In this document: piece by piece, positions 1 to 64,000 of the stretch | How positions within the stretch are numbered: position 1 is the first letter of the stretch | How the letters are laid out: the number at the start of each line of letters is the position of its first letter | Origin: Oscillospiraceae bacterium | Lineage (GTDB): Bacteria; Bacillota; Clostridia; Oscillospirales; CAG-272 | Length of the DNA: 64,000 nucleotides | Reading direction: 5' to 3' | Assembly: GCA_015064155.1 (NCBI GenBank) | Contig: SVST01000001.1 | Location: forward strand, 1-64,000 | Position numbers and translations under genes: made by a program | The notes under the pieces: generated by a model | What the model was told of the DNA's origin: nothing | What the model saw: only the letters and a program-made list of their open reading frames with translations | The model's database searches: none

Positions 1-41
1 TCTTTTGCATATTGTTCTATGTGTCGATATTCTCTTGGCAT
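1..41 (-). CDS. IS3-type transposase OrfA, N-terminal fragment (runs off window)
   Basis: Only the first 13 codons are inside the window, read leftward from an ATG at 41. They encode MPREYRHIEQYAK, which resembles the start of the helix-turn-helix OrfA protein of IS3-family elements in Clostridia (a remembered similarity, not a search). A perfect ribosome binding site (taggagg) lies 7-8 bases upstream inside a 14-bp hairpin. The rest of the element, including the catalytic OrfB, would lie to the left. The identification rests on very few residues. Confidence 0.45.
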   Translation of the reverse strand, partial: MPREYRHIEQYAK

Positions 42-48
42 AAAAAAT

Positions 49-98
49 CCTCCTATGGTAGATATATTTCTATTCTACCATAGGAGGGCGTTTTTTTC
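49..98 (-). promoter_or_regulatory. Hairpin hiding the transposase ribosome binding site
   Basis: A perfect 14-bp inverted repeat (49-62 with 74-87, 11-base loop) places the AGGAGG of the leftward transposase gene on the 3' arm. The arm is followed by a run of T before the ATG, so leftward read-through RNA would fold, mask the ribosome binding site and possibly terminate. This arrangement is known to protect insertion sequences from outside transcription. The rightward strand also has a T-run (91-97), so it may terminate both ways. Confidence 0.6.
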
Positions 99-149
99 AA
101 TTGTCCGTTTTTAACGGACTTGTGCACGAGTTTGGAGGACGTTCTTTTT

Positions 150-176
150 TGGTGACCCATCGGAGAGTCTGAACTC
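150..176 (-). repeat. Duplicated 3' end of tRNA-Lys (T arm plus CCA)
   Basis: These 27 bases match the 3' end of the intact tRNA-Lys at 315-340, including the encoded CCA, with one inserted T in the T-loop region. The match stops before the anticodon arm. A tRNA 3'-end fragment next to the intact gene is what integration of a tRNA-targeting element, or a local duplication, leaves behind. The spacer between the two copies is only about 140 bp and holds no gene. Confidence 0.6.
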
Positions 177-274
177 GAACGTGCGGTTTTATGCTGTGAA
201 AAATCCAAAGTACGTCTTGCCGCACGTTCCGGCAAGGCTTATGCCTTGCAGAGCTCGACTCATAACGCGTAATC

Positions 275-314
275 AAAGAAAAGAAGGCACTGCGCTGCAG
301 TACCTTCTTTTCTT
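275..314 (-). terminator. Terminator downstream of tRNA-Lys
   Basis: A long A/T-flanked stem (arms about 275-292 and 299-314) begins directly after the encoded CCA on the leftward strand. It would end the tRNA-Lys transcript. Confidence 0.6.
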
Positions 315-390
315 TGGTGACCCATCGGAGAGTCGAACTCCGGACACCATGATTAAAAGTCATGTGCTCTGCCATCTGAGCTAATGGGTC
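315..390 (-). tRNA. tRNA-Lys (anticodon TTT)
   Basis: Read leftward from 390, the 76 bases form a complete cloverleaf. The acceptor pair is GACCCAT/ATGGGTC, the D-arm carries AGCTCAGATGG, the anticodon loop CTTTTAA has TTT as anticodon, the T-loop is TTCGACTC, and CCA is encoded. A consensus sigma-A promoter lies about 20 bases upstream and a strong hairpin immediately downstream, so it is a single-gene transcript. Confidence 0.95.
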
Positions 391-409
391 GTATCTTGAT
401 TACCAAGAT

Positions 410-438
410 ATTATAGCACATTTTACATGGTTTGTCAA
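410..438 (-). promoter_or_regulatory. Sigma-A promoter of tRNA-Lys
   Basis: On the leftward strand TTGACA (433-438) and TATAAT (410-415) are both perfect consensus and separated by 17 bases. Transcription would start just ahead of the tRNA 5' end. Confidence 0.85.
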
Positions 439-508
439 TCTTTTTTGATTCGTCAAAACAGCAAAAGAGTTTTTGTGTTTCACGCATCATTTTGTGTAAA
501 ATAAACGC

Positions 509-1033
509 TTATTTGGTGCCGGTTGCAACCGCTTGGATCGCGTTTGCCATGTTGTCGATGTTTTCCGGCAGAATATAGGGCAGATTCGGCACGTAGTTGC
601 CGTCGTCCAATTCTCTCTCAAACAGGGAAGAGCGCATTGCCTTTACCAGTCGCTTGTCCAAAAAGGAGAGCCCCTCTGTGTTCAGGCTGCCTCCAAAAAA
701 GGAAATCTGAAAAGCCGTGTCCGCCAAAGACTTTGCAAACAGCTTCTTTGCATAATAATCCTGTTCCTCTGTCAATCCGCAACAAAAGAAAAGCCCCAGC
801 TTCTTTTGTACCAGGATATGCTCCTGCTCTTTTAAGAATTTTCTTGCGGCTTTGCGCAATTTTCCGAATCGAACCGACGCTCCGACCACCACAATATCAA
901 ACTCGTTTGGGTCAGGGACAGATTCCGTAAGCGCCGCTGTTGTAACGTCCAAATTGGAGAGGCTCTTCAGCATATAGTCAACCGCAGTTTTTACGGTTCC
1001 GTTTCCGCTGTCGTACGCAACTAAAACTTTCAT
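509..1033 (-). CDS. Flavodoxin-domain protein
   Basis: The 174-residue protein begins MKVLVAYDSGNGTVKTAV, a flavodoxin-type FMN phosphate-binding loop, with a second strand and loop at about residues 46-56 (IVVVGASVRFGK). The closest family by pattern is the flavodoxin group that includes menaquinone-dependent protoporphyrinogen oxidase HemG, but no haem genes are nearby, so the substrate is unknown. No signal peptide or membrane segment is seen, so it is a cytosolic electron carrier or oxidoreductase. It is last in the operon behind the DUF1538 and PII-like genes (44-bp gap) and could give that system a redox link; that is inference. Confidence 0.75.
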   Translation of the reverse strand: MKVLVAYDSGNGTVKTAVDYMLKSLSNLDVTTAALTESVPDPNEFDIVVVGASVRFGKLRKAARKFLKEQEHILVQKKLGLFFCCGLTEEQDYYAKKLFAKSLADTAFQISFFGGSLNTEGLSFLDKRLVKAMRSSLFERELDDGNYVPNLPYILPENIDNMANAIQAVATGTK

Positions 1034-1077
1034 GGTATTTTTCTTACCCTTTTGCTATTGTTCTTTTGGTTTCCGAA

Positions 1078-1809
1078 TCAGTCGTTGTTATCCTCAAACC
1101 GTCCGATTCCGATCAGGGAATCAACGGGAAGCGAAAACAGAACGGCACCGCCGTCGGTTTTCAGTCCTGCATTTTCACGGATTGCTTCCATGATTTTGGT
1201 TTTATACTCGCGAGAGGTCAAAATAGCAATGGTGTCGGTTTCCTGCGTAAAGGTCGTGCCGATCAACTGCTCCGCCTGCTTGTTGTTGACACTGCGCGTA
1301 TGCAGAATGGTGGCACCGGTAGCCCCGGCTGCGCGACTGCAATCCAAAACCTTATCGGTGAATTTTTGATTTACAACGGCTACAACTAATTCGTGCATTT
1401 TATTACGCTCCTTTTCGGGTTGGGAATTTGCGGAATTTTCCGTGATCGTTTCCTCACGGAACGGAGTAGAGAGAATGGCATTGCTGACGATGCTGGAAAT
1501 GCCGGAAAGCGGAATGGTAAAGGCGATTCCGTTTCCGATCAAATACAGCTTGAGTCGACGGTTGATTGCCTTGAGCACGCGCGCTTCACAGTAATTGGGA
1601 ATCAATGCGTAAACAACGCGTTTTTCGATTTCGTCAAGACCGAGATAACTCATGTAGTTGGATTTTGCCGTACCGTAGCCGATGCCGGAAAAGTGCAGGG
1701 TAACTGCGGTTTCTCGGCAGGCGTCTGTCAAATCCATAACGCTTCCTTTTTTGACAATGCAAACCAACAGCTTGGCACGCTTTTCAAAATCAAGTGTTTT
1801 TTTAGCCAT
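1078..1809 (-). CDS. Two fused PII-like regulator domains
   Basis: The 243-residue cytosolic protein contains two PII-like (ferredoxin-like fold) domains, about residues 10-105 and 136-240, joined by a linker of charged residues (QPEKERNK). Domain A carries the pattern GNGIAFTIPLSGI and domain B carries GATGATILHTR and FSLPVDSLIGIG. Each domain matches one of two separate small proteins encoded at 53133-53450 (domain A) and 52809-53117 (domain B). The gene overlaps the upstream DUF1538 transporter gene by 8 bp, so translation is probably coupled. By analogy with GlnK-AmtB and other PII/transporter pairs it is likely to gate the transporter in response to a small ligand. The ligand cannot be read from the sequence. 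Confidence 0.7.
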   Translation of the reverse strand: MAKKTLDFEKRAKLLVCIVKKGSVMDLTDACRETAVTLHFSGIGYGTAKSNYMSYLGLDEIEKRVVYALIPNYCEARVLKAINRRLKLYLIGNGIAFTIPLSGISSIVSNAILSTPFREETITENSANSQPEKERNKMHELVVAVVNQKFTDKVLDCSRAAGATGATILHTRSVNNKQAEQLIGTTFTQETDTIAILTSREYKTKIMEAIRENAGLKTDGGAVLFSLPVDSLIGIGRFEDNND

Positions 1810-3358
1810 GATTTGCCTCCTGTTTTTGTAGATCGAAGAAAGAATCGCCGTAGTCCAATATGATTTCTTGTTCGGTGGTAAAACGGCTGATGGCTTGCTT
1901 TGCCTTCAAGCTGTAGATCAAACCGCAAATTTGAATCGAAATAATCGGGGTCATTGCCACGAAAGCAACGCAACCGAATGCATCGGTCATGACGTTTCCG
2001 CCAAGCATTTCGCAAGCACCGATCGAAAGGGGAAGCACGAACGCACTCATCATAGCACCGCTGGCAACTCCACCCGAGTCAAAAGCAATACCCGTGAAAA
2101 ATTTCGGAACAAAAAACGTCAAAGCAAGCGCAATCACGTAACCGGGAATCAAGATCCACAAAATCGAGATACCGGTCAGAATGCGGAGCATCGAAAGTCC
2201 CAGCGCGGCAGACACACCGACCGATAGAGCCAATCGCATCGTGCCGGCGGAAATTGCACCTGCGGTGATCTGTTCAACCTGCTTGTTCAGCACGTAAACG
2301 GCAGGCTCGGCATTGACGATAAAGTATCCGATTATCATACAAACGGGGATCAAAAGATAGCCGTTTCCAATGTTCGCGATTGAGGTGCCGAGCGAAACAC
2401 CGGCGGGACGGAAGCCCTCGTTTGCTCCGGTCAGGAAGACGACAAGACCAACGAAGGTGTATACGATACCAACGCCGATACGAATGAGCTGCTTCGTGCC
2501 GAACGCACGCGTGGAAAGCTGGAAAATCAGAGCGAACACCATGGTGGGTAAGAGAGCCACCGCAACGTCCTTGGAATGAGAGGCAAAGCTCTGCATATAC
2601 ATATGCATGCCCGTACGAGTGTTGTGGAGTTCAAATTCTTCAAGAATATCCGCAGCACTTTCGGAGGAGCCCGAAAGCGTAAAGCATAACCCGAGAATCA
2701 AAACGGCAAGGATGGGGCCGATGCTGCAAAGGGCAACCAAGCCGAACGAATCCTCATGCTCACCTTTTCGGCTGGCACTCGCTCCGGCAACACCCGCACC
2801 GATCGACATAATAAAGGGAACCGTCATGGGACCCGTGGTAACTCCGCCCGAGTCAAACGCCATTGACCAAAAATCGGAGGGAATGAAGATGCACAAAATA
2901 AATGCCGCGATGTAAAAAAACATCAGAAGGATCGAAAGGGGAATATGAAAGACGATTCTCAGCATGGCGATCACCAAAAAGATGCCAACGCCCAAAGAAA
3001 CGGTTAAAATCAGCACCAAATTGGGAACACCCGCTACCTGTTCTGCGAGGATCTGCAGATCGGGCTCGGAAACGGTTACCAAAATACCGATGATAAAACT
3101 GAGGAAAGCGATCAACCATACTTTTTTTGACTTTGCAAAATAAGAACCGATTTTGTTTCCCAAGGGCTGCATCGACATTTCCGCACCCATGGTAAAGATT
3201 GCCAAGCCTGCAATCAAGGAAAGCACGCCTAAGAGAAACATTACGAAAATATCGGTACTCATCGGAGCAAAGGTGATGCCCAACAGCAAAACGATGGTTG
3301 CAATCGGGATGATCGACGTCAGTGATTCATACAATTTGCCTTTGAATGCAGATTCCAA
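1802..3358 (-). CDS. DUF1538 membrane transporter-like protein (copy 1)
   Basis: A very hydrophobic protein of about 518 residues with about 12 membrane segments and an internal duplication. Each half contains an EP-containing motif (SEPDLQILAEQV, AEPAVYVLNKQV) and later an FDSGG motif followed by a small-residue stretch (FDSGGVTTGPM, FDSGGVASGAM). This is the DUF1538 pattern, a family of unknown substrate. The start is uncertain. An ATG at 3406 overlaps the -10 box of the only good promoter and has no ribosome binding site, so the TTG at 3358 behind AAAGGAG is preferred. A homologue with the same neighbours lies at 53443-55041. Confidence 0.8.
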   Translation of the reverse strand: MESAFKGKLYESLTSIIPIATIVLLLGITFAPMSTDIFVMFLLGVLSLIAGLAIFTMGAEMSMQPLGNKIGSYFAKSKKVWLIAFLSFIIGILVTVSEPDLQILAEQVAGVPNLVLILTVSLGVGIFLVIAMLRIVFHIPLSILLMFFYIAAFILCIFIPSDFWSMAFDSGGVTTGPMTVPFIMSIGAGVAGASASRKGEHEDSFGLVALCSIGPILAVLILGLCFTLSGSSESAADILEEFELHNTRTGMHMYMQSFASHSKDVAVALLPTMVFALIFQLSTRAFGTKQLIRIGVGIVYTFVGLVVFLTGANEGFRPAGVSLGTSIANIGNGYLLIPVCMIIGYFIVNAEPAVYVLNKQVEQITAGAISAGTMRLALSVGVSAALGLSMLRILTGISILWILIPGYVIALALTFFVPKFFTGIAFDSGGVASGAMMSAFVLPLSIGACEMLGGNVMTDAFGCVAFVAMTPIISIQICGLIYSLKAKQAISRFTTEQEIILDYGDSFFDLQKQEANHG

Positions 3359-3404
3359 TTCAACGACAACTCCTTTCAACACTCCCAATAAATCTACGCA
3401 TACC

Positions 3405-3433
3405 ATTATATCATAGGATGTCAAAAAAAACAA
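3405..3433 (-). promoter_or_regulatory. Promoter of the first DUF1538 operon
   Basis: Leftward TATAAT (3405-3410) with TTGTTT (3428-3433) 17 bases upstream. The start point would fall near 3398, which rules out ATG initiation at 3406 from this promoter. Confidence 0.55.
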
Positions 3434-3493
3434 CTTTTAGGCAAAATTTTATTTGTTAACAAATTATATATAGATTTTTGCGAGATTTTGCAG

Positions 3494-3694
3494 TATAATG
3501 ATTCTGGTTTGGATTTTATATCGAAGTGTAAAAGAAAGGAGAACAACTATGGTATCTGCAGGTTCAGATCCCGCGGACGGTGACCGAACTACGCCCCCGG
3601 AGCCGATCGTTGGATAGAGCAAATGAATTGACTTGATTTGAATTTTTAGCAAAATGAATTTATCTAACAATCGGAAAAGGAGAAAAAAGAAAAA
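3494..3694 (+). promoter_or_regulatory. Leader of the CorC-like gene, probably structured
   Basis: A -10-like TATAAT (3494-3499) precedes a 195-base leader. Within it a hairpin forms from GGTATCTG (3551-3558) and CAGATCC (3565-3571), followed by a G/C-rich segment with further short pairings. An outer pairing of CTAT (3547-3550) with ATAG (3614-3617) could enclose the core. The density of pairing suggests a cis-acting RNA, perhaps ion-responsive given the downstream gene, but I cannot match it to a named riboswitch. Confidence 0.4.
3549..3617 (+). CDS. 22-residue leader ORF upstream of the CorC-like gene
   Basis: An ATG at 3549 lies 8 bases behind a good AAAGGA site and opens a 22-codon frame rich in Pro, Gly, Asp and Thr (ending TTPPEPIVG). 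It ends at TAG 78 bases before the CorC-like start. The frame occupies exactly the structured part of the leader. It may be a translated leader peptide, for which the proline run could stall ribosomes, or a chance frame in a structured RNA. The peptide has no recognisable domain. Confidence 0.35.
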   Translation: MVSAGSDPADGDRTTPPEPIVG

Positions 3695-5068
3695 ATGGAA
3701 ACTGTCATATGGCAGATATTAGTTCAGATTATACTGATTGCGTTGAATGCCTTTTTTGCCGCGTCGGAGATCGCGGTGATCTCACTCAATGAGGTCAAGC
3801 TGAAAAGACAGGCAGAGGAAGGCGATGCGAAAGCAAAGAAAATGTTACGTATGGTAGAGAATTCCACCGGATTTCTCTCCACCATTCAAGTTGGGATCAC
3901 GCTGGCGGGCTTCTTGGGCTCAGCATTCGCGGCCGACGGGTTTTCGGAATATTTGGTTCGCTTTTTGGTGAACACCTGCAAATTGAAAGCACCCGTTTCG
4001 GTGTTGGATACGGTTTCGGTCGTGGTCATCACGCTGGTGCTGTCTTTCTTCACGCTGGTGTTTGGTGAATTGGTTCCCAAGCGCGTGGCAATGAGAAACC
4101 CCGAAAAGCTTGCACGCCGTGTGTGCGGATTTATTTCGGGACTTTCCGTGGCAATGCGTCCCGTGGTATGGCTGCTGTCTGTCAGCACGAACGGCACTCT
4201 CCGCTTGTTCGGCATCAACCCCAAGGAGAATACCGAGGACGTATCCGAGGAGGATATTTTGGATTTGGTCGATGCGGTAGAGGAGCAGGGTGAGATCGAC
4301 TCGGACACCAAGGAAATGATCGAGAACGTGTTTGAGTTTGATAACACCACGGTCGGGGAGATTATGACCAGACGTTCGGATATGCGCGTGCTGTATGAAA
4401 CCGATTCGTCGGAGGAAATCCTACGTACGATTCAGGAAAGCGGTCTTTCGCGTTTTCCCGTATGCGGAGAGGATACCGACGATATCAAGGGAATTGCGCT
4501 TGCACGCGAATACCTGTTCATGGCATACAAGAATCCCGAATGTCGCTTGTCTGACGTGATGCAAAAGGCAAGGTTTGTTCCCGACACGTTGCCGGCAAAC
4601 CGACTCTTCCGCGATATGCGCGACAGTCAGATGCACATGGCAATCGTGGTGGACGAATACGGACAAACCGCCGGTCTTATCACCATGGAGGACCTTTTGG
4701 AATCGATCGTTGGAAATATTTACGACGAAACCGATGAGCCGGAGCTTCCCGAAATTGTGGAGGAGGAACCGAATCATTGGCAAATTGCGGGGATTACGTT
4801 GATTGAGGATGCCGAAAAGGCGATTGGTGTGACCTTACGAACCGAGGAGGGTTCCTACGATACCTTCGGTGGGTTTGTCATCGCCAATTTGGAATATATT
4901 CCGCAGGACGGTGAAACCCCGGAATTTACTTATCAGAACCTTACGGTACGCATCTTGGCGGTAACCGATAAACGTATCGAAATGGCGGAAGTGATCAAAA
5001 CGGAGCCCGAGGAAACGGTGGAACCCGAAGCCTCCGAGCACGGTGAGGGTCACTCCGAACATGAATAA
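3695..5068 (+). CDS. CorC/CNNM-family CBS-domain membrane protein (HlyC-like)
   Basis: 457 residues in the usual order of this family: an N-terminal DUF21/CNNM membrane domain (about 1-190, three to four segments, including PVSVLDTVSVVVITLVLSFF), a pair of CBS domains (about 205-330, MTRRSDMRVL and VVDEYGQTAGLITMEDLLE) and a C-terminal CorC_HlyC domain (about 345-425, IAGITLIEDAEKAIG). Members act in magnesium or divalent cation homeostasis or sodium-coupled efflux; older annotations call them haemolysin C. The tail is strongly acidic and His-rich. It follows a possibly structured leader, which suggests control by an ion or metabolite. Confidence 0.88.
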   Translation: METVIWQILVQIILIALNAFFAASEIAVISLNEVKLKRQAEEGDAKAKKMLRMVENSTGFLSTIQVGITLAGFLGSAFAADGFSEYLVRFLVNTCKLKAPVSVLDTVSVVVITLVLSFFTLVFGELVPKRVAMRNPEKLARRVCGFISGLSVAMRPVVWLLSVSTNGTLRLFGINPKENTEDVSEEDILDLVDAVEEQGEIDSDTKEMIENVFEFDNTTVGEIMTRRSDMRVLYETDSSEEILRTIQESGLSRFPVCGEDTDDIKGIALAREYLFMAYKNPECRLSDVMQKARFVPDTLPANRLFRDMRDSQMHMAIVVDEYGQTAGLITMEDLLESIVGNIYDETDEPELPEIVEEEPNHWQIAGITLIEDAEKAIGVTLRTEEGSYDTFGGFVIANLEYIPQDGETPEFTYQNLTVRILAVTDKRIEMAEVIKTEPEETVEPEASEHGEGHSEHE

Positions 5069-5103
5069 ACCAATAAAAAGCAAGAAACAGAAAGGAATTG
5101 ACG

Positions 5104-6270
5104 ATGGGTGAATTAAGTTTTTTGTACGATAGCTTTGTAATAATGTTTAAACATGATGGTTGGAAAAACGTTATTATGTGGATTATCGGAGGCATTTTGA
5201 TTTACCTCGCGATCAAAAAGGAAATGGAACCAACGCTTCTCTTACCGATGGGCTTTGGTGCGATTTTGGTAAATCTTCCTTTGGCGGATGCGGTTGCAGT
5301 TTTGGGAGAAACACCACTTGGCGGAACCGTGGCAGCACTGCAGGACGGTCCGATCACAACTCTGTATCATGCGGGTATTGCAAACGAGCTTTTCCCGTTG
5401 CTCTTGTTTATCGGTATCGGCGCGATGATCGATTTCGGCCCGTTGCTCAGTAACCCGAAGCTGATGATTTTCGGCGCGGCGGCACAGTTCGGTATCTTCT
5501 TTACCTTGTGCTTGGCATGGATCTTCTTCCCGAACATCAACGACGCGGCATCGATTGCCATCATTGGTGCGGCAGACGGTCCTACCGCGATTGCCGTATC
5601 CGAGGCTCTGAAGTCGAATTATAAGGGTGCGATCATGGTGGCGGCATATTCCTATATGGCGTTGGTTCCCATCATTCAGCCCCCCGTCATCAAGATGATG
5701 ACCACCAAAAAGGAACGCTTGATTCGTATGCCGTATGCGCCCAAGAGCGTTTCCAAGACGACTCGTATTCTGTTCCCGATCGTAATTACGCTGATTGCCG
5801 GTCTGTTCGCTCCCAATGCGGTTTCCTTGGTTGGATTTTTGATGTTCGGTAACCTGATCCGTGAGTGCGGTGTGCTGGATTCTCTGTCCGAAACCGCACA
5901 GAAGACCTTGGCAAACCTGATTACCATCTTCCTGGGCATCTCGATTGCGTTCCAGATGCAGGCGGAAAGGTTCATTTCCTTGGGTACCATCGTTATTTTG
6001 GGCTTGGGTCTGTTCGCTTTCGTATTCGATACCATCGGCGGTATCTTGGTTGCCAAGCTGATCAACCTCTTCTCCAAAAAGAAGATCAATCCCATGATCG
6101 GTGCGGCAGGTATTTCCGCATTCCCCATGTCGGGTCGTATCGTACATAAAATGGGACTGGCAGAGGACCCCCAAAACTTCCTTTTGATGCACTCGATCGG
6201 TGTCAACGTTTCGGGTCAGATCGCATCGGTAATTGCCGGCGGTATGATTTTGAATTTCTTTTTGAAGTAA
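5104..6270 (+). CDS. Sodium ion-translocating decarboxylase, beta subunit
   Basis: The 388-residue polytopic membrane protein matches the OadB/GcdB/MmdB family. It has about nine to eleven membrane segments and the conserved GAADGPTAIAVS loop (about residues 153-164), whose Asp takes part in coupling decarboxylation of carboxybiotin to sodium export. The second half carries GAAGISAFPMSGR. ATG 5104 was chosen because AAAGGA lies 7 bases upstream; a TTG six bases earlier is worse. It lies 35 bp after the CorC-like gene and 36 bp before a gamma-like gene. No carboxyltransferase alpha subunit or biotin carrier is nearby, so those must be encoded elsewhere. Confidence 0.92.
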   Translation: MGELSFLYDSFVIMFKHDGWKNVIMWIIGGILIYLAIKKEMEPTLLLPMGFGAILVNLPLADAVAVLGETPLGGTVAALQDGPITTLYHAGIANELFPLLLFIGIGAMIDFGPLLSNPKLMIFGAAAQFGIFFTLCLAWIFFPNINDAASIAIIGAADGPTAIAVSEALKSNYKGAIMVAAYSYMALVPIIQPPVIKMMTTKKERLIRMPYAPKSVSKTTRILFPIVITLIAGLFAPNAVSLVGFLMFGNLIRECGVLDSLSETAQKTLANLITIFLGISIAFQMQAERFISLGTIVILGLGLFAFVFDTIGGILVAKLINLFSKKKINPMIGAAGISAFPMSGRIVHKMGLAEDPQNFLLMHSIGVNVSGQIASVIAGGMILNFFLK

Positions 6271-6306
6271 GACCGACACCAAAGGTAAAAACAGAAAGGA
6301 GATTTT

Positions 6307-6576
6307 ATGATGAATCATTTGGAAAATATGATCGTTGGCTTGAATGCGACGGCGGAGATCCCCGAAATCGACACGGAAGCGACTTCGGAAACCGGTGGAG
6401 CTACCGAGGCTCCCAAGACCGAAACGAAAATGGACATTCAATTTCAACCGAAGAATTTTGTAAAGGGTACGCGCTACATGGGCGCGGGAATGCTGGGTAT
6501 ATTCGTGGTAATCGGCTTGATTATCATTGTAACCGCCGTTCTCAACCGCGTAACGGCACCCAAAAAGAATAGCTGA
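6307..6576 (+). CDS. OadG-like small subunit of the sodium decarboxylase
   Basis: 89 residues. An acidic, Thr/Glu-rich N-terminal half (about 1-45) is followed by one membrane segment (about 58-80, AGMLGIFVVIGLIIIVTAVL) and a short basic tail. The membrane segment matches the OadG/gamma type, which anchors and assembles the decarboxylase complex. In classical gamma subunits the membrane segment is N-terminal, so the long hydrophilic N-terminus is unusual. It directly follows the beta subunit with its own AAAGGAG site and is closed by a terminator. Confidence 0.65.
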   Translation: MMNHLENMIVGLNATAEIPEIDTEATSETGGATEAPKTETKMDIQFQPKNFVKGTRYMGAGMLGIFVVIGLIIIVTAVLNRVTAPKKNS

Positions 6577-6593
6577 TTATCTATCCCTGAAAG

Positions 6594-6629
6594 GACTGCG
6601 CAAAATGATCTCTGCGCAGTCTTTTCTTT
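6594..6629 (+). terminator. Terminator after the decarboxylase genes
   Basis: A 9-bp stem (GACTGCGCA at 6594-6602 with TGCGCAGTC at 6612-6620) is followed by ttttctttg. Confidence 0.8.
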
Positions 6630-6696
6630 GCGTTTGTATATTCAGGCTTTGTCGCGGATACGCTATTGATAATACAAACGATAGGAGAGAACTGCT

Positions 6697-7143
6697 ATGA
6701 ACATGGAAAAAAAGACCTATAAACGCTTTGCGGAGGCGCACGCGCCGCGTTCCCCCATCCTCAAAAACTGCTTCAACGCTTTTTGGATCGGCGGTATGGT
6801 TTGCCTGATCGGACAGATTTTGCGCACCGTTTACATGGACGTGTGCGGACTTCCCCCGGAGGACGCAGGGACACTGACGTCGGTGACGTTGATTTTTGTA
6901 ACCGTTGCTTTGACCTGCCTTGGATGGTTTGATAAGATCGCAAAGGTGGCGGGAGCCGGCACGATCGTTCCGATCACGGGCTTTGCCAATTCGGTTGTTT
7001 CGCCTGCCATCGATGCACAAGCCGAGGGACGGATTTTAGGAGTCGGGGCAAAGATTTTTACCATTTCGGGTCCCGTGCTGCTTTACGCAGTGCTTGCCGG
7101 CGCAATATACGGGAGCATCTACTACGTCGTGGGACTTTTTTAA
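6697..7143 (+). CDS. spoVAC: Stage V sporulation protein AC
   Basis: 148 residues, four predicted membrane segments. The family signature AGAGTIVPITGFANS is at about residues 83-97, and VGAKIFTISGPVLLYAV follows. SpoVAC sits in the inner membrane of the forespore and, with other SpoVA proteins, moves dipicolinic acid into the spore; it also behaves as a mechanosensitive channel. The length fits the family. The usual partners spoVAD and spoVAE do not follow: the next gene is a capsule phosphatase behind its own promoter. It may be an orphan copy or the locus may be split. No clear sigma-G promoter was recognised. Confidence 0.92.
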   Translation: MNMEKKTYKRFAEAHAPRSPILKNCFNAFWIGGMVCLIGQILRTVYMDVCGLPPEDAGTLTSVTLIFVTVALTCLGWFDKIAKVAGAGTIVPITGFANSVVSPAIDAQAEGRILGVGAKIFTISGPVLLYAVLAGAIYGSIYYVVGLF

Positions 7144-7198
7144 CGCATTCGGGAGCACATTTTATTTGTTAAAATACTGTTAATAATTTTGTTTTCCA

Positions 7199-7227
7199 TA
7201 GACAAAAGCGCGTGTGTATGATATAAT
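7199..7227 (+). promoter_or_regulatory. Promoter of the capsule-regulation trio
   Basis: TAGACA (7199-7204), 17-base spacer, TATAAT (7222-7227), ending 57 bases before the ATG at 7285. Confidence 0.65.
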
Positions 7228-7284
7228 TATTAGGAATATAAGTGGGATTTTGTCTTTTCGATTGCCTTTTGAAAGGAGAATGAA

Positions 7285-8016
7285 ATGCCTCAGTTTTTTG
7301 ATTTGCATAGCCACATGCTCTGTGGAGTGGATGACGGCGCAAAGAACGTCGAGGATATGTTTTCCATGCTGGAAATGGCATACGAGGATGGAATTCGAGC
7401 AATCTGCCTGACCCCGCACTATTCGCCGTATATGTTTGGTGATAATGTCACCGAGAGAGAACGGTCGTATGCCGTGTTGCGGGAGTACGTTGCTGAAAAG
7501 CATCCCGATATGCAACTGTTTTTGGGAAACGAGCTTGGCTATTATCAAGGGTGTGCGCAGGCCTTGGAAACAGGACGTTGCCGTACTCTGAACAACAGCC
7601 GATACGTCCTGATGGATTTTTCGGAGGGGGAGGATTTTTTCACGCTTTCTCTTGCCGTGAATCAGGTGCAGCGAATGGGCTATATGGTGGTTTTGGCGCA
7701 TGCCGAGCGTTACCGATGTCTGTTTCATAAGTTTCATTGGCTTGAAACCTTTGTGGATGAAGGCGGAATTATTCAGGTAACGGCTTCTGCTTGTCGCGCA
7801 GGGTGGGGAACTCCCTCCGAGCGCCAGTGCAAGAAGCTTTTGCGGCATGGATTGGTACACGTCGTTTCCACGGATGGGCATAATTTAACGAAGCGGCAAC
7901 CTAAAATGTCTGTTTGTCTGCCGTATCTGGAGAGCCATTTTGACGAACAAACAATCAGGCGGTTGGTATGGGAAAATGCTATGCGCATTGTTTCCGACGG
8001 ATTGATTCAATTTTAA
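7285..8016 (+). CDS. CpsB/YwqE-type PHP-domain protein tyrosine phosphatase
   Basis: 243 residues. The N-terminal DLHSHMLCGVDDG (about residues 5-17) is the metal-binding start of the PHP fold used by manganese-dependent tyrosine phosphatases of the CpsB/CapC/YwqE family. Further metal ligands follow in LTPHYSPY (about 46-53), LAHAERY (about 138-144) and STDGHN. These enzymes dephosphorylate the partner BY-kinase and so tune the length or amount of surface polysaccharide. The start has an ideal GAAAGGAG site. It is first in a three-gene operon with the chain-length protein and the kinase it should act on. Confidence 0.9.
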   Translation: MPQFFDLHSHMLCGVDDGAKNVEDMFSMLEMAYEDGIRAICLTPHYSPYMFGDNVTERERSYAVLREYVAEKHPDMQLFLGNELGYYQGCAQALETGRCRTLNNSRYVLMDFSEGEDFFTLSLAVNQVQRMGYMVVLAHAERYRCLFHKFHWLETFVDEGGIIQVTASACRAGWGTPSERQCKKLLRHGLVHVVSTDGHNLTKRQPKMSVCLPYLESHFDEQTIRRLVWENAMRIVSDGLIQF

Positions 8017-8062
8017 GTCGTTTAAGAATGTAGCCACGTATCAAAGAAAGGATTTTTTTGTT

Positions 8063-8860
8063 ATGGAAAATGAAACGAAACAAACCGAAACACGTTTGGA
8101 CGATCTTTTGATCGTTTTCAAAAAATGCTGGTGGTTGATGTTGATCGTATGCATCATTGCAACCTCCGGTATGTTTATGTACATGAAGAAAACACACGTG
8201 CCGATGTATACGGCAAAAACGTCCATCTGGGCATTGAAAAATGCTGATGGATCGGGGAACACCGTTGAAGCGCAGGACGTTTCCATTGCTACGTATCTGG
8301 TAAACGACTACAAAGAGAAACTTGTCGGTCCCACGGTGCGTCAGCTGGTCAGTGATGCGCTGAAGACACAAGGAAAAAATTATTCGGAAAGTGTTCTTGC
8401 ATCCATGGTGTCGGTTTCCCATAAGGAGGAGTCCCGTATCATTACGCTGTCGGTGAGAGCAACTACTCCCGAGGATGCACAGTTGATTGCAAATACGTGG
8501 AGCAAGATATTTGACACCCATCTGAGCGAATTGATGAGTGGCGATAAAATGGTTGTTACCGAGGATGCTTTGCTGCCTCGCGGAATTTCCAACCCTCTTT
8601 CCCCTATCAAGGCAGGCTTGATCGGATGCTTGATGGCAGGTCTTGTTTACGCGATCTTTTTCCTCAAGTTTAAGCTTGACGATAAGATCAACTCGGCAGA
8701 CGACGTTGAGCGCTATTTGGGCTTGACCGTGCTTGGTGCCATTCCGAACCGAAACGAGGTTGCTACAAAAGGACACCATTATCGCTATTTCAAGGGCAAC
8801 AGATATTACAAAAAGGTGAAGAGCCTTGAAAAAACAACAAAAAATAAGGAGGACATATGA
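8063..8860 (+). CDS. Wzz-type chain-length/kinase-activator membrane protein
   Basis: 265 residues with a membrane segment at each end (about 30-50 and 188-207) and an extracytoplasmic domain between them, the architecture of Wzz/CapA/YveK proteins. These regulate polysaccharide chain length and activate the cytosolic BY-kinase through their C-terminal cytoplasmic tail. The region before the second segment is proline-bearing (PRGISNPLSPIKAG), as in the family. The stop overlaps the kinase start by 4 bp (ATGA), so translation is coupled. Confidence 0.88.
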   Translation: MENETKQTETRLDDLLIVFKKCWWLMLIVCIIATSGMFMYMKKTHVPMYTAKTSIWALKNADGSGNTVEAQDVSIATYLVNDYKEKLVGPTVRQLVSDALKTQGKNYSESVLASMVSVSHKEESRIITLSVRATTPEDAQLIANTWSKIFDTHLSELMSGDKMVVTEDALLPRGISNPLSPIKAGLIGCLMAGLVYAIFFLKFKLDDKINSADDVERYLGLTVLGAIPNRNEVATKGHHYRYFKGNRYYKKVKSLEKTTKNKEDI

Positions 8861-9594
8861 GAACCATTGAATTGCTTTTGGACGACGCTCCGAACTATTT
8901 TGTGCATGAAGCGTTTAATACGTTGCGTACCAATATTTTGTTCTCCGGAAAAGACGTGAAATCCATCGTTGTTACGAGCTGTATCGCGCACGAGGGAAAA
9001 ACCACGGTATCGTTTGAATTGGCTCGCAGCTTGACGGAGATCGGCAAAAAGGTTTTGCTGGTCGATGCGGATCTGAGAAAATCGGTGATGGTATCCCGCT
9101 ATACCAAGGATCGCGGAATCGTAGGTCTTTCTCAGCTTTTGTCGGGACAGACAGAAAACGAACAGGCGATCAATCATACGCAGATTCCCAACCTGGACAT
9201 TATTTTTGCAGGACCCTATCCCCCCAACCCAACGGCATTGGCGGGAAGCCTTGCTTTCAAGGAATTGATTGACGGTATGCGCGACGTTTACGATTACATC
9301 ATCATCGACGCACCGCCTCTCGGATTGGTTATTGATGCAGCGGTGATGGCGAACTATTGCGACGGTGCGGTGTTCGTTATCAATGCGGGAAGCACGAAGT
9401 ATCGTGTGGCGCAGAACGTTAAGGAACAGCTTCTCAAGAGTGGATGCAAGATTTTGGGCGTTATCCTCAACCAGGCAAGCCGCAAGGATATTTCGAGCCA
9501 CGGCTCTTATTACGGTGCCGAGTATACCGAGGAATACTATAGCTATCACGAAAATGCGCAGGAGCTTCAAAACGACGCGCCTGCAGAACAGTAA
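8857..9594 (+). CDS. CpsD/CapB-type bacterial tyrosine (BY) kinase
   Basis: 245 residues, cytosolic. Walker A is at about 47-55 (AHEGKTTVS; the usual GEGKTT has E-G-K-T-T kept), Walker A' at about 66-75 (VLLVDADLRK) and Walker B at about 146-153 (YIIIDAPP). The C-terminus has a tyrosine-rich tail, with at least seven Tyr in the stretch around YYGAEYTEEYYSYHE, the autophosphorylation cluster of the family. It works with the Wzz-like activator and the PHP phosphatase directly upstream. No glycosyltransferases, polymerase or flippase are adjacent, so the polymer genes it controls are elsewhere; a CapD/FlaA1-like dehydratase is at 24434. Confidence 0.92.
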   Translation: MRTIELLLDDAPNYFVHEAFNTLRTNILFSGKDVKSIVVTSCIAHEGKTTVSFELARSLTEIGKKVLLVDADLRKSVMVSRYTKDRGIVGLSQLLSGQTENEQAINHTQIPNLDIIFAGPYPPNPTALAGSLAFKELIDGMRDVYDYIIIDAPPLGLVIDAAVMANYCDGAVFVINAGSTKYRVAQNVKEQLLKSGCKILGVILNQASRKDISSHGSYYGAEYTEEYYSYHENAQELQNDAPAEQ

Positions 9595-9614
9595 AAGACT
9601 GAGCAGAATCCAAG

Positions 9615-9645
9615 CACGCGCAGCTGTCAGAGGCAGTTGCGCGTG
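9615..9645 (+). terminator. Hairpin after the BY-kinase gene
   Basis: CACGCGCAGCTG (9615-9626) pairs with GGCAGTTGCGCGTG (9632-9645), followed by a modest T-rich stretch. It probably ends the capsule operon before the Trp promoter. Confidence 0.6.
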
Positions 9646-9705
9646 TTTCGTGTTTATCAAATAAAAAAAGCGTTCATGGCTTTTCAAAAAAGACACGGAA
9701 AGCTC

Positions 9706-9734
9706 TTGACAACCGATCAAAAATGTGGTATAAT
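9706..9734 (+). promoter_or_regulatory. Promoter of the Trp T-box transcript
   Basis: TTGACA (9706-9711), 17-base spacer and TATAAT (9729-9734), all consensus. Confidence 0.88.
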
Positions 9735-9741
9735 ACGCTAA

Positions 9742-10004
9742 ACCGATGAGGAAGAGTAAGTACGCGTTGCCTCTTTTTCCAAAGCGAGCTGTTGACGGTG
9801 AGAGAACAGCGGAAAATGTGATGCGGAATGGGCTTCCGAGGGCGAACAGAAACGGAGAGATCCCGAGTATGAAAGACGGAGCAGACACTTCGTAAACAAC
9901 GTCGGCATATCATGGGTATGCAAAAGAGGGCGCATTGCGTCAAGCCGGGTGGCACCGCAGGATATTTTATCCTGTCCCAGCATATACTGGGGCAGTTTTT
10001 TTAT
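9742..10004 (+). promoter_or_regulatory. T-box leader, tryptophan-type (specifier TGG)
   Basis: The conserved T-box core AAGCCGGGTGGCACCGC lies near 9940-9956. It is followed by a terminator stem (CTGTCCCAG 9972-9980 with CTGGGGCAG 9987-9995) and a T-run. The specifier codon is read as TGG at 9829-9831, directly after GAA and about 85 bases from the start. The same GAA-codon layout is seen in the Ile and Phe leaders of this window. Uncharged tRNA-Trp should pair and prevent termination, raising expression of the downstream tryptophan synthase. Confidence 0.92.
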
Positions 10005-10036
10005 TGCTGTCCCGAACGCTGAAAGGAGAACCAATC

Positions 10037-11407
10037 ATGAAGAAACAAGAAATCCCGTACAAAATCTATTTGGAGGAATCCGAGCTTCCCAAGGCTTGGT
10101 ATAATCTGCGTGCCGATATGAAGAATAAGCCCGCGCCGCTTCTGGATCCCGCCACGCACCGAAAAATGCAGGCAAAGGATCTTGCGGGCGTCTTCTGCGA
10201 CGAGCTGATTCGTCAGGAGCTGGACGAGGATACCGCCTATTTCCCGATTCCCGAGCCGATTTTGAATTTCTATAAGATGTACCGTCCCGCGCCGCTGGTT
10301 CGCGCATACTGCTTGGAGGAAAAGCTGCAGACCCCTGCCAAGATTTACTACAAGTTTGAGGGCAACAACACCAGCGGTAGCCATAAGCTCAACTCTGCCA
10401 TCGCGCAGGCATACTACGCAAAGGAGCAGGGACTCAAGGGCGTTACCACCGAAACCGGAGCCGGACAGTGGGGTACCGCGCTCTCTATGGCGTGCGCATA
10501 TTTTGGCTTGGACTGTAAGGTTTACATGGTAAAGGTTTCTTACGAGCAAAAGCCTTTCCGCCGCGAGGTGATGAGAACCTACGGAGCATCGGTGACCCCC
10601 TCTCCTTCGATGGAAACCGAGGTGGGAAGAAAGATTCTTGCCGAGCATCCCGGAACGGGAGGAAGCCTTGGATGCGCTATTTCCGAGGCAGTGGAGAAGG
10701 CAAGCAATACCGAGGGATATCGCTATGTGCTTGGCAGCGTGCTCAATCAGGTGATGCTGCACCAGTCGATCATCGGACTTGAAACCAAGGCGGCAATGGA
10801 TAAGTACGGTGTTAAGCCCGATGTTATCATCGGTTGTGCCGGCGGCGGATCGAACCTTGGCGGTTTGATTGCACCGTTTATGGGCGAGAAGGTACGCGGA
10901 GAAGCCGACTATCGCTTCATCGCGGTTGAGCCCTCCTCTTGTCCCAGCTTTACACGCGGTAAGTACGTATATGATTATTGCGATACGGGTATGATTTGTC
11001 CTCTGGCAAAGATGTATACGCTTGGAAGCAACTTTATTCCCGCGCCCAGCCATTCGGGCGGCTTGCGTTACCACGGCATGAACTCCACGCTTTCTCAGCT
11101 GTATGACGATGGCTTGATGGAGGCGGTTTCGGTCAAGCAGACCGAGGTCTTTGCGGCGGCAGAGCAATTTGCACGCGTAGAGGGAATTTTGCCCGCGCCC
11201 GAAAGCTCGCATGCAATTAAGGTCGCCATCGATGAGGCTTTGAAGTGCAAGGAAACGGGAGAGGAAAAAACGATTCTGTTCGGTCTTACGGGAACGGGAT
11301 ACTTTGATATGATGTCCTACGAGAAGTTCCACGACGGTAAGATGAACGACTACGTTCCCACCGAAGAGGAGCTTGCCAAGGGCTTGGAGAAGCTTCCCCA
11401 AATTTAA
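10037..11407 (+). CDS. trpB: Tryptophan synthase beta chain, TrpB2 type
   Basis: 456 residues, PLP-dependent, condensing indole (or indole released elsewhere) with serine to give tryptophan. The PLP lysine is in GSHKLNSAIAQ (about residues 113-123) and the phosphate-binding glycine loop is GCAGGGSNLGG (about 267-277). The longer N-terminus and the overall pattern fit the TrpB2 class, which often occurs without TrpA. ATG 10037 follows AAAGGAG; a longer upstream frame would begin inside the T-box and is not used. No trpA, trpC or trpE is adjacent. The Trp T-box supports a role in tryptophan supply, perhaps indole salvage. Confidence 0.93.
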   Translation: MKKQEIPYKIYLEESELPKAWYNLRADMKNKPAPLLDPATHRKMQAKDLAGVFCDELIRQELDEDTAYFPIPEPILNFYKMYRPAPLVRAYCLEEKLQTPAKIYYKFEGNNTSGSHKLNSAIAQAYYAKEQGLKGVTTETGAGQWGTALSMACAYFGLDCKVYMVKVSYEQKPFRREVMRTYGASVTPSPSMETEVGRKILAEHPGTGGSLGCAISEAVEKASNTEGYRYVLGSVLNQVMLHQSIIGLETKAAMDKYGVKPDVIIGCAGGGSNLGGLIAPFMGEKVRGEADYRFIAVEPSSCPSFTRGKYVYDYCDTGMICPLAKMYTLGSNFIPAPSHSGGLRYHGMNSTLSQLYDDGLMEAVSVKQTEVFAAAEQFARVEGILPAPESSHAIKVAIDEALKCKETGEEKTILFGLTGTGYFDMMSYEKFHDGKMNDYVPTEEELAKGLEKLPQI

Positions 11408-11420
11408 TCATCAAGAAAAA

Positions 11421-11453
11421 GCAGCCGCGAGTCCAAATGGGACTCGCGGCTGC
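11421..11453. terminator. Bidirectional terminator between trpB and rluD
   Basis: A 14-bp perfect stem (11421-11434 with 11440-11453) has T-rich tracts on both sides, serving the converging trpB and rluD transcripts. Confidence 0.85.
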
Positions 11454-11455
11454 TA

Positions 11456-12442
11456 TCATTCTTTTTCAAACAAAAGCGTTACCAGCTTTTGCATATTCTC
11501 CGGCAAAGGAGAGGAGAAATGCACGGTCGAATTGGTTTTTGGATGGGTAAATTCCAATTCCTTGGCATGCAATGCCTGACCGTTGACCAGCTTTTGATGC
11601 TTGGCTTCGAACTGTGTATTTGCACCGCCGTAAACGGGATCGCCCAAAAGCGGATGCCCGATCGATGCCAGATGGACGCGTATTTGGTGGGTGCGTCCGG
11701 TTTCCAGCTCGCAACGGAGCAACGTAAAGGCTTGCCCCTCTGCGTGCGCTCGCGCAAGCACTTGCCAATGCGTGATGGCTTCTCGTGACTTGAGGTCTGC
11801 ATTCCGAATCACCGCCATCCGTTTGCGGTCAATGGGATGCCTGCCGATCGGTGCATCAACCGTTCCGCTGTCTTCTTTGAAATTGCCGATTGCAATGGCA
11901 TAATAGGTTCTTCGAATATGATGCCCCTTAAGCTGCGCGGAGAGTGCAAGATGCGTTTCGTCATTTTTTGCAACCACCAACAGTCCCGAGGTATCCTTGT
12001 CGATGCGATGTACGATGCCCGGGCGAATGACACCGCCGATTCCCGAAAGCGAGCTGCCGCAATGATACAGCAGGGCATTCACCAATGTGCCGTCGGGATT
12101 TCCCGCGGCGGGGTGTACCACCATGCCAACCGGCTTGTTAACCACGATCAGATCGTCGTCCTCGTATACGATATCAAGCGGGATATTCTGCGCAACCGCT
12201 TCGGTGGGCTCGGGAGGCGGCAGGAAAATCTCGACCGTATCGCCAACCTGCATACGGTAATTTTTCGCTACGCATTTTTGATTGACCTTTACCGCATCCT
12301 GTTCAATCAATCGCGAGAGGGCAGAGCGTGAAAGCTCGGCACCCGACGTGGCAAACTGATCAAGTCGTTTTCCTACGTCTTGCTCGGTGGCTACGAGTAT
12401 CAGCGCATCCTCTTGCGCGTCGCAAAGAAGATTTTTATTCAT
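11456..12442 (-). CDS. rluD: RluA/RluD-family 23S rRNA pseudouridine synthase
   Basis: 328 residues. An N-terminal S4 RNA-binding domain (about 15-75, KRLDQFATSGAELSRSALSR) is followed by the catalytic domain with HRIDKDTSGLLVV (about 143-155), where the Asp is the catalytic residue. A later GRTHQIRVHLASIGHP block completes the family pattern. Members isomerise uridines in 23S rRNA; which positions this one modifies cannot be told, so the symbol is by family. It overlaps lspA by 8 bp, the standard lspA-rluD pairing in Firmicutes. Confidence 0.92.
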   Translation of the reverse strand: MNKNLLCDAQEDALILVATEQDVGKRLDQFATSGAELSRSALSRLIEQDAVKVNQKCVAKNYRMQVGDTVEIFLPPPEPTEAVAQNIPLDIVYEDDDLIVVNKPVGMVVHPAAGNPDGTLVNALLYHCGSSLSGIGGVIRPGIVHRIDKDTSGLLVVAKNDETHLALSAQLKGHHIRRTYYAIAIGNFKEDSGTVDAPIGRHPIDRKRMAVIRNADLKSREAITHWQVLARAHAEGQAFTLLRCELETGRTHQIRVHLASIGHPLLGDPVYGGANTQFEAKHQKLVNGQALHAKELEFTHPKTNSTVHFSSPLPENMQKLVTLLFEKE

Positions 12443-12968
12443 GGGAGTCCTCTTCCGGGTGCGTTGCTTGCTCGTCTACCTCGGTGGGTACAGACCGTGC
12501 CGCCTTTTCCTTTTTCGCTTCTTGGATCATATCCCACAACAGATAGCCGATCAGGAGGAACGCGCCGACCGTTACGAAGCAATCCGCCACGTTAAACACC
12601 GCAAAGTTGATTAACGTGAAATCCAAGAAATCGATGACGTATCCCAACAGAACGCGGTCGATCATATTGCCAATGCCGCCGCCGACGATCATAGCAAGCG
12701 GAATTTTGACCCACGGTGACATCTTGCAAAATCCGAAGAGATAGATAGCCAAAGCAATAATTGCCACCGAGGAAAAGACCATAAATACCCAACGGTGATC
12801 GCTCAGCATTCCGAATGCCGCGCCTTCGTTTTTCACAAAGGTCAGGTGAAACACATCTTTCCAAAGCGGAAAGGAGGCTTCGCCCGAAAGATAAATCACC
12901 GCCAGCCATTTGGTGAGCTGGTCAAGCGCCACCGAGCCGATGATGATTCCTATGAGCAACCAAATCAT
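12435..12968 (-). CDS. lspA: Lipoprotein signal peptidase (signal peptidase II)
   Basis: 177 residues with four membrane segments. The two catalytic Asp blocks are visible: GGGIGNMIDRV (about 88-98) and FAVFNVADCFVTVG (about 115-128). The protein cleaves signal peptides from diacylglyceryl-modified prolipoproteins at the membrane. ATG 12968 was chosen because AAAGGA precedes it and the first membrane segment follows at once; the longer frame upstream crosses the ileS terminator. The C-terminal 20 residues are charged and variable. Confidence 0.94.
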   Translation of the reverse strand: MIWLLIGIIIGSVALDQLTKWLAVIYLSGEASFPLWKDVFHLTFVKNEGAAFGMLSDHRWVFMVFSSVAIIALAIYLFGFCKMSPWVKIPLAMIVGGGIGNMIDRVLLGYVIDFLDFTLINFAVFNVADCFVTVGAFLLIGYLLWDMIQEAKKEKAARSVPTEVDEQATHPEEDSHE

Positions 12969-12987
12969 ATCGTGATTCCTTTCTAAA

Positions 12988-13018
12988 AGAATCGGGCAAA
13001 AGAGCTCTGCCCGATTCT
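12988..13018 (-). terminator. Terminator between ileS and lspA
   Basis: AGAATCGGGCA (12988-12998) pairs perfectly with TGCCCGATTCT (13008-13018), with a short T-run on the leftward strand. It may be partial, since no separate lspA promoter is evident. Confidence 0.6.
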
Positions 13019-13041
13019 TTCTTTGTTTCATAAACCTAAAA

Positions 13042-15840
13042 TTAACCCAAAATCGACTTGCATCGAGCGCAAAGGAAGCCGCCGTCCTCGGTGTGTTCAC
13101 CGTCGGTCGAATAGCTCCAGCAACGGTCGCACTTGCAGCCGTCTGCAGGCTCAACCAAAACGCTGACACCCGAAAGTCCTTCGGTGTGCGCACCCGCAGG
13201 AGCGTCGCCTTCCACGAGCGAAACACCCGACACGATAAATACGGTGTTCAGCTCCTTGCCAAAGCCTTGGAGGAGGGAAAGCATATCTGCATCCTTGGTA
13301 TAGAGCGTTACCTTTGCTTCCAGCGATTTACCAACCTGCTTTTCCGCACGTGCCAGCTCCAACGCTTTCATAACGTCGTCGCGCATCTGGAAGAGCTTGT
13401 TCCACTTGTCCGCAACCTCGGTAAAGCAGAGTGCTTCATCATAGGCGGGCATATCGTTGAGGAATACGCTTTCGGTCTTATCGGTTGCGGTGTGGGGGAT
13501 TGCCTGCCACATTTCCTCAGCGGTAAAGGCAAGGATGGGAGCCAGCAGGCGAACCATGCCGGACAGCACGAAGTACATTGCGGTTTGCGCACTGCGGCGA
13601 GCCTTGCTGTCGGCACGCTCGGTGTAAACGCGATCCTTGGTGATATCGATATAGAGCTTGGAAAGCTCGGTGGTGCAGAAATTGCTGATGCTGTGCGAGA
13701 TCGGATGGAACTCGTAAGCATCGTAGGAAGCGCGAACCTCGCGCGTCAGCTCGTTCATTGCCGAGATGACCCAACGGTCGATTTCGTACAACTCGTCAAA
13801 CGACAGCGCATCGGTTTCGGGGTTGAAGTCGCCAAGGTTTGCAATGAGAATACGAACCGTGTTACGGATCTTACGGTAAGCATCCGAAAGCTGCTTGAAG
13901 ATCGCTTCGGATACGCGCACGTCAACGCGGTAATCGGCAGATGCCGCCCACAGACGAACAAGATCTGCACCGTATTTCTTAATCATATCCAAGGGATCTA
14001 CACCGTTGCCGAGCGACTTGTGCATGGCTCTTCCTTCGCCGTCAACTACCCAGCCGTGGGTAAGAACCGTCTTATAAGGTGCCCGCGCTTCGCCCTTTGC
14101 GCCAACGGCGGTCAGAAGAGAAGACTGGAACCATCCGCGATACTGGTCAGCTCCCTCTAAGTAGAGGTCTGCGGGCCAACGCACCTCGGGGTTGTCCTCA
14201 AGGACGCTGAAGTGAGTAGAACCGGAATCGAACCAACCGTCCAAGGTGTCGGTTTCATGCGTGAAGTGCGTGCCGCCGCAGTGCGGGCAAACGAATCCTT
14301 CGGGCAAAAGCTCCTTTGCCTCGTTCTGATACCAATAGTTGGAGCCGTGCTTTGCGAACAGCTCGGATACGCGAGCGATGGTTTCATCGTTGCAGATCGG
14401 CTTTTTGCACTCGTCGCAATAGAATACGGGAATCGGCAGACCCCAGTGACGCTGACGGGAGATACACCAGTCGGCACGGTCACGAACCATCTGCTTGATG
14501 CGCTCTCCACCCCATTCGGGCAGCCATTCTACCTTTTCGCAAGCCTCGACGGCAAGATCCTTGAATGCATCTACCGAGCAGAACCACTGCGGGGTTGCAC
14601 GGAAGATAATGGGATTCTTACATCTCCAGCAGTGCGGGTACTCATGCTCAAATTCCTTGGAAGCAAACAGTGCGCCGCTTTCTTTCATATCGGCAAGAAT
14701 TGCCGCGTTGGATTCGTCGTAACGAAGACCTGCAAATTTACCGGCATCCTCGGTCTGATAGCCGCGGTCGTCTACGGGAACGAGAGGCGGCAAGCCGTAG
14801 CGGCGGCAGGTGACGTTATCGTCTGCACCGAATCCGCCGGCGGTGTGAACGCAGCCGGTACCGCTATCCATCGTAACGTAGTCGGCAAGCGTCAAAAGAC
14901 TGTCGCGATCCAGGAAAGGATGCTGTGCGGTCATGTATTCAAAGAATTTTCCGGGATAGGTTGCCACAACCTCGTAGGATTCCACGTTCCCCTCTGCCAT
15001 GGTAGCGGCGGCAAGAGCCTCTGCTACAACGTAGTATTCGCCGTTGTCAGCCTTGAGAACGGCATAGGTTTCCTCGGGGTTGAGCGAGATTGCCTGGTTG
15101 CCGGGGAGCGTCCAGGTCGTCGTTGTCCAAATGATAAAGTAGGTGTTGGCAAGGTCGCAAACGCCTGCAAGCTTTCCTTGGTCATCCTTGACGCGGAACT
15201 TCACGTAGATGGAGGTACAGCTATCGGTTTTGTATTCGATCTCTGCCTCTGCAAGCGCGGTTTCATCCACGGGGCACCAGTAAACGGGCTTGAGTCCCTT
15301 GTAGATGTAGCCTCTTTTGTACATTTCCCCAAATACCTTGATTTCGCGCGCCTCGAAGGACTTGTTCATGGTGAGATAAGGATTCTCCCAGTCACCCGTA
15401 ACACCCAGACGAACGAACTGGTTCATCTGTACCTTTACGAAGTCGGAAGCAAACGCGTGGCATGCGGTGCGGAATTCGGGAATCGACATCTTTTTGCGGT
15501 CAAGCTTGTTCTTTTTAATGATCGCAGATTCGATGGGCATGCCGTGGTTATCCCAGCCGGGGACGTAAGGCACGTGATAGCCCGACATGGATTTTGACTT
15601 GTTGATAAAATCCTTTAAGATCTTGTTCATGGCGGTTCCCATGTGAATGTTTCCGTTCGAGAAGGGAGGACCGTCGTGCAAGAGGAACAAGGGCTTATCC
15701 TTGCCGTTTTCCTGCATCTTGTTGTAGAGGTCGATTGAATCCCAATACTTCAGCATTTCGGGTTCTCTTTGCGGCAGGTTTGCACGCATGGAAAACTCGG
15801 TATTGGGCAAATTCAGTGTACTGGTGTAATCCTTTGCCAT
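13042..15840 (-). CDS. ileS: Isoleucyl-tRNA synthetase
   Basis: 932 residues, the normal length for bacterial IleS. The class I HIGH signature appears as GNIHMG (about 62-67) within PPFSNGNIHMG. The KMSKS loop appears as MHKSLGN (about 603-609), with Met-His in place of Lys-Met. An editing (CP1) domain lies between. The C-terminus has the zinc-binding CxxC pairs (CKCDRCW and CARCKS). It attaches isoleucine to tRNA-Ile and edits valine. Its transcript carries an Ile T-box leader with specifier ATC, which confirms the identity independently. Confidence 0.97.
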   Translation of the reverse strand: MAKDYTSTLNLPNTEFSMRANLPQREPEMLKYWDSIDLYNKMQENGKDKPLFLLHDGPPFSNGNIHMGTAMNKILKDFINKSKSMSGYHVPYVPGWDNHGMPIESAIIKKNKLDRKKMSIPEFRTACHAFASDFVKVQMNQFVRLGVTGDWENPYLTMNKSFEAREIKVFGEMYKRGYIYKGLKPVYWCPVDETALAEAEIEYKTDSCTSIYVKFRVKDDQGKLAGVCDLANTYFIIWTTTTWTLPGNQAISLNPEETYAVLKADNGEYYVVAEALAAATMAEGNVESYEVVATYPGKFFEYMTAQHPFLDRDSLLTLADYVTMDSGTGCVHTAGGFGADDNVTCRRYGLPPLVPVDDRGYQTEDAGKFAGLRYDESNAAILADMKESGALFASKEFEHEYPHCWRCKNPIIFRATPQWFCSVDAFKDLAVEACEKVEWLPEWGGERIKQMVRDRADWCISRQRHWGLPIPVFYCDECKKPICNDETIARVSELFAKHGSNYWYQNEAKELLPEGFVCPHCGGTHFTHETDTLDGWFDSGSTHFSVLEDNPEVRWPADLYLEGADQYRGWFQSSLLTAVGAKGEARAPYKTVLTHGWVVDGEGRAMHKSLGNGVDPLDMIKKYGADLVRLWAASADYRVDVRVSEAIFKQLSDAYRKIRNTVRILIANLGDFNPETDALSFDELYEIDRWVISAMNELTREVRASYDAYEFHPISHSISNFCTTELSKLYIDITKDRVYTERADSKARRSAQTAMYFVLSGMVRLLAPILAFTAEEMWQAIPHTATDKTESVFLNDMPAYDEALCFTEVADKWNKLFQMRDDVMKALELARAEKQVGKSLEAKVTLYTKDADMLSLLQGFGKELNTVFIVSGVSLVEGDAPAGAHTEGLSGVSVLVEPADGCKCDRCWSYSTDGEHTEDGGFLCARCKSILG

Positions 15841-15904
15841 TTTCGTTCATTCTCCTATGTGATATCAAAATTGTTCAAGCAAATCGACTGTTGCCATGCG
15901 CGAA

Positions 15905-16167
15905 AAAAACAAAACCGCCTCATAGCACAGCCATGAGACGGAAATATCCGCGGTACCACTCATATTCGCCGCAAAGCGCGGCGCACCTTATCGGAGGCAA
16001 AACCTCCCGTGCTTTAACGCAGCCATACGAATATACCTACTTGACACGTGCGTTCGGCATATCAACTCGGAAGTGATTTCACAGAAAAAGTACCAACTGC
16101 ACGCTTCCACCTTGCGCGTGCTCTCTGTAAGCTTTCCTTTTTCGGAGCTCTTCGTCAACATTTTTAC
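15905..16167 (-). promoter_or_regulatory. T-box leader of ileS (specifier ATC)
   Basis: The leftward strand contains the T-box core GAGTGGTACCGCGG near 15949-15962 and a terminator stem (CCGTCTCAT with ATGAGGCGG, 15915-15941) followed by a T/G tract. The specifier codon is ATC (16075-16077 read leftward), after GAA and about 90 bases from the start. Uncharged tRNA-Ile should promote antitermination. Confidence 0.93.
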
Positions 16168-16173
16168 CTATTC

Positions 16174-16202
16174 ATTATAGCATGGAGTTCTGTCTTTGTC
16201 AA
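16174..16202 (-). promoter_or_regulatory. Promoter of the ileS T-box transcript
   Basis: Leftward TTGACA (16197-16202), 17-base spacer, TATAAT (16174-16179), both consensus. Confidence 0.9.
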
Positions 16203-16242
16203 GGCTTTTCCAAAAAACAATCAAATAAAAATAGGAAAGTAC

Positions 16243-16281
16243 ATATTTTATAGAATAAGAATTATTCTTACTATAAAATAT
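16243..16281. repeat. 39-bp near-perfect palindrome between ileS and cotJA
   Basis: Arms 43-53 and 71-81 (ATATTTTATAG/CTATAAAATAT) enclose a second perfect arm pair, TAAGAAT (16256-16262) and ATTCTTA (16264-16270), with a 2-base bulge on one side. It sits between two divergent transcription units. It could be an operator or an extruded hairpin; it has no T-run typical of a terminator. Confidence 0.6.
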
Positions 16282-16380
16282 CGACAAAAAAGGACAAAAA
16301 AAGAGGACTTCGCATAGAATGAAAGTAGCGACCCTACTGCGGTATGGATCGCTTGACAATAGGAAAGGAGTTAGGAAACC

Positions 16381-16758
16381 ATGTATTCCGAACAAAACAA
16401 AAAACCACCGCAATGCCGCGCAAACGACGCGTTTTTGCGCCGCATGCTGGGTGGCGAGCTGACGGGACAAGGGGGCTGCGGTTGCCGCCGAACCGAGGAC
16501 CGTCTTGGCGAAGCCGCTTCTCGCGTTGCTTGTGACGGCACGCGTCGCGATGAGGGTATGGAGAGTGGATGCGGTGGACACAGCCTGTGTCAAGGGGAAA
16601 CGGCAATGCCGTCCTTGGCAATGGTGTATGCCCCCGTGCAAGTCTGGAACGGCGTATTGGATCCTGCGAATGCGCTGAGGGCAGGCTCGCAGTTTCCCGA
16701 TCTGGTGCTGCCTCTTGAGAGCTACTCTTGCGGAAGAGGAGGGAAAGCTTGCCGTTGA
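16381..16758 (+). CDS. cotJA: CotJA-like spore coat protein with Cys-rich N-terminal extension
   Basis: 125 residues. The last about 50 (from MPSLAMVYAPVQVW) match the CotJA family: LAMVYAP followed by DPANALRAGSQFPDL. CotJA is part of the inner spore coat and is needed for CotJC incorporation. The first about 75 residues are an extension with eight Cys, many Arg and Gly (GGCGCRR, GCGGHSLC) that is absent from the short classical CotJA. The cysteines may cross-link in the coat or bind metal. A GGAG site is 10 bases upstream. cotJB and cotJC follow directly. Confidence 0.85.
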   Translation: MYSEQNKKPPQCRANDAFLRRMLGGELTGQGGCGCRRTEDRLGEAASRVACDGTRRDEGMESGCGGHSLCQGETAMPSLAMVYAPVQVWNGVLDPANALRAGSQFPDLVLPLESYSCGRGGKACR

Positions 16759-16773
16759 GCAAGTAAGCGTATT

Positions 16774-17079
16774 ATGATGAACCCTATGAACTGTAATCAG
16801 AATTCCCGTCGCACGTCGTCGTGCGGGAGCAACTGCAAAAGCGTGATGCAAACGCTTAGGGCACTGGATTTTGCAATCCAGGAAACGGTGCTGTATCTGG
16901 ATGCGTATCCGAATTGCTGTCAGGCACTTGAATATTACCACCGCTTGATCGACGAACGAAAAAGGGTACTTGCGGCATACGAAGAGCAATGCGCTCCCGT
17001 TACGATGTATGGCAACACCGACCACACGGCATGGACATGGATCGATTCCCCCTGGCCGTGGGAAGCCGATGCCAATTGA
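16774..17079 (+). CDS. cotJB: CotJB-like spore coat protein
   Basis: 101 residues. From about residue 29, LRALDFAIQETVLYLDAYP and later the aromatic end WTWIDSPWPWE match the CotJB family (the LYLDTHP and PWPWE features). The N-terminal 25 residues are Asn/Ser/Cys-rich. It is encoded 15 bp after cotJA and 16 bp before cotJC. Its biochemical role in the coat is not established. Confidence 0.9.
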   Translation: MMNPMNCNQNSRRTSSCGSNCKSVMQTLRALDFAIQETVLYLDAYPNCCQALEYYHRLIDERKRVLAAYEEQCAPVTMYGNTDHTAWTWIDSPWPWEADAN

Positions 17080-17095
17080 AGGAGGAAACTGACCG

Positions 17096-17704
17096 ATGTG
17101 GACTTATGAGAAGAAACTGCAATATCCCGTCAAGATCAAAAATGCGAACCCGAAGCTGGCGAATTTGATTATCACCCAGCTTGGAGGACCGGACGGAGAG
17201 CTTGGAGCCTCCATGCGATATCTGAACCAACGCTACAGCATGCCGTATAAACAGGTTACCGGTATTTTGACCGACGTAGGAACCGAAGAGCTTGCCCATT
17301 TGGAAATGATCGCGGCAATCGTGTATCAGCTCACCCGCAATCTTTCCGAGGAGGAGATTGCCGCCACTCCGTACGCTTCCTATTTTGTGGATCATACCAC
17401 CGGTGTATATCCCGTATCGGCAGCAGGTGTTCCGTTTGATATGAAATATATCGCCTCCAAGGGCGACGTATTTGCCGATCTGAACGAGGACTTGGCAGCA
17501 GAGCAAAAGGCGCGCGTGACCTACGACAATCTTTTGCGACTGATCGACGACCCCGACGTTTTGGATCCCATCCGCTATCTGCGCGAGCGCGAGATCGTAC
17601 ACTATCAACGCTTCGCCGATGCGATCCGTATCACGCAGGATCACCTCAACAGCAAGAATTTCTACGCCTGCAACCCGTCCTTTGACAAGGGCTGCGGAAA
17701 ATAA
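17096..17704 (+). CDS. cotJC: CotJC, manganese-catalase-like spore coat protein
   Basis: 202 residues. The protein has the four-helix ferritin-like fold of manganese catalases, with metal-ligand motifs such as QLGGPDGELGASMRYL (about 27-42) and GTEELAHLEM (about 65-74), where the Glu/His residues bind the dinuclear manganese. It is expected to remove hydrogen peroxide in the developing spore coat. It ends the cotJABC operon and a hairpin follows 9 bases after the stop. Confidence 0.94.
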   Translation: MWTYEKKLQYPVKIKNANPKLANLIITQLGGPDGELGASMRYLNQRYSMPYKQVTGILTDVGTEELAHLEMIAAIVYQLTRNLSEEEIAATPYASYFVDHTTGVYPVSAAGVPFDMKYIASKGDVFADLNEDLAAEQKARVTYDNLLRLIDDPDVLDPIRYLREREIVHYQRFADAIRITQDHLNSKNFYACNPSFDKGCGK

Positions 17705-17713
17705 AAGAAAAAC

Positions 17714-17743
17714 ACAGGGGCGGTCCCGGCGGACTGCCTCTGT
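17714..17743 (+). terminator. Terminator of the cotJ operon
   Basis: ACAGGGGCGGTCC (about 17714-17726) pairs with GGACTGCCTCTGT (17731-17743) with two wobble or mismatched positions. The T-run after it is weak. Confidence 0.55.
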
Positions 17744-17780
17744 AAGATTTGTGCACTACATAGGTAGAGAAAAAGAGGTT

Positions 17781-19349
17781 TCAAAAATTGGATGACGAGT
17801 AGCTTGCTTTGTGATGCTTGTGAGAAACCACGATCGGAATATCACACAGAAAGCGTACCGAAAAATCGGCATTTTCGGGAATGCCTTGCTTTTTCAAGGA
17901 AAGCCAGTTGAAATACAGGGCATCGGGGTCGACCTCATCTCCCACGATCGATAGCTTTTTTGTGGACAAAGCGGGCAGCTCGGTTTTGATGTGTCGGATG
18001 CATTTTGACGAATCTTCAAAATACAGCTCGATCCAAACGGTCGGCTTTACGTGTGTCATATTTAACAAGCTGAATTCAAAATCATCGGGGTTTTGGGTGT
18101 TCAACCCCATAAAGACCCAGGTTTTTGCACCGCAGGCATTCAGTCCTTGGGTATACCTGCTTTTAAGCTCGGCTCTTCCGTATTCGGAGGGGGTGTAGGG
18201 AAGCGTCAGCGTGCGCTTTTGATCTCCCGTGATCAGCTCGTCAATCCCGGCAGTCGTCATCAAAAAGCGCGCGCCGTCCCTATGCGTGCAAAAGGCGGTG
18301 TAGGCATTGTAGGAGGAAACCGGCAAGAGGCACACGCGGGGCTTGATCAGCTTGTATCCGTTGATTTCTCCCTCTGCCGTTCCGGATTGGAAGCCGTGGT
18401 GAGGAATTTGCAAAATGTCAGCCTTCAAATATGCGCCGTACTTTTGGGGCAGGCTTGCAAAGCTGAAGGATGCGTCGGTTGCGAATAGGATGACCTGACC
18501 CTCAAGCTCGATCCGAAGCACGGGAGAGGTTGCATTGACCTTGTTCGTGCAGTGCATCGTATCGTCCATGCACACAAGAATTTCGCAGGTCGCGTTTCCG
18601 ATTTTGTATATCTGTCCCGTGTGGGGATGGTAAACGTCCGCCCCCGATTTTTCGATGCAAGCCAGCATCCTTGGAACCCACGCGAGTGCAGAGGTATTAT
18701 AATCGAAGCGCTTGTCGGTGCGCGTGAAATCCGGATAACGCTCCAGATCGTCATGCTCGGGGAAATTGTACAGTATCTTTTCAACCGTGATCCGATCACC
18801 GTAGGTTTCCATAAAGCTCACGAACAGATGAAAATGATCCGAGTGGGGATGCGTCAGAATCCATGCGGCAACGACGGGCTGTCCGTCGGGGGTATTTTCA
18901 ACCAACTGTTTGTAAAGCTTTTCTCTGTCTGTTTCGAAATCTCTTCCTCCGTCGATGATAAGGAATCTGCCGTCGGAAAGACGGATGACGTAGGACATTC
19001 CGAAATCGGCAAGATCCATTTGCGTCAGCGTTGTGGATAGCCGGGCAGTTCCGGGGTGATCCGTATATGCAAAATAATTACAGCGTTCCTCTGTAACGAC
19101 GTACAGCTCCCCAACGGTTTCAAAGTAGTTGAGAAAGACCGCATCGTCCTCGCTCTGAAAGGCGGCGTATTCGTGTGCGGGGATGCTTCGCGCTTCGCGC
19201 TTGCGATATCCGTTTTGCGTAAGCTTTTCGCAATATGCGTCAAAGGCTGTGCGGTCGGCATGCGGTATCACCACAGACACAGACGAATTATTCTCGCGGT
19301 TTTCATAAAATTCCGTTTCTCCAAAGCATGGGATTTTCAAGCTTGCCAT
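17781..19349 (-). CDS. Metallo-beta-lactamase-fold hydrolase
   Basis: 522 residues, no signal peptide. The zinc-binding motif THPHSDHFH (about 164-172) is the HxHxDH signature, preceded by FLIIDGGRDFE (about 123-133), and a later FATDASF and IPHHGFQ supply further ligands. This arrangement resembles the ComEC-type soluble hydrolase domains. The substrate is unknown. About 120 residues precede the hydrolase domain and about 100 follow it. It is the third gene after a DeoR regulator and a sugar isomerase, 22 bp downstream of the latter, so a role in metabolism of a phosphorylated or lactonised sugar is possible but unproven. Confidence 0.8.
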   Translation of the reverse strand: MASLKIPCFGETEFYENRENNSSVSVVIPHADRTAFDAYCEKLTQNGYRKREARSIPAHEYAAFQSEDDAVFLNYFETVGELYVVTEERCNYFAYTDHPGTARLSTTLTQMDLADFGMSYVIRLSDGRFLIIDGGRDFETDREKLYKQLVENTPDGQPVVAAWILTHPHSDHFHLFVSFMETYGDRITVEKILYNFPEHDDLERYPDFTRTDKRFDYNTSALAWVPRMLACIEKSGADVYHPHTGQIYKIGNATCEILVCMDDTMHCTNKVNATSPVLRIELEGQVILFATDASFSFASLPQKYGAYLKADILQIPHHGFQSGTAEGEINGYKLIKPRVCLLPVSSYNAYTAFCTHRDGARFLMTTAGIDELITGDQKRTLTLPYTPSEYGRAELKSRYTQGLNACGAKTWVFMGLNTQNPDDFEFSLLNMTHVKPTVWIELYFEDSSKCIRHIKTELPALSTKKLSIVGDEVDPDALYFNWLSLKKQGIPENADFSVRFLCDIPIVVSHKHHKASYSSSNF

Positions 19350-19371
19350 AGTGATTTCCTTTCAAGCGGGG

Positions 19372-20232
19372 TTATTTCAACATATCAACTGCCAAATCGT
19401 GCGTAAAGCGGCACCAGGTATCCTGCGTTTCACGCGGGAAATGCTGACCGGAAAGCTCAAAGGAAAAATCTCCCTTGTAACCGATATCGGCAAATGCCTG
19501 CAAGGTGTCTTCCCAATCAATCGTACCGAAATAGGGCGGCAGATGCGTGTCGCTGTCACAACGGTTGTCATCAATGTGCGTGCATTTGAGCAGATCCCCC
19601 GTCATGCGGATAAAATCGCCCACGTGAATCCCCGAAAGGTGCGCGTGTCCCGTGTCGATACAAATGCCAACCGAGGGATCGTTGATTACCGCTACCAGCT
19701 CCAAAAGCTCGTCGGGGTCGCCACCGCAATATCTGCGGCGGTTGCCGCCAAAGTCCACCATGTTTTCCAATGCGATGCCGATGCCAAGCTTTTTCGCTTG
19801 CTCGATAAAGGGAGCAAGGTAGGCAAGATTGGTGTCCAGTGCCTTTTGACGGTTGTAAAGACGGTCGTGCGGCAGGTTATAGGGGTGCATGACCACCCAT
19901 TCGGCACCTAAATACTTAGATGCCTCGAGCGCACGGTGATTCAATTCCCAAACGCGTGCTTCTTCCTTGGAATAGCTCGGGTCGCCCCATCTTTTGCCGG
20001 AGAGCGTGTTGCCGTGCGTTTGCGGGAAGACGATTCCCAGCTCGTCGGCTTTTTGCTTGTAGATTGCAATGCGTTCTTGCCAATCCTCCTTTTCCAGCAT
20101 CTGATCGGGCGCGGAGAAAAGCCAAAAATCGGCAGACAGACGCGTGTATCCCGCACGGCGGAAGGTTTCCAGATCGGAAAGCGGATCGTTTCCGCGGAAA
20201 AAGCTTGTAGCAATGGACAGTTGATATTTCAT
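19372..20232 (-). CDS. Sugar phosphate isomerase/epimerase (xylose isomerase-like TIM barrel)
   Basis: 286 residues, AP endonuclease 2-type TIM barrel. Metal-ligand strands are visible: WVVMHPYN (about 117-124), IALENMVDFGG (about 158-168), GICIDTGHAHLSG (about 194-206), CTHIDDN (about 223-229) and FSFELSG (about 259-265). The Glu-Asp-His-Glu set fits a divalent-metal sugar isomerase or epimerase. The ATG at 20232 has AAGGAG upstream; longer frames do not. It is cotranscribed with the DeoR regulator and the MBL-fold hydrolase. The substrate is not recognisable. Confidence 0.85.
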   Translation of the reverse strand: MKYQLSIATSFFRGNDPLSDLETFRRAGYTRLSADFWLFSAPDQMLEKEDWQERIAIYKQKADELGIVFPQTHGNTLSGKRWGDPSYSKEEARVWELNHRALEASKYLGAEWVVMHPYNLPHDRLYNRQKALDTNLAYLAPFIEQAKKLGIGIALENMVDFGGNRRRYCGGDPDELLELVAVINDPSVGICIDTGHAHLSGIHVGDFIRMTGDLLKCTHIDDNRCDSDTHLPPYFGTIDWEDTLQAFADIGYKGDFSFELSGQHFPRETQDTWCRFTHDLAVDMLK

Positions 20233-20252
20233 GAGAATCTCCTTCGGTGTTA

Positions 20253-21005
20253 TCAGGCAAGAATGTATTTTTCGGGCGTCGGATTTTGGAACAGCTCGTT
20301 CAAGTCGCGGTCGCTGACGATGTAATCTATATCGTCGGTACAGCATTGATAAAAGATTGAGGGACGGTTCCATTTGCTGCTGTCGCACAACAGGATCTTG
20401 CGCCGTGCGTTTTTGATCATGAGATTGCGAATCGGAATTTCGTCGTGATAGCAATCGAAGCAACGGCCGTCCGCATTGACCGCTTGCACCGAAAACAGCG
20501 CGACGTCGGCTTGAAAATGATTCAAAAAGCTTTGCGCGTAGCCGCCCACCAAAACTCCTTTGTTGTCGGGGGAGAGCATTCCGCCCGTGCAGAACGCCTT
20601 GATTTCATAACGCGACAAGCAGTTCATGGTGTCCACGCTGTTGGTAATCACGGTTACACCGCTGATCGAGGGCAACAGCTCGGCAACGAAATAGGCACTG
20701 CTGGAGCCGTCCAAAAAGATGACGTCACCGACGTTGATCAAGGATGTTGCGGCTTTTGCAATCTGCTTTTTTTGCGGGCTGTTTTCATGACTGCGCAGAG
20801 AGAACGGGATCTTTTTTCCGCTTGCTTCTGCAATTTTTACACCGCCGTAGCTCCGGTTGACAAGACCACGTTCCTCCAGATTTTTCAGATCGCGACGGAT
20901 GCTGGAGGAGCTGATGTTCATTTTTCTGGCAAGATAGTCAACGGTGGCGTATTCGGTGTCGCTGAGTAAGGATAAAATTTCGTCTTGACGTTCGCACTTG
21001 TACAT
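20253..21005 (-). CDS. DeoR-family transcriptional regulator
   Basis: 250 residues. An N-terminal helix-turn-helix (about 1-57, VDYLARKMNISSSSIRRDLKNLEERG) is followed by a DeoR C-terminal sensor domain with the phosphate-sugar loop DVIFLDGSSSAYF (about 90-102) and ITNSVDTM (about 118-125). Such regulators repress sugar operons and release DNA on binding a phosphorylated sugar. The ATG at 21005 follows GGAGG and is preferred to a TTG four codons earlier. A candidate operator lies just upstream, and isomerase and hydrolase genes follow, which it probably controls together with itself. Confidence 0.92.
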   Translation of the reverse strand: MYKCERQDEILSLLSDTEYATVDYLARKMNISSSSIRRDLKNLEERGLVNRSYGGVKIAEASGKKIPFSLRSHENSPQKKQIAKAATSLINVGDVIFLDGSSSAYFVAELLPSISGVTVITNSVDTMNCLSRYEIKAFCTGGMLSPDNKGVLVGGYAQSFLNHFQADVALFSVQAVNADGRCFDCYHDEIPIRNLMIKNARRKILLCDSSKWNRPSIFYQCCTDDIDYIVSDRDLNELFQNPTPEKYILA

Positions 21006-21037
21006 AAAAACCTCCAAATACGCAAGAAAATTAAATT

Positions 21038-21060
21038 TCTTTGATTGTAATTTACAAAGA
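21038..21060. promoter_or_regulatory. Candidate operator of the DeoR regulator
   Basis: TCTTTG (21038-21043) and CAAAGA (21055-21060) form an inverted repeat with an 11-base spacer, located between the promoter and the DeoR start. A second CAAAGATGC follows. Position and symmetry suggest autoregulation. Confidence 0.4.
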
Positions 21061-21090
21061 TGCGCAAAGATGCTTCTTGTTGCACTTTTT

Positions 21091-21119
21091 ATTATATCTC
21101 TTTTTGATCGGTTTGTAAA
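21091..21119 (-). promoter_or_regulatory. Promoter of the DeoR operon
   Basis: Leftward TTTACA (21114-21119), 17-base spacer, TATAAT (21091-21096). Confidence 0.75.
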
Positions 21120-21222
21120 GCCCTTTTTGAAAAGGATTTTAATAAAATGATATTTTTTCTCTGTTCGGGAGAGGGAAGAGTGGAAATAAGATGCGGATGC
21201 GGCTCTAATTTTCCAAAAAGAC

Positions 21223-21251
21223 TTGACATTTTTACCAAAGTGTGCTAAGAT
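21223..21251 (+). promoter_or_regulatory. Promoter of the 944-residue membrane protein gene
   Basis: TTGACA (21223-21228), 17-base spacer, TAAGAT (21246-21251). Confidence 0.7.
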
Positions 21252-21322
21252 ACGAATAGGTATAGTCGGCAGGATATGGCTGTACCTTGCTATCTATGTG
21301 AGAGAAAAAGGAGATTATCGAA

Positions 21323-24157
21323 ATGGTTAATCTAATTTTACTGGGACTTTTCGTCCTACTGGTTGGACTGGGAATGCTTGGAGGACTCATAAAGGGTCTT
21401 GCAAAAGCAAGAATCCGCGGTATCTGCGTGATCGGATGCGCAATCGCAGCGGTCATTTTGACTTTGACGTTGAGAAAGGTGCTGATTACCCAAAAGGTAC
21501 TGGACTCCATCTTGGCGGAACTCGGCAATGCGCAGGTCTTTAAGGATCTGATGGCGGCATCCCCGTCGCTTTGCAAGATTATGCTCAACTGTGTTTCTTC
21601 CTTGGCATCTCCGCTTCTTTGCCTTGCGATTTACATCGTGCTCGCCTTCGTAACGTGGATCATTTATCTGATCGTTACCCTGATTCTGCACGGTGCGCTC
21701 CGCAGATACAACAAGCGCTGCAAGCTGGGTAAGCTTCGTGCAGTGATTTGGGGCGGTGTAAAGGGCTTGGTTGTTTTCGTTATGCTGATGATTCCGGTCT
21801 CCGCATATCTGGAAATCGGGACCCCCGTTCTCGAAAGTGTCTTGGAGGCAAACGTTCTTGATGCCGATGAGAGCGCAAAGCTGCAGGATGTTCACGACAC
21901 CTACCTCAAGCCTGCCAATAACGGTGTTGTAAAGGTCTACCGCAACCTGGGCGGTAAATTGGTGGTTGATTCCTTGACCGATTTTAAGTTGGGCAAGGAA
22001 AAGGTTGATTTCTCCAAGGAAATTGGCTCGATGGCAACCCTGGGCTGCAACGTGATGCAACTGACCAAGAGCGATTTCAAGGACTACGGTGACGAGGAGG
22101 CGGCAACCTTTAATGCCATTGCCGATTCTCTCGGATCCTCAACGATGCTCTCTTCCGTGACCGGTGATTTGGTTTACGGTGCTACCGACAGCTGGCTCCG
22201 GGGTGAAAAATACTTCGGCGTGTCAAAGCCCTCTACGGGTGAGTTGTCCGACATCGTGGATCCTTTCATGCAAACGCTTTTGGAAATTCTGAATACCGAT
22301 GCACACGACCATACGGCGTTGAAGGCGGATATTCATACCGTAGCGGATATGGTGAACGTCTTCTCCACGCACGGTGTGTTCTCAAGCTTCTCGGATGAGA
22401 AGAACATGATGACGGCGCTTGGTTCCGACGGTCTTGTTACCGAGATGGTAACCACGTTGGGCTCGAACAACAGCATGAAGCGTCTGATCCCCGAAATTAC
22501 CAACATGGGCGTACGCGCAATCGGCTCGGTTTTGGGTCTTTCCGATGACGTACCCGAGGTATACGACAGCCTCTTGCAGGATATTGCTAAGTCGGTGAAC
22601 CATGCAAAAACCAATTTGCCCGAGGAAGAGCGTGCCGCATATCTGACCGAAAAGCTGGGCGTTGCCTTTGATGAGGCAGGTGTTCCGATTGCCGATGAGA
22701 TTTTGGTGTGCTATTCCGCAAGTATGATTCAGGACTTCGTCAACAACGGCGACAGATCCACCATCAAGTCCCGTGACGTACAGGCGTTCTTTGAAATTTA
22801 TGCGAACAACACGGTTTCGGGCGAGCTTTCCGCAGACAGCACCGAAACGCTGTCCAAGAGCGAGGCTCTTGCAACCGATCCGTATGCGGGAACCGTTTAT
22901 GCAGGTAAGACCGAGGAAGAGCTGAAGCAAACCGGTGCGGCTGTTCTTGCAAACGTATATACCTCTATCGCAGACATTTCCGCATCCGGCAGTGACGATT
23001 TGAACCGTCAGGCTTCGGAGATGGTGCTGAACGCATACAAGGATATGCTGGGCGAAGAGTCTTCTGCTTTCAAGAACCTGGAAAGCTTTGCAATCAATGA
23101 GTATCCCACCGATGCAGATTACAAGGCAGCATTTGGTCTGAGCGATTCCGCAAAGATGCCTACGACGAAGGTATTGCTTAAGGATTTGCTGTTGGATACG
23201 AAAAATGCCGCAGCACTGTTGGATGCCGCAGCCTTGGCTTCCGAGTCCGAGGTGATTTCGGCAATCTTTGAGGCTGCAGACAGCCTGAAGAATCAGATCG
23301 ACAGTCCCGAGGAGATCGAGGTTGGTCAGATTGCTACGTTGGTTGGACGGATTTTGGATGCACTGCGCCAGTCCGCATGCTACGGAAACGATAAAACCGC
23401 AGATCTCTTTACCGCAATCATGCAGTCCAAGACCTTGAGAGATCTGGCGGGCATCGACCTGAAGACCGCAACCTCGATGGCAGAAAAGGGAACTGCCGGT
23501 GACGTAGACTACGGAAAGACCATGTCGGTTATTTCCAGTACCGTAAACGTGATGAACAGCTTTAATTCCACCGACGAGGTTCCCTCCGAGGAGGCTTTGC
23601 TGGAGCTGGTTCAAAACATCACGCCTCAGAGCGCAGGCATGATTAAGGAGTTCGACACCGCATCTAAGATGAAGGAATACAACGTTCCCGAAGACTATGC
23701 GGATCTGTCCTCTTCGATTCTGAATAAGACCCTTGAAAACATGGCAAACTCCGACCTTTCCGAGGAAGAGTATGCCAAGGAAGCCGCTGCATTGAACCAG
23801 GTTGTGAACCTTGCAATGTCGGCAAAGGATAGCTCCACCGCAACCTGCTTGTTCGCAAAGGACGGCGAGAAGAGCGTTCTTCCCGGTACCGCAAAGGAGA
23901 CGGTTGAAACCTTGATGGCGTCCAATGCGATCTGCGGAGCACTTCGTGAATCGGTGCTGGACGACGAAGAGGTTGGCAGTGACCCCTTGGGCATCAACGG
24001 AAGACTGACCGGTGACGCAGCCGTGGAAGAAAGAGAAGAGTGCCAGAACGCAATGGTGGAGTATTACAACGAGAATCCCACCGAGGACAACAAAGAGTCC
24101 TTGACCGCAATCGCAATTCTCCTTGGTGTATCTACCGACGGTTCTTTCTTGGGTTAA
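21323..24157 (+). CDS. Large CvpA-like membrane protein of unknown function
   Basis: 944 residues, not recognised as a whole. The first about 175 residues have four hydrophobic segments (about 3-25, 33-52, 88-118, 140-165) with the GLIKGLAKARIRG loop typical of CvpA-type proteins. The remaining about 770 residues are soluble, predicted mostly alpha-helical, acidic, rich in Ala, Ser, Asp and Glu, almost free of Cys and Trp. No enzyme motif was found. The tail could lie outside the cell, as a surface or division-associated structure, or inside. It is a single-gene unit with its own promoter and terminator. CvpA proteins affect envelope stress and secretion. Confidence 0.6.
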   Translation: MVNLILLGLFVLLVGLGMLGGLIKGLAKARIRGICVIGCAIAAVILTLTLRKVLITQKVLDSILAELGNAQVFKDLMAASPSLCKIMLNCVSSLASPLLCLAIYIVLAFVTWIIYLIVTLILHGALRRYNKRCKLGKLRAVIWGGVKGLVVFVMLMIPVSAYLEIGTPVLESVLEANVLDADESAKLQDVHDTYLKPANNGVVKVYRNLGGKLVVDSLTDFKLGKEKVDFSKEIGSMATLGCNVMQLTKSDFKDYGDEEAATFNAIADSLGSSTMLSSVTGDLVYGATDSWLRGEKYFGVSKPSTGELSDIVDPFMQTLLEILNTDAHDHTALKADIHTVADMVNVFSTHGVFSSFSDEKNMMTALGSDGLVTEMVTTLGSNNSMKRLIPEITNMGVRAIGSVLGLSDDVPEVYDSLLQDIAKSVNHAKTNLPEEERAAYLTEKLGVAFDEAGVPIADEILVCYSASMIQDFVNNGDRSTIKSRDVQAFFEIYANNTVSGELSADSTETLSKSEALATDPYAGTVYAGKTEEELKQTGAAVLANVYTSIADISASGSDDLNRQASEMVLNAYKDMLGEESSAFKNLESFAINEYPTDADYKAAFGLSDSAKMPTTKVLLKDLLLDTKNAAALLDAAALASESEVISAIFEAADSLKNQIDSPEEIEVGQIATLVGRILDALRQSACYGNDKTADLFTAIMQSKTLRDLAGIDLKTATSMAEKGTAGDVDYGKTMSVISSTVNVMNSFNSTDEVPSEEALLELVQNITPQSAGMIKEFDTASKMKEYNVPEDYADLSSSILNKTLENMANSDLSEEEYAKEAAALNQVVNLAMSAKDSSTATCLFAKDGEKSVLPGTAKETVETLMASNAICGALRESVLDDEEVGSDPLGINGRLTGDAAVEEREECQNAMVEYYNENPTEDNKESLTAIAILLGVSTDGSFLG

Positions 24158-24181
24158 TTTGAATTCTGTTTTCTAAATTTG

Positions 24182-24209
24182 GCGAGCCGCTGCTTCTGTA
24201 GCGGCTCGC
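24182..24209 (+). terminator. Terminator of the 944-residue protein gene
   Basis: GCGAGCCGCT (24182-24191) pairs perfectly with AGCGGCTCGC (24200-24209), then attctttgattt. Confidence 0.8.
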
Positions 24210-24329
24210 ATTCTTTGATTTCTGTATATTTGCGATAAAATAAACCTTGGAGAGCTCTTGTTTTTGTTGTTATTGTCGGTTTTTATTGTTTTTAGCGACG
24301 ATATCAAGTCCAAAAAGACGAAAAAAGGG

Positions 24330-24358
24330 TTGACAAAGGACAATGCGTGTGCTATAAT
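24330..24358 (+). promoter_or_regulatory. Promoter of the CapD/FlaA1-like gene
   Basis: TTGACA (24330-24335), 17-base spacer, TATAAT (24353-24358), both consensus. Confidence 0.88.
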
Positions 24359-24433
24359 GAAAGTATAAAAGTTGGAGCTTTCGGAAGCGTTACGCTTGTT
24401 TGATTTCGCGGGCTTCAAAGAGAGGAATGAAAA

Positions 24434-26386
24434 ATGAACTTGAATCTGTTTCGGTTGAAGAGTTCCAGAAGGGTGATCCTTTTTGCATTTGATATTCTTT
24501 GCTTTTTCATAATCGATTCAGCCTACTACGCAGTAGCTTCTTTGTTGGATAGCTCGTCAACGTACGGCATTATCCCATATGTTCAAAATTCGCTCGTTTT
24601 GTTGGGCTTTATCGTGGTGGCACGGCTTGCTTTTTGCATTTACTATAACGTATGGCGCTATACCAATACCACCACGTACATGAAAATGATCGTAGCCGAT
24701 GCAATCGGCACGCTTGCAGCACTTGTCTTTACGTTTGCGTTCAAATGGTATTTTTTGGATAGCGTGTGGCATTTTGTAACGGTGGCGGCGATCAATGCAC
24801 TGTTGGTGCTGATGTCACGCTTCGGTTACCGTCAGCTGTACAAGCGTATCAATCAATCCGAGGTGAGCGAACGGCATAAAATTCCGGTTGCCATCGTAGG
24901 AGCAGGACAAATCGGAGCCTTGCTGGCAGAAGAGCTTACGTACAGTAAGAAGTCGAACTATAAGCCGGTCTTTTTCATTGATAAGGACGCGTCCAAGGTA
25001 GGCGGCAGAGTAGCGGGCTTGAAGGTTTACCGAGAGGACGAGCATCTGCTTGCCTTTATCCGAAATCAAGAGGTCAGTGAAATTTTCATTGCCCTGCCGA
25101 AGCTGACCAGCGAGGAAGCAACTAAGGTTTTCGAGTTTTATTCTCAAACAAACTGTAAGGTCAAGCTGTACGATACCCCCATGCGTGAGGCAGAGGAGCC
25201 CCAAAAGATCCATCGTGGCAGGCTGCGCGAGTTTCAGATCGAGGACCTCTTGTTCCGTAAATCGTTGCAGATCAACGACAGCGATGCTTTCCGTTACTAC
25301 ACGGGCAAAATTGTTCTGGTTACGGGCGGCGGCGGATCGATCGGCAGTGAGCTTTGCCGTCAGATTGCCAAGTGCAATCCTTCGAAGCTGATCATCGTTG
25401 ACATTTATGAAAATAATGCGTACGATATTCAGCAAGAATTGATTCGTACTTACGGAGAGAAGTTGGATCTTTCCGTGGAGATTGCATCGGTGCGCGATCG
25501 CGAGCGTCTGGAGGCAATCTTCCGTGCATACCGTCCCAATATCGTTTTCCATGCGGCGGCTCATAAGCACGTGCCGTTGATGGAGCACAGCGGATGCGAA
25601 GCGGTTAAGAACAATATCATCGGTACGTACAATACTGCCGATATGGCAGAGAAGTTTGGCGTTGAAAAGTTTATTTTGATCTCCACCGATAAAGCGGTGA
25701 ATCCGACGAATATTATGGGTGCCTCCAAGCGGATGTGCGAGATGATCGTACAGTGCCGCGGTGACAGCAACACCTCTTTTGCGGCGGTTCGATTCGGAAA
25801 CGTGTTGGGCTCTAACGGATCGGTGATTCCGTTGTTTAAGCGTCAGATTGCCAACGGCGGTCCCGTGACGATTACCGACCGTCGCATTATCCGATACTTT
25901 ATGACGATCCCCGAGGCAAGTCAGCTTGTTATTCAAGCGGGCGCGATGGCGAAAAAGGGTGAGCTGTTCGTGTTGGATATGGGCAAGCCGGTTAAGATTT
26001 ACGACTTGGCGTACAACATGATCAAGCTTTCGGGTCTTGAGCCCGACGTCGATATCAAAATCGAAGAGATCGGCTTGCGTCCCGGTGAAAAGCTTTACGA
26101 GGAGCTTTTGATGAAGACCGAAACGCTGACAAAGACCGAGAACGATATGATCTTCGTCGAAAAGGATACGCCCTTGACTCGCAAAGAGGTCGATGAAAAG
26201 ATTGCGATTTTGAACGCGGCAGTTTCCGAAAGCGCGGGAGAGCTTTCTTCCGCCAAGGTTAAGGCGGCACTGCGACAGGTTGTGCCTACCTTCCACAGTG
26301 CAAAAACGGTGAACTGCAACGCGGAAGCGTCCGAGGAAATGAAGGAAGCGAATACGCTTGATTCCGAGGCTGCGATTGCGCAATGA
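24434..26386 (+). CDS. Nucleotide-sugar dehydratase/epimerase, CapD/PglF type
   Basis: 650 residues. Four N-terminal membrane segments (about 15-130) and a first cofactor-binding domain (VAIVGAGQIGALL, about 152-164) precede a catalytic short-chain dehydrogenase domain. That domain has the NAD motif VTGGGGSIGSEL (about 295-306) and catalytic block ISTDKAVNPTNIMGASK (about 414-430). These proteins act as UDP-N-acetylglucosamine or -hexosamine 4,6-dehydratases at the membrane, the first step of diamino-sugar or capsule-sugar synthesis. The last about 60 residues are an acidic extra tail. It is transcribed alone and may supply the polymer controlled by the BY-kinase trio at 7.3-9.6 kb. Confidence 0.92.
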   Translation: MNLNLFRLKSSRRVILFAFDILCFFIIDSAYYAVASLLDSSSTYGIIPYVQNSLVLLGFIVVARLAFCIYYNVWRYTNTTTYMKMIVADAIGTLAALVFTFAFKWYFLDSVWHFVTVAAINALLVLMSRFGYRQLYKRINQSEVSERHKIPVAIVGAGQIGALLAEELTYSKKSNYKPVFFIDKDASKVGGRVAGLKVYREDEHLLAFIRNQEVSEIFIALPKLTSEEATKVFEFYSQTNCKVKLYDTPMREAEEPQKIHRGRLREFQIEDLLFRKSLQINDSDAFRYYTGKIVLVTGGGGSIGSELCRQIAKCNPSKLIIVDIYENNAYDIQQELIRTYGEKLDLSVEIASVRDRERLEAIFRAYRPNIVFHAAAHKHVPLMEHSGCEAVKNNIIGTYNTADMAEKFGVEKFILISTDKAVNPTNIMGASKRMCEMIVQCRGDSNTSFAAVRFGNVLGSNGSVIPLFKRQIANGGPVTITDRRIIRYFMTIPEASQLVIQAGAMAKKGELFVLDMGKPVKIYDLAYNMIKLSGLEPDVDIKIEEIGLRPGEKLYEELLMKTETLTKTENDMIFVEKDTPLTRKEVDEKIAILNAAVSESAGELSSAKVKAALRQVVPTFHSAKTVNCNAEASEEMKEANTLDSEAAIAQ

Positions 26387-26393
26387 GAATCAA

Positions 26394-26435
26394 AAAACAA
26401 GGATCGAGTTTGACCGAACTTGATCCTTGTTTTTT
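26394..26435 (+). terminator. Terminator of the CapD/FlaA1-like gene
   Basis: An A-rich 5' arm (AAACAAGGATC...) pairs with GATCCTTGTTTTTT across 26394-26435, ending in a T-run. Confidence 0.85.
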
Positions 26436-26467
26436 CGTTTTGTGTACCGCCGAAACGCGAAAAACTC

Positions 26468-26496
26468 TTGACGAAAAAGCAGTTTTGTGTTACAAT
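26468..26496 (+). promoter_or_regulatory. Promoter of the glycosidase operon
   Basis: TTGACG (26468-26473), 17-base spacer, TACAAT (26491-26496), 38 bases before the isomerase start. Confidence 0.75.
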
Positions 26497-26534
26497 GAGA
26501 AAGATAATTGATCAACATTTACGGGAGGTTTTTT

Positions 26535-27302
26535 ATGATAGACTACGGACTACAGCTTTACAGCGTGCGTGACCTTGCAGGGGAGAATTTGAAGGAAGCC
26601 CTCCGTCGAGTTGCTGCACTTGGTTACCGCTACGTAGAATTTGCGGGCTTCTTTGGCAATCCCGCCGAAGAGGTCAAGGCATGGCTTGATCAATACGGGC
26701 TTCTTGTCAGCGGAACGCACACGGGCTTTGACGAGCTGACCCCGGAGAGGATCGAGGCTACCATTGCATATCATCAGACGATCGGATGTCAGAATATCAT
26801 CATTCCGGGCGGATGCTGGACCACTGCCGAGGATATGGAGCAGAGAATTGCTTCTTTGAATTGGGCGCAAAAGCGTCTGGCAGAGGTTGGGATCACGCTT
26901 GGATATCATAACCACTCCAAGGAGTTTTATACAACCCCGTATGGCAAGGTGATCGAGGACGAGGTGCTGAACAGAACCAACGTGTTGTTGGAAATCGACA
27001 CTTTTTGGATTTACAATGCGGGAATCGACCCCGTGGAATATTGTGAAAAGCACAAGGATCGCATTCGGATGATTCATCTCAAGGACGGTGTGATTCCCAC
27101 GGATACGGCACGCGACTATGCTACCGCACATCACGGTGTTAAAGGCGTTTCGCTGGGTAGCGGAGCTGCTCCCGTGGCACGCGTGCGTGAGTGGGCAATC
27201 GAAAACGGTATTTTGATGGTGGTCGAGTCCGAGGGACTTGATCCCACGGGCATCGAAGAAGCGGAAAGATGCATTCAGTATCTGCGCTCACTGGAACAAT
27301 AA
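26535..27302 (+). CDS. Sugar phosphate isomerase/epimerase
   Basis: 255 residues, xylose isomerase-like TIM barrel. It has GLQLYSVRDLAGENL near the N-terminus and metal-ligand strands IIIPGGCW (about 86-93), LGYHNHSKEF (about 121-130), LLEIDTFWI (about 149-157) and RMIHLKDG (about 175-182). The NHSKEF and HLKDG motifs are typical of the YcjR/IolE-like group. The ATG at 26535 follows GGGAGG. It opens a four-gene operon with a GH20 enzyme, an SGNH esterase and a rhamnosidase, and probably handles a released sugar. It is distinct from the isomerase at 19372. Confidence 0.88.
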   Translation: MIDYGLQLYSVRDLAGENLKEALRRVAALGYRYVEFAGFFGNPAEEVKAWLDQYGLLVSGTHTGFDELTPERIEATIAYHQTIGCQNIIIPGGCWTTAEDMEQRIASLNWAQKRLAEVGITLGYHNHSKEFYTTPYGKVIEDEVLNRTNVLLEIDTFWIYNAGIDPVEYCEKHKDRIRMIHLKDGVIPTDTARDYATAHHGVKGVSLGSGAAPVARVREWAIENGILMVVESEGLDPTGIEEAERCIQYLRSLEQ

Positions 27303-27359
27303 ACGCATTAAAGTACAGGATACGACACCTGTACAACTAAATGAAAAAGGAGAATCCCT

Positions 27360-29252
27360 ATGTTTTTTAACCCGCGTACGTATCAAAAACTTTCAGACCA
27401 ACCGATTGCAATCACACCGAAAACCGAAATTGAGATTTTGGCGGATGCACCTGCTTCTTATCTCAAAACGATGCTCGCAAAGGAATTTTGTGCCGACGCA
27501 CCAAAGGGAAGTATTCTTTGCCGTAAGCTGACCTTTTTGCTTGGGATCCCCTTGGACGTTCGTGCAAAGATCGAAATGCAGAATCCCGTCAGCGGAAACG
27601 AGGAGGAATATGCCGTCGTTGTAGGCGAGGAAAGCTATGTTTACGCAACGACCGAAAAAGGACTTCTGTACGGTCTTGCAACGCTGATTCAGCTCAAGGA
27701 TTGGGGAGAGCTTTCGCCCTGCTTGCTCTACGATTATCCCGATTGCGCTGTGAGAGGCTTTCGTGTGTATATGCCGGGACGCGAAACCATCGGCATTTTC
27801 AAGGATATGATCGACCTCTTGGTATATTACAAATACAATTCCATTATTTTGGAAATCGGCGGCGCGATGGAATACAAAAAGCATCCCGAGATCAATGAAA
27901 AATGGGTGGAGTTTTGCGACGATATGCGCCGTTTTTCGGGCAGAGCCGCAGAAATGCAGGCGAAATATCCTTACATGAAGAACTCGGTACACTGTGAAAA
28001 CGGTGACGGCGGTTATTTGACACAAGAGGAGTGCCGCGATATCGCCGCGTATTGCCGAGAGAGAGGCCTTGACATCATTCCCGAGTGTCCCACGCTCAGC
28101 CATGCCGACTATCTCTTGCTGCCGCATCCCGAATTTGCCGAGCGCGAGAACGACGCGGTCCCCGATTGCTACTGTCCCAACCATCCGGGAGTTTACCAAT
28201 ACGTGTTTGAGGTGTTGGATGAGGTTATCGACGTCTTCCAACCCAAGTGCTTGCATATCGGACACGACGAATTTTATTCCATGTGTATCTGCGACCGTTG
28301 CAAGGGAAAAGAGCCCGTAGACGTTTACGTAAACGACGTCAAGGTGCTAAGCGACTATTTGGCGGCAAAGGGGATCGAAACCATGATGTGGGGCGAGAAG
28401 CTGCTCAAGGCGATCAGCCCCAAGGGCAAGCACTACGGCGGTTGGTATGATGAAAAGGACTACAACGGCATCAAATTTAAGGTTCCGGACATGTATCAAT
28501 GTGCCGAGAAAATGCCGAAAAACGTCAATTTCCTGAACTGGTATTGGTCGTTCGGTACGCATCTTGACCGCGTATATCACGATCACGGCTATAAGATGCT
28601 GTTTGGAAATTTCGATGCGCTTGGTTGCGAGGATTACCGTCAGCGTATCAACTGGGGCTGTCGCGGAGGCTTCGTTTCCAACTGGGGCTCAAACGAGTCC
28701 GAATATATGCAACGCAACGGATGCTATTTTCTCTTGGTCAGCACCGCTTATATCTTCTGGTCTGCGGAATACGATTCTCCCGATTGCAATTTCGTGTCGG
28801 AGTTGACGATGGACGAGGCTTATCGGATGTTCTACAAGGGCAAGAAGAATCTGATCCGCGTATGGCACAATGCCGATACGTACCTTGCATACCACCCGTT
28901 TTGGTGCGGAACCTTTATTGAGGATGATGTTTATCTGCTGGGACATTACCGCATGACCTATACCGACGGAACGGCCGTTGAATTTCCCGTTAAATACGGT
29001 ACGAACGTTTCCTCCTCAATGGATGTTAAGAGCCTGGAAAACACCGAATACGATCCCGAATCGGGATCGCAAGGAACAACTTTTCGAGAAGTGTCTTGCA
29101 GCACGCGCCCCCGTTTGACTGATGCGGGTGCTGTTTATGAAACGGCTTACCAAAATCCGTATCCCCACAAGACGGTGGAAAGCTTCCGTTACGTTCCTTG
29201 CAAGGGGAAAGAGAATATTACCGTCAATCTGTTTGACGTCAAGTACGAATAA
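27360..29252 (+). CDS. Glycoside hydrolase family 20-like (hexosaminidase)
   Basis: 630 residues, no signal peptide, so cytosolic. The N-terminal alpha/beta domain (about 1-120) precedes a TIM barrel containing PDCAVRGFRVYMPG, DIIPECPTLSHADY and the catalytic pair in HIGHDEFYS (about 298-306), where Asp-Glu is the GH20 acid/base pair. GH20 enzymes remove terminal N-acetylglucosamine or N-acetylgalactosamine by substrate-assisted catalysis. A CxxC pair follows the active site (CICDRC). It lies 57 bp after the isomerase and 11 bp before the esterase. The exact glycan is unknown. Confidence 0.82.
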   Translation: MFFNPRTYQKLSDQPIAITPKTEIEILADAPASYLKTMLAKEFCADAPKGSILCRKLTFLLGIPLDVRAKIEMQNPVSGNEEEYAVVVGEESYVYATTEKGLLYGLATLIQLKDWGELSPCLLYDYPDCAVRGFRVYMPGRETIGIFKDMIDLLVYYKYNSIILEIGGAMEYKKHPEINEKWVEFCDDMRRFSGRAAEMQAKYPYMKNSVHCENGDGGYLTQEECRDIAAYCRERGLDIIPECPTLSHADYLLLPHPEFAERENDAVPDCYCPNHPGVYQYVFEVLDEVIDVFQPKCLHIGHDEFYSMCICDRCKGKEPVDVYVNDVKVLSDYLAAKGIETMMWGEKLLKAISPKGKHYGGWYDEKDYNGIKFKVPDMYQCAEKMPKNVNFLNWYWSFGTHLDRVYHDHGYKMLFGNFDALGCEDYRQRINWGCRGGFVSNWGSNESEYMQRNGCYFLLVSTAYIFWSAEYDSPDCNFVSELTMDEAYRMFYKGKKNLIRVWHNADTYLAYHPFWCGTFIEDDVYLLGHYRMTYTDGTAVEFPVKYGTNVSSSMDVKSLENTEYDPESGSQGTTFREVSCSTRPRLTDAGAVYETAYQNPYPHKTVESFRYVPCKGKENITVNLFDVKYE

Positions 29253-29263
29253 AGGAGAATCCC

Positions 29264-30217
29264 ATGCAGTTAACGATCGATCAAATCAAAACGCTTACCT
29301 TTGGAGCCGTTCAAGCAGAGGAAACCAAGGACGGCTTGCGCTTTTACAAGTGTACCGAGAAGCAGATCGAGGCTTGGAAGACGCTCTCCGCTACGTTGGG
29401 GGAGCGCGCGGAAACAACACCCGGAGTCCGTTTGGATTTTCATACCGATTCCAAGAGCTTTTCTTTTGAGGCTGTCGGTGTTTTTGAGGTTTATATCAAC
29501 GATTTGTTTCGCACAAAGCTTGATTTGAGCGAGGGAGGACACGCAACGGTTGCACTTTGCGACCCCTTGGGCGACCCCCTTGAGGATGCGCGCGTTACCT
29601 TGATTTTTCCAAGCCACTATCTTAATGCCTCGCTTAAATCGGTTTCGGTGGATGACGGAGCATACGTCAAGCCGCACGAGTTCGACAGAAAGATCCTATT
29701 TGTGGGAGATTCCATCACGCAGGGCTGGGATTCGGGGTACGATTCCTTGTCTTATGCTTGGCGCGTCATGCGTTTCTTCAATGCCGATGCGGTGATTCAC
29801 GGGGTCGGCGGCGGATATTTCCACCGTACGGTTTTCGATTCCATCGAATTTGATCCCGATATTGTGATTCTGGCACTCGGCACAAACGACTTCGGAAAAT
29901 ATCCCACCACAGCTGCTATGCGCGAGGAAACCGTGGCGTTTATGGATCGGCTTGCCGCCGAATACCAAGGAAAAAAGATCTTTTGCATCTCTCCTACGTG
30001 GAGAATGGGACAAGAAAAGCCGATGGGGCATTTCCGCGATTGCAGGCAGGTTGTGATCGATGAAGCAACCAAGCGGGGCTTTATCCACATCAACGGATTG
30101 GATCTCGTTCCGCCCGATCCCGCATTCTTTGCCGACCCCAAGCCGTTGCATCCAAACGCGCTGGGCTTTGGTATCTATGCGGAGAATCTTATCCGCAAAA
30201 TGCTGAAATATCTTTGA
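29264..30217 (+). CDS. SGNH/GDSL-type carbohydrate esterase
   Basis: 317 residues, cytosolic. An N-terminal beta-sandwich (about 1-140) is followed by an SGNH hydrolase domain: block I GDSITQGWD (about 147-155) with the catalytic Ser, block III GTNDFG (about 205-210), and block V DPKPLHPNALG (about 289-299) with Asp and His of the triad. Domain order matches CE2-like acetylxylan or acetylhexosamine esterases. It probably deacetylates the oligosaccharide degraded by the neighbouring GH20 and GH78 enzymes. Confidence 0.88.
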   Translation: MQLTIDQIKTLTFGAVQAEETKDGLRFYKCTEKQIEAWKTLSATLGERAETTPGVRLDFHTDSKSFSFEAVGVFEVYINDLFRTKLDLSEGGHATVALCDPLGDPLEDARVTLIFPSHYLNASLKSVSVDDGAYVKPHEFDRKILFVGDSITQGWDSGYDSLSYAWRVMRFFNADAVIHGVGGGYFHRTVFDSIEFDPDIVILALGTNDFGKYPTTAAMREETVAFMDRLAAEYQGKKIFCISPTWRMGQEKPMGHFRDCRQVVIDEATKRGFIHINGLDLVPPDPAFFADPKPLHPNALGFGIYAENLIRKMLKYL

Positions 30218-30239
30218 TTACAGAGGTAAGGAGAACTTT

Positions 30240-32498
30240 ATGCTGCTGCAATCCAAATGGATTACCTATAAAACGGGAGAATATAAAGATCTCAACGCAA
30301 AATACGGAAACCCCTCTCCGTATTTTCGCAAAAGCTTTACGTGCGCGCAAAAGCCGGTCAAAGCAACACTGCAAATGTCGGCACTCGGTGTGTACATGGC
30401 ATATATCAACGGAGCAACTGTCGCAGAGGACTATCTTTCTCCGGGCTGGGTCGATTATGCCAAAAAGTTGCCGCTTGTTACCTATGACGTAACCGAGCTG
30501 CTGAACACAAAAAACGCGATCGGTATCGTGCTTGGGGACGGTTGGGCGGTTGGTCATTTGGGCTCCAAATATACCTTTAAACGTAACAACTACAGCGACC
30601 GCATTGAGGTCACCGCAAGCCTTACGATGGAATATGCAGACGGAACGGTAGAAACCCTTTCCACCGATTCTACGTGGAAGGCAAGTACGGGAGAGATTCT
30701 GCGAAGCGATCTGTATATGGGGGAATACGTCGACCATCGGCTGTCACCGGGGGATTTTTCTGCGTATGATTACGACGATACGGGATGGGACGCCGCCGAG
30801 GAGGTCGTGTTCAAGTTTTCAAGAAATCTCTACTTGGAGGCTGTCCAAATCCCTCCGATTCGCGTGATGCACCGCTTGGAGGGCAGGCTGATCGCAGAGG
30901 ACGGAACTCATTATTTGTACGATTTTGGGCAGAATATGGCAGGTGTGGTGCGCTTTTCGGTCAAGGGAACGCGCGGTACGGTTGTGACCGTTCGTCACGG
31001 AGAGCTTTTGGTGGACGGAAAGCTGTATACCGAAAATCTGCGTCAGGCAGAGGCAACCGACACCTATATTTTGTCGGGAGAGGGAACTGAGAGCTTTCGT
31101 CCGCTGTTCACCTATCACGGCTATCGCTATGCCGAAGTCACCGTGGAGGGAGAAGCGGAGCTATCCGACGTTCTCACCGAGGTGATGTATACCGATCTTC
31201 CCGTGGCGGGAGAATTCAGATGCTCGGATGCTATCGTGAACCGCGTCTACGAGAATGCCTTGTGGGGACAACGCTCTAATTTTATGAGCGTGCCAACCGA
31301 TTGCCCACAACGTGACGAGCGTCTTGGGTGGACGGCAGATACGCAGATCTTTTCGCAGAGTGCCATGTACAACATGGATTGTAATGCCTTTTATCGGAAA
31401 TATCTTGCCGATATCCGCGACACCCAGCTTGGCAACGGAGTGATCCCCTGCGTCGCACCGATGCCGCACGTCGGATCGTTCGCCTATACGGGTCGTGAGG
31501 CGGCAGCCGGCTGGAGCGAAGCCCCCGCGGTGATTGCATACTGTCATTATCAGATGTACGGTGATAAGACGGTTCTGCGTGATACGCTTCCGATGATTCG
31601 TCGGCTTTTGGAGTATTATGCCAAGGAAAGCCCCGACGGTATTCGAACGGGGGAGGGCGCATACGGAGATTGGCTCTCGTTGGGGACACCAACCGACCAC
31701 GCACTTGTTTCCACGGCTTACTATGCCTATGCCGCAAGACTGGCCGCAGAATTTTGCCACGTGCTTGGATACGGGGAGGAGCAAACGGAATTTGAAGCCT
31801 TGTTTGCTTTTGTCAAAACGGCATTTCGCAAGTGCTTTTGGAGCGAAGAGGGAAGACTGACCTCGGACACCCAAAGTGCATACCTCTTGAGCTATCAATT
31901 CGGTCTTTTGACCAAGGAGGAAACCAAATCCAATCTGTTGCGTACGCTTGCCGAGGCAACCAACAAGCTTACCACCGGCTTTTTGGGGGTTAAGTATCTG
32001 TTGCCAACCTTGTGCGAGCTTGGGGAATGTGACCTTGCCTATGCGCTGATTACAAACCGGGAGTATCCCGGGTGGGGCTATTCGGTGATGAACGGAGCCA
32101 CCACCATCTGGGAGCATTGGGATAGCTATACGGTCGAAAACGGCATCCGCGGAGGCATGAATTCGTTTAATCACTACTCGCTGGGGTCGTGTACCGAGTG
32201 GATGTACGCGTATTGCCTTGGTATCCGTCCCGACCCGAGTGACCCGGGCTTCAGAACCAAGATGCTGATGCGCCCGTATTTTGACCGAACACAAAGGATC
32301 ACGTTTGCGTGCGGCTATTATACGATTCCCGCAGGGCGAGTTTCCGTAGAATGGGAACGCAAGCCGGACGGCTGTTACCTATACCATGCAGACGTTCCCG
32401 CGTGTATCGAGGTCGATTTTTCCTTTGAGGGGATGAAGATCCTTTCCAAGATTGCCAAGGACGGCCACTATACGTACTTGTTAAGAGAAGAGCAATAG
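30240..32498 (+). CDS. Alpha-L-rhamnosidase, GH78 family
   Basis: 752 residues, no signal peptide. The beta-rich N-terminal domains (about 1-320) carry the Bac_rhamnosid-type fold. The (alpha/alpha)6 catalytic domain contains the hallmark DCPQRDERLGWTADTQ (about 354-369), with the general acid Glu, and TTIWEHWDSY (about 621-630) with the second catalytic Glu. The enzyme removes terminal alpha-L-rhamnose from oligosaccharides or glycosides. It ends the operon and is followed by a terminator. No transporter is in the operon, so uptake depends on genes elsewhere. Confidence 0.93.
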   Translation: MLLQSKWITYKTGEYKDLNAKYGNPSPYFRKSFTCAQKPVKATLQMSALGVYMAYINGATVAEDYLSPGWVDYAKKLPLVTYDVTELLNTKNAIGIVLGDGWAVGHLGSKYTFKRNNYSDRIEVTASLTMEYADGTVETLSTDSTWKASTGEILRSDLYMGEYVDHRLSPGDFSAYDYDDTGWDAAEEVVFKFSRNLYLEAVQIPPIRVMHRLEGRLIAEDGTHYLYDFGQNMAGVVRFSVKGTRGTVVTVRHGELLVDGKLYTENLRQAEATDTYILSGEGTESFRPLFTYHGYRYAEVTVEGEAELSDVLTEVMYTDLPVAGEFRCSDAIVNRVYENALWGQRSNFMSVPTDCPQRDERLGWTADTQIFSQSAMYNMDCNAFYRKYLADIRDTQLGNGVIPCVAPMPHVGSFAYTGREAAAGWSEAPAVIAYCHYQMYGDKTVLRDTLPMIRRLLEYYAKESPDGIRTGEGAYGDWLSLGTPTDHALVSTAYYAYAARLAAEFCHVLGYGEEQTEFEALFAFVKTAFRKCFWSEEGRLTSDTQSAYLLSYQFGLLTKEETKSNLLRTLAEATNKLTTGFLGVKYLLPTLCELGECDLAYALITNREYPGWGYSVMNGATTIWEHWDSYTVENGIRGGMNSFNHYSLGSCTEWMYAYCLGIRPDPSDPGFRTKMLMRPYFDRTQRITFACGYYTIPAGRVSVEWERKPDGCYLYHADVPACIEVDFSFEGMKILSKIAKDGHYTYLLREEQ

Positions 32499-32505
32499 GA
32501 CAAAT

Positions 32506-32543
32506 GAACTGCCTGCCGCAGAACGTTTTGTAGCAGGCAGTTC
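32506..32543 (+). terminator. Terminator of the glycosidase operon
   Basis: GAACTGCCTGC (32506-32516) pairs perfectly with GCAGGCAGTTC (32533-32543). The T-run is weak. Confidence 0.65.
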
Positions 32544-32598
32544 CATGAAAAAGATCGAAAAAAGACGAAGAAAAAACGAAAGAAAGGTGGTATTGCTA

Positions 32599-32627
32599 TT
32601 GACTTTCTGCGCTTTATCTGTTATAAT
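32599..32627 (+). promoter_or_regulatory. Promoter of the tRNA-Pro region
   Basis: TTGACT (32599-32604), 17-base spacer, TATAAT (32622-32627). Transcription would begin just before the first decayed tRNA repeat and run to the intact tRNA-Pro. Confidence 0.8.
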
Positions 32628-32644
32628 AATGAGGTCGATTGAAA

Positions 32645-32842
32645 GCAAGCTCGGCGGTTTTGGACCGGGATGTCGCAGGTTCAAATTCTATTAGAAAATA
32701 TAATATCATACTTCGGGATGTAGCGCAGTTGGTATGCGCGTTGCCTCGCAAGCTCGGCGGTTTTGGACCGGGATGTCGCAGGTTTAAATTCTATTAGAAA
32801 ACATAATATCATACTTCGGGATGTAGCGCAGTTGGTAGCGCG
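32645..32842 (+). repeat. Two tandem decayed tRNA-Pro repeats (103-bp period)
   Basis: A segment of about 95 bp starting GCAAGCTCGGCGG occurs at 32645 and again at 32748, differing at only a few positions. Each unit has tRNA-Pro-like D-arm (TAGCGCAGTTGG) and T-arm (GTCGCAGGTT) sequence, but the anticodon arm is altered by an insertion and the 3' acceptor strand has become CTATTAGAAAA. No CCA is present. They appear to be non-functional copies in front of the intact tRNA-Pro at 32817, sharing its 5' end. Confidence 0.7.
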
Positions 32843-32892
32843 CCTGGTTTGGGACCAGGATGTCGCAGGTTCAAATCCTGTCATTCCGACCA
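32817..32892 (+). tRNA. tRNA-Pro (anticodon TGG)
   Basis: A complete cloverleaf: acceptor CGGGATG/CATTCCG, D-arm GCGC...GCGC, anticodon stem CCTGG/CCAGG with loop TTTGGGA (anticodon TGG), T-arm GCAGG/CCTGT with loop TTCAAAT, and an encoded CCA. It is the only intact copy in this cluster. Confidence 0.95.
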
Positions 32893-32896
32893 CATG

Positions 32897-32950
32897 AAAA
32901 TAATCCGAACATTCTCCTCTTTGGAGATTCGTTCGGATTATTTGTTTTAT
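32897..32950 (+). terminator. Terminator of tRNA-Pro
   Basis: AAATAATCCGAAC (about 32898-32910) pairs with GTTCGGATTATTT (32931-32943), followed by gttttat. Confidence 0.85.
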
Positions 32951-32984
32951 TCGAGTATCCAAATTTTAATAGCAAGAAATGAAA

Positions 32985-33067
32985 ATAGCCTCCGACAAGG
33001 ATTTTCCCTATCGGAGGCTATCTCATTTAATGGTGAAATTCCACCACATCAACCATTAGTGGAATTT
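32985..33067 (+). repeat. Two adjacent hairpins ahead of the truncated XRE gene
   Basis: ATAGCCTCCGA (32985-32995) pairs with TCGGAGGCTAT (33011-33021), and AAATTCCAC (33036-33044) pairs with GTGGAATTT (33059-33067). An alternative AATGGT/ACCATT pairing overlaps the second hairpin. The pair may be a terminator plus attenuator or the edge of an integrated element. Confidence 0.4.
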
Positions 33068-33143
33068 GTCCCAAAGTGAGTTGCTTGAAAATAATTATTA
33101 CAACAGAGGCCGCTGTTAATCTAATTGAAACGAGGAAAGACTT

Positions 33144-33242
33144 ATGATTAACCTTGGAAACAAAATACGTGCGCTCCGCAAAAAGAAAGGCATTACACAA
33201 GAGCAATTAGCAAGTGCTTTGAATATGTCCCCGCAAGCTGTT
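33144..33242 (+). pseudogene. XRE-type regulator cut off after its helix-turn-helix start
   Basis: A good start (GAGGAAAGACTT ATG) opens 33 residues that read as the first half of a Cro/C1-type helix-turn-helix (GNKIRALRKKKGITQEQLAS). The match ends at MSPQAV, where the motif should continue with SKWE. The frame then runs into unrelated DNA and stops at 33329. It faces a truncated gene on the other strand at the same point, so a deletion joint is likely. Confidence 0.7.
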
Positions 33243-33354
33243 CTATTTCCTCATCGTCACGCACTTGGAAAGGCTGTTCTGCCCTCGGGTGTACGTTTTG
33301 CAATCGATAATACTGCGTGGTTTCGGTGATCTGTTCTTTTAATTTCTTATACAT
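33238..33354 (-). pseudogene. ParB-like gene cut off after about 39 codons
   Basis: Read leftward from the ATG at 33354 (site GGAGAG), the product contains NVHPRAEQPFQVRDDEEIEQ, which resembles the beginning of a ParB/Spo0J-type N-terminal domain (the HPxxxQPFxVRDDE pattern). The similarity stops near 33238 and the frame continues into the antisense of the XRE fragment. Such ParB-like proteins are common on conjugative elements. Only the N-terminal piece remains. Confidence 0.5.
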
Positions 33355-33355
33355 T

Positions 33356-33727
33356 TTATCTCTCCTGTTCTTTGTTTTTCTGTTTGGTTCTATCCGGCAC
33401 AAGACGCTCCTCGCAAGCCTTTTCGGCGGCGATTCCCTTGGCAAGTCTTATCGAATCGGATAAAATATCGTCCGCAAGGTTCATCTCCCTGCGGACGTTG
33501 GTCATTTTCTGTGTGATCGCGCTTCGCTCTGCGCTGTTTTTCTGTTTCTCCTCGGGATCGGTTAGGCGACGGCGGCGGTTGTCAACCGCCTTTCTCTCAC
33601 GCTCCAAGCTTTGCAGTTCGGCTTTTCGCTTGTCACGGAACGCGATCACGTCCTCGGTGGTGGTGCAAGAGTTGACGCCTGCATCCGAGAGCATATCCAT
33701 AATTATTTTCTTTATTTCGGGTTTCAT
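33356..33727 (-). CDS. Small charged coiled-coil protein, mobile-element type
   Basis: 123 residues, highly charged, predicted helical with a coiled-coil stretch (about 25-100, RKAELQSLERERKAVDNRRRR). It has no membrane segment or enzyme motif. It ends 1 base before the truncated ParB-like gene starts, so the two form an operon. The composition and context recall small accessory proteins of Clostridia conjugative elements, but I do not recognise the family. Confidence 0.5.
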   Translation of the reverse strand: MKPEIKKIIMDMLSDAGVNSCTTTEDVIAFRDKRKAELQSLERERKAVDNRRRRLTDPEEKQKNSAERSAITQKMTNVRREMNLADDILSDSIRLAKGIAAEKACEERLVPDRTKQKNKEQER

Positions 33728-33736
33728 ATTCGTTCT

Positions 33737-34147
33737 TCACTTCATAAGCTCGTCGGTCAGACGGATGATTTCGGGCGCGATCTTCTTTCTCTCGCGCCTC
33801 ACGATCAGGTTATACATCGGATAAGCGAGAGCTGCGAGGACACCTCCGACGAGTCCGATGGGAATACCGATCACCAATGCCATATCCTTATACGAGCCGA
33901 GTATCTCTGCAAAATCCGACATACAAAGGCTCATTCCTATGCCGAGTATCAACGCACCGATGATACCGAAGATCAAAGCAATTGTCTGTGCCTTTTGCGT
34001 TACGCTTGCATCAAGTCTGCGGAGGTGTTCCATCTTATCCTCTGCTTCGGTCGGGGGCGTGTATTTCTCACGGATACGCTTTAGCTCTGCCTGCTCACGC
34101 GCGGAGTAGGTGTACTGAAATCCTTTGTTTTCGTTATTGTTTTCCAT
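33737..34147 (-). CDS. Small two-segment membrane protein (paralogue of 40919-41284)
   Basis: 136 residues. A charged N-terminal region (YSAREQAELKRIREKYTPP) is followed by two membrane segments (about 57-80 and 90-112, including GALILGIGMSLCMSDFAEIL) and a basic tail. A second protein at 40919-41284 shares the order and motifs: RIREHYT, LRALDAKV, GAGMSLIMTDIAEIIG. The ATG at 34147 has an AGAGG site and overlaps the upstream gene by 14 bp. It is probably an accessory membrane protein of the two-component/ABC cluster. The function is unknown. Confidence 0.65.
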   Translation of the reverse strand: MENNNENKGFQYTYSAREQAELKRIREKYTPPTEAEDKMEHLRRLDASVTQKAQTIALIFGIIGALILGIGMSLCMSDFAEILGSYKDMALVIGIPIGLVGGVLAALAYPMYNLIVRRERKKIAPEIIRLTDELMK

Positions 34148-35030
34148 TTTCAACCTCTGATTCTAATAGTTTGAGTTTCTTCGTTCCTACGACGATCATA
34201 TAAATTGCCGTCGCAATGATGAGTACGGAGATCGCACCGCCCGTTGCTCCAAGCATCCAGTTTTGTTCTGCTACCGTCATCGTTTCGTCGCTGAAGGTGG
34301 TAAGCATCGTGGATTCAAGCGTAAGCATTGACACGAGAGCCGCCGCCAAGCTGATGGCTTGGGCTGCCGAAAATACGGGACTGTTATACTTGCGATATTT
34401 TACGAAATTGATGATGGCTACCGCCATAGAAGTAAAGGTGTAAGCCGCCAATGCAATCGTCGTTATCATATGATGCTCGAAGGTTCTGTTCCAATAGACC
34501 ATAAAGAATACGATGAGCGCAAGGGCAAGGTTCATAGGAAGGAAGACGATTCCGCAAGCACGGTATTTGATAAGCTCGTCACGCATTCTCTTTCCGGGCG
34601 CGTATCTCGTTGTATGCCGAGCCAAAAAGAAGCGCATCACGCCGAGGCAAATATAATATGCACCAAGCGAATAGAACCAAAAGGTGTGGTGGTAAAAGCC
34701 GAGCCACAGTTGGAAAAGTCCGTACAAAGCATTCCACGCAAGCGAACCAAAGAGTGATACGTTCACGCGCAGACGAACATCGTCCTGCCATCTTCTTGCA
34801 TACTTGTTTTCGTCTTTGAAGGTCTTAAAATATTTGATGATTTTCGGTATCTTAAAGCACCAGACCGTTAAGGTATATGCGGCAAGAACGTAGGATATAT
34901 ACGCTATGGGTGACTCCGTTCCGATAAACACCATTGAGCCGACAAGCAGAACGGTTGACACGGGAACAAGCAATATCATAATTGCAATGTGCGGAAACAG
35001 TAGAGTCTTACCGAGCTTCTTCGGGTCCAT
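34134..35030 (-). CDS. Polytopic membrane protein of unknown function
   Basis: 298 residues with about seven to eight membrane segments and short loops (for example GKTLLFPHIAIMILLVPVS at the N-terminus). No transporter or enzyme motif was recognised. The start at 35030 follows AGGAGGACAACAA, and the first codons overlap the end of the histidine kinase gene by 23 bp. Coupling to the two-component genes suggests it takes part in the response or in sensing. It contains several Arg/Lys-rich cytoplasmic loops (RYAPGKRMRDELIKYRACG). Confidence 0.55.
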   Translation of the reverse strand: MDPKKLGKTLLFPHIAIMILLVPVSTVLLVGSMVFIGTESPIAYISYVLAAYTLTVWCFKIPKIIKYFKTFKDENKYARRWQDDVRLRVNVSLFGSLAWNALYGLFQLWLGFYHHTFWFYSLGAYYICLGVMRFFLARHTTRYAPGKRMRDELIKYRACGIVFLPMNLALALIVFFMVYWNRTFEHHMITTIALAAYTFTSMAVAIINFVKYRKYNSPVFSAAQAISLAAALVSMLTLESTMLTTFSDETMTVAEQNWMLGATGGAISVLIIATAIYMIVVGTKKLKLLESEVENGKQ

Positions 35031-36105
35031 TTGTTGTCCTCCTGATTCTGACCGTAAAGGTCGTACCGACACCCACGGCACTCTTCACACCGATCTCACC
35101 TTGCATAATGTCAACCACTCGCTTGACGAGAGCCAAGCCGAGTCCGTTGCCTTGGGTTGCATGAGAGGTGTCGCCTTGATAGAATTTTTCAAAAATGTGT
35201 GCGCCGACCTCCGCGCTCATTCCGCATCCCGTGTCGGTAATTTTAACGGTTGCCCAATTCTCGTCTGCCGTGAGAGTCAGCGTGACCTTGCCGTATTCGT
35301 CGGTAAACTTGAAGGCATTGGAGAACAGATTGTTCCAAACAAGCGATAGCAGTTCGGCATCCGCTTCCACCTTAACGTCCTCGGCAATATCGGTTTCAAT
35401 TTCGATATTCTTTTTCTCCCACGTGCTTTCGTATCCAAGCAGACTTTCGCAAAGCTGCTCTCCGAGATCAAAGGTGGTGAGATTGGGATAGATCTGCTGA
35501 TTTTCAAGGCGGTTGAGCTTGAGTATATTCGTCATCATATCGGCAAGACGGCGCGAAGCATCGGTAATTGCCTTTGCATATTCGATCCGCTTTTCTTCGG
35601 GTAGGTCGGGAGCTTGCAAGAGCGTTCCGTAGTTCTGCATTACGGAAAGGGGCGTTTTCATTTCGTGGGATACGTTTGCAATAAAGTCGGTACGCAATGT
35701 TTCCACGCTCGAAAGCTCGGATGCCATCGTATTGAAGCAATCAATAATTTCATTAAAGCTATCGTCGGTAGCAAATTTTGCGGTCGAATTTATGCGGACG
35801 TTGAAATCCCCCTGCATCATTTTAGCGGTGGCTTCGGTAATTCGTTTTACGGGGCGTTCCACGGTGAACTTACGGCGAACGTAGTCAATAACAGCCATAC
35901 CTATGCTGAGCAGTATCACGTTGAGCATCGTGATCTTGGCGGCGACCGTTATTTCCTCTTGCGTGAACTCACGACCGATAGAATCCTGCAATGCGTTGAC
36001 AAAGAGCATAATACAGCAGGTGGTCACGAAGGCGGCAAGCAGAAAGAAGATAAAAAAGTTGCTGACGGTTTTGAATATCTTTCTTGCGGCATTTTCGTTT
36101 TTCAT
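35008..36105 (-). CDS. Membrane sensor histidine kinase
   Basis: 365 residues. Two N-terminal membrane segments (about 12-35 and 52-72) enclose a short external loop. Then follow a HAMP-like linker, the HisKA domain with phospho-acceptor His in NVSHEMKTPLS (about 144-154), and the HATPase domain with NNLFSNAFKF (N box), TDTGCGMS (G1) and GNGLGLALV (G2). The tiny extracellular loop suggests it senses the membrane or a partner ABC protein. Its start overlaps the response regulator stop (ATGA). Confidence 0.93.
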   Translation of the reverse strand: MKNENAARKIFKTVSNFFIFFLLAAFVTTCCIMLFVNALQDSIGREFTQEEITVAAKITMLNVILLSIGMAVIDYVRRKFTVERPVKRITEATAKMMQGDFNVRINSTAKFATDDSFNEIIDCFNTMASELSSVETLRTDFIANVSHEMKTPLSVMQNYGTLLQAPDLPEEKRIEYAKAITDASRRLADMMTNILKLNRLENQQIYPNLTTFDLGEQLCESLLGYESTWEKKNIEIETDIAEDVKVEADAELLSLVWNNLFSNAFKFTDEYGKVTLTLTADENWATVKITDTGCGMSAEVGAHIFEKFYQGDTSHATQGNGLGLALVKRVVDIMQGEIGVKSAVGVGTTFTVRIRRTTNGPEEAR

Positions 36106-36773
36106 TTTATCACCGCCTTATATCCGAGTCCGTGGACGGTCTGTATCTCAAAGGAATCGCACTCCGAGAGCTTTGCGCGGAGCTTGGTCATATACACGTC
36201 AACCGTTCTCGTGCTTGTCTGCGTATCCACATCCCAAAACTCGTCCATCAGTTGCGTGCGCGTAAAGGTCTTTTTCGGGTAGGATAGAAGCTTATAGAGC
36301 AGATCAAACTCTCTTGCCGTCAAGGGTATTTCCTCTCCGTCAAGGGTTGCGCTTCGCTCGTCGGCATCCATTACGAAATTGCCCACCTCAAGGCGACGGC
36401 TCGACGCGATTTTGGAACGGCGAAGGAGTGCGCCGATACGCAAGAAAAGCTCGTCAAGGTCAATGGGCTTGGTCATATAATCGTCGATCCCGATACGGAA
36501 TCCTCTCTGCTTGGATGCGAAATCGTCACGGGCGGTCATAAAAAGAATCGGAATATCGTCGCTCAGCGAGCGCACGGTCTTTGCAAACTCAAAGCCGTCG
36601 ATGTTCGGCATCATAATATCCGACACGATGCAATCGAAGGTGTTTTTATACATCTCGTCGTACGCGCTCTCTGCATCAAGGCATCCAATCGCCTCGTATC
36701 CGCTGCCGTTCAAGAAAGAACAAACGCTGCGGTTCAGATCTCTGTCATCCTCCACAATTAAAATTTTGAACAT
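36102..36773 (-). CDS. OmpR/PhoB-family response regulator
   Basis: 223 residues. The receiver domain (about 1-115) has the acidic pair in VEDDRD, the phosphorylation Asp in CIVSDIMMPNIDG (about 48-60), and the switch Lys in DDYMTKPID. The C-terminal winged helix (about 125-222, LTAREFDLLYKLL, TRTVDVYMTKLRAKL) binds DNA. The ATG at 36773 follows GGAGGATGAAAAT. With the kinase just downstream it probably controls the adjacent ABC-2 genes. Confidence 0.93.
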   Translation of the reverse strand: MFKILIVEDDRDLNRSVCSFLNGSGYEAIGCLDAESAYDEMYKNTFDCIVSDIMMPNIDGFEFAKTVRSLSDDIPILFMTARDDFASKQRGFRIGIDDYMTKPIDLDELFLRIGALLRRSKIASSRRLEVGNFVMDADERSATLDGEEIPLTAREFDLLYKLLSYPKKTFTRTQLMDEFWDVDTQTSTRTVDVYMTKLRAKLSECDSFEIQTVHGLGYKAVIK

Positions 36774-37101
36774 ATTTTCATCCTCCGGGGAGCATATTTT
36801 CACTTATACACCATCATTATACCATGAAGAAAAAAGGCTTGCTCGCAAGGGCATTTTTTCGAAGCCGTCAATATCGCAGCCGCACGAAGTGCGGAAGGCG
36901 CAACAGCGCAAAGACTTGGCAACAAGGCTTTCTGCGTATATTATACCATAGAAATGTTAAAGTTTTGTTTGTGTTTTCGCCTCCCCCGAAAATTTCTTGA
37001 ATATATTATAGCATTTTTTGAGGACAAACGGAACAACACATTTCCGTAAAAGTGTTGAATTTAGAAAAGGCAACGCCCACTTTCGACGTTGCCCGATGTA
37101 T
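36774..37101. other. 328-bp intergenic stretch before the response regulator
   Basis: A leftward -10 box TATAAT (36816-36821) serves the response regulator; its -35 is poor. No coding frame or RNA was recognised in the rest. A second attata lies near 36939. There is no clear terminator for the ABC-2 gene ending at 37102 within this interval, which lies downstream of it. Confidence 0.4.
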
Positions 37102-37920
37102 TTATACAAGACTCGTTTTCTTCAAAACCACATTACTGATAGCACCGAGTCCGACGCCGAACAGAGCACCGCCAACGGCACAGATCAGCACGTTTCCAAG
37201 CGTGGCGTTAAGAGGTGTGAGCATAGGAATCATCATAAAGAGGAACATTCCAACCATCATAGAGAGCAAAACAGACATCCAAAGCTTCTGCTTTGCCACT
37301 ACGCTCATAATCAGATAGATCGGTACGAACACACTCACGAGAACCATTTTTGAAAGTATGCACCACACAAGGTTCAGCGCATCAAATCCAACCATCTCAA
37401 AGGAAAGCCCCGATACAGCCCCTCCCACGATAGAGCCGATGAAGAACGCAAGCACCATCATCATCGCGCCAAAGGACAAAACGAGCGTTTTCGATGCCAC
37501 GTAGTCGGTCTTTTTCGCGCGGACGGTAAAGAGGTTCTTTGCATATCCACTTCTGAAATCGTCGGAAACGAAGATACAAACGAGCGCGGCAATCGCAAAA
37601 TACAGCATATTGATATTGCACATACTCACAATATCCATACTCATAGCCGACATATCGCCGCCTGCGTTTGCGCTTGTATTTGGATCGCTTACCGAGCCGA
37701 TAATCTGCCATACGTTGTCAAAGCCCTCGATAACCGTTTCTTTGCCCGTTTGCGGATCAACCGAAACCGTGCCATCCATCATCGTGGTCATTACGAGAAT
37801 GAGAATAGGAGCGAGAAGGCAAGCGGCAACGATGATATAGAAGGAGCGCGAGAGGAACAATCTCTTAAAATCCACCTTGAGCATACTGCCAAGGCGTTTT
37901 CCAAACGTATTCTTTTCCAT
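37102..37920 (-). CDS. ABC-2 type membrane permease (pair B)
   Basis: 272 residues. A long N-terminal cytoplasmic stretch and about six membrane segments (about 20-42, 100-120, 145-170, 180-205, 215-235, 240-262) match ABC-2 permeases that work with a separate ATPase. The upstream ATPase gene (37920-38819) ends where this one starts, overlapping by one base (TAATG). The large external loop contains SVDPQTGKETVIEGF. The cargo is unknown; ABC-2 pairs next to a two-component system often protect against peptides or lantibiotics. Confidence 0.8.
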   Translation of the reverse strand: MEKNTFGKRLGSMLKVDFKRLFLSRSFYIIVAACLLAPILILVMTTMMDGTVSVDPQTGKETVIEGFDNVWQIIGSVSDPNTSANAGGDMSAMSMDIVSMCNINMLYFAIAALVCIFVSDDFRSGYAKNLFTVRAKKTDYVASKTLVLSFGAMMMVLAFFIGSIVGGAVSGLSFEMVGFDALNLVWCILSKMVLVSVFVPIYLIMSVVAKQKLWMSVLLSMMVGMFLFMMIPMLTPLNATLGNVLICAVGGALFGVGLGAISNVVLKKTSLV

Positions 37921-38819
37921 TACTTTTTCGCCTCCTTCATCAAGTCGATATAATATTCTTCAAGACCGATCTTGTCGGTTTTAATTTCGGTTACGACGAT
38001 GCCGTTGTTATAAAGGTGTTTTACAACGTCCTCCGTCCTTACCTCGTCGTAAACTCGGAGATAGCCTGCTTCATCCTCTTGCACACGGGAGAATTTTGAG
38101 CCAAGCACATTTTTTGCACGGCTCATATCCTTTGCCTGAAGTGCCGTGTAGGTACGGCAGCTTGCTTCAAGCTCGTCAGCGGTCATCTCGCAAAGCATTC
38201 TGCCGCCCTTGATAATTCCATAGTGCGTTGCGATCTTTTCAAGCTCACCGAGAACGTGAGAGGAGATCACGACGGTCGCACCCGATTTTGTAATATCGGT
38301 CAGCACCTCGCGCATAATACGCATACCGTCTGCATCAAGACCGTTGATCGGCTCGTCGAGAACGAGAAGCCGAGGGCTTCCGAGCAGAGCCATCGCAATG
38401 CCGACTCTCTGCTTCATACCGAGTGAGCAGTTCTTGTATTTATTTCCTGCCGCGCCCTCCATACGAACGAGTTTGAGGGTTTTGATGACCTCTTGCTCGG
38501 CATTTTCAATACGAAGATTCGCCGCTTGGAGCATCATATTATTCCAAACCGAAAGTCCGCCAAAGCATCCGGGAGCTTCGATCAAAACGCCCATATCCGC
38601 GCGGATATCGCCGTCTGTGTGAGGCTTACCAAAGAGCTTGACGGTGCCGCCGCTTTCGTGGATCAGACCGCAGATTATTTTTTCGGTGGTGGATTTACCC
38701 GAGCCGTTTTCACCGATAAAGCCGTATATCGCGCCCTCGGGAACGGTCATATTCAGTCCGTTGACCGCTTGCTTTGCACCGAAATTTTTAGTCAGATTTC
38801 TTATTTCAATAGCATTCAT
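37920..38819 (-). CDS. ABC transporter ATP-binding protein (pair B)
   Basis: 299 residues. Walker A is GENGSGKST (about 36-44), the signature region is CSLGMKQRVG (about 138-147), with LGMKQ in place of LSGGQ, and Walker B is LLVLDEPINGLD (about 157-168). A switch His lies in VISSHVLGELE. The variant signature is shared by its paralogue at 39653-40558 and is common in lantibiotic-immunity and bacitracin-type ATPases. It partners the permease immediately downstream. Confidence 0.92.
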   Translation of the reverse strand: MNAIEIRNLTKNFGAKQAVNGLNMTVPEGAIYGFIGENGSGKSTTEKIICGLIHESGGTVKLFGKPHTDGDIRADMGVLIEAPGCFGGLSVWNNMMLQAANLRIENAEQEVIKTLKLVRMEGAAGNKYKNCSLGMKQRVGIAMALLGSPRLLVLDEPINGLDADGMRIMREVLTDITKSGATVVISSHVLGELEKIATHYGIIKGGRMLCEMTADELEASCRTYTALQAKDMSRAKNVLGSKFSRVQEDEAGYLRVYDEVRTEDVVKHLYNNGIVVTEIKTDKIGLEEYYIDLMKEAKK

Positions 38820-38831
38820 AGCTCCACCCCC

Positions 38832-39653
38832 TTAATATACGTCGCTCTTGTTCAGAATGTGCGTTCCGACAAGATTATAGATAACCGTCCACATTGCCGA
38901 CACCAAAATACAAACGATCAGCGTTCCGATATTGCTCGTAAGGCAGGCGTTGACCGACGAGCCGTAAAGGAACAGATTGAGAACATAGTTGGGGAGGTTC
39001 AAAGCCTCGATAATTGCCGCCGCACCGATAATAAGAATACCCGTGCCGAAGAAGAAGGACGATGCCACCGAGATACCGAAATATCTTCTGAATATGATAT
39101 TGAGAAATGTAAAAAGACTTGCCCAACCGAGCGACATCACGATCTTGCTGATAATGGCAAGAACCAGCGATCCTACGTTCACGTCCATATCCGTTCCGGC
39201 AAACAAACCTCCACCAACACCGCCGAGCAGATACATGATACACATACACGCCATTGCAAACGCGCAAACAAGGCTCTTGGAGATCATATAGTCCTGTTTC
39301 TTGGCGTGGGTTGTAAAGAGCTGTTTTACGTAGCCCGATTTATAATCGTGACCGATGAAGATGGATACCATAATACCGCCGAAGATGAACACCATATTCA
39401 TATTGGCGTATTCACCGATCGTATTGATCACATAAAGGGGCGTATTTGCCGCAACGATATTCCAAGTGTTTGCATAAAGTTGTTCGCCGCCCTCCATACC
39501 GCCCGAGCCGATAATCATCGCAGGAATGATGGCAGAGATGGCAAGGAAAATATAGAATAGAGGCGTATGGAACAGACGGTAAAAGTCCACGCCGAGCATA
39601 CTCTTAATTCTTTTTGCAAAGCTCGGAGATTCAAATTTCAATTCTTTCGTCAT
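38832..39653 (-). CDS. ABC-2 type membrane permease (pair A)
   Basis: 273 residues, about six membrane segments, with similar layout to the permease at 37102-37920 and clear sequence relation (for example FIGHDYKSGYVKQLFTTHAKKQDY here and FVSDDFRSGYAKNLFTVRAKKTDY there). The two permeases could form a heterodimer. It starts one base overlapping the end of its ATPase gene (39653). The external loop contains a Gly-rich GGMEGGEQ. Confidence 0.82.
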   Translation of the reverse strand: MTKELKFESPSFAKRIKSMLGVDFYRLFHTPLFYIFLAISAIIPAMIIGSGGMEGGEQLYANTWNIVAANTPLYVINTIGEYANMNMVFIFGGIMVSIFIGHDYKSGYVKQLFTTHAKKQDYMISKSLVCAFAMACMCIMYLLGGVGGGLFAGTDMDVNVGSLVLAIISKIVMSLGWASLFTFLNIIFRRYFGISVASSFFFGTGILIIGAAAIIEALNLPNYVLNLFLYGSSVNACLTSNIGTLIVCILVSAMWTVIYNLVGTHILNKSDVY

Positions 39654-40558
39654 TATCTTTTTCCTCCCCCGTTTGACATCAGTTCAATGTAATATTCTTC
39701 AAGACCGATTTTATTTTTCCTCACTTCGCTGACAACGTGACCGTTTTCCATCAGATAGGAAACGATTTCTTCCACATCGTCCACGTCGTAAATGCGGATA
39801 TATCCGTCCTCCATACGCACGTCTGCGTATTTCTTCGTCAATAAAAGCCACGCCTTTTGCATCTCGGCGGTTTTGATAGAAATAAACATCTGCGCTCTCG
39901 AATCCATCTCCTCGGCAGACATCTCCATAATCATCTTGCCCTGACGGATGATACCGTAATGAGTGGCGATCTTTTCAAGCTCACCGAGCAAATGCGAGGA
40001 AATGAGAACGGTACAGCCGTAATTTTTCGTAATATCCACAAGAATCTCACGCATAATTCTCATACCGTCGGTGTCAAGACCGTTAATAGGCTCGTCTAAA
40101 ATGAGAAGCGCGGGATCACCGAGCAATGCCATCGCAATACCGATACGCTGTTTCATACCGAGAGAACAACTCTTAAATTTGATATTGGCGTTATCCTCCA
40201 TACGAACGATGGAGAGGACGCGTCGAATTTCCTCGTCTGCATTTTCGATGCCGAGATTGATGCACTGCATCATAAGATTTTGGTACACGGACGAGCCGGG
40301 AAAGCAGCCTGCGTTTTCAATGAGTGCGCCGACTCTGACTCGAACACCTGCATCACGGTAATCCTTGCCGAACAGCTTGATACTACCGCCGTCGGGAACG
40401 AGATGACCGCAAATGAGCTTCTCGGTGGTGGACTTGCCCGAGCCGTTCTCACCGATGAAGCCGTAAATAGCACCCATGGGAACGGTCATATTGAGATGAT
40501 CAACCGCATACATTCCGCGAAAGCTCTTTGAAAGATTTCTGATTTCAATAGCGTTCAT
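39653..40558 (-). CDS. ABC transporter ATP-binding protein (pair A)
   Basis: 301 residues, the first ABC gene of the run. Walker A is GENGSGKST (about 36-44), the signature CSLGMKQRIG (about 139-148) and Walker B LLILDEPINGLD (about 158-169). It is about as long as and strongly similar to the ATPase of pair B, so the four genes look like a tandem duplication of one ATPase-permease unit. The tail (about 215-301) is the extra C-terminal domain common in these ATPases. Confidence 0.92.
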   Translation of the reverse strand: MNAIEIRNLSKSFRGMYAVDHLNMTVPMGAIYGFIGENGSGKSTTEKLICGHLVPDGGSIKLFGKDYRDAGVRVRVGALIENAGCFPGSSVYQNLMMQCINLGIENADEEIRRVLSIVRMEDNANIKFKSCSLGMKQRIGIAMALLGDPALLILDEPINGLDTDGMRIMREILVDITKNYGCTVLISSHLLGELEKIATHYGIIRQGKMIMEMSAEEMDSRAQMFISIKTAEMQKAWLLLTKKYADVRMEDGYIRIYDVDDVEEIVSYLMENGHVVSEVRKNKIGLEEYYIELMSNGGGKR

Positions 40559-40641
40559 TTTTTACTCCTTTGTCTTTTGCTTTATAGAAAGCAACACGAG
40601 CGAGCCGCATTTTTGCGCCTCGCTTATGTTGTTATATTCTT

Positions 40642-40893
40642 TTATTTCTTGGTTGCATCAATACGAGTCTGTGCCTCTGCCTGACGCTGCTGTGCTGCCG
40701 CAATCTGTTCATCGCGCTGTGCCTGCATTACCTTTTTACGGGTTTCGGGCTTACCCATCGCCTTAGCTTCCTCCCACTGTGCCTTGGATTCTGCTTTGGT
40801 TGCAGCCATATTTGCCTTGTCAACCTCGTGCTGTGCCTTTGCATCTGCCTTCATATCTGCGAAAGCGTTTTTGAAAAATGTTTTGATACCCAT
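40642..40893 (-). CDS. Small helical, Ala/Lys/Gln-rich protein of unknown function
   Basis: 83 residues, predicted as a single long amphipathic helix with many Ala, Lys, Glu and Gln (MKADAKAQHEVDKANMAATK). The AAAGGAG site at the ATG is strong, so it is probably translated. It lies between a small membrane protein gene and the first ABC ATPase. The helical nature suggests membrane surface or nucleic acid binding. The family is not recognised. Confidence 0.55.
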   Translation of the reverse strand: MGIKTFFKNAFADMKADAKAQHEVDKANMAATKAESKAQWEEAKAMGKPETRKKVMQAQRDEQIAAAQQRQAEAQTRIDATKK

Positions 40894-40918
40894 TGTTTTG
40901 TTCTCCTTTTATGTTAAT

Positions 40919-41284
40919 TTATTTATTCATTATTTTGTCGCTGAGCTTCAAAATCTCTGCGCCGTACTTCTTTTTGCGGCTATCGAGAATACCCTTGTAA
41001 ATCGGATAATTGAGAAGTGCCATAACCATTCCCACAATACCGATTACGATGCCGGGGAGCATAGGATCAACTCCAAGTCCGATTATTTCTGCAATATCGG
41101 TCATTATAAGGCTCATACCTGCGCCCATAATGATTGCGGAAGTACTGCCGAATACGTATGCAAACACGCTTGCCGGACGCTTTACCTTTGCATCAAGCGC
41201 ACGAAGCGTGTCAAGGTCGGTTATTTGCTTTTCGGTGTAATGCTCGCGGATTCTTGCCGCTGCCTGCTGTTCAGTTCTGTTCAT
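40919..41284 (-). CDS. Small two-segment membrane protein (paralogue of 33737-34147)
   Basis: 121 residues. A charged start with RIREHYTEKQITDLDTLRALD, two membrane segments (about 43-66 and 72-95) and a basic tail. It matches the protein at 33737-34147 in order and key motifs. The ATG at 41284 follows GAGGTGATCACT. It is the first gene of the run that continues with the helical protein and two ABC-2 pairs; the paralogue closes the far end of the cluster. Confidence 0.65.
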   Translation of the reverse strand: MNRTEQQAAARIREHYTEKQITDLDTLRALDAKVKRPASVFAYVFGSTSAIIMGAGMSLIMTDIAEIIGLGVDPMLPGIVIGIVGMVMALLNYPIYKGILDSRKKKYGAEILKLSDKIMNK

Positions 41285-41388
41285 AGTGATCACCTCGTTT
41301 CTTTCATCGTGATAACAGTATATCAAGCGTTTGTTTTTGATTTTTTTGTGAAATGTTTGCGTTTTGTTATAAAAACGATTTTTGCAAC

Positions 41389-41418
41389 AAAAAAGGATAG
41401 GTTTTTACGCCTATTCTC
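41389..41418 (-). terminator. Terminator after the MarR locus
   Basis: The leftward hairpin GAATAGG/CCTATCC (41395-41418) is followed by TTTTTT. Its core of 20 bases (ggatagg...cctat) is repeated at 42148-42167. Confidence 0.7.
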
Positions 41419-41431
41419 GTTTTGTATTCGA

Positions 41432-41578
41432 TTAGTCGTCTTGTTGGGTTTCCATCATAAGCCTTGCTCCAAGCTTGAAGGCATATTCGAAGATGGTTGC
41501 TTCGGCAACGCCGCGCGAAATGCGATTTGAAATACACGGCAAAAAAGTTTTGATGCAATATTCATTATTCGGGTATTC
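41432..41578 (-). pseudogene. C-terminal remnant of a small DUF6809-like protein
   Basis: A leftward frame without a start overlaps the end of the MarR gene. It reads ISRGVAEATIFEYAFKLGARLMMETQQDD before a stop at 41432-41434. The FEYAFKLGARLMMET end resembles the C-terminus of small proteins of the DUF6809 type found in Clostridia. The 5' part has no initiation codon and is lost or replaced by the MarR gene. Confidence 0.4.
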
Positions 41579-42017
41579 CTTCTTTGGTGAGTGTGGTTAA
41601 ATTCGTAGTAATAGATTCAAGTGCCTGATAGAAAACCTCTCTCGTTTCATCCGTTAAATCCTTTCCTGCCAATTCAACGGCTTTGCTTGCACGTAGACTT
41701 ATCTCCTGTGCGGCTTTCTTTCCTTGTTCTGTAAGAACCCAAAGTCCGCGATAAAGGCTTCCGTCAACAACCTTCTTTTGGGCAAGCCCTTTCTTTTCAA
41801 GGATGGCGATCATGCGAGATGCGTCGGATTTATCCTTTCCGCTGACCTCGCACAGCTTTGGTACGGTAATACCGTCTGGATATCGATACATCGTAGTAAG
41901 ATACGTAGCGTGAGGACTCTTTAATCCGTATTTTGCAAGCTCCTCGGAAGCAAGCTTGCGCCAGCAACGGGATATCTCGGCAATAGCGAATGAAAATCTT
42001 TCAAATCTGTCTAACAT
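41565..42017 (-). CDS. MarR-family transcriptional regulator
   Basis: 150 residues. The winged-helix region (about 40-110) reads HATYLTTMYRYPDGITVPKLCEVSGKDKSDASRMIAILEKKGLA, and the wing is VVDGSLYRGLWVLTEQG. Flanking helices form the dimer interface. The ATG at 42017 lies 6 bases from AAGGAG; longer frames cross the operator region. Two operator-like dyads surround its promoter (42043-42092), so it probably represses itself. The regulated target is not evident. It is framed by two near-identical terminator hairpins. Confidence 0.9.
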   Translation of the reverse strand: MLDRFERFSFAIAEISRCWRKLASEELAKYGLKSPHATYLTTMYRYPDGITVPKLCEVSGKDKSDASRMIAILEKKGLAQKKVVDGSLYRGLWVLTEQGKKAAQEISLRASKAVELAGKDLTDETREVFYQALESITTNLTTLTKEGIPE

Positions 42018-42042
42018 TTGAATTATACTCCTTAACAGAAAA

Positions 42043-42092
42043 GTTGAAATTACAACTTTTATAGTATTCCACAAAGAAGTTGAAATGTCAAC
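42043..42092 (-). promoter_or_regulatory. Promoter and two MarR-type operators
   Basis: Two dyads of the form GTTG-N6-CAAC lie at 42043-42056 (GTTGAAATTACAAC) and 42079-42092 (GTTGAAATGTCAAC). The second overlaps a leftward -35 TTGACA (42086-42091) and the first sits just past the expected -10. Their 36-base spacing fits two dimers on one promoter. Confidence 0.7.
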
Positions 42093-42139
42093 AAGTTTCG
42101 GAATGTTGATTTTCTTTATATTGTAAACTTTTTTCTGAT

Positions 42140-42171
42140 CAAAATGAGGATAGGTTTTTACGCCTATCCTC
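42140..42171 (-). terminator. Terminator after the nad operon
   Basis: GAGGATAGG (leftward) pairs perfectly with CCTATCCTC across 42146-42171, followed by ATTTTGAT. The core sequence recurs at 41395-41414. Confidence 0.65.
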
Positions 42172-42237
42172 ATCGGTATTATATAGATTATATAGATGGA
42201 TAAAAAGGAAAGACGACATCATAAAGCGTTCCGTCCT

Positions 42238-42846
42238 TCATAGATGCAGTTGCCGATCTTCTATAATATTTCCTTTTTCAACGTTGGCATCGATCAGCTC
42301 CCGGGTATAGTTCCATATTTCCGTTGAGCCTTTGCTTGATGTCTGCTGTCTGCCGAAAACTTGCGATCTTTTTACCTCATGCGCGCGCCAATCGGCTCCG
42401 TCATTGGCATGATTGAGCAGGAGAGGCTGGAAGTTGTCCATCACCCTTGCAAAGCGTGCTTCCGCGGATTCTCCCGCTTCAAATTCTTCGAACAGTGCGC
42501 GAAGCTCGTCGCGCTGGTCTTCGGGAAGCATTCCAAACAGACGGTCGGCTGCTTTTTCCTCGCGCTCTTTTTGTGTTTGCAATGCTTTGGTGTCGTAAGC
42601 GTAGGTATCTCCCGCGTCAATTTCTACGATGTCGTGCACAAGAGCCATCATCATCGCTTTGGCAACGTCAAATTCTTCATTGGCATATTCCTTCAAAAGG
42701 TAAATCATCATTGCCATGTGCCACGCGTGTTCGGCATCGTTCTCACGCCTTTCGTATCCGATCAGGTGTGTTTGACGAAAGATATTCTTTTCCTTATCGG
42801 CTTCCAGTATAAAAGCCAACTGCTTTTCAAAACGTTCTTTATTCAT
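42238..42846 (-). CDS. HD-domain phosphohydrolase (YfbR-like)
   Basis: 202 residues. The metal-binding HD motif occurs in NDAEHAWHMAM (about 36-46) and ALVHDIVEIDAGD (about 66-78), with the later Asp in ARVMDNFQPLLLNH (about 134-147). The HD-type layout matches 5'-nucleotidases or dNMP phosphohydrolases (YfbR/HDDC2 group). It starts 11 bases after the niaR stop, with only a weak ribosome binding site, so translation is probably coupled. In an NAD operon it may remove nucleotides such as NMN or nicotinate mononucleotide; this is inference. Confidence 0.82.
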   Translation of the reverse strand: MNKERFEKQLAFILEADKEKNIFRQTHLIGYERRENDAEHAWHMAMMIYLLKEYANEEFDVAKAMMMALVHDIVEIDAGDTYAYDTKALQTQKEREEKAADRLFGMLPEDQRDELRALFEEFEAGESAEARFARVMDNFQPLLLNHANDGADWRAHEVKRSQVFGRQQTSSKGSTEIWNYTRELIDANVEKGNIIEDRQLHL

Positions 42847-42856
42847 GATGATACCG

Positions 42857-43369
42857 TTATATTTCGGGAGCAATATAGTTTTTGCTGGCAAGTGCAAATT
42901 CGATTTTGTCAAGCAGCTCATCGCTCGAAGCACGGACGGTATGGTAGTGATAGCCGCCCGTTATGTGCATCAGCTCCACGGATTTTCCCGAACGAACGCT
43001 CTCAATAAATTGATCTATTTGGGAACGGGATGAAATATTCAGCCTTGCCTGCATTTTTCCGTATGCCTTGTGCCAAACGTACACGTCGGCTACGGTGCCG
43101 CCGAGGTCGACGATCGTTTGCAATTCGTCCTCTGTTTGCTCGGTTGTGTGAAGCAGCTTAAACACTCTTTCCTTGAAAGGGGAAGACCGAATAACGTATC
43201 CCGCGTTTGTAGCAAAGATATCGTTTCCTTGTTCCTTCAAGATTGAAATGTCACGCACGATGATCTGTCGGGAAACTCCGAATTTCTCCGAAAGCTCGCT
43301 TCCGGATACGGCTTTCTTTTCCGATAACAGCAAATTGACTATGCTTTTTCTTCTCTCGTCCGATTTCAT
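42857..43369 (-). CDS. niaR: NiaR, niacin-responsive repressor of NAD synthesis
   Basis: 170 residues. An N-terminal helix-turn-helix (about 6-55, SGSELSEKFGVSRQIIVRDISILKEQG) is followed by a 3H domain, named for three conserved histidines and visible around FKLLHTTEQT, YVWHKAYG and HITGGYHYHTV. NiaR binds nicotinic acid (or nicotinamide) and represses NAD synthesis and niacin uptake genes. It is cotranscribed with nadABC, so it controls its own operon. Confidence 0.93.
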   Translation of the reverse strand: MKSDERRKSIVNLLLSEKKAVSGSELSEKFGVSRQIIVRDISILKEQGNDIFATNAGYVIRSSPFKERVFKLLHTTEQTEDELQTIVDLGGTVADVYVWHKAYGKMQARLNISSRSQIDQFIESVRSGKSVELMHITGGYHYHTVRASSDELLDKIEFALASKNYIAPEI

Positions 43370-43389
43370 TTGTTTACCCGTTTCGCATT

Positions 43390-44241
43390 TTATATTGCGT
43401 GAAGATTCTTCAGCGAAAGATCGAGAATCGGCGAGGAGTGGGTCAGAGCACCGCTGGAGATATAGTCAACGCCGATGTCAACGAGGCGAGCGACGTTCTC
43501 TCTCGTGACATTACCGCTGCACTCGGTTTCTGCCTTGCCACGGCAAAGCGCAACTGCCGTTTTCATATCCTCAACGCACATATTGTCAAGCATGATGATA
43601 TCGGCGCCTGCTTCGAGTGCTTCCTTCAGCATATCAAGGTTTTCAACCTCTATTTCGATCTTACGAACGAAAGGCGCATATTCCTTTGCCATTCGAACGG
43701 CTTCCTTTACACCGCCGGCTGCACCGATGTGGTTGTCCTTGAGAAGAATCCCGTCGCTGAGGTTGTATCTGTGGTTATAACCGCCGCCAACCTTAACCGA
43801 ATATTTTTCAAAGATGCGCATATTGGGGGTTGTTTTTCTTGTATCAAGCAGCTTGGTTTTCGTGCCTTTCAGAAGATCTGCGATTTCTCTGGTGTAGGTT
43901 GCAATACCACTCATCCTCTGCAAATAGTTGAGCGCGGTTCTCTCGCCCGAAAGCAGCACGCGAATATCACCGCGTACAAGACCGATCTTCTCGCCGTTCT
44001 TTACGGTGTCCCCATCCTTGCAATAGAAAAGGACCTCCGTCTTTTCGTCGAGAAGCTCAAATACTCTTTTGAACACATCAAGACCGGCAATCACTCCGTC
44101 CTGCTTGCAGATCAGGTCTACCTCGCCCGCCTGATAGTGGGGCATTACGGAATTGGTGGTAATGTCCTCGCTCGTGATATCCTCGCGCAGAGCCAGCAAA
44201 ATCAGCTCGTCGGCGTTCATTTTCATCGTAATATTATTCAT
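43390..44241 (-). CDS. nadC: Quinolinate phosphoribosyltransferase (nicotinate-nucleotide pyrophosphorylase)
   Basis: 283 residues. The N-terminal domain and the alpha/beta barrel carry LSGERTALNYLQRMSGIAT (about 92-110), TRKTTPNMR (about 129-137) and GGGYNHRYNLSDGILLKDNHI (about 150-170, split here in two). Conserved Arg, His and Lys residues of the active site are present. The enzyme converts quinolinate and PRPP to nicotinate mononucleotide. ATG 44241 was taken because a GGAG site lies upstream and it overlaps nadB by 8 bp; the longer frame starts inside nadB. Confidence 0.96.
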   Translation of the reverse strand: MNNITMKMNADELILLALREDITSEDITTNSVMPHYQAGEVDLICKQDGVIAGLDVFKRVFELLDEKTEVLFYCKDGDTVKNGEKIGLVRGDIRVLLSGERTALNYLQRMSGIATYTREIADLLKGTKTKLLDTRKTTPNMRIFEKYSVKVGGGYNHRYNLSDGILLKDNHIGAAGGVKEAVRMAKEYAPFVRKIEIEVENLDMLKEALEAGADIIMLDNMCVEDMKTAVALCRGKAETECSGNVTRENVARLVDIGVDYISSGALTHSSPILDLSLKNLHAI

Positions 44242-45511
44242 GGCTAAGTCGCTCCTTTTCGATTGCCGCAAGAACGGCGGCTTTATATTCTTCTTGGTAG
44301 TTTTCGTATTTTGTTTTGTCAACGGTGACCTCGGGCTTGTCCGTCAGTGGCTCGTAGCCCTCCGTCATGTGCTTGGCGGCACGCTTGGCGAACACAAGGC
44401 TTTCCAAGAGCGAATTGCTTGCCAGACGGTTTCTGCCGTGCACACCGTTACAAGCGGTTTCGCCCGCTGCATACAGACGCTCCATAGAGGTCTTGCTGTA
44501 GCGGTCAACGTCGATTCCGCCCATAAAGTAGTGTTGGGAGGGAACAACCGGAATCGGCTCCTTCGTTGCATCATAGCCCTCGTCAAGACAACGCTGATAG
44601 ATGTTCGGGAAGTGGGTTCTGATCTCTTCCTCGGGAATGGGGGCAAGCGAGAGCCAAACGTGCTTTGTGCCTTCCTTTTTCATTTCCGCAAAGATGGCAT
44701 TTGCCACCACGTCGCGGGGAAGCAGCTCGTTGACGAATCTTTCGCCCTTGGCGTTGAGCAAGATCGCACCCTCGCCTCTGACCGACTCGGAAATCAGAAA
44801 CTCACGGCTTCCTTCCTTTTCGGTATAAAGGGTTGTGGGATGGATCTGAATATAGTCGATGTGTTGAAGCTTAATGCCGTATTTGAGGGCAAGTGCGATG
44901 GCATCGCCCGTCAGATGCTTGTAGTTGGTGGAATGCTCGAAGATTCCGCCGATGCCGCCCGTTGCAAGCACGGTGTAGTCGGCTTGAATAGCGGAATATA
45001 CACCGTTTTCGTCGTGACCGATGATCCCGTGGCACTCGTTGCCGTCGGTGATGAGGTCAACCATCGTGTAATTTTCAATGATGGTAATATTTTCTTTGTT
45101 TCTTGCCGTTTCGAGAAGGTGGGAGGTGATTTCCTTGCCCGTTTCGTCCTCATGGAACAGAATGCGCCCGTGGGAGTGTGCACCCTCGCGGGTGTAAACG
45201 AACTTCTCACCGTTTTTCTCAAAGCGAACACCAAAGGATACGAGATCCGAGATGACCTCTTGCGAGGAATGGATCATGATATGAACCGAGTCGGGATTGT
45301 TCTCGTAATGTCCCGCCTTCATCGTATCCTCGTAGAAGGAATCGTAATCGTCCTCGTCACGCAAAACGCAGATGCCGCCCTGGGCGAGATAGGAATCGCT
45401 TCTGCGCGCCTTATTTTTGGTTACGATTGTGATATTCTTTTCGCTCGGCAAATTCAAGGCACAGTATAAGCCTGCAACGCCGCTTCCTACGATTAAAACG
45501 TCTGCTTTCAT
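44234..45511 (-). CDS. nadB: L-aspartate oxidase, short form
   Basis: 425 residues. The FAD-binding GSGVAGLYCALNL (about 8-20) and the fumarate reductase-type capping domain follow. The flavin site is completed by VLATGGIGGIFE (about 176-187), HGRNRLASNSLLESLVF (about 362-378) and the catalytic Arg/His residues. It oxidises aspartate to iminoaspartate for NadA. It lacks most of the C-terminal helical domain of the about 540-residue E. coli enzyme, ending at ERLSHE with a natural stop. Confidence 0.93.
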   Translation of the reverse strand: MKADVLIVGSGVAGLYCALNLPSEKNITIVTKNKARRSDSYLAQGGICVLRDEDDYDSFYEDTMKAGHYENNPDSVHIMIHSSQEVISDLVSFGVRFEKNGEKFVYTREGAHSHGRILFHEDETGKEITSHLLETARNKENITIIENYTMVDLITDGNECHGIIGHDENGVYSAIQADYTVLATGGIGGIFEHSTNYKHLTGDAIALALKYGIKLQHIDYIQIHPTTLYTEKEGSREFLISESVRGEGAILLNAKGERFVNELLPRDVVANAIFAEMKKEGTKHVWLSLAPIPEEEIRTHFPNIYQRCLDEGYDATKEPIPVVPSQHYFMGGIDVDRYSKTSMERLYAAGETACNGVHGRNRLASNSLLESLVFAKRAAKHMTEGYEPLTDKPEVTVDKTKYENYQEEYKAAVLAAIEKERLSHE

Positions 45512-45516
45512 TTTCG

Positions 45517-46416
45517 TTACCTTCCAAGCTCTAACATTTTGTCAAGAGGACGAAGCGCACCCTCCATAACCGATTGTTCTACCTGCACCTCGTTATCTTC
45601 CTTTTCCAACACGGACAGAATTGCTTGTGCGGTGTTCAGCTTCATATCGGGGCAGCAGGGATGCGGTACGGGATAGAAGAATTTCTTGTCGGGGTTATCG
45701 GTCACGAGCTGATAGTCAACACCGTCCTCGGTGCAGATAATAAACTCGGTTTGACTGCTGTTTTTTGCATACGCAATTATTTCCGCCGTACTGCCGATGA
45801 AATCCGAGATGGCAAGCAGCGCGGGCTCGCACTCGGGGTGAATGAGGACGGGAGCTGCGGGATGCTCATCCTTTAGCTTTTGAAGCTGCTCTACGGTAAT
45901 TGCCGCATGGATCGGACAGCAACCGTCGTTGACGATGATATTCTTCTCGGGAACCTGCTTTGCAACGTAGCGACCGAGATTGCGGTCGGGGACAAAGAAG
46001 ATGTTCTTGTTGGGGAGGGAACGCACAATCTTCACCGCATTGGAGGAGGTTACGCATACGTCGCTTTGGCATTTGATCGCAGCAGTGGAGTTGATGTAGC
46101 AAACTACCGCCAAGTCGTCGTATTCTTTTCTCATCTCTTCAATCTTTCCCCGGGCTACCATGTGCGCCATCGGACAGTCTGCCGTGAGGTCGGGCATCAA
46201 TACCTTTTTGTCGGGATTCAATATTTTCGCACTCTCGCCCATAAAGGACACACCGCAAAATACGATGATATCTGCCGTGCTGTTCTTGGCAATTTTGGCA
46301 AGATAGAAGGAATCGCCAACGTAGTCGGCAACCTCCTGCGCCTCGGCGGGTGCGTAGTAATGCGTCAGAATGACCGCATTTTTCTCTTTTTTCAGCTTTT
46401 CAATCTTTTCCTTCAT
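45517..46416 (-). CDS. nadA: Quinolinate synthase
   Basis: 299 residues. This 4Fe-4S enzyme condenses iminoaspartate and dihydroxyacetone phosphate to quinolinate. Motifs include AVILTHYYAPAEAQEVADYVGD (about 14-35; split), CGVSFMGESAKIL, VVCYINSTAAIKC, DRNLGRYVA, and HPCCPDMKLN (about 260-269). The three cluster Cys occur in the motifs with Cys above. It is the first gene of the operon, with AAAGG upstream of the ATG. Confidence 0.96.
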   Translation of the reverse strand: MKEKIEKLKKEKNAVILTHYYAPAEAQEVADYVGDSFYLAKIAKNSTADIIVFCGVSFMGESAKILNPDKKVLMPDLTADCPMAHMVARGKIEEMRKEYDDLAVVCYINSTAAIKCQSDVCVTSSNAVKIVRSLPNKNIFFVPDRNLGRYVAKQVPEKNIIVNDGCCPIHAAITVEQLQKLKDEHPAAPVLIHPECEPALLAISDFIGSTAEIIAYAKNSSQTEFIICTEDGVDYQLVTDNPDKKFFYPVPHPCCPDMKLNTAQAILSVLEKEDNEVQVEQSVMEGALRPLDKMLELGR

Positions 46417-46459
46417 GTCAACCTTTCCTTATCTGTTGAACGACTGCTTAACGTCTATT

Positions 46460-46488
46460 ATTATACACCTTTCATGGTCACCTGTCAA
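46460..46488 (-). promoter_or_regulatory. Promoter of the nad operon
   Basis: Leftward TTGACA (46483-46488), 17-base spacer, TATAAT (46460-46465), both consensus. NiaR is expected to bind near here, but no operator could be assigned with confidence. Confidence 0.88.
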
Positions 46489-46555
46489 TAGAAGCTGTAA
46501 ACTTTTGCGGGGTAATAAGTGACAAATCTTTCGCAGAATCCAAGTACCGTTTCAT

Positions 46556-46645
46556 AAAAAACGTCATTTTTGACAAAGTCGTGCGTGACGTTTTGGCATA
46601 ACGAAACGGTAGCCCCGCTTCCAATCGAAGTCGGGACTACCGTTT
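46556..46645 (-). terminator. Two hairpins downstream of the paaK operon
   Basis: A first stem (ACGGTAG.. with CTACCGT, 46606-46642) and a second (ACGTCA/TGACGT, 46561-46591) follow the MaoC-like gene. The second has a T-run on the leftward strand and is the likely terminator. Confidence 0.65.
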
Positions 46646-46654
46646 TTTTTCTTT

Positions 46655-47107
46655 TTATGCATTTGTCAGGTTATTCGTCGTTTTTTTACATTTGACGATG
46701 GCTTCTGTCACATCCTTCAAAACAAGGACTCCGTTTTGGTTCCGTGCTTCAATGGTGACCTCCACCAATCCGTTTTTCTCGTTTCTTTTGATCAGATTCG
46801 TAATGGTTGCTTGTCCCGTTAAAACGTCGTCGGCAAACACGGGCTTCAGCCATTCGATTTTGGTGGATTTCCCGGCAAGCAGCTCCTCCCCGAAAAAATC
46901 AACCTCAAGGTACTTTGCCCAAACCGACATAAAGGACATGACTCCCGGCGCGATCAGCTTGCCAAAGGGAGTGGTTTTTGCATATTCCTCGTCGGTGTGA
47001 AGCGGTATATTGTCGTAGTCCTTGGCGAAAGCCAACATTTTTTCTTTTGAAATGACGGCAGGGGAAATCTCTACCGTCATTCCGATTTGTAAATTATCAA
47101 AATACAT
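46655..47107 (-). CDS. MaoC-like hotdog dehydratase
   Basis: 150 residues. It has a hotdog fold of the MaoC / (R)-enoyl-CoA hydratase type, seen in FAKDYDNIPLHTDEEYAK (about 26-43; the Asp-x4-His pair is the catalytic motif) and FGKLIAPGVMS (about 47-57). Such proteins hydrate or dehydrate CoA- or ACP-thioesters. It is the last gene of the operon with phenylacetate-CoA ligase, so an aryl- or acyl-CoA substrate is plausible. ATG 47107 follows a GGTG site; a GTG 12 bases upstream is also possible. Confidence 0.8.
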   Translation of the reverse strand: MYFDNLQIGMTVEISPAVISKEKMLAFAKDYDNIPLHTDEEYAKTTPFGKLIAPGVMSFMSVWAKYLEVDFFGEELLAGKSTKIEWLKPVFADDVLTGQATITNLIKRNEKNGLVEVTIEARNQNGVLVLKDVTEAIVKCKKTTNNLTNA

Positions 47108-47127
47108 GTTTGTCACCAAATATCGCG

Positions 47128-47592
47128 TTATAGGATAACTTCCATTCCAATCTTCTGGGGAACAAGCCCTTGCGCCTCGTAAAATCGCAGTGCGGAACGA
47201 TTACAGCTCCACACGTTGAGCGTCAAGTTATAACAGCCGTTCTCCCTTGCAAGGCGGCAAGCAGCCTCGTACAGCTCTTTTCCGATGTGTCTTCCGCGTA
47301 AGCTTTCATCCACACACAGGTCGTCGATATACAAGGTTTTGATATCGGTCATAACTGCGTGATCAATATGCCGTTGGTAGATGCAAAAGCAATATCCCAA
47401 AACCTTGTCGTTTTCGTCCACGGCAACGAGGATCGGTCTGGATTCATCCGTTAACAGATTTTTCAGCTCTTCCTCGGAATACTTTCTTCCCACGTTAAAG
47501 AGATCGGGTCTTCCTTGGTGGTGAACCAGACAAACCTGCAGCAACAGATCGCTGATGACGGGAATATCCTTTTCGATTGCTTGTCGTATCAT
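47128..47592 (-). CDS. GNAT-family N-acetyltransferase
   Basis: 154 residues. The acetyl-CoA binding segment is CVDESLRGRHIGKELYEAA (about 93-111), the R/QxxGxG/A pattern, and the preceding strand is LYIDDLCV. A typical NVWSCNRSALRFYEAQGL follows (about 124-141). The acceptor is unknown. It lies 8 bp after DAHP synthase and 20 bp before the MaoC-like gene. Its place in the operon does not reveal a role. Confidence 0.88.
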   Translation of the reverse strand: MIRQAIEKDIPVISDLLLQVCLVHHQGRPDLFNVGRKYSEEELKNLLTDESRPILVAVDENDKVLGYCFCIYQRHIDHAVMTDIKTLYIDDLCVDESLRGRHIGKELYEAACRLARENGCYNLTLNVWSCNRSALRFYEAQGLVPQKIGMEVIL

Positions 47593-47599
47593 TTTCGTG

Positions 47600-48628
47600 T
47601 TACAGCTTATCCGCAAGATCAAGAATGAGGCGTTCGGTCTTTTCCCAACCAAGGCACGGGTCGGTGATGGATTTGCCGAATACGTGCTCGCCGATGCTCT
47701 GTGCGCCGTCCTCAAGGTAGCTTTCGATCATCAGACCCTTTACCAGCCGTTTGATATCGGCATTCTGGTTGCGGCTGTGAACGATATCCTTGGCAATGCG
47801 AACCTGCTCCAGATACTTCTTACCGGAGTTGTTGTGGTTGGTGTCAACGATAATAGAGGGGTTCGTGAGATTGGACTTTGCATACAGCTCTTCCACGCGA
47901 AGCAGATCCTCGTAGTGATAGTTGGAAACGTTTCTTCCCGCATAGTCAATGTATCCGCGAAGAATGGCGTGCGCGTAAGCGTTACCCTCGCTCGTGACCT
48001 CCCAGCCACGGTAAATAAAGGTATGGCTGGATTGCGCAGCAACAATAGAGTTCATCATCACGCTCAGATCACCGCCGGTTGGATTTTTCATACCGACGGG
48101 AACCCCGACACCGCTGGCGGTCAGTCTGTGCTGTTGGTTTTCCACGGATCTTGCGCCCACTGCGACGTAGGAAAGGAGATCGGAGAGATAGCGGTGGTTT
48201 TCGGGATACAGCATTTCGTCGGCGCAGGAAAAATCATAATCACGCAAAGCGGCTAAATGCAATTCGCGAATCGAAACGATTCCTTTATACATGTCGGGCA
48301 TAGCATCGGGATCGGGCTGATGGAGCATGCCCTTGTAGCCTTGCCCCGTGGTTCTGGGCTTGTTGGTGTAGATGCGGGGAATGATGATAATTTTGTCTGA
48401 CACCTGCTCCTCAATTCTGCGAAGTCTTGAAATATATTCCAGCACGGGCTCGCTGTGGTCGGCAGAGCACGGACCGATCACGAGGATAAACTTTTCGGAT
48501 CTGCCGTCAAACACGGCGCGGATGCTTTCGTCGCGTGCTGCCTTGACCGCTTCCATGCGATCGGTCAGGGGATATTCTTTCTTAACCTCCAGTGGGATAG
48601 GGAGCTTTCTGTGGAAAATCATTTGCAT
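47600..48628 (-). CDS. DAHP synthase, first step of the shikimate pathway
   Basis: 342 residues, class I (AroFGH) type. The motifs GPCSADH (about 52-58), PRIYTNKPRTTGQGYKG (about 78-94), GARSVENQQHR (about 158-168), GVPVGMKNPTGGD (about 174-186) and DTNHNNSGKK (about 258-267) bind PEP, phosphate, metal and erythrose 4-phosphate. It condenses PEP and erythrose 4-phosphate to DAHP. It has no fused chorismate mutase. It is cotranscribed with an ACT protein that may act as a separate allosteric subunit, and it is under the Phe T-box leader. Confidence 0.95.
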   Translation of the reverse strand: MQMIFHRKLPIPLEVKKEYPLTDRMEAVKAARDESIRAVFDGRSEKFILVIGPCSADHSEPVLEYISRLRRIEEQVSDKIIIIPRIYTNKPRTTGQGYKGMLHQPDPDAMPDMYKGIVSIRELHLAALRDYDFSCADEMLYPENHRYLSDLLSYVAVGARSVENQQHRLTASGVGVPVGMKNPTGGDLSVMMNSIVAAQSSHTFIYRGWEVTSEGNAYAHAILRGYIDYAGRNVSNYHYEDLLRVEELYAKSNLTNPSIIVDTNHNNSGKKYLEQVRIAKDIVHSRNQNADIKRLVKGLMIESYLEDGAQSIGEHVFGKSITDPCLGWEKTERLILDLADKL

Positions 48629-48718
48629 GGGATGCTAACCTCCGAGTTTTGCGTTGTAAAAGGGGATTCGTACTGTTTCGTACGTGTTGCAGGATGGAAC
48701 GACCGTACATCCCACAGA

Positions 48719-48775
48719 TTGAGAGAACAAGCGGAGTGGGGGAGAAGAAAGGGGGCTTTTTGCTTGTTCTCTCAA
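48719..48775. repeat. 14-bp inverted repeat in the ACT-DAHP synthase gap
   Basis: TTGAGAGAACAAGC (48719-48732) and GCTTGTTCTCTCAA (48762-48775) pair perfectly with a 29-base G/A-rich loop. There is no T-run on the leftward strand. A shorter repeat (CGTAC/GTACG with 6 bases between) lies at about 48678-48693. Both could modulate aroF expression within the operon. Confidence 0.5.
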
Positions 48776-48785
48776 AGGGGTTGGA

Positions 48786-49217
48786 TTAAAGCTTGTTGAT
48801 ATCGGCTTCGGAAATCATTTTGAAGCCTTTTTCCGTAAGAGCCGCTTCGGCAACAGCGTTGTTTTCCACGCGGAAGACAACGTATGCGTGCTTTTCGGTG
48901 CGCGCCATAAATGCATAGAGATATTCTACGTTGATATCGGCTTTGTCAAGCACGTCAAGGGCTTCGGTCAGCTTTCCGGGCTCGTCACCGATCTTTACAC
49001 CGACCACGTCGATGACCTTGATCACGTATCCGTTTTTCGCCAGAACGTCTTCGGCGGTTTTCTCATCGTCTACGATCAAACGGAGAATTCCGAAATCCTG
49101 CGTTTCGGCAATGGAAAGCGCTCTCATGTTGATGTTGTTTTTCGCGAGGATATCGGTAACCGAAACCACCGTTCCTTTTTTATTTTGTACAAATACGGTC
49201 AACTGTTTAATAGCCAT
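48786..49217 (-). CDS. Tandem ACT-domain protein
   Basis: 143 residues with two ACT domains (about 1-70 and 71-143). The first reads LTVFVQNKKGTVVSVTDILAKNNI and the second VDVVGVKIGDEPGKLTEALDVLDKADI. ACT domains bind amino acids and transmit feedback. In Clostridia such a protein is often next to phenylacetate-CoA ligase. Here it lies between paaK and DAHP synthase and could sense an aromatic amino acid or regulate either enzyme. The start follows AAAGGAGCAACGAAA. Confidence 0.88.
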   Translation of the reverse strand: MAIKQLTVFVQNKKGTVVSVTDILAKNNINMRALSIAETQDFGILRLIVDDEKTAEDVLAKNGYVIKVIDVVGVKIGDEPGKLTEALDVLDKADINVEYLYAFMARTEKHAYVVFRVENNAVAEAALTEKGFKMISEADINKL

Positions 49218-49233
49218 TTTCGTTGCTCCTTTC

Positions 49234-50544
49234 TTAAATCAGCTTGCGCTTGTCGATTACGCGAACAGCCTTGCCTTCGCTTCTTGCGATGGTCTTGGGC
49301 GGAACAAGATGTACCGCGGGATTGATGCCGAGCATCGTTTTCATAGCACCTGCCAGCGATTTTTCCATTGCCATGATATCGCTGACCTTATCCGTGAACA
49401 TTTCGGTCGTCATTTCCACGTTTACGTCAAAGGTATCGTTGTTCTTAACTCTGTCAACCACGATCTGGTAGTTGGGTTGATAGCCCTCGTTCAAAAGAAC
49501 GGTTTCGATCTGGCTCGGGAAGACGTTTACACCGCGGATGATCAGCATATCGTCGGTTCTGCCCATGGGCTTCGCCATCTTAATCAAGGTTCGTCCACAA
49601 GAGCATTTCTTACGCGAGAGGACGCAGATATCGCGGGTACGGTAACGGAGAAGCGGGAAGGCTTCTTTGTCCAGAGAGGTGAAGACCAATTCACCCTTGC
49701 TGCCCTCGGGAAGCACCTCACCGGTTTCGGGATCGATGATCTCTGCATAGAAGTGGTCCTCGTTGACGTGCATACCGGTCTGCTCACAGCATTCAAATGC
49801 AACACCGGGACCGCTGGTTTCGGTCAGACCGTAAATATCGTATGCCTTGATACCAAGGGTTGCTTCGATGCCACGGCGCATCTCTTCGGTCCAGGGCTCT
49901 GCACCGAAGATACCTGCCTTCAGCGGAATATCCTCGGGCTTATATCCCATTTCCTTAAGGTTCTCGCCAATGTATGCCGCATAGGAGGGGGTACAGCAAA
50001 GAATGGTTGCGCTCAGGTCGGTCATAAACTGAATCTGACGCTCGGTGTTACCCGAGGACATCGGAAGCGTCAAGCAGCCAACTTTATGGGAGCCGCCGTT
50101 GAGTCCGGGACCGCCGGTGAAAAGACCGTAGCCGTATGCCACCTGACAAACGTCCTTTTTGGTTCCGCCTGCCGCCATGATCGCGCGGGCGCAGCAATCC
50201 TCCCAAAGGTCAACGTCGTGCTGGGTGTAGAATGCCACAACGCGTCTTCCCGTGGTTCCCGAAGTGGACTGAATGCGGACGCACTCGTCCAGAGGCTTTG
50301 CCAAAAGACCGTAAGGATATGCATCGCGCAGATCGGCTTTGGTGAGGAAGGGAAGCTTGCAAAGATCTTCGATTCCATGGATATCCTCGGGGCGAACGCC
50401 CTTTTTGTCCATGAGATCGCGATAGTAGGGGACGTTTTCGTAAACGTGCTTGACCTGCTTGACCAGCTTTTCCGATTGGAGCTTTTTCAGGTCTTCAACA
50501 GGCATTGTTTCGATTTCTTTTTGGAAGTAATTTTGCTGTGCCAT
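49234..50544 (-). CDS. paaK: Phenylacetate-CoA ligase
   Basis: 436 residues, cytosolic adenylate-forming ligase. The ATP motif is STSGTTGRRVV (about 91-101), with later IYGLTETSGPG (about 234-244), RTRDICVL and the C-terminal domain signature GRTDDMLIIRGVNVFPSQIE (about 321-340). The Cys-rich loop LSRKKCSCGRT is present in this anaerobic group. It makes phenylacetyl-CoA (or indoleacetyl-CoA or another aryl-CoA). It is the first gene after the Phe T-box leader. The start MAQQ was chosen because AAAGGA is 11 bases upstream; an earlier ATG overlaps that site. Confidence 0.94.
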   Translation of the reverse strand: MAQQNYFQKEIETMPVEDLKKLQSEKLVKQVKHVYENVPYYRDLMDKKGVRPEDIHGIEDLCKLPFLTKADLRDAYPYGLLAKPLDECVRIQSTSGTTGRRVVAFYTQHDVDLWEDCCARAIMAAGGTKKDVCQVAYGYGLFTGGPGLNGGSHKVGCLTLPMSSGNTERQIQFMTDLSATILCCTPSYAAYIGENLKEMGYKPEDIPLKAGIFGAEPWTEEMRRGIEATLGIKAYDIYGLTETSGPGVAFECCEQTGMHVNEDHFYAEIIDPETGEVLPEGSKGELVFTSLDKEAFPLLRYRTRDICVLSRKKCSCGRTLIKMAKPMGRTDDMLIIRGVNVFPSQIETVLLNEGYQPNYQIVVDRVKNNDTFDVNVEMTTEMFTDKVSDIMAMEKSLAGAMKTMLGINPAVHLVPPKTIARSEGKAVRVIDKRKLI

Positions 50545-50605
50545 TTTGTGTTTCATCCTTTCTTGTGCTTTTCGCTTTTGTGCTTTTGTTCGGAGCGAGA
50601 ACCGC

Positions 50606-50888
50606 AAAACAAAACGTCCTCTGCATTCCGAAAAGAATACAGAGGACGAGAAATACAATCCCGTGGTACCACCTCAGTTCGCCGCCACCTCACGGTGACG
50701 ACCTTTTCAGGTACTATCATACCCCAGTTCTGTAACGGGAACACCCGTTGCATCCTACTACGGATTTCTCCGATTCAGCGCACTGCTAACAGAATGAATT
50801 CGAGATGGACGCCCCCATTGCCTCGCACCAACCGGCAACTCTCTCCAGGTTCTTTCCAACCTACTGGTTTCTGCTCCTCGCATTTACT
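50606..50888 (-). promoter_or_regulatory. T-box leader of the paaK operon (specifier TTC, phenylalanine)
   Basis: The leftward strand contains the T-box core GAGGTGGTACCACGGG near 50659-50674 and a terminator stem CGTCCTCTG/CAGAGGACG (50615-50648) followed by TTTTGTTTT. Aligned to the Ile and Trp leaders of this window, the specifier codon is TTC (50796-50798 read leftward), after GAA and about 90 bases from the start. This predicts induction when tRNA-Phe is uncharged. Confidence 0.88.
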
Positions 50889-50894
50889 ACGTGC

Positions 50895-50923
50895 ATTATA
50901 TCACCTTTGCACGGTGATGTCAA
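50895..50923 (-). promoter_or_regulatory. Promoter of the paaK operon, spacer is a dyad
   Basis: Leftward TTGACA (50918-50923) and TATAAT (50895-50900) flank a 17-base spacer reading TCACC-N7-GGTGA. The symmetry places both arms exactly between -35 and -10. Confidence 0.85.
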
Positions 50924-50994
50924 TAGTTTTTTCGAAAAAATATTTGTTTTTATTCGTTTTTTATTCGTTTTTTCAAGATGTAACCGTAGATTGA

Positions 50995-52551
50995 TCAATC
51001 CTCTTTGTAGCAAGCAAAGATTTCTTCCACGCGCTCTTGCTCTTCGGTCTTGTTCTTGGTAAGCAGACTTACAACCGGAACCACGATGAACGAGAGAGCC
51101 ATTGCAGCCACACCCATCTCGGGGGATTTCGAGGCAGCAACACCAAAATTCGAGGTGAGCGAAATCACGAGCGTTGCACCGCCAACGGTAAGAAGACCCG
51201 TCAGGATTCCCGCATACGCACCGATCTTGGTGATCTTCTTGGAGAACAGACCCCAAATGTAGGGACCGATAAAGCAGCCCGAAACGATTCCCCAGGAGAA
51301 GGACATCAAGCTTACGATAATCGGGATGTTTTGGGTGGCAAAAATGAAGGAGCAGGCTACGAATACAAGACAGAGAACACGGGTCAGCGTCATTTGATGC
51401 TTGGCAGGAACCTCTTTCTTGCTGACCGCGGGGATCAGGTCAACCGCAACCGCAGATGCGGAGGTCAGAACGACAGCCTCCAAAGTAGACATCGATGCCG
51501 AAAGCAGGAGGATCATAATCACAGCAAGCAGAATAACACCAAGCGTTCCGCTGCCGAGAACTTGCATCAAAACGGCAGGAATGACCGCGTCGATTCCGCC
51601 TTCGGGGAGCGTTCCGCCGAGGATCAGACGAGAGCTGGAGCCGATCAGGTATGCACCGCAGCCGATCACAAGACAGAAGAAAGTAGAAATGATGGTTCCG
51701 CGCTTAATCGCGGCAGTGTCCTTGACCGCGTAGAACTTTCCGAGCATCTGAGGAAGACCCCAGGTACCGAAGCTGGTCAACATAATATTGAAGCAAAGGA
51801 ACTTGAAAGCAGAGCCGCCGAAGATATTTGTCAGCTGTTCGCCCGTGGTGGGGTTGGGGTCGTTGGGAAGCGACTTGAAGCTCTTAAGATTCTCAAAAAG
51901 TCCCGAAATACCGCCAACCGAGTCGTGAGAAAGCACGGCAACCAACAGACAAACAACGCCAACGATCATGACGATACCCTGCACAAGATCGGTGTACGCC
52001 GTGGCAATGTATCCGCCCGCAACGAGGTATATTGCCGTCAGGCAGGCAATGATCAGCATCCAAACCCAGGTTTCAACGCCGGGGAAGACCGCGCTGAACA
52101 AAGATCCAAGTCCCTTATAAACTGCGGCAGAGTAGGGAACGAGAAAGACGAAAATGATAATTGCCGCCAAAATCTTCATGCCTTTGGAGCCATAACGCTT
52201 TTCAAAGTAGTCGGGCATGGTTCTCGCACCCAGCTTTTTGGTCATCTTTCTGGTTTTGTTCGCAAACAAAAGCCAGGAGAGCAAGCAACCGAGAACTGCG
52301 TTTCCGATGCCGATCCAAACCGCGCCGATACCGATATTCCAACCGTGCTGACCCGCATATCCGACGAATACAACGGCAGAGAAGTAAGTCGTTCCGTATG
52401 CAAAAGCGGTTACCCAACCACCAACGTTTCTTCCTCCGATGAGAAAGCCGTCCAGCGTTTTTGATTTGCCGTAGCTGATACAGCCGATAAGAGCCATTGC
52501 CGCCGCATAAACGGCAAGCGCAATGAGTGTGTAAATTTGTGCGTTCGTCAT
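50995..52551 (-). CDS. Sodium:solute symporter family protein
   Basis: 518 residues with about 13 membrane segments. The SSS-family pattern is visible: FLIGGRNVGGWVTAFAYGTTYFSA (about 35-58), GYAGQHGWNIG, RTMPDYFEKRYGSKG (about 106-120) and TLTRVLCLVF. Substrate is not predictable from the sequence. It is transcribed from its own promoter and separated from the paaK operon by that operon's T-box. The neighbouring aromatic-acid genes make uptake of an organic acid possible. The ATG at 52551 follows GGGAGG; a TTG 18 bases upstream precedes the same site. Confidence 0.92.
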   Translation of the reverse strand: MTNAQIYTLIALAVYAAAMALIGCISYGKSKTLDGFLIGGRNVGGWVTAFAYGTTYFSAVVFVGYAGQHGWNIGIGAVWIGIGNAVLGCLLSWLLFANKTRKMTKKLGARTMPDYFEKRYGSKGMKILAAIIIFVFLVPYSAAVYKGLGSLFSAVFPGVETWVWMLIIACLTAIYLVAGGYIATAYTDLVQGIVMIVGVVCLLVAVLSHDSVGGISGLFENLKSFKSLPNDPNPTTGEQLTNIFGGSAFKFLCFNIMLTSFGTWGLPQMLGKFYAVKDTAAIKRGTIISTFFCLVIGCGAYLIGSSSRLILGGTLPEGGIDAVIPAVLMQVLGSGTLGVILLAVIMILLLSASMSTLEAVVLTSASAVAVDLIPAVSKKEVPAKHQMTLTRVLCLVFVACSFIFATQNIPIIVSLMSFSWGIVSGCFIGPYIWGLFSKKITKIGAYAGILTGLLTVGGATLVISLTSNFGVAASKSPEMGVAAMALSFIVVPVVSLLTKNKTEEQERVEEIFACYKED

Positions 52552-52644
52552 TTCTTCGTTGCCTCCCAAGATCTGCCCCTTTTTCGTTTTTTATAAGAAC
52601 TCCTTTTCGGAATTTTTCAACGGGGCTTGTTTTTGCACGGCTTT

Positions 52645-52673
52645 ATTATATAGTATTTTTTTACATTAGTCAA
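52645..52673 (-). promoter_or_regulatory. Promoter of the symporter gene
   Basis: Leftward TTGACT (52668-52673), 17-base spacer, TATAAT (52645-52650). Confidence 0.82.
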
Positions 52674-52742
52674 GCAAATGGTTTTGATGATTGCTATCGA
52701 TATTTTCGATGAAACAGAGGATCTGTGGAATTCAGAAAATGA

Positions 52743-52777
52743 AAAGCGGGGAAAACCGTATTGGCTCTCCCCGCTTT
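52743..52777 (-). terminator. Terminator of the second DUF1538/PII operon
   Basis: AAAGCGGGGA (52743-52752) pairs perfectly with TCCCCGCTTT (52768-52777); the leftward strand continues into TTTTC. Confidence 0.8.
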
Positions 52778-52808
52778 GGGTTGTTTTGTTTGTTTTTTGA
52801 CAAGGCAA

Positions 52809-53117
52809 TCAATCGCCGATGGTGAGCGTAGACATTTCTACCGGCAAAAAGAAGCAAAGTCCGTGTGCGTTGGTTCCAACACCCGCTTTTTCTTGAATTG
52901 CTTCGGCAATTTTAACGGCAATTTCTTTTTCAACGACGCTGAGAACGATTTCTTTTTCCGTATCAATCGTAATTCCAAGAATGGTTTTCGGCTTGGCAAC
53001 CGAGCCTCGTGCGTTAATAATGGTAGCTCCCGTTGAACCGAGAGAACGGGCAATTTCGACAACCTCCGAGGAGAATCCCGCGTTTACAATGATATAAAGT
53101 GCTTTCAACTCTTTCAT
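52809..53117 (-). CDS. PII-like regulator protein, B type
   Basis: 102 residues, single PII-like domain. It begins MKELKALYIIVNAGFSSE and carries GSTGATIINARG (about 27-38) and GLCFFLPVE (about 90-98). It corresponds to domain B of the fused protein at 1078-1809 (GATGATILHTR and VLFSLPVD). AAGGAG lies 7 bases upstream of the ATG at 53117. It is the last gene of the operon. A trimer with the A-type protein acting on the DUF1538 transporter is the simplest model (inference). Confidence 0.7.
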   Translation of the reverse strand: MKELKALYIIVNAGFSSEVVEIARSLGSTGATIINARGSVAKPKTILGITIDTEKEIVLSVVEKEIAVKIAEAIQEKAGVGTNAHGLCFFLPVEMSTLTIGD

Positions 53118-53132
53118 ATACAATCTCCTTTC

Positions 53133-53450
53133 TTAAAATGCCAAGCCCTCTACCGAAACGCTGAATGCGATTCCGGTGTTGGGTTTGTCGAAGTGGTAGT
53201 CCCGATAAAGCACGTGGAGCAGCTCTCTTGCCTTGTCGTTTCGGAGGAGGCAGGAGATCATCACCTTTGCCTGTACCGCTTCCAATCCAAAAGCGGCGGC
53301 GATCGCGCGCGGACTCATAGAGCCATGCGCGTACACGGTTTCTATACCGCGCGCACCGTATTCGTCAAGAAGTGCTAAAAACTTTTTCTTTTTCTTATGC
53401 TCCGCAATAATGACGAAATATTGCAGACCGTTTATCTGTACGTCACGCAT
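53133..53450 (-). CDS. PII-like regulator protein, A type
   Basis: 105 residues. LQYFVIIAEHKKKKKFLALLDE near the start and NTGIAFSVSVEGL (about 90-102) match domain A of the fused protein at 1078-1809 (RAKLLVCIVKKG and GNGIAFTIPLSGI). The ATG at 53450 overlaps the end of the DUF1538 gene by 8 bp, exactly as in the first copy. The Lys-rich loop KKKKKF (about 17-22) is distinctive and could contact an acidic partner or membrane surface. Confidence 0.7.
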   Translation of the reverse strand: MRDVQINGLQYFVIIAEHKKKKKFLALLDEYGARGIETVYAHGSMSPRAIAAAFGLEAVQAKVMISCLLRNDKARELLHVLYRDYHFDKPNTGIAFSVSVEGLAF

Positions 53451-55041
53451 GACCGAGTCCCTCGCTTTCTTTGGAATTTTGTTTGCGGTAAGCCGCTTGT
53501 GCCTCTGCAACGAAGCGTTCAAGATCCTCAACGGTTTCTTTTGCGGTTTTAGCGGCGAGCTTCAGTCGGATATTATAAATGATACCCAACGCTTGAATTG
53601 CAATCAGGGGAGTGACAGAAATAAAGGATATAATGCCGAAGCCGTTGGTGAGGATGGATAAGACACCGCCGCGCGCCTCGGCAACCGCTTGCGCAATGCT
53701 TAACGTAAGAGGCGTCAGGAATGCCGAGGTCAGGGCACCGCCCGTAACTCCGCCCGAATCAAATGCCAATTCCACGAAGAGCTTTGGCGTAAAGATCATC
53801 ATCACCAGCGAGATCGCATACAGCGGAACGAGAAACCAAAGAATGTTTACCTCGGTTAAGATTTTCAGAATGGAAAGCAGGGAAGCAAAGCCGATGCCGA
53901 TTGCCAGGGTCAGACGAATGGTCAGCTTTTTGATGTGACCGTTGGTTAATTCTTCGATCTGATCTCCCAGCACCGTTACGGCAGGCTCGGACACCGTGAT
54001 TGCCGCGCCCAAAATGAAGCCAACGAGTAAGAGTAACCATTTAAAGTTTTCGGGACGTGACGGAGAGACGAACATCTGCCCGATATACTGTCCCACGAAT
54101 CCAAAGCCAAAATCAATTCCCGAAAGGAAAATCAACAATCCAACGTATACGGGAATAACACCGAACATCAGCGTCAAAAAGGTTCTTTTTGGGAGCTTGA
54201 GAAAGGCAAGAAGAAACGGAATCGATATGAAAATGATGGGAAGCACCGCCAGGGCAACGTCAGCAAGATTTCCGAGCACGATATCTCCCAAGCCTTTTTC
54301 CGAGATCATGTTATACGCGTGTTCGGGGGGAAGCGTTCCACCGTTTGACGCTTTTGCGATGATGCCGTAAATCAATACGGCGACGATGGGACCCACCGAG
54401 GAGATTCCAATGATTCCCAGGGAGTCGTCGTTCGTTTTACTTTTGGAAAAGGTTGCGGAAATACCAAGACCGAGTGCCAAAATAAACGGGACCGATACGT
54501 CACCCGTGGTTGCACCGCTGCCGTCGAACGCAAGAGCAATAAATTCCTTGGGAGAGAAGATCACGAGCAGAAAGACCGATAGATACAAAATTGCAAACAC
54601 AAGCTTGATATTGATATTTTTCACGATTCGTACCAGTGCGATTGCCACACCGATTCCGATACCCGTACCGGTGATCCAGATGAACAGCGTGCTATTCACC
54701 AGCGGCATGATGCCGCCGATCTGCTTTGCAAGCACCGAAAGAGCCGGCTCCGCAACCGTGGCAAGCAAACCGAAGACGAATCCGAAGGACAGCACGAAGA
54801 AGAGCTTATTGTATTTGGCAAAGGATCCTCCCACCATTCTGCCGATCGGCAGAATACTTGTTTCAAGACCCACGAGAAACATCGCCTGACCCAGTACCAC
54901 GCAACCGTATCCCGCGATAATTTTGACATAATCACTACCCGATGGAAGCGGTGTGATCAATAAGCAGATCACGATGATTGCGACCAAGGGAAGAGATGAA
55001 TAAAAGGTTTCTTTTACGGTTTGAAAAAACTTGGTTTTCAT
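53443..55041 (-). CDS. DUF1538 membrane transporter-like protein (copy 2)
   Basis: 532 residues, about 12 membrane segments and an internal repeat: AEPALSVLAKQI then FDGSGATTGDV in the first half, SEPAVTVLGDQIEEL then FDSGGVTGGAL in the second. The first copy at 1802-3358 has the same features. The ATG at 55041 follows AAAGGA and overlaps the ECF S gene by 4 bp; the long upstream frame runs antisense into that gene's codons and is not used. Two PII-like proteins follow in the operon. The transported solute is unknown. Confidence 0.82.
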   Translation of the reverse strand: MKTKFFQTVKETFYSSLPLVAIIVICLLITPLPSGSDYVKIIAGYGCVVLGQAMFLVGLETSILPIGRMVGGSFAKYNKLFFVLSFGFVFGLLATVAEPALSVLAKQIGGIMPLVNSTLFIWITGTGIGIGVAIALVRIVKNINIKLVFAILYLSVFLLVIFSPKEFIALAFDGSGATTGDVSVPFILALGLGISATFSKSKTNDDSLGIIGISSVGPIVAVLIYGIIAKASNGGTLPPEHAYNMISEKGLGDIVLGNLADVALAVLPIIFISIPFLLAFLKLPKRTFLTLMFGVIPVYVGLLIFLSGIDFGFGFVGQYIGQMFVSPSRPENFKWLLLLVGFILGAAITVSEPAVTVLGDQIEELTNGHIKKLTIRLTLAIGIGFASLLSILKILTEVNILWFLVPLYAISLVMMIFTPKLFVELAFDSGGVTGGALTSAFLTPLTLSIAQAVAEARGGVLSILTNGFGIISFISVTPLIAIQALGIIYNIRLKLAAKTAKETVEDLERFVAEAQAAYRKQNSKESEGLGHA

Positions 55042-55589
55042 GACGGTTCCTTTCGTTGGATTTCTTTCCCTTTCACGGATTGGAGCAGGATGACAAGCGG
55101 CGGAATGAAAACAAGCTGTATGACGATTCCCGGAATTGCATTGGTAACGGCACCTGCAAGAAATGCTGCAAACGTAAAGCTTCCGCCACGAGTTCCCGCG
55201 CAAATAAACATTGCCGCCCCCCAAATGAGTCTGCCAACCGTCATAGCTGTAAAAAGAGAAACCAAGACAAAGGGCTTCTTCTTGGGAAGATAGCGATGCA
55301 ACAAGCCCGCTACGCACCCGTAAGCCGCCAACTCAAACGCCATACAAACCGCCATAGGATAAAAAACTGGCAAGCCGAGGGTAATCGAACGCAAAATCGG
55401 TGCAATCGCTCCAACCGCCAGACCCCAAAACCAACCGCAGATAAATCCGCACAGCAGTACGGGCAGATGCATGGGGCAAAGCATGGAGCCTATTTTGGGG
55501 ATTTGTCCGGTCAGAAAGGGAACACAATAGGCAAGAGCCAAAAAAAGTGCCGCAAGAACCATATTTGCTGTTTTGCTTTTGTTTCTCAT
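55038..55589 (-). CDS. ECF transporter S component-like membrane protein
   Basis: 183 residues with five to six membrane segments. LAYCVPFLTGQIPKIGSMLCPMHLPVLLCGFICGW (about 20-54; key features GQIP, PMHLPV) and LGLPVFYPMAVCMAFELAAYG are the pattern of ECF S components with a PMH motif, which bind a vitamin and use a shared EcfA/EcfT module. No ECF module is adjacent. It heads the operon and overlaps the DUF1538 gene by 4 bp, which is unexpected for a vitamin transporter. About 75 bases of leader precede it. Confidence 0.75.
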   Translation of the reverse strand: MRNKSKTANMVLAALFLALAYCVPFLTGQIPKIGSMLCPMHLPVLLCGFICGWFWGLAVGAIAPILRSITLGLPVFYPMAVCMAFELAAYGCVAGLLHRYLPKKKPFVLVSLFTAMTVGRLIWGAAMFICAGTRGGSFTFAAFLAGAVTNAIPGIVIQLVFIPPLVILLQSVKGKEIQRKEPS

Positions 55590-55668
55590 TTCTATTTCCT
55601 ACTAAAAAATTCGTTCGGCACCGCAAAGCGAGCCGAGAAAGGCGTTCGCAAGCTTGGTGTACTTTTTT

Positions 55669-55697
55669 ATTGTAACACAAGAATCTGTATAAATCAA
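55669..55697 (-). promoter_or_regulatory. Promoter of the second DUF1538/PII operon
   Basis: Leftward TTGATT (55692-55697), 17-base spacer, TACAAT (55669-55674). Confidence 0.75.
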
Positions 55698-55738
55698 GAT
55701 TTTTGCAAGATTTGCAAGATAATTTTTCAATCAAAATC

Positions 55739-55775
55739 AGGACCGACGGAAAAGACCGTCGGCCCTGTGCTTTTG
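55739..55775 (-). terminator. Terminator of the MacB-like gene
   Basis: AGGACCGACGG (55739-55749) pairs with CCGTCGGCCCT (55756-55766) with one mismatch; the leftward strand then reads GATTTTGATTG. Confidence 0.6.
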
Positions 55776-55781
55776 ACCGGA

Positions 55782-58700
55782 TTATTCGCTTCTGAGTGCC
55801 TCAACGGGATTGCGTTTCGCCGCAAAGCCGGAGGGGAAAAGACCTGCGATAAAGGTCAGGAACATACTGATTGCCACCAAAATGATTGCCGCACCGATGG
55901 GCAGGGAGGCTTTCAAGGTGGGAAGTCCCGTCAGGTTCAAGAGGATAATATTGATGATAAAGTTAAAGAACAGCGTTGTTAGGATACCGATCAGTCCCGC
56001 CACGAAGCCAACGATTAGCGTTTCGGCATTGAACACCCGTCGAATATCGCGCTTGGATGCACCGATTGCACGCAAGATACCGATCTCCTTGGTTCTTTCC
56101 AGCACCGAAATATAGGTGATGATGCCGATCATGATCGAGGATACCACCAGGGAAATGGCAACGAATGCAATCAAAACGTAGGAAATCGCGTTGATAATCG
56201 TGGAGATCGAGGACATCAAAATACCGATCATATCGGTGTATTGGATCTGATCCTCTTCGCCAACGCTCTTGTTGTAGTCTGCAATGAACTTTTCAATCAC
56301 TTCCTTGGATTCAAAATCCTTGGCAAAGAAGTTGATCGACATGGGATCTGCCTCCGCCGCATCACCAAGCTGGTGGAGGACCGATGCCAAAGTTGCATCG
56401 GTTTGCGGTGCCATGTTGTAAAGCGTTTCTACCAACTGCTCAAACCGATCGTCGGGAATGAAGTTGTTCTTCAAGAGAATCGTGAAAATTTCGTCTGTTA
56501 TCGTCAAAGAGCGCAAGCCTTCGGTCATGCTCCGATAGATGCCTTGCATGAAATCCTCGCCGCACAAGGAAATCATTCCGCCCACCGCCGTCAGAACATC
56601 ATTTTCCGGCAGGACGGGAAGCAATTGCAACAAATTATTTGCCGTAACCGAGATATCCGGGAGCGAAGAACCAAGTCCTGAGAGCAAGCCGTTCAGCGCA
56701 TCGGGTTGCGTCTTTGCTTTCTCCAGCATACCCGCAAGAACCGCTTGCTGATAGTCGGCAGGCATCAAGGGAAAGAAGCCCATAAAGCTTTCGGGGGAGT
56801 TGATGACAAGCTGAGAGGACAAGGTGGGATCGTTCAGGATCATCTTTGTGATGTTGGCATAGAAGCTCTCCATGGTTGCGTCGTCAATCTTGGAGATCAG
56901 CTCGTCGATATTGTCCTTGGTATAAACGGTTTTTGCAAAGGGAAGACCGGTCAGCACGTTTACGGCAGGGGTTTCCTTTTGCTGATTGATCACGGCACTT
57001 TCTTGGTTCATTGCCAGGATCTTTTTCGTCAACGCATTGGTGTATCCTATGGTACCCGAGATCGAGGTCGCGGCAACACCCTCACGGGGACGTACAACAG
57101 CCGAAATCACAAGCTTTGTACCGTTCGCCTTTACAAAGGCGGCTTGATCGAATTCTGCGGGGTTTTGCAGCGGGTCGCGCAGATCCATCCAAACGGGATA
57201 GGTCTTTCCGTTTGCCGGATATTGGGGGCGAGCCGTATTTTCAACGAAGAAATCGGAGGTGTTGAGCAACCAGAATTCTCTGCCGATAAAATCGCTGATG
57301 TCGTAGGAAACCATGTGGCTGGATTCGTACGTGCCGTCTGGCTTCATCAATTCTGTAATGATTTCTTCAAGCTCATCCTGAGGGAAATCCTCATGCCCCA
57401 ACATATACAGCGTCATTTTGCTGATCTGGTTGTTTTTATCAACGACCAACACGATCTCGTTTTCATTGGTAGGCCAATGGCTGCCGTCACCCACCAGCTC
57501 GTACTGTTCTTCCAAAACGTCCTGATTGTTAATCATTTCGGACATGACGCTGAACATACTGCTGCTGCCGGACAGCTCCATCATTTCGGTCATGCCGGCA
57601 AATGCATCGCCCATGCTGTCAAAGATCTTGGAGGGGTTGACCTGAACCGTTCCGTCGGCATTGAACACCTGAAGATCAAAATCATAGGTGTATTGGATAT
57701 CGCTGACCGCGTCGGCAATCTTGCTGTAGTTATCCAGGATATACTGCTTGAACTTCACCAAATTGTTTTGGCTGGTTGCTTCCTTCATGGAAGAGAGCAT
57801 TGCTCCCATGGAGTCGTCCACGTAGATCTTGTTGGGGTCGATCTCACCTTGCTCTTGCTTTTTGACCTCGGTCATCGCGGAAAGCATCGCGGAGAGATCC
57901 TGCGATTCCTTTTGAATGGTTAAGGGATAGGTCGAAAGCGTGTCACGCTGTACCGAATCGATATAGTTATTCACACCCGTGGAAACCGAGAGAATGAGCG
58001 CAATACCGATGATACCGATCGAGCCCGCAAAGGACGTCATAAAGGTACGCGCCTTTTTGGTCATCAGGTTGTTGAGCGAGAGCGAAAGAGCTGTGAAGAA
58101 AGACATGGATTTTTTGACCTTTCCTGCCTTCTTTTGGGAAGCCTTTGCCGCTTTCAACGCCTTTTTGTCGGCAACCAGTCGTTTCTTTTGTTCCTTTTTG
58201 TCGGTTGCAGCTTTCTCTTGTACCGTATCAAACTCTCCGTTGGGGAGATAGGGGTTGGTATCGTCTACAACGCGTCCGTCGAGCACACGAATGATACGGG
58301 AGGAATACTCCTGTGCCAGATCGGGGTTGTGCGTGACCATGATAATCAGCTTTTTCTTGGAAATGCTGCGAAGAATTTCCATGATTTGTACGCTGGTTTG
58401 CGTATCCAACGCGCCGGTGGGCTCGTCGGCAAGCAGAATATCGGGGTCGTTTACAAGTGCGCGCGCAATGGCAACGCGTTGCATTTGACCGCCCGACATT
58501 TGATTCGGCTTTTTCTTGACCTGATCGGCAAGTCCTACCTGACGGAGTGCATCCATCGCACGGGCGCGACGCTCCTTGGGAGAAATTCCCGAAAGCGTCA
58601 AAGCCAGCTCTACGTTGGCAAGCACGGTTTGGTGGGGAATCAGGTTATAGCTTTGAAATACAAAGCCGATCGAGTGATTGCGGTAGGTATCCCAATCGGC

Positions 58701-58922
58701 ATCGCGATAGAGCTTGGTTGAGCGTTCATTGATGATCAAATCTCCGCTGGTATACTGATCCAAGCCGCCGATGATGTTGAGCAGCGTGGTTTTTCCGCAG
58801 CCGGACGGACCGAGAATCGATACGAATTCGCTTTCACGGAAATCAAGCGAAATGCCGTCCAAGGCGCGGACCTTGGAACTACCCGTGTCGTAGTCCTTGA
58901 CAATGTTCCTGAGTTTGAGCAA
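55782..58922 (-). CDS. MacB-like ABC protein, ATPase fused to FtsX permease
   Basis: 1046 residues. N-terminal ATPase (about 1-230): Walker A GPSGCGKTTLL (about 38-48), signature MSGGQMQR, Walker B ILLADEPTGALD. A charged linker precedes the first membrane segment (about 290), then an extracytoplasmic region of about 600 residues and three C-terminal membrane segments (about 900-1040) with the FtsX pattern GILRAIGASKRDIRRVF. MacB-type proteins act as mechanotransmission exporters of lipoproteins, peptides or antibiotics. The start is a TTG 7 bases after a perfect AGGAGG. Confidence 0.9.
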   Translation of the reverse strand: MLKLRNIVKDYDTGSSKVRALDGISLDFRESEFVSILGPSGCGKTTLLNIIGGLDQYTSGDLIINERSTKLYRDADWDTYRNHSIGFVFQSYNLIPHQTVLANVELALTLSGISPKERRARAMDALRQVGLADQVKKKPNQMSGGQMQRVAIARALVNDPDILLADEPTGALDTQTSVQIMEILRSISKKKLIIMVTHNPDLAQEYSSRIIRVLDGRVVDDTNPYLPNGEFDTVQEKAATDKKEQKKRLVADKKALKAAKASQKKAGKVKKSMSFFTALSLSLNNLMTKKARTFMTSFAGSIGIIGIALILSVSTGVNNYIDSVQRDTLSTYPLTIQKESQDLSAMLSAMTEVKKQEQGEIDPNKIYVDDSMGAMLSSMKEATSQNNLVKFKQYILDNYSKIADAVSDIQYTYDFDLQVFNADGTVQVNPSKIFDSMGDAFAGMTEMMELSGSSSMFSVMSEMINNQDVLEEQYELVGDGSHWPTNENEIVLVVDKNNQISKMTLYMLGHEDFPQDELEEIITELMKPDGTYESSHMVSYDISDFIGREFWLLNTSDFFVENTARPQYPANGKTYPVWMDLRDPLQNPAEFDQAAFVKANGTKLVISAVVRPREGVAATSISGTIGYTNALTKKILAMNQESAVINQQKETPAVNVLTGLPFAKTVYTKDNIDELISKIDDATMESFYANITKMILNDPTLSSQLVINSPESFMGFFPLMPADYQQAVLAGMLEKAKTQPDALNGLLSGLGSSLPDISVTANNLLQLLPVLPENDVLTAVGGMISLCGEDFMQGIYRSMTEGLRSLTITDEIFTILLKNNFIPDDRFEQLVETLYNMAPQTDATLASVLHQLGDAAEADPMSINFFAKDFESKEVIEKFIADYNKSVGEEDQIQYTDMIGILMSSISTIINAISYVLIAFVAISLVVSSIMIGIITYISVLERTKEIGILRAIGASKRDIRRVFNAETLIVGFVAGLIGILTTLFFNFIINIILLNLTGLPTLKASLPIGAAIILVAISMFLTFIAGLFPSGFAAKRNPVEALRSE

Positions 58923-59009
58923 AGTTTTGCCTCCTAAAACGAAATATATATTATTTTATCATGCTATTTTGAAGCGAATGTGAATAAAAAGGGTGTTTTT
59001 CTGATTTTT

Positions 59010-60803
59010 TTATGATTCGATAGACGATACCGCATCGGTAAATTGGCTGTTATACAGGTGATGGTAAAATCCTTTTTTTGCAAGAAGCGTGGCGTGGTCG
59101 CCCTGCTCCACGATTTTTCCGTCGCGCATCACCAGAATCACGTTTGCGGATTCAATGGTGGACAAGCGGTGCGCAACGATGAACGAGGTTCTTCCTCGCA
59201 TCATTTCGGCAAATGCGTTTTGAATTTTCAGCTCCATACGCGTATCGATCGAGGAGGTTGCCTCATCGAGAATCAGCATGGGGGGAAGTGCCAGCATGAC
59301 GCGGGCAATACACAAAAGCTGTTTTTGCCCCTGAGAGAGCGACCCTCCGTTTTCACCGAGCAGCGTGTCATAGCCGTTTGGAAGCCGTTTGATGAAGGAG
59401 TGTGCATGTACAGCCTTTGCCGCCGCGACGATTTCTTCATCGGTAGCATCCGGCTTTCCCATGGCAATGTTTTCACGCACCGTTGCGGCGCGCAGCCATG
59501 TGTCCTGCAGTACCATGCCCCAGGCGGCACGCAGGGAAGGACGGGTCATGTTGCGGATATCGGTTCCGCTGACCGAAATGCTGCCGTCGTCTACGTCGTA
59601 GAAGCGCATGAGCAGATTGATCAGCGTGGTTTTTCCGCATCCCGTAGGACCGACGATGGCAATGCGCTGTCCGGCGGAAACCGAAAGATCAAGATCCTTG
59701 ATTAGCTCGCGGTCGGGGGTGTAAGAGAAGGATACCCGATCCAGCTCTACTCTTCCGTCGGCATGTTCCAGCACGCGCGCATCGGGAGCGTCGGGTAAAA
59801 GCTCCTCCTCGTCCAACAGATCGAACACGCGGCGTGCGCAGGCAAGCGCGTTTTGCAGCTCGGTCAAGACGCCCGAGATTTCATTAAAAGGCTTTGTATA
59901 TTGGTTTGCATAGGAGAGAAAGACCGAAAGACTGCCCACCGTAAAGGGATTTGCCGAGCCGGCAGTTCCAATGACCAGTAAGGCACCGGTCATAGCCACA
60001 CCCGCATAAACCAAATTGTTGACGAAACGCGTCGAGGGATTGGTGATCGACGAAAAGAAAGTTGCGCGCAGGGAAGCCTTTTCGAGGCGGTCGTTGACCT
60101 CGTTGAATTCCTTTTCTCCCTCGTCTTCGTGACCGAATGCCACCACCACCTTATGGTTGGCGATATATTCGTCGATCAGCGCGGTTTGCTCGGCGCGCGT
60201 TTCTGCTTGCAGCTTGAACATGGAGTAGGTGCGCTTGGCAATAAAGGACGCAACGAAGAGGGACAGAGGCGTCACCAAAATAACCACCAATGCAACGCTT
60301 GGACGAATCACCAGCATGATGACGAGCGTTCCGAGAATGGTGAGGATTCCCGTAAAGAATTGGCTAAAGCCCATCAAAAGTCCGTCTGCAAACTGATCGA
60401 CGTCCGAGATCATACGGCTAACGGTTTCGCCGACCGAATGAGAATCGACGTAGGAGAGGGGGAGCTTTTGCAGCTTTACGAAAGCATCGTGCCGCAGCTT
60501 GCGTACCATCCCGTAGGTAATGCGGTTGTTCAGGACGTTCATCAGCCATTGCGCAAGCGCCGAAAGCAGCGTGCAAATACCGATCGTCACGACAATTTTC
60601 ACGATTCCGTTCCAATCGACAAGCCCTTTCCCAACCATCAAATCAATTGCATCTCCCGTCAAAAGGGGAATGTACAAAGTAAGAGCTACGGTGGCAGCGG
60701 CAAACAGAAGCGAGAAAATCAACGCGATTCTGTAGTGCTTCAAGCCTTGCAGGACACGCTTGACCGTTTTTCGGTCAAATTGCGGTTTTTGTTTCTTTTT
60801 CAT
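59010..60803 (-). CDS. ABC exporter half, canonical ATPase site
   Basis: 597 residues. Six membrane segments (about 20-320) are followed by an ATPase domain: Walker A GPTGCGKTTLI (about 385-395), signature LSQGQKQ, Walker B MLILDEATSSID with the catalytic Glu, and switch His in IVAHRLST. The signature has Gln in place of the first Gly. It is encoded directly after a second half whose Walker B ends in Asp, so the two should form a heterodimeric multidrug-type exporter. The genes overlap by 4 bp. Confidence 0.93.
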   Translation of the reverse strand: MKKKQKPQFDRKTVKRVLQGLKHYRIALIFSLLFAAATVALTLYIPLLTGDAIDLMVGKGLVDWNGIVKIVVTIGICTLLSALAQWLMNVLNNRITYGMVRKLRHDAFVKLQKLPLSYVDSHSVGETVSRMISDVDQFADGLLMGFSQFFTGILTILGTLVIMLVIRPSVALVVILVTPLSLFVASFIAKRTYSMFKLQAETRAEQTALIDEYIANHKVVVAFGHEDEGEKEFNEVNDRLEKASLRATFFSSITNPSTRFVNNLVYAGVAMTGALLVIGTAGSANPFTVGSLSVFLSYANQYTKPFNEISGVLTELQNALACARRVFDLLDEEELLPDAPDARVLEHADGRVELDRVSFSYTPDRELIKDLDLSVSAGQRIAIVGPTGCGKTTLINLLMRFYDVDDGSISVSGTDIRNMTRPSLRAAWGMVLQDTWLRAATVRENIAMGKPDATDEEIVAAAKAVHAHSFIKRLPNGYDTLLGENGGSLSQGQKQLLCIARVMLALPPMLILDEATSSIDTRMELKIQNAFAEMMRGRTSFIVAHRLSTIESANVILVMRDGKIVEQGDHATLLAKKGFYHHLYNSQFTDAVSSIES

Positions 60804-62527
60804 ACCGATTCACCGCCTTTCTTAAACTGAGAATCATAAATTTCGCGGTACACTCGGCAGGCTTGCAGCAGATCCTCGTGCTTGCCCTGTCCGACAAGAC
60901 AGCCGTCCTCTAAAACCAAAATCAGATCGGCATGCTGAATCGAGGAGGTTCTTTGCGAAATCAAGAAGGTGGTGGGGCGGTAGGGAAGCGCACGAAGTGC
61001 CTCCCTCAGTGCCGCGTCGGTGGCGTAATCCAGAGCCGACGAGCTGTCGTCCAAAATCAGAATATCGGCTTTCCGTACCAATGCTCGCGCGATGGTAAGA
61101 CGTTGCCGCTGTCCCCCCGAAAAGTTCTTTCCGTTTTGCGAAACCGGCGAGTCAAGTCCTTTTTCAAGCCGCATGACAAACTCCTTTGCCTGCGCCGCAG
61201 CAAGAGCCTCCCAAAGCTCTTCGTCGGTTGCCCGGTCGTTGCCCCACAAAAGATTGGAGCGTACGGTTCCGCGGAACAGAATCGGCTTTTGCGGAACCAC
61301 TGCGATTTTTTCTCGGAGCACCTCGGGATTTTGCTCCCTGACGTCGCAGCCGTTTACCGAAACGGTTCCCTCGGTTGCGTCGTAAAAGCGCGAAATGAGA
61401 TGTACCAGCGAGCTTTTTCCCGAGCCGGTTGAGCCGATGATTCCCACCGTTGCCCCCACGGGAACCGAGAAGGTCAGGTTGGACAGTGACGGCTCCGCAT
61501 TTCGTCTGTAGGTCAGCGATACGTTTTGGAAGCTTACGGCATCTTGGGTGTTTTGCCGATCTTGGGGCTTTCGGATTTCCATACCGATCGGCAGTTCAAA
61601 TACCGCCTCGACACGGTTTCCGCAAGCCAATGCCTTGTTGACCAGAAAGATTGTATTGGCAAATTTTACAAGCTCCACCAGAATCTGTGCCATGTAGTTG
61701 GTCAGCGCAACCACCTCTCCCTGGGTCAGATCCCCGATTTTTACCAGCTTACCGCCCGATAAAAGCAGTAAAATGATACCGAGGTTGACCAAGATCAAGG
61801 TCAGAGGGTTCATCAGTGCCGAAATTTTTCCAACGTAGTTCTGCGTGCGGTTATGCTCTTCGTTTGCCGCGCTGAAGCGTTCGGTATCGGCATCCTCCAT
61901 ACGGAACGCGCGGATTACACGCGCACCCGTCAGATTTTCACGGGTGACCGAGGTGACGCAATCTAAATTTCCTTGCACTCTTTTGAAAAGCGGGATGCTT
62001 TTGATCATGATCGTAAAAACCACCGCCGCCAAAAGGGGAATGATAATCACGAAAACCAGTGCGCTTTTGACGTTCACCGTAAATGCCATGATCATGGCAC
62101 CGAATACGATGATTGGCGAGCGTAAAAGCAACCGGAGCGTCATGTTGACGCCCGATTGAAGCTGGTTGATATCCGAGGTCATACGGGTAATCAGCGTGGA
62201 AACACCGACGCTGTCGGTTTCGGCATAAGAGAGCTTTTGAATATGCGCAAAGAGATCACGGCGAATTCCCGCGCTGAATCCAACCGCCGCACGAGCCGCA
62301 AAATACTGCGCGATGAGGGCGCACGTCAAGCCGATGATGGCAAAGCCTGCCAAAAGGGCGCACATCGAGAAAATATAAGGCTTGTCCCGGTTGGCAATTC
62401 CAACGTCAATGATCTCTTTGACAACCAAAGGGACCAGTAAATCAAAGATGGCTTCCAAAAGCTTAAAGAGAGGACTGATTACGCATTCCTTTTTGTAAGG
62501 CTTTAAATAAACGAGCAGTCGTTTCAT
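60800..62527 (-). CDS. ABC exporter half, degenerate ATPase site
   Basis: 575 residues. Six membrane segments (about 15-310) and an ATPase domain with Walker A GSTGSGKSSL (about 365-374), signature FSGGQRQR, and Walker B ILILDDSSSALD, where Asp replaces the catalytic Glu. The switch residue is Gln (LISQRTSS) instead of His. Degenerate sites of this type define one half of heterodimeric exporters such as TM287/288 or BmrCD. The ATG at 62527 follows AAAGGA. The partner follows with a 4-bp overlap. Confidence 0.93.
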   Translation of the reverse strand: MKRLLVYLKPYKKECVISPLFKLLEAIFDLLVPLVVKEIIDVGIANRDKPYIFSMCALLAGFAIIGLTCALIAQYFAARAAVGFSAGIRRDLFAHIQKLSYAETDSVGVSTLITRMTSDINQLQSGVNMTLRLLLRSPIIVFGAMIMAFTVNVKSALVFVIIIPLLAAVVFTIMIKSIPLFKRVQGNLDCVTSVTRENLTGARVIRAFRMEDADTERFSAANEEHNRTQNYVGKISALMNPLTLILVNLGIILLLLSGGKLVKIGDLTQGEVVALTNYMAQILVELVKFANTIFLVNKALACGNRVEAVFELPIGMEIRKPQDRQNTQDAVSFQNVSLTYRRNAEPSLSNLTFSVPVGATVGIIGSTGSGKSSLVHLISRFYDATEGTVSVNGCDVREQNPEVLREKIAVVPQKPILFRGTVRSNLLWGNDRATDEELWEALAAAQAKEFVMRLEKGLDSPVSQNGKNFSGGQRQRLTIARALVRKADILILDDSSSALDYATDAALREALRALPYRPTTFLISQRTSSIQHADLILVLEDGCLVGQGKHEDLLQACRVYREIYDSQFKKGGESV

Positions 62528-62645
62528 GCTGAGCGTTCCTTTCTCGGTCAACATCGGTGAAAGTATATTAACCTTATTATTATACCTCTTTTTTATGATG
62601 AATAATAGAACGTTTTATGAATAAATTCAAAACCTGAGGTGAACA

Positions 62646-62680
62646 AAAAAGAGCAACGGCATTTTTCGTTGCTCTTTTTA
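62646..62680. terminator. Terminator downstream of the yajC-TIGR04086 unit
   Basis: AAAAAGAGCAACG (62646-62657) pairs with CGTTGCTCTTTTT (62667-62680), with T-runs on both strands. Confidence 0.8.
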
Positions 62681-62705
62681 TGGGGGGGGATCCGCAGACG
62701 ATTGC

Positions 62706-63161
62706 TTATCTTCTCCTTTTTCGTTTTGGCGGGCGTATTCCCAGCATGGCTCCCAGGACTGTACACAGTAAAAAGCCAATGTGTAACAGACAAGAAATCA
62801 CCGTGGAATATCCCGAGGATTCGGATTTGAAAAACAGAGAGCCCAAAAGGAAAACCAGCGTGAGCAGAGAGCCTTCGAGCAAGCCGCAAAAAAGTGCCGC
62901 ATGACGGCGTATTTTTCCAATGGCAAATCCGCCCGCTACAGCCGATACGGCGGCAATGATAAGTGCCGTTGGGCGAATCAACCGATCCGGATTTGACGTG
63001 AAGCATAAAGCGGCTGCCGTAAAGGTTAAGAGGAAAAGTCCGACCGCAAGCGCGATAACAAGGGCTTTCAGCAAAGACGAAATCCATGACAAAATCGAAT
63101 CGTCAACGGTGTCCTTTGGTGTGTTCCGCGGGACCGAATGTGCGGTTACATGCTTCTTCAT
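62706..63161 (-). CDS. TIGR04086-type small membrane protein
   Basis: 151 residues. Four membrane segments (about 28-52, 62-82, 88-110, 118-140) and a basic C-terminus (RPPKRKRRR). The family, which I recall as TIGR04086, occurs downstream of yajC in Clostridia, as here, and its function is unknown. The start follows GGAGG 6 bases upstream. The gap to yajC is 79 bp with no clear promoter. Confidence 0.7.
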   Translation of the reverse strand: MKKHVTAHSVPRNTPKDTVDDSILSWISSLLKALVIALAVGLFLLTFTAAALCFTSNPDRLIRPTALIIAAVSAVAGGFAIGKIRRHAALFCGLLEGSLLTLVFLLGSLFFKSESSGYSTVISCLLHIGFLLCTVLGAMLGIRPPKRKRRR

Positions 63162-63240
63162 AAAAAACCTCCGTGCGAGCGTGCTTGGTACAGCATATTC
63201 GTACGAAGGTCTTTTTATTCCGTTTTGCCAAAAGGGAAGC

Positions 63241-63570
63241 TCAGTTTTCGGGTTGTTCCGCTTTTACGTCAACGCGGCTGATCGCGGTTTTCAGGATACG
63301 GATCTTGGTGCGCTCGTGGGTGGTTTCGATCACGCAGGTTTCATCCTTGATGCTGACAACTCTGCCGATGATGCCGCCGATGGTGGTAATCTCATCGCCA
63401 ACCGCCAAATTGTTGCGCATGTTTGCATTTTCCTTCTCCTGCTTTTTCGAGGGACGGATTCCCACAAAGTAAGAAATGACGAACATCGCAACCAGCATCA
63501 GGATCATAACAAGACCGCTGGCACCGCCACTGCTTTGCGTCTGTGCTTCCAGAGCAAACGTAAAATTCAT
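63241..63570 (-). CDS. yajC: Preprotein translocase subunit YajC
   Basis: 109 residues. One membrane segment (about 16-38, SGLVMILMLVAMFVISYFVG) is followed by the cytosolic IRPSKKQEKENANMRNNL and GDEITTIGGIIGRVVSIKDE (about 57-76), the signature of YajC. YajC joins SecDF in the Sec translocon membrane complex. secDF is not downstream, so the usual Firmicutes yajC-secDF arrangement is not present in this window. Confidence 0.94.
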   Translation of the reverse strand: MNFTFALEAQTQSSGGASGLVMILMLVAMFVISYFVGIRPSKKQEKENANMRNNLAVGDEITTIGGIIGRVVSIKDETCVIETTHERTKIRILKTAISRVDVKAEQPEN

Positions 63571-63722
63571 TGAAAATTCCTCCGTTTCATTATGATATCC
63601 CTATTATTGTAAACTTTTTTCCATGAATAAGCAAGGGTCAATTTGTAAATATTTTTTGTACAGCGCGTTTTTTGCTCTTTTTTTGAAAAAAACAGAACAA
63701 ACTGAAAATAATAAGAAAAAAC

Positions 63723-63751
63723 TTGCTTTTTTCTCTCGCTTGTGGTATACT
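63723..63751 (+). promoter_or_regulatory. Promoter of rimM
   Basis: TTGCTT (63723-63728), 17-base spacer, TATACT (63746-63751), 39 bases before the ATG. Confidence 0.65.
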
Positions 63752-63790
63752 GAGAAAAAGATTCTTAGAAAACGAGGGACACCGACGTAT

Positions 63791-64000
63791 ATGAAGCAAG
63801 CATATTTGGAATGTGGCAAGATTATCAATACACACGGCTTTCGGGGAACGGTCAAGCTGGAGTGCTGGTGCGATTCTCCCGAGGTTTTGAGAGGGCTGAA
63901 GCATTTATGGTTTCGTGTCGGCGAGCAATACAGCGCGCGCCGCGTTTTGCATGCCTCGGTTTTTCGTCAGTTCGTGCTGGCTGATCTGGAGGGAATAGAC
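63791..64000 (+). CDS. rimM: 16S rRNA processing protein RimM, N-terminal part
   Basis: The first 70 codons are inside the window; the frame is open at the right edge. MKQAYLECGKIINTHGFRG and VKLECWCDSPEVL match the RimM N-terminal domain, which assists maturation of the 30S head by binding S19. The start ATG lies about 11 bases after GAGGGA. In Firmicutes it is usually followed by trmD and rplS, so those would be expected just beyond the window. Confidence 0.88.
   Translation, partial: MKQAYLECGKIINTHGFRGTVKLECWCDSPEVLRGLKHLWFRVGEQYSARRVLHASVFRQFVLADLEGID

Follow-up and report, generated by a model that had tools for sequence, protein, structure and literature searches.

PII proteins are trimers that bind a nucleotide between their subunits. 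Two transporters, AmtB and SbtA, are gated by ligand-dependent docking of such proteins, GlnK and SbtB respectively, and the PII-like SbtB is encoded beside SbtA. GlnK is likewise encoded beside AmtB, the transporter that it controls (PMC3831643). Adjacent but unlike PII paralogues, NifI1 and NifI2, are both required to switch off a single target, nitrogenase (PMC9765008). In a different setting, the small subunit Cas11b is produced by internal in-frame initiation within cas8b (PMC11899642). Only one member of the DUF1538 family is described as characterised in the literature searched: UmpAB of Halomonas zhaodongensis, a two-gene Na+(Li+,K+)/H+ antiporter (PMC5484666). It is active in E. coli from a 4.2-kb clone in which the last listed ORF is umpB, which implies that PII is dispensable for activity, and the main text of that paper has 0 occurrences of "PII" (PMC5484666). 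No PII partner for DUF1538 or UmpAB was found in the available text of PMC5484666, PMC12093952, PMC10030654, PMC5996927, PMC6055358 and PMC7221264. The literature on PII with transporters and antiporters shows other systems; most subscription papers and preprints fell outside its scope, so that this absence is weak.

The window analysed here, a 64,000-nucleotide stretch of DNA from an Oscillospiraceae genome, carries two DUF1538 operons (Table 1). Their transporters, T1 and T2, resemble UmpAB in Pfam family and in having two homologous halves, but the halves are fused, the scores lie under the equivalog cut-offs, and PII partners are present. Like AmtB-GlnK and SbtA-SbtB, operon 2 places a PII or PII-like gene next to a transporter; it differs in that the transporter belongs to an unrelated family (DUF1538, with no Amt or Sbt) and in that an A/B pair takes the place of one PII gene. 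NifI1/NifI2, encoded within a nif cluster, is the closest precedent for a neighbouring pair of unlike PII proteins such as A2 and B2. Here, however, the target would be a membrane transporter, A and B frequently share one gene that contains an internal start signal, and no nif genes occur among the neighbours examined (SSF, PaaK-like, ECF-S and an ABC-type ORF). The fused protein AB1 and its predicted product, free B1, recall cas8b and Cas11b in placing a small subunit inside the gene of its larger partner; the system is a different one, and B1 is predicted from sequence only. If PII gates DUF1538 exchangers, the cell would have a direct link from its energy or carbon-nitrogen state to the control of cations and pH. 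UmpAB was characterised from a clone without a described PII gene, though DUF1538 is matched in 116 of 299 sampled genomes from Pseudomonadota and 102 of 291 from the same class as the source.

The two operons and their proteins

Table 1. Features of operons 1 and 2 and their surroundings, in window coordinates
Feature	Position	Strand	Evidence
AB1, fused PII-like protein, two domains, 243 aa	1078..1809	-	AF2 fold; P-II 23.6 bits, second half only
Internal AAGGAG (1408-1413) + 9 nt + in-frame ATG (1396-1398), domain B start	1396..1413	-	Predicted internal start
T1, DUF1538 transporter	1802..3367 (longest ORF to 3433)	-	PF07556 E 6.8e-130
CNNM/CBS/CorC_HlyC membrane protein, divergent from T1	3695..5068	+	Profile search
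OAD_beta, Na+-pumping decarboxylase beta subunit	5098..6270	+	PF03977 E 1.3e-148
Terminator-like hairpin, 15 pairs, immediately 3' of B2	52743..52777	-	Consensus scan
B2, B-type PII-like protein, 102 aa	52809..53117	-	P-II 27.5 bits
Shine-Dalgarno AAGGAG of B2	53125..53130	-	Sequence
A2, A-type PII-like protein, 105 aa	53133..53450	-	Start 8 nt within T2
T2, DUF1538 transporter with two domains (UmpAB family), 532 aa	53443..55041	-	PF07556 x2
ECF transporter S component	55038..55589	-	PF12822 51.9 bits; 4-nt overlap with T2 start
Promoter-like TTGATT-17-TACAAT, TG ahead of -10	55669..55697	-	Consensus scan

Sequence and profile searches bear out the predicted layout of operon 2 as a single minus-strand unit of T2, A2 (overlapping by 8 nt) and B2, the last separated from A2 by 15 nt and preceded by its own AAGGAG. 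The overlap between T1 and AB1 is also 8 nt. The ECF S-component gene is probably on the same transcript as T2 in this genome because it overlaps the T2 start; no tblastn match to it was found at 1e-10 in related T2 loci. Four neighbour genes of operon 2 gave 0 matches at 1e-10 in 9 related T2 loci (flanks 0-5 kb), and a conserved neighbourhood for operon 2 was rejected on this search. In consensus scans the region has 9 terminator-like hairpins against 5.7 +/- 2.5 in shuffles, and 5 promoter-like sites against 4.2 +/- 2.0, which makes the latter no evidence on their own. Rfam places nothing above the gathering score beside T1 or T2, and riboswitch control of either transporter was rejected on that basis. 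Two T-box leaders lie in the window, at 15931-16167 (-; 109.2 bits) and at 50639-50887 (-; 105.6 bits), the latter upstream of a phenylacetate-CoA ligase-like gene (49234-50658).

The surroundings of operon 1 recur among relatives. OAD_beta has a tblastn match in 16 of the 18 T1-type loci searched (12 of 14 distinct), and the CNNM/CBS/CorC_HlyC gene in 12 of 18 (8 of 14 distinct). The conservation of OAD_beta beside operon 1 would fit a role in sodium handling. A SpoVAC/SpoVAEB-like gene of a sporulation membrane family (6697-7143, +) and a tRNA-Lys (315-390, -) are also close to operon 1; a tRNA-Pro is at 32817-32892 (+).

DUF1538 (PF07556, cut-off 22.6 bits) is the sole Pfam family above cut-off on T1 and T2, with two domains in each and scores of 431.1 bits for T1 and 366.7 bits (E 3.5e-110) for T2. 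The NCBIfam models for UmpA and UmpB (NF041627/NF041628; pH-dependent Na+(Li+,K+)/H+ exchange) each align to both proteins in two stretches, giving 175.6/140.6 bits for T2 (UmpA E 1e-51) and 163.3/113.5 for T1, far under the equivalog cut-offs of 490/500 bits. A UmpA equivalog over the cut-off, sought so as to look for PII next to a near copy of the characterised gene, occurred in 0 of 40 and 0 of 398 genomes. Since T1 and T2 score so low, the transported ion may differ; by analogy with UmpAB, T2 is probably an antiporter of Na+ or K+ against protons. The AF2 model of T2 (mean pLDDT 79) has 20 helices. T2 has no match among PDB sequences at E 10, and its Foldseek matches, none under E 0.001, are mixed (MATE, CLC, INDY, EAAT). 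The acidic residues E98, D173, E352 and D428 of T2, two per repeat, are the same in T1. Lysine plus arginine counts per loop, compared between repeats, differ in the expected sense at three loops (2.50 vs 0.90, 2.18 vs 1.13, 1.90 vs 0.21) and in the opposite sense at two (0.44 vs 0.65, 0.20 vs 0.59), and are at most suggestive of an inverted repeat topology.

Against the P-II cut-off of 25 bits (PF00543), B2 scores over (27.5) while A2 (24.2) and AB1 fall just under; the single-PII relatives L016, L018 and L133 reach 43-46 bits. Both halves of the AF2 model of AB1 have the PII strand order, beta-alpha-beta-beta-alpha-beta, at a mean pLDDT of 60.5, with 107 of 243 residues at 70-90 and the linker (103-136) under 50. 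The model covers AB1, and A2 and B2 would adopt the same fold. In Foldseek against the PDB, the top matches of AB1 are other ferredoxin-like proteins, and GlnK structures rank 41, 46 and 50. A profile built from 19 of these PII-like proteins retrieves PII structures (best 9p1x_H, 7.5e-10); A2 by itself retrieves no PDB chain at E 1. PDB 9p1x contains 12 chains of the chain-H PII and 6 of another PII (chain G a weak match, E 0.76), and its chains are presumably NifI1/NifI2, judging from sequence and these counts. The source assembly (86% complete) has no further P-II match, and so A2/B2 and AB1 look like dedicated regulators.

DUF1538 and PII across genomes

Survey loci were picked by transporter alone from a non-random set in which some positive genomes were left unfetched. 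They comprise 178 clusters, 170 of them distinct by transporter. The pairing with PII is near-universal in the loci sampled: PII-like domains are present in 164 of the 170 distinct clusters, from several phyla, and in 39 of 40 from Pseudomonadota. In four PII-less clusters (L085, L093, L105, L108) the transporter is cut by the contig end, and in L274 just 87 bases remain past the transporter stop. L246 is a full cluster of two separate DUF1538 halves, genuinely without PII; its genome, G484, has a second cluster, L247, with PII. The same HMMs gave no PII matches away from the transporter in the first 158 clusters. Among 398 Pseudomonadota genomes, the best 12 UmpA-like loci all have PII, 9 of the 12 genomes having already been surveyed. 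The DUF1538-PII pairing is widespread yet seems undescribed.

If H denotes a DUF1538 half and P a PII domain, the layouts among the distinct clusters are HH-PP (68), H-H-P (40), HH-P-P (32), HH-P (7), PP-HHP (6), HHP (3) and rarer forms (n = 170). Separate genes for the two PII proteins, as in operon 2, are no rarity, with 32 HH-P-P clusters beside 68 HH-PP. A single PII is the rule in the sampled Pseudomonadota (34 H-H-P and 4 HH-P of 40 clusters). Of the 120 Clostridia-side clusters, 77 encode A and B as a single fused chain. The transporter itself carries a fused PII domain in L017 and in the 6 PP-HHP loci. L017 (Sulfurimonadaceae) is of the HHP form, and Pfam sees two DUF1538 domains and P-II within one chain; two other HHP loci, L264 and L267, start 145 and 125 bases from a contig end, and an upstream PP gene is possible there.

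Some rarer arrangements were also seen. In L133 and L158 a gene for one DUF1538 half stands ahead of one PII gene, an arrangement that may reflect a dual-topology homodimer ancestor. L127 (1099-3247) has a transporter followed by a PII ORF that starts within the end of an A-like domain; A seems broken and B intact. L252 has an HH-P operon followed by a P-H-H cluster on the same strand.

Ancestry of A and B and the predicted internal start

A and B are an old pair, as the original prediction held. A2 groups with domain A of AB1 in a single clade (99/98) that takes in all 22 A domains and leaves out the B and single-PII domains. This tree omits the rows of six loci with long branches or odd positions (L152, L200, L201, L252, L017, L134). 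When these six are kept, A requires 4 changes; several A sequences are long-branched. The contrary arrangement, in which A and B of one operon are each other's closest relatives, is not the best tree for either operon. The AU test rejects it in operon 1 (p-AU 0.014) and does not reject it in operon 2 (p-AU 0.174). A quick tree put A2 beside Nitrospina PII domains, a placement flagged as long-branch attraction and discarded, since careful trees put A2 in A. In two Nitrospina-group MAG loci of the HH-P-P form (L200, L201), both PII domains pair together, apparently an independent doubling of PII beside a fused transporter.

The transporter trees, proposed as the check for co-duplication, went the other way. 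A clade of T1 plus T2 is rejected (p-AU 0.0047), which excludes a recent co-duplication of both operons. The T2 type is one deep branch of 10 loci, including that of the window, with varying neighbourhoods. The two systems may plausibly serve two solutes or two conditions, since a second fused DUF1538 gene is also present in 5 of the 7 named genomes that have the T2 type.

In the AB1 gene, the AAGGAG and in-frame ATG stand right at the start of domain B, and initiation there is predicted to yield free B1 of 106 aa. By a strict motif list, an ATG with a Shine-Dalgarno sequence occurs at the B start in 16 of 16 T1-clade fused genes and 23 of 47 others, which include two PP-HHP genes (39 of 63 in total). 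Signal strength was also scored as the duplex energy with the anti-Shine-Dalgarno, at thresholds of -5 and -6.5 kcal/mol. Among the 71 fused genes without a transporter PII, an ATG is present near the B start in 63, and in 57 it is combined with a duplex at least as strong as -5 kcal/mol, a level reached by 32.8% of control internal ATGs of transporter genes (n = 1625). At -6.5 kcal/mol, 84% of the B starts (53 of 63) pass, compared with 11.8% of the controls. This comparison is tilted to the B starts by choice of the best ATG, as 27 of the 71 genes offer several candidate start codons. Synonymous resampling gives a null mean of -5.6 against the observed -8.2 kcal/mol (mean z -1.17; p < 0.05 in 7 of 63 genes), and this null accounts for part of the signal. 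In the T1 clade, AAG-GAG encodes the lysine-glutamate pair at this site in 12 of 15 genes, where 29% would be expected (p 7e-5, with kinship ignored). The linkers of fused genes are otherwise unalike across deep divergence. PP-HHP genes have the ATG and Shine-Dalgarno at the B start in 0 of 6 cases (Fisher 1.6e-4 vs 57 of 71, kinship ignored); these six loci are related and may represent one loss event. Their extra PII domain, domain C, which is fused to the transporter, groups with B domains (88%; quick tree, five of the six loci).

Proposed gating of the transporter by PII

The preferred reading, to which a probability of about two in three is given, is that T2 of operon 2 is a secondary cation/proton antiporter of the UmpAB type, uniting both halves in a single chain, and that it is gated by its dedicated PII regulators A2 and B2. 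Speaking for it are the near-universal gene pairing, the natural fusions of PII with the transporter, the known antiport by UmpAB, OAD_beta near operon 1, the lack of any other P-II match in the assembly, and the PII strand order and profile matches of the PII-like proteins. The PII domains of A and B would assemble as a heterotrimer and dock on the cytoplasmic face of the transporter. The docked trimer would then open or close it in response to a small ligand in the cytoplasm, which is probably an adenine nucleotide. The composition A1B2 is favoured because the internal start is present in most fused genes and missing from the PP-HHP genes, whose domain C groups with B; PP-HHP systems and fused AB genes could each supply the three subunits that a PII trimer requires, one of type A and two B-like. 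Counting against the preferred reading are the activity of UmpAB in E. coli from a clone whose listed ORFs stop at umpB, the low UmpA/UmpB scores of T1 and T2, L246 as a full cluster without PII, the score of A2 under the P-II cut-off and its lack of a PDB match when used alone, and the low rank of GlnK structures among the Foldseek matches of AB1. A bolder generalisation, put forward tentatively and at somewhat less than even odds, extends PII gating of cation/proton exchange to the DUF1538 antiporters as an entire class. The gate in Clostridia would be an asymmetric A1B2 trimer, with the third subunit supplied by a separate B gene, by an internal start in AB, or by a B-like domain on the transporter chain. 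If so, AB and free B would neatly exemplify a fused regulator whose trimer is complete only when translation also begins inside the gene.

GlnK acts on further targets besides AmtB, and the PII-like proteins might mainly relay signals in the cytoplasm, to enzymes or gene expression, being merely co-transcribed with the transporter. The source genome has no other P-II match, and these proteins could therefore act as its general PII; that T2 and A2 overlap by 8 nt secures co-expression only. Such a relay role is nonetheless improbable, since L017 and the PP-HHP loci join PII and transporter in one protein and the pairing extends over 164 of 170 clusters in several phyla. Control by PII could also be real and the antiporter label not transferable, the substrate being, for example, an organic anion or a divalent cation. 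The distance of T1 and T2 from the UmpA/UmpB cut-offs, their status as old, distinct lineages and the weak, mixed Foldseek matches of T2 all lean that way. Such a substrate is still judged unlikely in view of the four acidic residues identical in T1 and T2 and of OAD_beta near operon 1 in relatives.

The make-up of the trimer admits alternatives as well. A and B might form two separate homotrimers, or B alone might bind the transporter with A as a degenerate modulator; a homotrimer suffices for the 38 of 40 Pseudomonadota clusters with a single PII, and several A sequences are long-branched. The A-B fusion seen in 77 of 120 Clostridia-side clusters and the grouping of the PP-HHP domains C with B, which fits 1 A to 2 B, make these alternatives doubtful in turn. 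Somewhat more credible, though still on the less probable side, is that the internal ATG and Shine-Dalgarno are unused, as relics of once separate genes or by-products of a purine-rich linker. Synonymous resampling alone covers part of the signal, the choice among several start codons favours it over the controls, and the strict motif list finds it in 39 of 63 genes only. Working against such unused signals are the excess over control ATGs at -6.5 kcal/mol, linkers otherwise dissimilar over deep divergence, the absence from all six PP-HHP genes and the AAG-GAG preference of the T1 clade.

As to the ligand of the proposed gate, c-di-AMP was considered for the family as a whole and is unlikely, a DAC protein scoring above cut-off in 15 of 38 DUF1538-bearing Pseudomonadota genomes (19 at E 0.001). 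The source genome carries a DAC protein, and in Clostridia c-di-AMP is a possible ligand.
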